Shown here: piece by piece, positions 1 through 21,219 of the stretch | How the letters are laid out: each line of letters begins with the position of its first letter | How positions within the stretch are numbered: the stretch's first letter is position 1 | IMG/VR virus record: IMGVR_UViG_3300025645_000551 | Span: 1-21,219 of that record | DNA length: 21,219 bases | Strand: one strand, 5' to 3' | DNA from: a virus | Notes under the pieces: generated by a model | The model's input: only the letters and a program-made list of their open reading frames with translations | Told to the model about the DNA's origin: nothing | Databases searched by the model: none | Position numbers and translations under genes: made by a program

Positions 1-2
1 GG

Positions 3-380
3 ATCAGCGTCTCCACATACGCCCAGCAGACCAACAAAAACACACAGGGGCGTCCTACTCAGATCTACGTGGATCGTGGCGTCAGCGACGTGAAATTCAC
101 CGTGTGGCCTGTGCCTGACAGCGCTTACTCGGTTGCCTATTATCGGCTCAAAGGCATTGACGGCCTTGAGTCTGGCATCGCGGGCAGCGCAGCCATCCCG
201 CCGCGGTTTATCCCGGCGCTCGTGTCGGGGTTGGCGTTCCACATCGCGATGAAGAGGCCCGAGGCCGCCATGCGCGCACCGGCACTCCGCGACGAATATA
301 ACGCACAATTTCAGCTGGCCGCTGACGAAGACTCGGACCGCGCGTCAAGCCACTTCACGCCATTTCGGGGGTATGTATGA
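3..380 (+). CDS. phage neck/adaptor-like protein, C-terminal part (5' truncated by window edge)
   Basis: The frame is open from the first in-frame codon of the window to TGA at 378-380, so about 125 C-terminal residues are present. A GTG at 69 is possible but coding sense clearly continues upstream of it (ISVSTYAQQTNKN...), so I treat the gene as 5'-partial. The segment has FTVWPVPDSAYSVAYYRLKG, then IPPRFIPALVSGLAFHIAMK, then an acidic helix ending near HFTPFRGYV. From memory this resembles the C-terminal part of adaptor-like proteins of SU10-type and marine podoviruses, which sit below the portal and join it to the tail stub. The four-base ATGA overlap with the next gene and the full-length adaptor-like gene at 1008 support a neck module. 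The family assignment is from pattern memory only. Confidence 0.7.
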   Translation: MSVSTYAQQTNKNTQGRPTQIYVDRGVSDVKFTVWPVPDSAYSVAYYRLKGIDGLESGIAGSAAIPPRFIPALVSGLAFHIAMKRPEAAMRAPALRDEYNAQFQLAADEDSDRASSHFTPFRGYV

Positions 381-694
381 CGTACTCTGCAGGTAAACGG
401 GCGTTCGGTTTTTGCGACCGTACTGGGTTCCGCTACCCGCTCGAGGATCTTGTCTGGGAAGTGCGGGACGGGCAGAAGACCGGTATGCGTGTCGGTAAGG
501 ACGTGGTAGACCCAGACCACCCACAGAACTTCTTGGGTCGTGTGCGTGTTGTTGATCCGCAGTCGCTGCGTGACCCACGCCCTGACACATCTCTCGCAGA
601 AAGCCGCGGATTATTTGGCTGGCGTCCTGTCGGAGACTCAGTAACATCCATGGTGGGCGCAGTTGGCGCTGTCACCGTAACCACAGGAGGCTGA
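377..694 (+). CDS. small conserved phage protein, apparently degenerate zinc-ribbon type
   Basis: 105 residues. The ATG overlaps the preceding stop by four bases, with a G-rich stretch (367-371) as a possible ribosome binding site. The N-terminal half reads KRAFGFCDRTGFRYPLEDLV, followed by a DPDHPQ motif near residue 45 and a Gly/Val/Thr-rich tail. I recognise the layout (Cys-Asp-Arg-x-Gly-Phe-x-Tyr-Pro ... DPxHPQ) from small proteins lying between neck genes in marine podoviruses. In those I recall Cys-x-x-Cys pairs consistent with metal binding. Here only one Cys (residue 13) remains, so a zinc site is unlikely. The role is unknown; position suggests a neck or head-completion component. 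Confidence 0.75.
   Translation: MTYSAGKRAFGFCDRTGFRYPLEDLVWEVRDGQKTGMRVGKDVVDPDHPQNFLGRVRVVDPQSLRDPRPDTSLAESRGLFGWRPVGDSVTSMVGAVGAVTVTTGG
685..690 (+). promoter_or_regulatory. strong Shine-Dalgarno for the basic peptide gene at 696
   Basis: AGGAGG at 685-690 lies five bases before the ATG at 696 and fixes that start. It sits inside the last codons of the preceding gene. Confidence 0.75.
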
Positions 695-695
695 C

Positions 696-1004
696 ATGGC
701 CAAAGGTACTACGAAGAAGAAGGCTAAAGCGCCTACCACATCAACACGCCCTCGCGGCCGTCCAGTTGATTTGACGCCTAACGCCGAACGCGGTGACTCT
801 CGTCCACCCAAGAAGAAGCCGATGCGGCCACGCGCACGCCCGGGTTCAGTTGACGTGACGCCAGAGGCGGAGCGTGGCGACTCGCGCGCACCCAAGAAGA
901 AAATGGGCGGCGGCGCGATGAAGACGAAAAAGTACGCCGGAGGTGGCATGGCCCGCGGATGCGGTGCAGCCACCAAGGGCGGCAAATACTCGCGGAGCGG
1001 TTAA
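696..1004 (+). CDS. small highly basic phage protein with internal repeat
   Basis: 102 residues, extremely Lys/Arg-rich. A block of about 20 residues occurs twice: VDLTPNAERGDSRPPKKK near residues 24-41 and VDVTPEAERGDSRAPKKK near 52-69. The C-terminus is Gly/Lys-rich with KKYAGGGMARGCGAATKGG. Comparable KGG and RGCGAA-type tails occur, from memory, in short basic proteins encoded among the neck genes of many marine phages. The composition suggests nucleic-acid contact or packing inside the virion, but no fold or catalytic motif is visible. The start is supported by AGGAGG five bases upstream. Expressed between two neck genes, it is probably a structural accessory. Function is not established. 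Confidence 0.75.
   Translation: MAKGTTKKKAKAPTTSTRPRGRPVDLTPNAERGDSRPPKKKPMRPRARPGSVDVTPEAERGDSRAPKKKMGGGAMKTKKYAGGGMARGCGAATKGGKYSRSG
768..903 (+). repeat. two diverged in-frame repeats in the basic peptide gene
   Basis: The DNA encoding VDLTPNAERGDSRPPKKK and VDVTPEAERGDSRAPKKK is a two-copy direct repeat offset by 84 bases. Most codons differ at the third position, so the repeat is maintained at the protein level and is not recent. Confidence 0.65.
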
Positions 1005-1007
1005 GAC

Positions 1008-1643
1008 ATGACATATGCGGAGCTTGTAGAGCTGATTCAGAACTACTGCGAAAACTCGGAAACGACTTTCGTCGCCAACATCCCCACGTTCGTACGGCAG
1101 ACGGAGCAGCGCATCTATCGCACTGTGATGCTGCCGGAGTTCCGCGCCAACGCCACGGCAACCCTCGGGGCGGGGGCCCAGTATATCGCGCGCCCATCTG
1201 ACTTTTTATCTGTGTTTTCTCTGGCGGTGATAAGCGCTGCCGGCGAATACACCTACCTAACAGACAAGGATGTCAACTTCATCCGTGAAGCATACCCATA
1301 CCCAACCACGTCTGGGCGTCCGAAGTATTATGGTATTTTCGACGGGGATGCCACGGGGACCGAGGGCAACCTGATTATTGGCCCGAGCGCCGACGCAACG
1401 TACGAAGTTGAACTGCACTACTATCGCGACCCGGAATCTCTCGTGACTGCGGGCACAACGTGGCTCGGGACAAATGCCGACACAGCGCTTCTATATGGCG
1501 CCTTGGTGGAAGCATACACATACCTGAAGGGCGACGCCGACCTCATGAAGATGTATCTTGACCGATACAACGAAGCGCTAGCGCAACTGGGCATGATCGA
1601 CGCACGGTCTAACCGCGATGACTACAGAGATGGGAAAGCTTGA
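1008..1643 (+). CDS. phage adaptor-like neck protein (SU10 adaptor / DUF6682-like)
   Basis: 211 residues, full length. The N-terminus is a helical segment (MTYAELVELIQNYCENSE) followed by FVANIPTFVRQTEQRIYRTV. Then come a short extended region and ARPSDFLSVFSLAV, the Y/R-x-P-x-DFL type motif I associate with this family. A TYLTDKDVNFIREAYP segment and PKYYGIF follow, and a C-terminal helical half has LLYGALVEAYTYLKGD. The family forms the ring under the portal that receives the tail nozzle in podoviruses. The ATG at 1008 has only a weak GGAG at 994-997. The stop overlaps the next start (TGATG at 1641-1645), implying translational coupling. A similar C-terminal region appears in the truncated gene at 3-380, so the neck may contain two related rings. 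Confidence 0.82.
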   Translation: MTYAELVELIQNYCENSETTFVANIPTFVRQTEQRIYRTVMLPEFRANATATLGAGAQYIARPSDFLSVFSLAVISAAGEYTYLTDKDVNFIREAYPYPTTSGRPKYYGIFDGDATGTEGNLIIGPSADATYEVELHYYRDPESLVTAGTTWLGTNADTALLYGALVEAYTYLKGDADLMKMYLDRYNEALAQLGMIDARSNRDDYRDGKA

Positions 1644-1927
1644 TGTTTACTGGCACCGCAGGGGTATCACCTGTCACCGTAATGACCGCAGACAATGGCG
1701 GGCACAGCCCCGAGCAGATCGCCGAACTGTGCGTAAACCGGCTGATATCCATAGCAGATTCCGCGCCGCCCGAGTTGGCAATGCAGGCCCGCGCGCTCCG
1801 CGAACAAATGTTGGACGTCGTAGTACAATATGTTAAGGTGGCGGCATCAGAAGACCGGAAAACGGTCGTATCACAACTGGAGCAGGCGGGCCATGCGCAG
1901 CTTGCTGCGCATATAAGGAGCCTTTAA
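1643..1927 (+). CDS. small conserved phage protein of unknown function
   Basis: 94 residues. I chose the ATG at 1643-1645, which overlaps the previous TGA. A TTG one codon upstream (1640) is less likely. The sequence has MTADNGGHSPEQIAELCVNR near residues 14-33, then LISIADSAPPELAMQARALR, and a helical C-terminus ending QLAAHIRSL. I recognise the (G)H-(T/S)PEQ-AEL-...-ISV/I(S/A)DxAPP layout from short proteins in marine podoviral neck clusters, but know no function. It is probably all-helical and soluble, with no membrane segment. It lies between the adaptor-like gene and a small structural protein, so it may be a structural or assembly factor. Confidence 0.75.
   Translation: MFTGTAGVSPVTVMTADNGGHSPEQIAELCVNRLISIADSAPPELAMQARALREQMLDVVVQYVKVAASEDRKTVVSQLEQAGHAQLAAHIRSL
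1915..1920 (+). promoter_or_regulatory. Shine-Dalgarno for the gene at 1929
   Basis: AAGGAG at 1915-1920, eight bases before ATG 1929, inside the end of the preceding gene. Confidence 0.65.
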
Positions 1928-1928
1928 C

Positions 1929-2375
1929 ATGGCATTTACCGGCAATTTTATGGCGACATCATTCAAGCAGCAGCTGCTTGAGGGCGCCCACGACTTCCGT
2001 CTTACCGGCGGCGACACATTCAAGCTGGCGTTGTACACCAACAGCGCGTCGTTCACTGCAGCGACAACAGCGTACACCGCTACCAACGAAGTGGGCGACT
2101 CTGGCTCGTACGCGGCAGGCGGCGGCACGTTGACACGGATCAACCCGACCACATCAGGGACCACGGCGTTTACCGACTTTGCAGATCTGTCGTTCACGTC
2201 TGCCACGATCACGGCACGCGGTGCACTGCTGTACAACTCAACGCCAACACACACGTACACCAATCCGGTTGCCACAGTGTTGGATTTCGGTGCGGATAAA
2301 ACCTCGACGGATGGTACGTTCACTATTCAGTTCCCAACGGCGGACGCAACAAACGCCATCATCCGGATCGCCTAA
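1929..2375 (+). CDS. conserved phage structural protein (beta-rich, likely head/tail accessory)
   Basis: 148 residues. It starts MAFTGNFMATSFKQQLLEGA, followed by a beta-rich stretch with FKLALYTNSASFTAATTAYT, a Gly-rich turn (SYAAGGGTLT) and SATITARGALLYNST. It ends DGTFTIQFPTADATNAIIRI. This is a very common family in marine phage structural clusters as I remember it, usually annotated only as a phage or virion protein. The SFKxxLLxGxHDF opening and FPxADAxNAIIRIA ending are its signatures. Composition and the low Cys/Trp content suggest a secreted-type beta sandwich. It is the last gene before the shift to lower GC at 2379, so it probably belongs to the conserved neck block and not to the fibre cassette. 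Confidence 0.78.
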   Translation: MAFTGNFMATSFKQQLLEGAHDFRLTGGDTFKLALYTNSASFTAATTAYTATNEVGDSGSYAAGGGTLTRINPTTSGTTAFTDFADLSFTSATITARGALLYNSTPTHTYTNPVATVLDFGADKTSTDGTFTIQFPTADATNAIIRIA

Positions 2376-2378
2376 AAC

Positions 2379-3575
2379 ATGGTCACTCTCGTAAACAGAG
2401 CCAAAGTCGCCACTGCCACGACTGGCACTGGCACGATTACCCTTGGCACTGCCGAGAGTGGCTATCAATCCTTTGCTGATGCTGGTGTGGTTGACACTGA
2501 TGTGGTTCGCTACGTCATTGAAGATGGCACTGACTGGGAGATCGGCACAGGCACCTACACAACCTCTGGGACCACCCTGTCACGGACTGTCAGCGAGAGT
2601 TCCAATGCTGACGCTGCGTTGAACCTGAGTGGCTCTGCGGTGGTGTATGTCTCGGCTACTGCTGAGGATATTCCGCCTGTTCTTGAACTGTATGCTGAGA
2701 ACCCGTCTAGCCCTACTGCGCCTAGTGCTACTGGCACTAATGCTGTGGCTATTGGTGATGGTGCAACAGCAAGTAATACAAGTTCAACAGCCGCAGGCGG
2801 TTTTGCAACGGCCAGCGGTGAAGCATCCTTCGCTGCGGGAAGTGATGCATTTGCAAGTGGCCGGAGAAGCACGGCAATTTCTCGCTCCTACGCCTCTGGT
2901 ACAGACTCCTTTGCAGCAGCCATCGCCAACAACAGCTCTAGCTACGGCGCTACTCACGCAAACGCAGTCGTTATTGGGCCGCAGGCAAAAAGCACAAACA
3001 CCAGCGCAGTAGCACTTGGAGCGCAAGCGCAAGCGGGTCAATACGCCTGTGCAATCGGTCAGGGCGCTCTTGCAGAAGGGCGCGGTAGTTTTGCTTTAGG
3101 TTCCGGCGCTAGGGCTGTACAACGTAATAAGTTTGCCTTCTCAGGGCCGTGGTTTAACACGGTTGGAGATAGACAAAGTGGCCTCTTAACTCTTGGTAGA
3201 GATACGTCAGACGCAACCCCAACAAGCATCACTTCGAGTGGTGGCGCTCCTGCTACAGATAACCAAGTCATCCTGCCAAACAACTCTGCCTACAGCTTCA
3301 GTGGTACAATCATCGCCAGACAACAAGCGTCTGCTGGCAGTGAATACGCAAGTTGGGAAATCAAAGGTGCGTTGTTGCGTGACGGCTCTGCCGCTACCAC
3401 CGTGCTGGGCAACGGGATCAAGAACAAGTTGTTTGCCTCTGCTGGTGCCTCTGCCTGGGACATTGCATTGACTGCTGACACTACCAACGGTGGCTTGGCT
3501 ATTACTGTCACGGGTGCAGCCACTACGAACATTCGGTGGGTAGCCACTGTGAACACAAGCGAGGTTACTTACTGA
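2379..3575 (+). CDS. tail fibre with YadA/trimeric-adhesin-like head repeats (fibre A)
   Basis: 398 residues. Residues 1-95 form a Thr/Gly-rich N-terminal module ([18 protein letters not shown]...) of a type common at fibre bases. Residues about 102-245 carry repeats of about 14-16 residues of the form (N/S)AVAIGxxAxA, FALGSGARA and similar, as in the left-handed beta-roll heads of trimeric autotransporter adhesins. Residues about 248-398 form a C-terminal module ([20 protein letters not shown] ... [17 protein letters not shown]) that recurs in the next gene. This is likely a trimeric receptor-binding fibre of the virion. The Shine-Dalgarno is weak and the stop overlaps the next start. Codon use is richer in A/T-ending codons than in the neck genes. 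The receptor is unknown. Confidence 0.82.
2682..2756 (+). repeat. shared fibre anchor 1, copy in fibre A
   Basis: 75 bases encoding 25 residues beginning [14 protein letters not shown]. It matches 3689-3763 in fibre B at 71 of 75 positions by my alignment, with an identical protein. It marks the junction between each fibre's own N-terminal module and the adhesin repeats. Confidence 0.85.
2874..2954 (+). repeat. shared fibre anchor 2, copy in fibre A
   Basis: 81 bases encoding [20 protein letters not shown] plus seven residues. It matches 4052-4132 in fibre B with 25 of 27 residues identical but many synonymous changes, so it is older than anchor 1 or under stronger protein-level constraint. 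Confidence 0.8.
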
Positions 3576-4753
3576 TGGGTAAGATCGAACTAGATCACAC
3601 AGGCGCTGGCTCTGGTGTTACGCTGTCGAGCGATGGCACTGACCTACTGCTCAATGGCACAGCTATTGGCGGCGGCGGTGGCACTGCCCTTGAGCTGTAT
3701 GCTGAGAACCCGTCTAGCCCTACTGCTCCTTCTGCTACTGGCACTAATGCTGTGGCTATTGGTACGAACTCAGGCGCAAGCGGGATTGAGTCTGTTTCCA
3801 TTGGTGGTAATAGCAATGTATCTGGCGATTACTCCATCGCACTTGGCAATAGTAATGACGTAACAGCTTCGTTTGCTGGTGCAATAGGATTAGGTGCTGA
3901 TGCCACAGGTAATTACGCTTTTGCACTAGGCGCGGCTTCATTTGCGTCTGGCTTACAATCGGTTGCCATTGGCCGAGATACTGACGCAACAAGTTCTGGT
4001 GCTTTGGCTATTGGGTATCAGGCACAGGCCAGAACTGGATCAAACGCAACAGCCATTTCACGTTCTTACGCCTCTGGCACCGACAGCTTCGCAGCAGCTA
4101 TCGCCAACAACACTTCTACCTATGGCGCTACTGGTTCTAACTCTGTGGCGATTGGAAACCAAGGCAAAGCTACCGCATTTGGTGCTGTTAGTCTTGGAAG
4201 AAACACTCAGGCAACAGCTAATTACTCATTAGCTTCCGGCTTATTTACTGTTGCGTCTGCTTCCTATGGTGTGGCTCTTGGCTACGAAGCAACAACTTAT
4301 ACGCAAACATCAATAGCGTTTTCGGCGGGTAGTTTCAGTGGCATTGCAGGGCAGCACCAAGGGCGTATATTTGCTTTCCGTCAACGCACCACAGATGCCA
4401 CACCTAAAGTGTTGGTTACTGATGGTGGTTCAAGCGGAAGCACGAATGACCAAATTATCCTCCCCAACAATTCTGCCTACGCCTTCCACGGCACTATCGT
4501 AGCCCGCCAGCAAGCCTCTACAGGCACAGCATGTGCAGCATGGAAGATCGAAGGGTTGATCCGTAGGGAAGGTTCGGCAGGCACGACTGTGCTGGTCAAC
4601 AGCGCCACGACTGTCCTCGACAACACACCTGCTTGGGGCATGGCTCTCAGCGCAGACACGACCAATGGTGGCCTCAAGATCGAAGCCACTGGCGCAGCAG
4701 CTACAAATATTGCTTGGAGCGCCACAATCAACACGTCCGAAGTGACGTACTAA
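3575..4753 (+). CDS. tail fibre with YadA/trimeric-adhesin-like head repeats (fibre B)
   Basis: 392 residues from the ATG at 3575-3577, which overlaps the stop of fibre A (TGATG). A longer frame from 3536 is rejected because it would sit inside the C-terminal module of fibre A. Residues 1-35 are a different N-terminal module ([20 protein letters not shown], then a Gly run), another common marine phage fibre base. From about residue 40 there are adhesin-like repeats (NAVAIG, ESVSIGG, YSIALGNS, AGAIGLGADA, GALAIGYQAQA). Residues about 245-392 are the C-terminal module shared with fibre A. The two genes share head and tip modules but differ in base, so they may attach differently or form a composite fibre. 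It is probably a trimeric receptor-binding protein. Confidence 0.82.
   Translation: MGKIELDHTGAGSGVTLSSDGTDLLLNGTAIGGGGGTALELYAENPSSPTAPSATGTNAVAIGTNSGASGIESVSIGGNSNVSGDYSIALGNSNDVTASFAGAIGLGADATGNYAFALGAASFASGLQSVAIGRDTDATSSGALAIGYQAQARTGSNATAISRSYASGTDSFAAAIANNTSTYGATGSNSVAIGNQGKATAFGAVSLGRNTQATANYSLASGLFTVASASYGVALGYEATTYTQTSIAFSAGSFSGIAGQHQGRIFAFRQRTTDATPKVLVTDGGSSGSTNDQIILPNNSAYAFHGTIVARQQASTGTACAAWKIEGLIRREGSAGTTVLVNSATTVLDNTPAWGMALSADTTNGGLKIEATGAAATNIAWSATINTSEVTY
3689..3763 (+). repeat. shared fibre anchor 1, copy in fibre B
   Basis: Partner of 2682-2756. The four mismatches are at the third codon position of the second residue and in the TAPSA-encoding codons. The protein is unchanged. 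Confidence 0.85.
4052..4132 (+). repeat. shared fibre anchor 2, copy in fibre B
   Basis: Partner of 2874-2954. The two residue differences are both Ser/Thr exchanges near the end of the block. Confidence 0.8.
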
Positions 4754-4760
4754 AAGGAGG
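4754..4760 (+). promoter_or_regulatory. very strong Shine-Dalgarno for the gene at 4766
   Basis: AAGGAGG at 4754-4760, five bases before ATG 4766. It lies in the 12-base gap after fibre B. It is among the best ribosome binding sites in the window, suggesting high expression of the small protein that follows. Confidence 0.8.
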
Positions 4761-4765
4761 CCAAC

Positions 4766-5065
4766 ATGGCTATTGAACTGAACCTTGAGACTTCCCAGTA
4801 TGGTACCCCTTTTGCTGGTGCCTACTTTCGCATTGCCACCGCAGCTATCAGCCGTATGCGTGAGGGTGGACCCAAGTTCACCGTGATGATTGATGTCGCA
4901 GGATACGCCACTGGCACACCTGATGATGACACACGGGAAGTAGACTTCCGCCGCTACCACGCTGACTTGGCTGAGGTTGAAGCAACCGCTGGTGATAACT
5001 TTCTCGACAAGTGCTACGCTTGGGTGATGACGCAGGAAGACATGAATGGGAGCGTTGCGGTATAA
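4766..5065 (+). CDS. small conserved phage protein of unknown function
   Basis: 99 residues, with a strong AAGGAGG upstream. It contains LNLETSQYGTPFAGAYFRIA, a central KFTVMIDVAGYATGTPDDDT segment followed by REVDFRRYHADLAEVEATAG, and a C-terminus of DKCYAWVMTQEDM. I recognise this small family from marine phage fibre clusters, where it lies between fibre genes, but not its function. It looks like a compact alpha/beta protein without signal peptide or membrane helix. The stop codon overlaps the next start (TAATG at 5063-5067). Context suggests a virion or tail-associated accessory, possibly linked to the fibre genes on either side. Confidence 0.72.
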   Translation: MAIELNLETSQYGTPFAGAYFRIATAAISRMREGGPKFTVMIDVAGYATGTPDDDTREVDFRRYHADLAEVEATAGDNFLDKCYAWVMTQEDMNGSVAV

Positions 5066-5424
5066 TGAGTATTGTCATCGACTACACCAAGGGTTTCTTT
5101 GAGCCTTCGCCTGCTGGTGAAACAGTCGGTGACATCACCTCAAGCACCCTCGACCTGTCCACTGGCAACGTGTTCTCTGATGCACCTGCTACAAGCCCAA
5201 CGTACGTCTTCAGCAATCCGCCTGCTTCTGGCACTGCTTACGGCTTCACGCTCAAGGTAACACCCTCTGCGACGGTGACTGTGACTTGGCCTGCCTCGGT
5301 TGACTGGGCTGGTGGAACGGCCCCTGACGCCCCTGCTAGTGGCGCTACGAATGTCTACTCGTTCTACACGCAGGATGGTGGGACAACGTATTATGGCTTC
5401 CTCGCTGGTGGAGCGATGGCATGA
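5065..5424 (+). CDS. small tail-fibre-module-like protein
   Basis: 119 residues from ATG 5065, which overlaps the preceding TAA. An upstream in-frame start at 5011 would overlap the previous gene by 55 bases and is less likely. The protein reads MSIVIDYTKGFFEPSPAGET, then a beta-rich segment with YVFSNPPASGTAYGFTLKVT and WPASVDWAGGTAPDAPASGA. It ends YSFYTQDGGTTYYGFLAGGA. The WPxSVxWAGGTAP ... FFTxDGGTTYYGF block is, from memory, a small C-terminal beta domain on many marine phage tail fibres. Here it is almost the whole protein, so this could be a stand-alone tip or a remnant of a longer fibre. It overlaps the next gene by four bases. Confidence 0.72.
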   Translation: MSIVIDYTKGFFEPSPAGETVGDITSSTLDLSTGNVFSDAPATSPTYVFSNPPASGTAYGFTLKVTPSATVTVTWPASVDWAGGTAPDAPASGATNVYSFYTQDGGTTYYGFLAGGAMA

Positions 5425-7055
5425 CGATTGCTAGACTGATGCAACAGGCGGCTGCTGGCTCTGCTGGTGCTGGACCTGAGCCTTCCGGCTGGATCGACCC
5501 TGATTTGGCTAATGCGAGTTACGATAGTGTCAGCTTCAGTGTGGCGGGGCAGGACGGTGTTCCAATGGGGGTATTTTTCAAGCCAGATGGAACGAAGCTA
5601 TATGTCACGGGCGAGGGTTCCGATAGCGTTTATGAGTATGATGCAAGCACCGCTTGGGATGTATCTTCGGCATCGTATGTGCAATCTTTTAGTGTCAGTG
5701 GGCAAGACGCTAGCCCTCAAGGTTTGTTCTTTCACCCCGATGGGACGACGATGTATGTTGTCGGCATTACAAACGACAGCATTTACGAATATGCACTCAG
5801 CACAGCTTGGGACATAAGCACGGCTAGTCTCTCAAACACCCTTGATATTTCGACTGAGGACACTGCTCCAAGAGGGTTGTTTTTTAGTGCTGATGGCAGT
5901 CGTCTGTATGTCGCTGGCGATGCTGGGAATGACATAAAACAATACAGTCTCAGCACTGCTTGGGATACTAGCACAGCGTCTTACGTACAAAACTTTAGCG
6001 TTTCTTCACAAGACGCAAACATCCAAGACGTATTTTTGAGCCCTGATGGGACAAAGATGTTTGTTGTCGGGCTGCAAAACGACTCTGTATATCAGTATTC
6101 TTTGTCAACAGCCTTTGACTTGTCTACTGCGAGTTATGACAGCGTTAGCTTTAGTGTGGCTTCACAAGACGGAGCGCCAACGGCCCTTACGTTTAAGTCA
6201 GACGGTTCTAAAATGTATGCGTTAGGGATAGCCACCGACACCATCTACCAATACTCCACAGCCGCAGCTGCTCCCTCAGAATGGACCGACCCTGATCTGG
6301 CTAATGCGAGTTATGATAGTGTTAGCTTTAGTGTGGCGGGGGAAGAGACTGCTCCAAACGCTATGTTCTTTGGTTCTGTTGGAACTAAACTTTACGTTAC
6401 GGGGTCATCTGGTGATGATGTAAATGAATATGATTTAAGCTCTGCTTGGGATGTTTCGTCTGCTTCGTATGTGCAGAATTTTAGTGTATCTACTCAAGAT
6501 ACAGCCCCAACGGGTTTATTTTTTAAGGATGACGGCTCCAAGATGTATGTTGTTGGTGCATCCGGTGACGCTGTTAACGAATATGATTTGAGTTCCGCTT
6601 GGGACATATCTACTGCATCTTACAGTCAAAACTTTAGTGTATCTGCTCAGGACACAATCCCAAGAGATTTGTTTTTTAAGCCCGATGGACTGGAAATGTA
6701 TATTGTTGGTCTTTCTGGGGTTGACATAAATCAATATACATTAAGCGCCGCTTGGGACATATCTACTGCATCTTACAGTCAAAACTTTAGCGTTTCTGCA
6801 CAGGAGGCAACACCAACTTCTTTGTTTTTATCTCCGAATGGAGACAAGTTATTTTTGTTGGGTATTAGTGGTGATGATGTAAATGAGTATAACCTAAGCA
6901 CGGCTTGGGACATTTCATCTGCATCCTATGTTCAGAATTTTAGTGTATCTGCGCAAGAAACAGCCCCAACAGGTATATTTTTCAAATCGGACGGCTCCAA
7001 GATGTATATCGTTGGCTCTGGCTCAGACACCATCTACCAATACTCAACCGCATAG
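5421..7055 (+). CDS. adhesin-like protein of ten propeller-type repeats in a 5+5 arrangement
   Basis: 544 residues, start ATG 5421 overlapping the previous stop, with GGTGGAG at 5407-5413. Residues 1-23 are a short MTIARLMQQAAAG leader of a kind seen on other marine phage fibre proteins. The rest is ten repeats of about 51 residues with consensus P-x-G-L-F-F-K-P-D-G-(T/S)-K-M-Y-V-V-G ... D-x-(V/I)-x-(E/Q)-Y-x-L-S-(T/S)-A-W-D-(I/V)-S-(T/S)-A-S-Y-x-Q-x-F-S-V-S-x-Q-(D/E). The pattern resembles YVTN/NHL-like beta-propeller blades. The repeats split into two groups of five, each opened by W(I/T)DPDLANASYDSVSFSVAG (residues 24 and 288) and closed by DTIYQYST. No catalytic motif is visible. A receptor-binding or virion surface role is inferred from its fibre neighbours and the chaperone just downstream. 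Confidence 0.78.
   Translation: MTIARLMQQAAAGSAGAGPEPSGWIDPDLANASYDSVSFSVAGQDGVPMGVFFKPDGTKLYVTGEGSDSVYEYDASTAWDVSSASYVQSFSVSGQDASPQGLFFHPDGTTMYVVGITNDSIYEYALSTAWDISTASLSNTLDISTEDTAPRGLFFSADGSRLYVAGDAGNDIKQYSLSTAWDTSTASYVQNFSVSSQDANIQDVFLSPDGTKMFVVGLQNDSVYQYSLSTAFDLSTASYDSVSFSVASQDGAPTALTFKSDGSKMYALGIATDTIYQYSTAAAAPSEWTDPDLANASYDSVSFSVAGEETAPNAMFFGSVGTKLYVTGSSGDDVNEYDLSSAWDVSSASYVQNFSVSTQDTAPTGLFFKDDGSKMYVVGASGDAVNEYDLSSAWDISTASYSQNFSVSAQDTIPRDLFFKPDGLEMYIVGLSGVDINQYTLSAAWDISTASYSQNFSVSAQEATPTSLFLSPNGDKLFLLGISGDDVNEYNLSTAWDISSASYVQNFSVSAQETAPTGIFFKSDGSKMYIVGSGSDTIYQYSTA
5490..6260 (+). repeat. propeller module 1 (repeats 1-5)
   Basis: Runs from the WIDPDLANAS opening to the first DTIYQYST closing, containing five repeats of about 51 residues. 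The corresponding start in module 2 is offset by 792 bases. The opening about 60 bases are strongly conserved between the modules, while the interior has diverged. Confidence 0.75.
6282..7052 (+). repeat. propeller module 2 (repeats 6-10)
   Basis: Runs from WTDPDLANAS to the second DTIYQYSTA. It is noticeably more AT-rich than module 1: hand counts give 22 G/C in 60 bases at 6421-6480 and 24 in 60 at 6781-6840. It therefore may not be a simple recent copy of module 1. Confidence 0.75.
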
Positions 7056-7058
7056 GAG
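7054..7058 (+). promoter_or_regulatory. Shine-Dalgarno for the chaperone-like gene at 7064
   Basis: AGGAG at 7054-7058 overlaps the TAG stop of the preceding gene and lies five bases before ATG 7064. Confidence 0.7.
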
Positions 7059-7063
7059 ATACC

Positions 7064-7537
7064 ATGCTACTCGTAAAAACATCAAACGGACAGGTAGAGC
7101 AATTCCCTTACACGCTCGGAGACCTTCGCCGTAACAACCCGCAGACCAGCTTCCCGAAGAAGATCGGTGATGCAATCCTCGCCAGTTACGGCATTTACCA
7201 TGTGATGCCTGAGGCCCAACCTGAGTACGATAATCTTGTACAAAGTCTTGTGCGTGACCCTGAACCTCACAACAACGAGACAGCGGTAAACGAGGACACA
7301 GGCGAGACTTACAAGACTGGTCGCTGGGTGATTGGCTACACTGTTGAGAGCAAGCCGCAAGATCAGGCAGAAGATGCTGTCCGCAACAAGCGTGACCGCC
7401 TACTGCAACAAACCGACTGGATGGCCCTAAGCGACAACACGATGACACCAGCTTGGGCATCGTATCGCCAATCGCTTCGTGATATAACTGCGCAAGAAGG
7501 CTTCCCATATAACGTGATCTGGCCCACTAAACCGTAG
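7064..7537 (+). CDS. phage tail (fibre) assembly chaperone-like protein
   Basis: 157 residues with a clear AGGAG five bases before the ATG. The C-terminal third reads RNKRDRLLQQTDWMALSDNT, then PAWASYRQSLRDITAQ and GFPYNVIWPTKP. This is the signature I know from the phage tail assembly chaperone family (Phage_tail_APC, Pfam PF16778): xKRDxLLxxTDW ... WxxYRQxLRDI ... FPxxVxWP. The N-terminal part (FPYTLGDLRRNNPQTSFPKK ... YGIYHV) matches a module often placed before it. Such proteins help fold or trimerise the fibre encoded next to them. Here it follows the propeller protein and two fibres and precedes the repeat protein, so any of these may be the client. It should be cytoplasmic and absent from the mature virion. 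Confidence 0.85.
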   Translation: MLLVKTSNGQVEQFPYTLGDLRRNNPQTSFPKKIGDAILASYGIYHVMPEAQPEYDNLVQSLVRDPEPHNNETAVNEDTGETYKTGRWVIGYTVESKPQDQAEDAVRNKRDRLLQQTDWMALSDNTMTPAWASYRQSLRDITAQEGFPYNVIWPTKP

Positions 7538-7540
7538 GAG
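7536..7540 (+). promoter_or_regulatory. Shine-Dalgarno for the repeat protein at 7547
   Basis: AGGAG at 7536-7540 directly follows the chaperone stop codon and lies six bases before ATG 7547. Confidence 0.7.
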
Positions 7541-7546
7541 TAACCC

Positions 7547-9751
7547 ATGCTAGGATTTTCCCCTCTCGCCTCCGCTCCGTTAGGTGATGATGGGGTTGAG
7601 GCCAGTGTAAGCGTTAGCGTCCCAATCACCGGTCTCTCGGCTACTGGGCAGGTGGGGTCTGTCGCTGCCACGGGTACTGAAAATGTGGACGTCGCCCTTA
7701 CAGGCGTAACGGCCACCGGCCAAGTCGGTGCGGTAACGGTCACGGCAGATGTAGTCGCCCTCTTGACCGGCGTAACGGCCACCGGAAGCGTAGGCTCTGT
7801 CGTTGTTGCAGCTGACGCCGTTGCCGTTCTTACCGGAACCACTGCCACGGGCGGGGTTGGCACTGTTCAGGTTGCGGTAGACGTTGTTGCCGAGACCGTC
7901 GGAGCAGCTGCCACCGGCCAAGTCGGCGTTGTGGATGCGGACCCCGACGCCGCTGTTACCGGCGTCGCAGGCACCGGCCAAGTTGGCACCGTCACGGCGG
8001 AAACTGCGGGCAATGTTACAGTGGGTGTCACGGGTGCGGCGGCCATCGGGCAATCCGGTGCAGCCTCTGTCGCAGCAAACGCCGCTGTTGCCCTCACGGC
8101 CGCGGCAGGTGTGGGCTTTGCCGGTGCGGTTGTAGCCATTGCAGCGGCAGATGCCCCCCTTACCGGCGTCGTCGCGACGGGCCAAGTAGGTGCCGTGCTT
8201 GCACGCGGGTCCAGCGTTACGCCGCTTACCGGAGTAAGCGCTAATGGCGCGGTGGGTATTGCTTCGGCGATCGCAGATGTCTCAATCAACGCGATTGGTT
8301 CTTCTTCCGCGGGCCAAATTGGCACCGTTGTTATCGAAGCTAATGCCGCTGTAGGCCTTACGGGTGTATCTGCGGGTGGCGAGGTTGGCATAGCCGACGC
8401 AGACCCTGACGCAAACGTCACAGGCGTCGCAGCCTCCGGCCAAGTCGGCACTCTTGCGGTTGCCGCTGACGCAACGGCAGACGCCGTCGGCGTCAGCGCA
8501 AACGGTCAGGCGGGCACCGTTGTTATCGAAGCTAATGCAACTACAGTTGCCACAGGTGTCTCAGCTACGGGTCAAGTCGGCGATTTAATTATCCCCAACG
8601 TCGATGTGTCCGTCACAGGCGTGACTGCAAACGGCCAGATCGGCGAACTCCTATTCCCAGACGTAGATGTCCGGATCACGGGCGTCGCTGCCTCCGGCCA
8701 AGTTGGCACTCTTGCTGTCGTAGCTGATGCCAACGCCGTCGCGGTGGGCGTCGCAGCCTCCGGCCAAGTTGGCACCGTTGCTGTCGTAGCGGCCGCGACT
8801 GCCGCTGCCACGGGCGTTGAGGCCACGGGCGAAGTTGGCATAGCCGACGCAGACCCCGACGCTGCTGTCACGGGCGTCGCTGCCACAGGTGGTGTCGGCA
8901 CTCTTGCTGTCGTAGCTGACGCTAACGATGTCGTCACAGGCGTCGCAGCCATAGGCGAGGTTGGCATAGCCGATGCAGACCCCGACGCTTCTGTCACAGG
9001 CGTCACCGCCACAGGTGGTGTCGGTAGTCTTGCTGTCGCAGCTGATGCCAACGATGTCGTCACAGGCGTCGCAGCCATAGGCGAAGTGGGCACTCTTGCT
9101 GTCGTAGCTGATGCCAACGCCGTCATCACAGGCGTTGCGGCACCGGGTGAAGCTGGGGTAGTGGTGGCACTTCCGTCTATCGAGGCGCCGGTATCAGGAC
9201 TCTCTGCCACAGGAGGCACAGGGTCCGTTGACCTTACGGGCACAGCGAACACAACACTGGTCGGCGTGGCATCCACGGGGCAGGTCAACAATGTCGTAGC
9301 CTTTGCTTCTGTCATCGCGGTCGCTACAGGCTCCGAGTCCGCGGGTAGTGTTGGTGCAGTAACCGCAACGGGCGCAGCGGTCGGTTTAACGACGGGCGTG
9401 GAAGCCACAGGCCAGCCGGGTGACGTCACTGTCACCGGCACCGCGACAATTATTCCGATCGGCGTTTCAGCCACGGGCGAAGCGGGCACGGCGCAGGGCC
9501 TCCCCTCCATCGAGGTTCCCGTCACGGGCGTCTCTACCACTGGAGCGGTCGGCACTGCGCAGGCTGCTGCTGGCGCAATCGTCCTTATCGCCGGCGTCTC
9601 TGCCGCCGGCCGCACAGGCCAAGTTATCATGTGGGGGCCGATAAAGCCCGACCCCGGCAATGTATGGACGGATGTTGAACCCTCTGATATAACAGACTGG
9701 ACCGGGGTGAACCCCGACGCCGGAACCATCTGGACTCCAGTCGCAGCGTAA
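7547..9751 (+). CDS. large repetitive virion/tail fibre-like protein (about 31 short repeats)
   Basis: 734 residues. A short leader (MLGFSPLASAPLGDDG) is followed by about 31 repeats of 20-24 residues with consensus (V/L)-T-G-V-(A/S/T)-A-(T/S)-G-(Q/E/G)-V-G-(T/S/A)-(L/V)-x-V-x-A-(D/N)-A-x-x. The protein is almost purely Ala, Gly, Val and Thr with no Cys. The C-terminal 45 residues differ, with three Trp-containing short units (VWTDVEPSD, DWTGVNPDAG, IWTPVAA) typical of the ends of such marine phage proteins. The repeat length and alternating hydrophobic pattern fit an extended beta-solenoid or beta-rich fibre. Repeats 5, 12, 19 and 21 carry a DADPDA loop. The function is probably structural, an adhesive or stalk protein, inferred from position between the fibre chaperone and another fibre. 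Near-identical DNA at 8867-9124 indicates recent expansion. Confidence 0.78.
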   Translation: MLGFSPLASAPLGDDGVEASVSVSVPITGLSATGQVGSVAATGTENVDVALTGVTATGQVGAVTVTADVVALLTGVTATGSVGSVVVAADAVAVLTGTTATGGVGTVQVAVDVVAETVGAAATGQVGVVDADPDAAVTGVAGTGQVGTVTAETAGNVTVGVTGAAAIGQSGAASVAANAAVALTAAAGVGFAGAVVAIAAADAPLTGVVATGQVGAVLARGSSVTPLTGVSANGAVGIASAIADVSINAIGSSSAGQIGTVVIEANAAVGLTGVSAGGEVGIADADPDANVTGVAASGQVGTLAVAADATADAVGVSANGQAGTVVIEANATTVATGVSATGQVGDLIIPNVDVSVTGVTANGQIGELLFPDVDVRITGVAASGQVGTLAVVADANAVAVGVAASGQVGTVAVVAAATAAATGVEATGEVGIADADPDAAVTGVAATGGVGTLAVVADANDVVTGVAAIGEVGIADADPDASVTGVTATGGVGSLAVAADANDVVTGVAAIGEVGTLAVVADANAVITGVAAPGEAGVVVALPSIEAPVSGLSATGGTGSVDLTGTANTTLVGVASTGQVNNVVAFASVIAVATGSESAGSVGAVTATGAAVGLTTGVEATGQPGDVTVTGTATIIPIGVSATGEAGTAQGLPSIEVPVTGVSTTGAVGTAQAAAGAIVLIAGVSAAGRTGQVIMWGPIKPDPGNVWTDVEPSDITDWTGVNPDAGTIWTPVAA
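8867..9124 (+). repeat. near-identical tandem duplication inside the repeat protein
   Basis: Two consecutive higher-order units, 8867-8992 (42 codons) and 8993-9124 (44 codons), each made of a VTGVxATGGVG repeat plus a VTGVAAIGEVG repeat. Much of the DNA is identical, for example a stretch around 8927-8960 against 9053-9086. They are the least diverged copies in the gene. Confidence 0.8.
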
Positions 9752-9754
9752 GGA
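9750..9754 (+). promoter_or_regulatory. Shine-Dalgarno for the fibre gene at 9761
   Basis: AAGGA at 9750-9754 overlaps the TAA stop of the repeat protein and lies six bases before ATG 9761. Confidence 0.55.
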
Positions 9755-9760
9755 CGAATC

Positions 9761-11125
9761 ATGCCAAGTACATTCACGAACAACGGCGGGATCGAGCTGC
9801 CGGCCGACGGCGAGAAAGACGGCGTCTGGGGTGACGTGGTCAACCTCAACATGCAGATTGTCGACCGCCTGACCAACGGCGTCGGCGCTGTGTCTCTGAC
9901 CGGAACCACGCACGATCTCATTACGGCCAACGGTGTTTTGTCCGATGGCCAGTATGCGCTCGTTGTTTTCGGTGGGTCTCCCTCGGGCACAAACACGGTC
10001 ACGATCTCTCCGAACGACGCCGAGAAAGTATACTTCATTCGCAACGCGACGGCCCAGAGCGTCATCATGAGCCAAGGGTCGGGCGGCAACGTCACGATCC
10101 CTGCGGGCGCGGGCGCTATCGTCTACGCCAACGGCGCAGGCATCGGTGCAGCGGTCGCAGACCTGACGGCTACGTTTGTTCCTGATCTGATTTTGGCCGG
10201 CGTGACCGCGTCAGCGGCTGAACTGAACTCGCTGGCTGGGGCCACACTCGCAGTAAACGAGGTGGCTGCCACAGCGGCAGAGCTAAACTTGCTCGTCAAT
10301 GCAACGCTCGACTTGGGCGACGTCACTGCTACGGCAGATGAGATCAACATCTTGGACGGCGCCACACTGAGCACCGCGGATCTGAACATCCTCGATGGTG
10401 CCATGGTATCCACCGCCGAGGTCAACCGCTCGGTTGGCGTCACGTCCCCGATCCAAACGCAGATCGACAGTAAAGCACCCATTGCATCTCCGGCCTTTAC
10501 CGGGGACGTTACCCTAAGTGATACGGCCCCTGAGTTTGTGCTGGTTGATACCAATGGGAGTTCCGGCCTTAGTCAGACAGCGATAGTCCAGAACGGCGAC
10601 CAGCTGCAGTTCGAAACCCGCAACAGCGCGGGTGTGTTTGTTGGCCGGGATTATGTCATTGAAAAAGCGTCCAGTGGGGCCGACAACCATATCTTCTACC
10701 TCAACAACACAGAGCGTTTCCGCATTACCACCACGGGCGCTATTGGCTTGAACGGTGAAAACTACGGTTCCTCGGGGCAAGTATTGACCTCGAGTGGGAT
10801 CGCCGCAACACCATCATGGCAGTCAGTGACAACTCCGGCGGCGTTTGGGCGAATCAACACCAATAACAGCACGAGTGCGAGCTACAACATAGCAAGCGCC
10901 GATTGGTATGGAACAGGAAAATGTCGCGTAACCTTTACGACCAGTCTAGGTACTAGCTCTTATGTAGCAACAGTGTCGCTAAACAATACCTCCGCAGGGG
11001 CGCCGCTGATCGTGTGGGCCTACCCGAGCATAACGGCGGGGGGCTCATTCGTTGACGTGTACGTAAAAAACACGGGCGGCGCACCCGTAACCGCAGCATT
11101 CCAGATCGTTTGTTTTAAGCCGTAA
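9761..11125 (+). CDS. phage tail fibre protein
   Basis: 454 residues. Residues 1-130 form the base module I recognise in many marine phage fibres: TNNGGIELPADGEKDGVWGD, VNLNMQIVDR and a beta-rich part with a VTIPAGAGAIVY turn. Residues about 145-225 are coiled-coil-like repeats of the (V/S)TASAAELNxLxGATL and TADEINILDGATL type, followed by IQTQIDSKAPIASPAFTGDV, a common fibre shaft motif. Residues about 250-330 are a beta domain (FVLVDTNGSSG ... HIFYLNNTERFRITTTGAIG). The GSSGQVLTSSG motif near residue 336 precedes a C-terminal domain of about 100 residues, probably the receptor-binding tip. A trimeric fibre is expected from these motifs. It returns to the GC-rich codon use of the neck genes. 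Confidence 0.82.
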   Translation: MPSTFTNNGGIELPADGEKDGVWGDVVNLNMQIVDRLTNGVGAVSLTGTTHDLITANGVLSDGQYALVVFGGSPSGTNTVTISPNDAEKVYFIRNATAQSVIMSQGSGGNVTIPAGAGAIVYANGAGIGAAVADLTATFVPDLILAGVTASAAELNSLAGATLAVNEVAATAAELNLLVNATLDLGDVTATADEINILDGATLSTADLNILDGAMVSTAEVNRSVGVTSPIQTQIDSKAPIASPAFTGDVTLSDTAPEFVLVDTNGSSGLSQTAIVQNGDQLQFETRNSAGVFVGRDYVIEKASSGADNHIFYLNNTERFRITTTGAIGLNGENYGSSGQVLTSSGIAATPSWQSVTTPAAFGRINTNNSTSASYNIASADWYGTGKCRVTFTTSLGTSSYVATVSLNNTSAGAPLIVWAYPSITAGGSFVDVYVKNTGGAPVTAAFQIVCFKP

Positions 11126-11139
11126 ACCGGAGTAACTAA

Positions 11140-12999
11140 ATGACTCTCACCCCACTCAGGTTTAAGCCCGGCATCAATCGCGAGATCACTCCGTTCGCGA
11201 ACGAGGGCGGCTGGGTGGACGGCGACAAGATCCGCTTCCGCGAAGCGTTTCCTGAAACCATCGGCGGGTGGTCGAGTTTTAATAGCCAGACGTTCCTCGG
11301 TACGGCGCGCTCCTTGCACCCTTGGGTGACGCTCACAGGCAAACAACTGCTGAGCCTCGGGACAAACCTGAAATACTACATCGCCGAGGGCGGGCAGCCC
11401 CTAGATATCACGCCAATCCGGCTGACGACCGCTGCAGGTGCGACGACCTTTGCCGCCACGACGGGGTCCACGACGATCGTGGTGTCCCACACGCTGCACG
11501 GGGCACGTCTTAACGCATTTATCACGTTCTCAGATGCAGCTAGTCTTGGTGGCGATATTACCGCCGATATCCTGAACGCCGAGCACCAGATCACACGTGT
11601 TATAGATACGAACTCGTATGAGATCGACGTGGGCGTTGCAGCCACGGCCTCCGACACAGGCGACGGCGGCACCCTGACGGTTGCGGCGTACCAGATCAAC
11701 CCGGGCCTCGACACAGTGACGTTCGGTACCGGCTGGGGGACTGGTCCATGGTCGCGCGGCACATGGGGTTCGAGCTCAGACACCTCGGTGACGACGGGGC
11801 AGCTACGCATCTGGTCGCAGGATAACTTCGGCGAGAACTTAATCTTCTGCGCGCGGGACGGTGGTATCTTTTACTGGGACGCCTCGCTGGGCACTTCGTC
11901 CCGTGGCGTGAACATCGTGGACCTCGAGGGGTCACAAGCTGCGCCTACGGTCGCGCGACGCGTTCTCGTCTCCGAACGCGACCGGCACACTATTGCCTTC
12001 GGGTGCGATCCCGAGTTCGACCCCGGAGTGCAGGACCCGCTGGTCATCCGCTTCTCGGACCAAGAGAACGTGCTGGAGTGGCGTGCGCGGGAAACGACGA
12101 CAGCGGGCGAGCTGCGCATCGGCACAGGCAGTGGCATCGTCACGGCCGTGCAGACCAAGCAGCAGATCCTCGTGCTGACTGATATCTCTGCCCACACCAT
12201 GCAGTTTATCGGCGCGCCGTTTACCTTTGGCTTGAGCGAAGTATCGACCAACGTGTCGATTGCCGGGCCAAACGCTGCGGTAGCTGCTGGCGACAATGTG
12301 TTCTGGATGGGCAAGGGCGAGTTCTACGCCTACGCTGGCCAAGTGCAGCAGATGGACTGCCTCGTCAAAGACTACGTATTCTCCGACATCAACCTCGCGC
12401 AGATCGGCAAAGTGGCAGCAGGCCACAACGCTGCGTTCTCTGAAATCTGGTGGTTCTACCCTTCAGCAGCAAGCACCGAAAACGACCGGTATGTGGTCTA
12501 CAACTACGCCCAGAACGTCTGGTACTACGGCACCATGGCGCGCACAGCGTGGATTGATCGCGGCACCTACGCGTATCCTCTGGCTACATGCCCGACAGGC
12601 TGCATCTTCTACCATGAGTTCGGCCTCAATGATGGCAGTATTAACCCCCCGATCGCCATCAACGCATTTATAGAGTCGAGTGCTGTCGACATCGCCGAGG
12701 GCGATCAGTTCATGTTTGCCAGCCGGTTATTGCCAGATATCACTTTCCGTAACTCGACGGGTACGCCACTGGCGACGTTCACGCTCAAGGCCAAGAACTT
12801 CCCGGGCGGAGCGCTTTTCGGAGATGATGCTACGACAACTGTACGCGCGGCCACGGTGCCAGTAGAGCAGTTCACGACGCAGACGTTTGTCCGCATCCGC
12901 GGGCGGGCTATGGCGTTGCGGGTTGAGTCGGACCAAACAAATACGGCTTGGCGCCTCGGCGTGCCGCGACTCGACATCCGCACCGATGGTCGGAGGTAG
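11140..12999 (+). CDS. tail nozzle / stabilisation-like protein
   Basis: 619 residues. The N-terminus has LRFKPGINREITPFANEGGW, then VDGDKIRFREAFPETIGGWS. I associate this pattern with podoviral tail proteins related in position and size to P22 gp10 or T7 gp12, the beta-propeller-like nozzle closing the tail stub. Residues about 110-180 (SHTLHGARLNAFITFSDA ... NAEHQITRVIDTNSYEIDV) look like a small inserted beta domain found in many phage proteins. From about 190 the pattern is propeller-like (RLWSQDNFGENLIFCARDGG, FYWDASLG, FGCDPEFDPGVQDPLVIRFS, VLTDISAHTMQF, FWMGKGEFYAYAGQVQQMDC, EIWWFYPSA). The gene has a weak GGAG before ATG 11140. The nozzle role is inferred from family resemblance and from the adaptor genes upstream. 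Confidence 0.72.
   Translation: MTLTPLRFKPGINREITPFANEGGWVDGDKIRFREAFPETIGGWSSFNSQTFLGTARSLHPWVTLTGKQLLSLGTNLKYYIAEGGQPLDITPIRLTTAAGATTFAATTGSTTIVVSHTLHGARLNAFITFSDAASLGGDITADILNAEHQITRVIDTNSYEIDVGVAATASDTGDGGTLTVAAYQINPGLDTVTFGTGWGTGPWSRGTWGSSSDTSVTTGQLRIWSQDNFGENLIFCARDGGIFYWDASLGTSSRGVNIVDLEGSQAAPTVARRVLVSERDRHTIAFGCDPEFDPGVQDPLVIRFSDQENVLEWRARETTTAGELRIGTGSGIVTAVQTKQQILVLTDISAHTMQFIGAPFTFGLSEVSTNVSIAGPNAAVAAGDNVFWMGKGEFYAYAGQVQQMDCLVKDYVFSDINLAQIGKVAAGHNAAFSEIWWFYPSAASTENDRYVVYNYAQNVWYYGTMARTAWIDRGTYAYPLATCPTGCIFYHEFGLNDGSINPPIAINAFIESSAVDIAEGDQFMFASRLLPDITFRNSTGTPLATFTLKAKNFPGGALFGDDATTTVRAATVPVEQFTTQTFVRIRGRAMALRVESDQTNTAWRLGVPRLDIRTDGRR
12992..12997 (+). promoter_or_regulatory. Shine-Dalgarno for the gene at 13003
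   Basis: GGAGGT at 12992-12997, overlapping the preceding stop region, five bases before ATG 13003. Confidence 0.7.
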
Positions 13000-13002
13000 A
13001 CT

Positions 13003-14103
13003 ATGGCACAGAACCTCAACATCCCGTACTTTCCAACGCCGCCGGGGCAATACTCGCAGCAGTATCTCGCCGAAGTGACGCGGGCGTTCTCGCTATTTGC
13101 GCAGCAGTCTCGCGTGCCGGGCCCGGAGCGGGCCACGTCTCTGACGCTCACCACGAGTGCCAACAACGTCGACACAGGACAGCTGTCATACAACAGCGCC
13201 GAAGACACGATCGACCTCACGCATCTCAACGGCGTCACACAGCAGATTGGATTCGAAACCTTCATGCGGGTTACGAACGACACTGGGTCCACAATCCCGA
13301 ACGGCACGGTCGTCGGCTTTGCCGGCGTCAATGGCGAGATTAAGGTTTCGCCGTACATCGCAGACGGCTCCGTGCTCGAGGTTTACTTCGTTGGGGTTAC
13401 GACATTCGAGATGGTCGATGGCGCCACCGGTCCAGTCACAATATACGGCAAGGTGCGAAATATCGACACGACAGGGACCGACGTCGGAGAGACATGGCTC
13501 GCAGGGGACATCATCTACGCATCGCCCAGCACCGCAGGTGCATTTACCAAAGTACGCCCGACTGCTCCGCAGGCTGTCATCGTCGTCGCTGCAGTTCTCG
13601 TGGTGGACGCTACCGAAGGCGAAATCATGGTACGCCCAACAATCCCTATCGGGTTGGACTACGGCGCGTTCGACTCCACGACGAGCCAGACTTTGGCCAC
13701 TGCAAACACGGCAACACCAATCACACTGCAAAACACACTCTTGGCAAACGGTATCTCGATCGGCACGCCGACATCGCGGATTAGCGTAACGCAGGCAGGC
13801 TTCTACCAAATAGATATGTCGGTGCAGTTCACGTCGTCTAGCGCGTCGGCAAAAACGCTGTACTTTTGGATATCCAAGAACGACACAGACGTAACGAATA
13901 CGACACGGGTTTATACCGTAAAAGCAAACGGCGACCAACGAAACCTGTCCGCAACCTACCTCTTGCCTCTTTTGGCGGGAGACTACTTCGAACTCAAATG
14001 GGCCGCTACTGACACCGCGGTGAACCTCACAGCTACAACCGGACTGGCTTTTGCCCCAGACGTGCCAGCGGTGCTGCTATCAGTGGCGCAAATCCAACTT
14101 TAA
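13003..14103 (+). CDS. virion fibre-like protein with C-terminal jelly-roll (C1q/TNF-like) domain
   Basis: 366 residues. The N-terminus (IPYFPTPPGQYSQQYLAEVT) looks like a short attachment segment with a helix. Residues about 83-210 match, from memory, a module widespread in phage fibres: MRVTNDTGSTIPNGTVVGFA ... FVGVTT ... GPVTIYGKVRNIDTTGTDVG ... GDIIYASPSTAG ... GEIMVRPT. Residues about 222-366 have DYGAFDSTTSQTLATANTAT, then ISVTQAGFYQIDMSVQFTSS, a YFWISKNDTDV strand and YLLPLLAGDYFELKWAATDT, consistent with a C1q/TNF-type jelly roll that trimerises and can bind ligands. It is probably a virion surface protein. It is the last gene before the only sizeable non-coding gap. Confidence 0.75.
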   Translation: MAQNLNIPYFPTPPGQYSQQYLAEVTRAFSLFAQQSRVPGPERATSLTLTTSANNVDTGQLSYNSAEDTIDLTHLNGVTQQIGFETFMRVTNDTGSTIPNGTVVGFAGVNGEIKVSPYIADGSVLEVYFVGVTTFEMVDGATGPVTIYGKVRNIDTTGTDVGETWLAGDIIYASPSTAGAFTKVRPTAPQAVIVVAAVLVVDATEGEIMVRPTIPIGLDYGAFDSTTSQTLATANTATPITLQNTLLANGISIGTPTSRISVTQAGFYQIDMSVQFTSSSASAKTLYFWISKNDTDVTNTTRVYTVKANGDQRNLSATYLLPLLAGDYFELKWAATDTAVNLTATTGLAFAPDVPAVLLSVAQIQL

Positions 14104-14111
14104 CCTACGGG

Positions 14112-14140
14112 GTTACAACGCAACATACCCGTGCTATAAT
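14112..14140 (+). promoter_or_regulatory. sigma70-type promoter with extended -10
   Basis: GTTACA at 14112-14117 (four of six to TTGACA), a 17-base spacer, and a perfect TATAAT at 14135-14140 preceded by TGC (14132-14134), giving an extended -10. Transcription would start near 14147, about 20 bases before ATG 14168. It lies in the longest intergenic gap of the window (14104-14167) and would drive the ejection-type genes. A five-base inverted repeat (TAACC at 14101-14105, GGTTA at 14111-14115) touches the -35 and could be chance or a weak operator. Confidence 0.7.
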
Positions 14141-14155
14141 CCGCGGAACACGACA

Positions 14156-14160
14156 AAGGA
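14156..14160 (+). promoter_or_regulatory. Shine-Dalgarno deciding the start at 14168
   Basis: AAGGA at 14156-14160, seven bases before ATG 14168. Together with the promoter it supports this ATG over the upstream in-frame start at 14051, which lies inside the previous gene. Confidence 0.7.
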
Positions 14161-14167
14161 AATCGCC

Positions 14168-15340
14168 ATGGTATTACCCATCATTCTCAGCCTTCTTGGA
14201 TCTGGAGCTGCCGGTGCAGGTATCCTCGGCGGTATGAGCCCCCTCATTGCAGGTGCGCTCGGTTCAGGTATCGGCACTGCTGTCCAGACAGGAGACCTCG
14301 AAAAGGGCCTCAAGGCAGGTGTTCTATCCGGGATTGCTGGCGGGCTCGCCGGTAAGTTTCTCGGTGGCGGGGAAGCCGCGCAGGGTCTGTTAGGTCAAGG
14401 TGGCGCTTCGGCCACAGGTATGACAACCGCTGCGGGTGCGAACCCTCTAGCAGGCATGACCGGCGCTCAGATGCTGCCCGGGGCAGCGGCCGCTACTCCA
14501 GCTGCAGGTGGAATATCCGGCATGCTCCAAAACATCCCGAGCGGGATGGGGTCTGTGGGCACTGCGCCAACAGGTGTACCCATTAGCGAAATGATTCGCG
14601 CAGGACTCAACAAAGGCGCCCTATCAGGTGCCGGTATGGGGGCCGCGTATGGTGCAGCCGCAAGCCAACCTAGAATACCCTTCGCTGCGGAAGAAGAAGA
14701 CGAATACATCCCGAGATCTGCCCCTATGCAGCGTGAGCGATACACGCCCCCAGAGGGATATCGTCCGGGATACGACGCCGAGTTCCAGTATTTTGGCCCC
14801 GCTAAGATGGCCAACGGTGGCATGGTGTCATTTACACCGACAGGGCAAGCCCCAATAGCCATGCAAGGTGGCGGTCTGGCGGATATTGCCGCTGCATCCG
14901 CGCCACAGGCAGCCCCACCAATGAACGAGAAAGCGATCGTCGAAGGTACAATCGCAGCCGTGCAGGGTAAGATTCCAGAAGAACAAGCGGCTCCGATCCT
15001 TGCAGCATTCGTGCAGGCCTACGGCGAAGAAGCACTCCGCAAGCTAGTTGATGATGTGCAGTCAGGTCGCGCGCCTCAAGGCGGCGAAGGTCCAGTACGC
15101 GGCCCCGGCGACGGTATGTCAGACATGATCCCGGCTCGCATGGACGACGGCAGCTCAGACGTTCTTCTCAGTGATGGGGAGTTTGTCATCCCTGCAGATG
15201 TCGTAAGTGGGCTCGGCAACGGCTCGACTGACGCTGGCGCTGCAGAACTTGACCGTATGATGGGTCGTGTCCGCGAGGCACGTACCGGTAAAACAGAACA
15301 GCCTGCAGCAGTTGCAGCGGGCGGAATGGTGCCAGCATGA
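14168..15340 (+). CDS. virion-associated protein with DGMSD / SDGEFVIPAD C-terminal domain
   Basis: 390 residues. Residues 1-60 are hydrophobic and Gly/Ala-rich (MVLPIILSLLGSGAAGAGIL, then GGMSPLIAGALGSGIGTAVQ), suggesting membrane-active segments. The middle is low complexity with AQMLPG, YTPPEGYRPGYDAEFQYFGP and two Gly-Gly motifs (MANGGMV, AMQGGGLADI). Residues about 311-376 carry a domain I remember from many marine phages: GPGDGMSDMIPARMDDG, LLSDGEFVIPADVVSGLGNG, STDAGAAELDRMM and VREARTG. Its function is not established. The position after a dedicated promoter and before ejection-like genes suggests an internal or tail-lumen virion protein. It overlaps the next gene by four bases. Confidence 0.78.
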   Translation: MVLPIILSLLGSGAAGAGILGGMSPLIAGALGSGIGTAVQTGDLEKGLKAGVLSGIAGGLAGKFLGGGEAAQGLLGQGGASATGMTTAAGANPLAGMTGAQMLPGAAAATPAAGGISGMLQNIPSGMGSVGTAPTGVPISEMIRAGLNKGALSGAGMGAAYGAAASQPRIPFAAEEEDEYIPRSAPMQRERYTPPEGYRPGYDAEFQYFGPAKMANGGMVSFTPTGQAPIAMQGGGLADIAAASAPQAAPPMNEKAIVEGTIAAVQGKIPEEQAAPILAAFVQAYGEEALRKLVDDVQSGRAPQGGEGPVRGPGDGMSDMIPARMDDGSSDVLLSDGEFVIPADVVSGLGNGSTDAGAAELDRMMGRVREARTGKTEQPAAVAAGGMVPA

Positions 15341-15807
15341 CGCATGCGTTCGACAGCCAACCATGGCGTCAGGCTCGGGACGCGCAGTTAATGGCGTGGC
15401 TCGGCGATGCTTATGCTGTGCAGTATGTACAGATGATCGGCGAGGCGAGCGAGTTTTTTGACGATCTGATCGACAAAGACAAACCCATCTCTGACGAGTG
15501 GATCGTCGGTATGATGTACAAATTACTGATAGACATGCACGTAAACCCGTTTTTCGCGCGGTTTAAGAGCGAGCTTGTGCCAATCATGTCAGTTGCTATA
15601 AATGCGTGGTTGGATGCAAACCAACTAGAAAAAGGTACCGATACTCAGGTAAGTCGGGCCTACGTACTGCGAGACCTCACGCTCGAAATTCTGCTACACT
15701 CCATTCAGTTGGTGCGCGGGCGGGATTATATGCGGTCGGTCAGCTTGGCGGTGCGAGAGTTCTTCCTGCACGAATCCTTGGATGAATATAGGGAGTCCAC
15801 GCTATGA
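15337..15807 (+). CDS. conserved phage protein of unknown function (helical)
   Basis: 156 residues, with ATGA overlaps at both ends. The protein is predicted helical by eye: WLGDAYAVQYVQMIGEASEF, then FDDLIDKDKPISDEWIVGMM, VNPFFARFKSELVPIMSVAI, NAWLDANQLEKG, AYVLRDLTLEILLHSIQLVR and REFFLHESLDEYRE. I recognise the DDLIDxDxP ... NPFF ... NAWLDAN ... YVLRDL ... HE pattern as a family that accompanies the DGMSD-domain and GAFGGSR proteins in marine podoviruses, always of similar size. The function is unknown. It has no signal peptide. Tight coupling with neighbours suggests a virion component or a scaffold for the internal proteins. Confidence 0.75.
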   Translation: MTHAFDSQPWRQARDAQLMAWLGDAYAVQYVQMIGEASEFFDDLIDKDKPISDEWIVGMMYKLLIDMHVNPFFARFKSELVPIMSVAINAWLDANQLEKGTDTQVSRAYVLRDLTLEILLHSIQLVRGRDYMRSVSLAVREFFLHESLDEYRESTL

Positions 15808-16895
15808 TGGGCGGAAGCAGTGCACCTACCGAACCAACAGACTCAACAGTCACAAGCACACGCATTACAGGGCAGTCAAAACCATACTACGGCCGACTCC
15901 TGAAAGATGCTGAGGCTATATATAACCCGATGGCCGAGTATGAGGGTTACGACAAGCCGCGTATCGCTGAAGCCGGTGCGGATCAATTGCGATCTGCCGA
16001 CATGGCGCGCGGTATAGCCGGATCTGGCATTGCCGGACTCGGCGAAGCTATGGATGTGTCGAGGGGTAACATCGCTGCAGGGCAGCAAGTGGCCGCAGAG
16101 CAGCAGCCATATCAGTTCTCCGGAGTGGATACGAGCGGCGGTCAGTTGAGCGACGCGCAGATGTTTACACCGCAAGCGGCACAACAATATATGTCTCCCT
16201 ATATCCAGAACGTGCTGAGTCGGCAGATGGCCGAACAGCGACGTCAGTTCGACATCGGGCAAGGTGCAAGAGATACGCAGGCAGTCCAAGCTGGGGCGTT
16301 CGGCGGATCACGGTCAGGCGTAGAACAGGCCATGGCCGAAGAAGCGCTGCAGCGCCAGATGGGTGACACCTACGCCGGCGGCATGCAGAGTGCTTATACT
16401 GATGCCCAGTCTATGTTTGGTGCAGACCGCGCCGCGCAGATGGGGCGCGAAGAAGCACAGCTTGCAGAGCGGGCCCGGGCCCAAGAACTTGGCGCTTCCG
16501 AAGCAGGGCGAGTGCAGGGTGCGCAAGCAGCCGAAGACGCACGCGCTATGCAGGATCGGCTGGCAGCCCTTGGGTTCAGTAGCGACCAAGCTATGCAGAT
16601 GGCGGGGCTCGGGGAGACCGCACGCGGCGCCGATATTCAGGGTGCGCAGATGCTAGAAGCTCTCGGTCAGACCGACGAAGCACGCAGGCAGGCGGGACTC
16701 GATATCGGGTATCAAGACTTTTTGCGGCAGCAATCATTCCCGATGCAGCAGCTGCAGGGCATGTCTTCTATCCTACAGGGTGTGCCGGTCGAAACTTCGC
16801 AGACACAGACCACATACGCTCCGGCAAATACCGGACGTGAGATTATGGGTACCGGACTTCAGCTAATCGGCGCGTATAAGGGGTTGCAAGGATGA
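15804..16895 (+). CDS. internal virion / DNA-ejection-like protein (YMSPY, GAFGGSR family)
   Basis: 363 residues with GGGAG at 15791-15795 upstream. An N-terminal Ser/Thr-rich part is followed by a long Gln/Ala-rich helical region. Residues about 123-175 contain the core I recognise from marine podoviruses: FTPQAAQQYMSPYIQNVLSR, QMAEQRRQFDIGQ and QAGAFGGSRSGVEQAMAEEA. After that comes an Ala/Gln/Glu coiled-coil-like stretch (MGREEAQLAERARAQELGAS) and a short C-terminus with PANTGREIMGTGLQLIGAYK. Such helical Gln/Ala-rich proteins resemble capsid-internal proteins released with the genome. That role is inferred from composition and neighbours. The stop overlaps the next start by four bases. 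Confidence 0.75.
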   Translation: MMGGSSAPTEPTDSTVTSTRITGQSKPYYGRLLKDAEAIYNPMAEYEGYDKPRIAEAGADQLRSADMARGIAGSGIAGLGEAMDVSRGNIAAGQQVAAEQQPYQFSGVDTSGGQLSDAQMFTPQAAQQYMSPYIQNVLSRQMAEQRRQFDIGQGARDTQAVQAGAFGGSRSGVEQAMAEEALQRQMGDTYAGGMQSAYTDAQSMFGADRAAQMGREEAQLAERARAQELGASEAGRVQGAQAAEDARAMQDRLAALGFSSDQAMQMAGLGETARGADIQGAQMLEALGQTDEARRQAGLDIGYQDFLRQQSFPMQQLQGMSSILQGVPVETSQTQTTYAPANTGREIMGTGLQLIGAYKGLQG

Positions 16896-18820
16896 TGAAC
16901 TTATTTCAGCTGCAGGAGCAGCTCAAGGACTTCTCCAAGGATCAACTGCTTAAAGAGATGCAGTCTCCGTCGGGGAACGCCCCGCCATTTCTGGTGATGA
17001 CAGAGCTCCAGCGTCGATCTCGCATGGAGAACGCGGCGGCTCTCGACAAGGGTCCACCCACAAGCACTGTCGCCCAAGACACAGTTAATGCTGCAGGTGT
17101 GCCCCAAGGCGGCATCGCCGATATGGCTCGCAGCTTGGCGCCGCAGACAGATATGACACAGAACACCGGCATGATGACACCACAAGCGGGCGTCGCCACG
17201 CAAGGTGCTGCACCCGTGCAGGCCATGCAGGAGGGCGGCCTCGCTGGTATCAGTCGAAATGTGAGCGATTACTATAGTGGCGCCACTCGCGATATGGCTA
17301 TGGACCGCCGGATGGGCTCTGATGCGCAGTATACGCCCCCAGAGCGCGACCTTACTGAATTTTACGCTGCAAAAGCTATCGAGGGGCGTGCCACGCCAGA
17401 AGACCTCGCTCTGCTGGACCGCCAAGCGCGAAGTGCCGGCATGGAGACGGACGCGTTTATTCAAGCGATCTTGAATGGAGACCCCGAGGCCCCGCCTGAG
17501 CTTGGTCCACAGACGATGGACCAGATGATCGAAGGCCCGATGGCCGGACGTGCCCTCGGTGTTGGTCCCGTAGAGTTTAACGTCCCTGACCGACTTTTGC
17601 AGGGGCAGCGTGGTGCCGGCGCATCTGACTTTACGCCGCGCCCAGAAACACCTGCGGGGATTACAGGCATCGCAGATGCGGCCGCGCGGGTCCGGGCAGC
17701 GGAGCGCGCTGCCGAGATCGGAGCGCGTCGCGGACCACCAGAGCAAGCAGCCCCGGAACGGGGCGATGTTATCGACGTCAGCGATGGTATGTCTGCGGCA
17801 CCCCTAGATCAATTCCTCAGCTCCCTGCCGATGGGGGACCTTACCGAAGGGCTTCGCCCGCGCACCGAACGTGTTGCAGATGCGGCCATGGACCGCCGGA
17901 TCGGCGAGGACCAGCCGCAAGCGCCGATCACTACGGTGCCTACTGACCCGAACTACGGATACATCGACCCGAGGGTGGGATATCAAGGGCCCCGTCCGGC
18001 GTTTATAGATCGGGCCATAGAGGCTTTAACTTCGGGCTCTCCGACTATAGCGGGATATGAGTATCCGGAGAACTACGGCACGGCCGAACCGCCAGAAATG
18101 GCTACACTCGTACCTGCAGAAGACCTCGCAGCCATGACAGCTGACGAGTTACTACCAGCACCGCCTACCCCAGAGGTTCTCGCGCCAGAAACCCCAACAG
18201 GGTCGGCGACAACGTCCGGTGCCACGTCTGGCGCCACAAGCGGCGCGACAGTTGGCGGAATGCCGGTACCTCCACCGCAGACAAACGAAGATCGCATGTT
18301 GCAGCAGGATAAGTGGCTTGCACTGGCGCGCTTCGGTGCGGCCTTGGCATCATCGCGGGCCCCTACATTTGGGCAAGCAGTCGGTGAAGCTGGGCAGGTC
18401 GGCCTCGACGCGCTAAGTCAAGCACGCCAAGATTTCCTCGGTCGAAAGGAAGCCGCTGACAAGATGGCCTTGGCCCGCGCCACGCTGGCCGCACGAACTG
18501 CTGGACGTGGTGGCGCAGCCGCAGAAGCTGCTCCGAGGTTTGGCCTGTCTGCCGCGCAGGCGCGTGCTCTGGACCCACTGAACGACGACATTTCGCGGCT
18601 CGAGCAGGCGCTGCTGAACGCCGAGGATGACGCCGCGGCCTCTGAGCCGTGGTTCGGTTCCCCTGACGAGGAATTAGTCGGGGCAGCAAACACAATCCGC
18701 GACAAACTCGCGACACTAAAGCTGCAGCGCGAAAACATCGTGCGCTTCGGGGCGGGCTTACCGACCACGGGCGGAGTTGTTGCGGGTGGTGGCAACGTCG
18801 GGTATGATGTCAGCGACTAA
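16892..18820 (+). CDS. large internal virion-like protein with N-terminal helical head and low-complexity middle
   Basis: 642 residues. The start is ATG 16892 or the adjacent ATG 16895; AAGGGG at 16879-16884 serves either. The N-terminal about 65 residues (LQEQLKDFSKDQLLKEMQSP, PPFLVMTELQRRSRMEN, VAQDTVNAAGVPQGGI) are a signature I know from marine podoviral virion proteins. The middle is acidic, Pro/Ala-rich and apparently disordered, with an AMQEGGLAGI motif, two AMDRR(M/I)G(S/E)D motifs (DNA near 17300 and 17888) and a TSGA triple repeat at residues 441-453. The C-terminal about 170 residues are helical (DKWLALARFGAALASSRAPT, ARQDFLGRKEAADKMALARA, DDISRLEQALLNAEDD). It is probably carried in the capsid or tail and ejected. 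No enzyme motif is seen. Confidence 0.74.
   Translation: MMNLFQLQEQLKDFSKDQLLKEMQSPSGNAPPFLVMTELQRRSRMENAAALDKGPPTSTVAQDTVNAAGVPQGGIADMARSLAPQTDMTQNTGMMTPQAGVATQGAAPVQAMQEGGLAGISRNVSDYYSGATRDMAMDRRMGSDAQYTPPERDLTEFYAAKAIEGRATPEDLALLDRQARSAGMETDAFIQAILNGDPEAPPELGPQTMDQMIEGPMAGRALGVGPVEFNVPDRLLQGQRGAGASDFTPRPETPAGITGIADAAARVRAAERAAEIGARRGPPEQAAPERGDVIDVSDGMSAAPLDQFLSSLPMGDLTEGLRPRTERVADAAMDRRIGEDQPQAPITTVPTDPNYGYIDPRVGYQGPRPAFIDRAIEALTSGSPTIAGYEYPENYGTAEPPEMATLVPAEDLAAMTADELLPAPPTPEVLAPETPTGSATTSGATSGATSGATVGGMPVPPPQTNEDRMLQQDKWLALARFGAALASSRAPTFGQAVGEAGQVGLDALSQARQDFLGRKEAADKMALARATLAARTAGRGGAAAEAAPRFGLSAAQARALDPLNDDISRLEQALLNAEDDAAASEPWFGSPDEELVGAANTIRDKLATLKLQRENIVRFGAGLPTTGGVVAGGGNVGYDVSD
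18212..18250 (+). repeat. TSGA triple repeat (12-base units)
   Basis: Three consecutive Thr-Ser-Gly-Ala units plus a Thr, each encoded with different synonymous codons, including AGC and TCC/TCT for Ser. The repeat is therefore kept for its protein sequence and is not a fresh DNA slippage product. It forms a flexible linker before the helical C-terminus. Confidence 0.7.
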
Positions 18821-18835
18821 CATATAGAGGCCACC

Positions 18836-21219
18836 ATGGGCGAATATACGATCCCCGGATTTCTCAGCGGTAAGAATTACCGCTTCACGATCGCTGGGGA
18901 CCAGCCGTCGCCCACAGAGATGCAGCGTATGCAGGGTATTCTGCAGCGCGACGAGATGGCGTACAAGCAGGAGTTTGAGGGTACAACAGGGATGCAAATC
19001 CCCTATGACCCGGAGGCCGGCACCGCTATTGGTCGCGGTCTCGAGCGCGGCATCCCACAGTTTCAGTCTGCATTAGGGAGCGCTGCCGGCGCTGCCGGGC
19101 TTGAGGGTGTCAGCGACTACCTAAAAGATGCCGCCCGCGACCGCCAACGAGCCACTCTCGCCACTAACCCAAGTGTTATGGAGTCCTCAGACTTCCGCGA
19201 CGTGCGCGGACTATCTTCCGGTCTGACCTATGTCGGCGAGCTGATCGGTGAGCAACTGCCGCTGATTAGCGGCACCGTTGCCGCGACCGGCGCAGGTATG
19301 TTGGCTGGGGCGTCTGCCCCCGTGGCCGCAGGTCTCGGTACGATATTAGTTTCCTACCCGCAGTTGTTTGGTTCCAACATCCAGCGACAAGAAGGTGAAG
19401 TCGCTGCCGGCAATCTCGCCGCTGTGGACGTCCCAGAGGCCGCACTCACTGCGATCGGTCAAACCGCACTTGAAGCCGCGTCCAACGTGTTGCTTGTGGG
19501 GCAGGCGGGTAAAGGTCTTGGCCGTGCGCTGCTCACGAACATCCCTGCGGAAGCCGCCACTGAGGTGGGGCAGCAGGTGCTCGAACGGAAGCAGGCCGGA
19601 CTCGACCTCGATTCAGAAGACGCCTACCGCGAATACCTCGACGCCGGTGTTGCCGGTGGCACATTGGGTGGTGTGTTTGGTGCCGCAGGGGCGATGGGCG
19701 GTCGTCGCCGTACGGCAGAAGAAGACGAGCAGCTGCAGCTCCCCCCGCCATCCGAAGCCGAAAGCGGTCAGTTTGACGATGATCCTGTAGGGCAGCGGCC
19801 CGGCCCAGACGCGGGCAATGCCACAATAGTCGGCACCACGCGGATCACCAGCCGCGGCCTAAACGAAACGCAGGTTAGCCTCAGCGACGGGAAGAAGATA
19901 ATCCTGCCCGGCGACGCCTCGCAGGCAGAAATTGACGCTGCGGTAAATACGTACCGAGCGTCGGCACAAGGACGCACACCTCCACCGCCGGCATCAAAAC
20001 CGCCGTTTGACCCTGACAGCATCGAAGATGCGGAGGTTGTCGCCGACCCCGTAGACCTTGGTCCACTACCTGACCCTGCGCAGCCGATTACCACGGAAAC
20101 GCTAAAGGCTCTCGGTATCCCCGAAGCCGCACGTACGTACCGGCGGTTTGCGGAGGGGGCTCTTTCACGTGCTGACGCAATCAAGCAACTGCAGTCATTT
20201 GTCGATGCCGCAGACTTTGACGGTCGCCCTGACCTTCGGGCTGCGTCGCAACGTACGCGACAGTTTATTGGGGAACTGCGGAAGGCTGAGTCGCAACCTG
20301 CACCCATACCGGCACAAGAACCGACGCTATCTGAGGCCGACGCATTTGAACTTGCTGCTGCTGAGGCTGATGCGGCGCGTGCAGCGGAAGCAGCAGACCG
20401 CGCCGGAGCCACTCCCGCGGCCAAAGCCGACGCAGCCAAAGGCGCGGCACAGGGTGAGATGGACCTTGGCCCCGTCGCCGACCCAGATGCAGTAGTTGAA
20501 GAAAGTGCAGCTCCCACGGCGCCGTCGCGCCCTACACTCAAACCCATACCGTTTGACCAATACGCCCGCAAACCGGGGTCCGCCGAATTACTACCCGGTA
20601 CAAATGTACGGGGTGAAGCCCCGATAATCGACCTCGGGGGCCGAAAGATCGTGCTCCGCGAGATAAATGGTGTACAGGTGCCGTTCTACTTGAGCTCTGG
20701 GCGGGCCGGGAAAAAAGATGTCCCCGCCGGCAAGTGGTACCCCATCCTCGGGATCGGTGCCGACGGGTGGATAAACAAAGGGACCCAGCAGCAAATTGCG
20801 GATTACTACGGTAGCCCCGAACTGCGCAATGCAGCTCAAGAGCTGGATGCCACCATCGGTGATATTCGCGAAGACACCTCTATACCTAAAGTGAAGCCTA
20901 CCGGTGCGCATATTGATGCCATCAATGCGGGGTTCACGCCGACAGAGAACCAAACGGCAGATACAATAACCACACTGAACCAAAACCTGCAATCGCTCCT
21001 CGACCGTATAGGGGAAACACCAACACCGTCGCCAAAGGAGCCCTCCCCTTCCGCCGCGGCAGTGGAGCCGGAGGTGACTGCAGCGCCTCCGGCTCAACCA
21101 GAACAAGCAGTTCTTGCGGATGCCGTTGATATCCCGCTGCCAGATGGTACCTCTGCACCTATCGTTTTCTATGATGTATCGTCAGCTATAGACCGCGGAC
21201 TTGGCACTCCGGCCCCGCC
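18836..21219 (+). CDS. very large internal virion / ejection-type protein, N-terminal part (truncated by window edge)
   Basis: At least 794 residues, open to the window end. ATG 18836 follows AGAGG (18826-18830) five bases upstream. The N-terminus (MGEYTIPGFLSGKNYRFTIA) leads to a helical region with IGRGLERGIPQFQSALGSAA. A Gly/Ala-rich hydrophobic stretch lies at residues about 143-180 (LISGTVAATGAGMLAGASAP ...), then PAEAATEVGQQVLERKQAGL and AYREYLDAGVAGGTLGGVFG near residues 235-285. I associate this pair with giant phage polyvalent or internal virion proteins. The rest is acidic, Pro/Ala-rich linker containing a small beta domain around residues 590-660 (IIDLGGRKIVLREINGVQVP ... KWYPILGIGADGW). 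Enzymatic domains, if any, must lie beyond the window. It is probably packaged in the virion and ejected. Confidence 0.75.
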   Translation, partial: MGEYTIPGFLSGKNYRFTIAGDQPSPTEMQRMQGILQRDEMAYKQEFEGTTGMQIPYDPEAGTAIGRGLERGIPQFQSALGSAAGAAGLEGVSDYLKDAARDRQRATLATNPSVMESSDFRDVRGLSSGLTYVGELIGEQLPLISGTVAATGAGMLAGASAPVAAGLGTILVSYPQLFGSNIQRQEGEVAAGNLAAVDVPEAALTAIGQTALEAASNVLLVGQAGKGLGRALLTNIPAEAATEVGQQVLERKQAGLDLDSEDAYREYLDAGVAGGTLGGVFGAAGAMGGRRRTAEEDEQLQLPPPSEAESGQFDDDPVGQRPGPDAGNATIVGTTRITSRGLNETQVSLSDGKKIILPGDASQAEIDAAVNTYRASAQGRTPPPPASKPPFDPDSIEDAEVVADPVDLGPLPDPAQPITTETLKALGIPEAARTYRRFAEGALSRADAIKQLQSFVDAADFDGRPDLRAASQRTRQFIGELRKAESQPAPIPAQEPTLSEADAFELAAAEADAARAAEAADRAGATPAAKADAAKGAAQGEMDLGPVADPDAVVEESAAPTAPSRPTLKPIPFDQYARKPGSAELLPGTNVRGEAPIIDLGGRKIVLREINGVQVPFYLSSGRAGKKDVPAGKWYPILGIGADGWINKGTQQQIADYYGSPELRNAAQELDATIGDIREDTSIPKVKPTGAHIDAINAGFTPTENQTADTITTLNQNLQSLLDRIGETPTPSPKEPSPSAAAVEPEVTAAPPAQPEQAVLADAVDIPLPDGTSAPIVFYDVSSAIDRGLGTPAP

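Follow-up and report, generated by a model that had tools for sequence, protein, structure and literature searches.

How the ten near-equal repeats of a 544-residue viral protein are arranged, and what such a protein does, is the question raised by one gene in IMG/VR virus record IMGVR_UViG_3300025645_000551, of which positions 1 to 21,219 (21,219 nucleotides; hereafter the window) were analyzed (Table 1). The original prediction had read the repeats as two tandem five-bladed propellers, each closed by pairing of an opening with a closing strand, and had named a single large ring or an open solenoid as alternatives.

Table 1. Features of the propeller locus and of the adjoining genes, in window positions
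Feature	Position	Strand	Basis
Predicted double five-bladed propeller gene, probable receptor-binding tail protein	5421..7055	+	544-aa open ORF, repeats, predicted structure
N-terminal 23 residues (MTIARLMQQAAAGSAG...)	5421..5489	+	Low-confidence helix, pLDDT <50 for residues 1-22
Ring 1, residues 24-281: opening D strand, four full blades, final A-B-C strands	5490..6263	+	AF2 model of residues 24-287
Ring 1 closing strand DTIYQYST, DNA GACACCATCTACCAATACTC, probable recombination seam	6237..6260	+	20 nt shared by ring ends
Inter-ring linker AAAPSE	6264..6281	+	pLDDT dip (66) at residues 281-290 between two confident domains
Ring 2, residues 288-544	6282..7052	+	62% identity to ring 1; own propeller match
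Ring 2 closing strand DTIYQYST, seam copy 2	7026..7049	+	Same shared DNA as ring 1 closing strand
Tail-fibre assembly chaperone	7064..7537	+	PF16778 Phage_tail_APC E 6e-19; PHROG tail fibre assembly E 9e-18
Tail-fibre domain protein, overlaps propeller start (ATGA)	5056..5424	+	PHROG tail fiber protein E 2e-9; homologs annotated tail fiber

Repeat layout and predicted fold

The repeat cores start at residues 43, 94, 145, 196 and 248 and again at 307, 358, 409, 460 and 511, with spacings of 51, 51, 51 and 52 residues in the first block, 59 over the module boundary and 51 throughout the second. Core-to-core identity averaged 46%, whereas shuffling the sequence gave 8% and at most 11% over 1000 trials, which bears out the proposed ten repeats of about 51 residues in two blocks of five. 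Both blocks also open and close as claimed, with W(I/T)DPDLANASYDSVSFSVAG at residues 24-43 and 288-307 (window 5490-5549 and 6282-6341) and with DTIYQYST at residues 273-280 and 536-543. The opening strand was less distinctive than had been supposed, however, given that its SYDSVSFSVA half recurs within block 1, ahead of core 5, and only the W.DPDLAN half is unique to module starts. When the cores of the two modules were paired, matching each core of module 1 with the same-numbered core of module 2 gave the most alike arrangement (rank 1 of 120 permutations), and among ten-core relatives the unshifted pairing was the best of the five cyclic shifts in 35 of 57. Because same-position pairing beats all others, it was the whole five-blade block that was duplicated, as one unit.

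Sequence repeats alone do not distinguish a ring from an open, unclosed solenoid, and the ten consecutive blades of equal length would also suit one large ten-bladed ring, as would the relative L027, in which the module boundary falls at normal spacing. AlphaFold2 was run on the full-length protein with 34 aligned sequences and on residues 24-287 with 105 aligned modules. Modelled alone, as the original prediction had proposed, residues 24-287 gave a very confident single propeller domain (model m21492e26b04d; pLDDT 96.9, pTM 0.93, five models alike). Its 20 strands were predicted in the order D-(ABCD)x4-ABC, that is, the opening strand, then four blades of four strands each and a last blade of three. 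The full-length model (pLDDT 91.4, pTM 0.60) had two confident parts with a dip between them; residues 30-287 aligned to propeller 4zlr (Z 18.1) and residues 293-544 to 1q7f (Z 17.1), and double-propeller proteins (LRP6, megalin) aligned across both halves.

To count blades, VIA-align 2 on a single module was preferred over ranking by Foldseek E-value, which was led by large WD40 propellers with low TM and high rmsd. The best match of module 1 was 3qqz (Z 23.1, 2.7 Å over 228 residues, model 5-257), followed by the glutaminyl cyclases 3nol, 2iwa and 2faw (Z 19-21); these top matches are small propellers of 234-254 aa. Glutaminyl cyclases of the plant type have five blades. Six-bladed NHL and designed Pizza6 propellers scored from Z 19 downward, with the best NHL domains tying with 2faw. 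The phi11 and 80alpha receptor-binding protein chains were not among the 50 structural matches listed, which has no bearing either way. The 20 modelled strands, together with five cores per module in relatives, point to five four-stranded blades per domain, and the strand order and the end-to-end alignment with 3qqz and the three cyclases point to closure by a strand from the opposite end of the domain. The opening strand (WxDPDLANASYDSVSFSVAG) would thereby supply the fourth strand of blade 5, which ends at DTIYQYST.

Relatives and the number of blades

In Pfam, the protein matched Lactonase (PF10282; E 2e-14, 54 versus a cut-off of 21.7 bits) and SGL (E 2e-11), while PF21311 (Phage_RBD_prop) fell below its curated cut-off (21.1 versus 23.7 bits) and covered residues 157-215 only. 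The closest solved sequence was the YVTN/lactonase propeller 1l0q (E 5e-17), from an archaeal surface-layer protein with the same 'PDG..(L/M)YV' blade pattern. Lactonase and YncE models are seven-bladed according to Pfam and NCBIfam, whereas the predicted ring of the window protein has five blades, which sets it apart from PF10282. Weak matches to PFO_beta_C, LPD24, ComC_SSD, Phage_connector, PPV_E2_N and others lay on the repeated blade motif and were dismissed as chance or composition.

Relatives were present in hundreds of viral contigs (420 stretches), in 19 phage records, including those of Lentibacter phage ICBM2 and Roseobacter phages CRP-2, -9, -13 and -738, and at 46 loci in bacterial and archaeal genomes; no near DNA match to the window was present in the phage collection. 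In this sample, which is partly query-dependent (a ten-core protein served for the first scan, and searches with single modules led to the same multiples-of-five rule), 96 of the 109 non-redundant complete ORFs carried 5 (40), 10 (49), 15 (6) or 30 (1) cores. Of the four ORFs counted as having nine cores, three had a long gap that contained a degenerate tenth core. Modules were spaced by 5, 17-26, 60-80, 89-100 or ~140 residues, and the five-core rule held for every linker type. Some relatives had modules split by unrelated domains of 60-140 aa, and others were stand-alone modules. In 42 relatives, both flanks of the propeller cassette matched the tail-fibre domain that is unbroken in the window (5056-5424); the first half of this domain ended at residue 69 in 31 and the second resumed at residue 75 in 30. 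Insertion into a single loop needs neighbouring module ends, as a closed ring has.

Taken with the models, these patterns make it highly likely that the window protein consists of two separate five-bladed propellers in tandem, joined by a short linker. A single ten-bladed ring is scarcely credible: module 1 folds confidently by itself, each half of the full-length model has its own propeller match, proteins with one five-core module exist, including a sibling allele of the window gene (L139, described below), and entire domains are inserted between the fives in some relatives. An open solenoid is just as hard to sustain given the compact, end-to-end match of module 1 to 3qqz, the pTM of its model, blade numbers held at multiples of five and the placement of modules within a loop of a different domain, which requires adjacent module ends. 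Both alternatives are effectively excluded, and the tandem five-bladed rings of the original prediction are retained.

Exceptions to five were L035 (6+5), L085 (six cores in a row), truncated copies in L013 and L009, and a three-core ORF in L084. Given the single-blade changes in L035 and L085, closure at five is strong but not absolute, unless these two are assembly errors in repetitive DNA. L035 (3729-6851) is otherwise near-identical to phage L008 (5+5); if it does not reflect misassembly, this one-blade difference offers a natural test of tolerance for a six-bladed ring. Two fifteen-core proteins, L044 (4881-7379) and L057 (3277-5682), have the linker pattern 5,1,5,4, which we considered as a breach of the rule; it reads better as a ring-in-ring insertion and suggests that a five-bladed ring was inserted after blade 1 of another ring. 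Likewise, a short-linker class was considered to have a ring 2 without a closing strand, but every member in which the N-terminus is present has an additional WDL.YAYYDP segment, which fits an insertion of ring 1 into the D strand of ring 2.

The module also occurred in cellular proteins. A 2951-aa protein of Reichenbachiella (Bacteroidota; L126, 3165-12017) had thirty cores as six fives, with ~140-aa DUF5018-like spacers and a T9SS sorting signal, and SAR11 (Pelagibacteraceae) loci L095-L123 (e.g., L097, 7914-10013) encoded ~710-aa proteins with one five-core module. In L097, the member scanned, the module was followed by an autotransporter beta-barrel (PF03797, E 6.5e-28), with the propeller as passenger. 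The same blade family was found in large proteins of Patescibacteria MAGs (L084, L085) and archaeal MAGs (L086, L089, L094), which could be surface proteins or stem from viral contigs.

Ring exchange, variable face and tail-fibre context

We found other alleles of the propeller gene on contigs closely related to the window. Contig L005 (IMG/VR 3300025806_002647) carries a diverged ten-blade allele: its DNA was identical to the window over nearly all of 3148-5485 (~100% from 3748 to about 5485, with local dips at 3628-3747), a span that takes in the gene's first 22 codons. Identity dropped to ~55-60% over all ten blades, was 83-90% where the two rings meet (6231-6350, the inter-ring seam) and returned to ~90% in the chaperone gene. 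Contig L139 (3300025645_004078), whose upstream DNA was 100% alike over 3813-5432, has a propeller gene of a single five-blade ring (284 aa, ending DTIYQYSTD-stop), and this ring is module 1 of the L005 allele (~98% DNA identity). The L139 junction lies inside CGACACCATCTACCAATACTC, a 21-nt closing-strand repeat (DTIYQYS) found at both L005 ring ends, of which 20 nt recur without change at the two ring ends of the window. The window allele was carried by L001 and L002 and the other allele by L005 and L139; since four contigs from four metagenomes back the two alleles, a chimera is an unlikely source of the swap, with some slight chance left that the single ring of L139 is a metagenome assembly error (collapse). 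Flanks of at least 90% identity around diverged blades were also seen in L004 versus L014 and L020, L038 versus L048 and L049, and L012 versus L017. Swapping or diversification between close phages, as expected of a receptor-binding tail protein, was thus observed in L005, L139 and other lineages.

These alleles suggest that each ring is an interchangeable unit with which the phage grips host cells. Judged from three related contigs, the ring-edge seams are probable crossover sites and would be a cause of the exchange, not its by-product: recombination in the conserved ring-edge DNA could replace, add or remove whole rings, and specificity would change without breaking a ring. There is perhaps an even chance that five-bladed rings are a recombination currency shared ring by ring among aquatic phages, with seams at opening and closing strands conserved in nucleotide sequence permitting swap, gain or loss of an entire receptor-binding ring in one event and rings always left closed. 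The N-terminal 23 residues were 100% alike in the window, L005 and L139 despite the differing blades, and similar ...QAAAG peptides begin other stand-alone relatives. This constant peptide probably attaches the protein to the tail, where it would dock on the fibre complex aided by the chaperone from the adjacent gene.

Variation was concentrated in two of the four loop classes. Over 105 modules, with variability placed on the strands of the model, loop entropy was 2.29 bits for D-A and B-C loops versus 1.01 bits for A-B and C-D loops (p ~ 1e-14), and the window and L005 shared 29% identity in the former and 67% in the latter. By convention, D-A and B-C loops form the top face of a propeller. 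The conserved A-B and C-D loops would accordingly lie on one face and the variable loops on the opposite one, which probably touches glycans or proteins of the host surface; variability on one face fits a ligand-binding face, and it equally fits any binding partner.

The neighbouring genes are those of a tail-fibre region. The chaperone that had been proposed downstream of the propeller gene was confirmed as a tail assembly chaperone (Table 1), and a chaperone-like ORF followed the propeller ORF in at least 62 of 109 viral ORFs by a crude count that misses the window's own. Being encoded with tail-fibre genes and an assembly chaperone is likewise what a receptor-binding tail protein would be expected to show. 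Upstream, 2379-3575 and 3569-4753 encode two YadA-head-repeat (PF05658) proteins with similar C-terminal halves, apparently a duplicated fibre gene. Downstream, 7547-9751 encodes a 734-aa protein that consists of short TGV.A.GQVG repeats and matched nothing in Pfam or PHROG. The product of 11140-12999 resembles stabilisation/virion proteins of Phage DSL-LC04, Pelagibacter phage HTVC023P and Roseobacter phage CRP-901, which we take to be short-tailed phages. Judging by the sources of the relatives, the window probably derives from a short-tailed marine phage.

We infer that the propeller protein, probably located in the virion tail of a short-tailed phage, is likely to bind a receptor, and that this receptor-binding tail protein is probably exchangeable and built of whole rings. 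It is improbable, although conceivable, that the rings instead serve the tail as structure or decoration, or bind non-host targets such as particles or mucus-like polymers. The seven-bladed propeller in the SU10 tail nozzle provides a structural precedent (PMC9509320), and relatives are found among bacterial and archaeal MAGs as well as secreted bacterial proteins; nevertheless, cassette swaps between near-identical phages and variability on one face would be unusual for a structural part, and the neighbouring gene encodes a tail-fibre chaperone. It is very improbable that the rings are an enzyme, a lactonase or glycan-degrading propeller trimming the host surface. Phage tail enzymes are common, and Lactonase followed by SGL gave the best Pfam E-values. 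These matches track the general blade pattern, however, while the residues closest to the variable face vary greatly from allele to allele, the D-A and B-C loops hold no conserved polar set beyond the blade consensus, and the fold matches are spread over many unrelated propellers. A receptor-binding role therefore remains the preferred reading.

Known propellers and what the rings may mean for aquatic phages

Five-bladed propellers are already known in phage receptor-binding proteins. Gp45 of phi11 and gp61 of 80alpha, both Staphylococcus phages, have a five-bladed propeller 'platform' of Pfam family PF21311, in which an N-terminal strand completes blade 5 and closes the ring (PMC4901313, PMC7048315). 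The top DALI match of the phi11 propeller is glutaminyl cyclase 3nol, and P2 of PRD1 is a distorted five-bladed propeller in a receptor-binding protein (PMC4901313). The rarity that the original prediction had attached to five blades thus holds in that the number is uncommon, but phi11 and 80alpha provide precedents. The modelled window protein is like them in its five blades and N-terminal-strand closure, and like the phi11 propeller in its 3nol match. In contrast, the staphylococcal proteins have one ring per chain with a stem and tower and belong to Gram-positive siphophages, whereas the window protein has two near-homologous tandem rings of repetitive blades and no stem or tower in its 544-aa chain. 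It resembles the PF21311 platform in working and stays outside PF21311 membership by score.

Highly repetitive propellers amplified from similar blades have also been described, including a 15-blade protein predicted as two rings of 7 + 8, in a text that mentions viruses but not phage (PMC9218822). In those propellers single blades were amplified and ring size varies, whereas in the window family a whole five-blade ring seems to be duplicated, swapped or lost. ICBM2 gp51 and CRP-9 gp42 belong to the same module family with 5 and 15 cores, i.e., one and three rings; both are annotated as hypothetical proteins. The best structure match in the viral library was a predicted model from Lentibacter phage ICBM2 (A0A3G2YRG7; TM 0.95, 0.8 Å), and the ICBM2 propeller gene has a tail assembly chaperone gene on either side.

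Searches of the literature turned up no tandem propellers in marine phages, no propellers in roseophages and none in SAR11 autotransporters, and tandem rings, ring-wise gain or loss and insertion at a constant fibre-domain loop were not found in the literature searched. The diverged ten-blade allele of L005 and the one-ring allele of L139, on contigs almost identical to the window upstream, are new.

Most receptor-binding proteins of environmental phages lack annotation, and this family is filed as hypothetical in the isolates checked (ICBM2, CRP-9); with the five-blade signature, such proteins can be recognised in many viral contigs. With one-ring and two-ring alleles occurring naturally at one locus, it becomes testable what a second ring adds, whether avidity or a further specificity, and whether recombination is directed towards ring edges. 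Finally, the presence of the module in SAR11 autotransporters and T9SS-secreted proteins hints at a traffic of adhesion modules between phages and aquatic bacteria.
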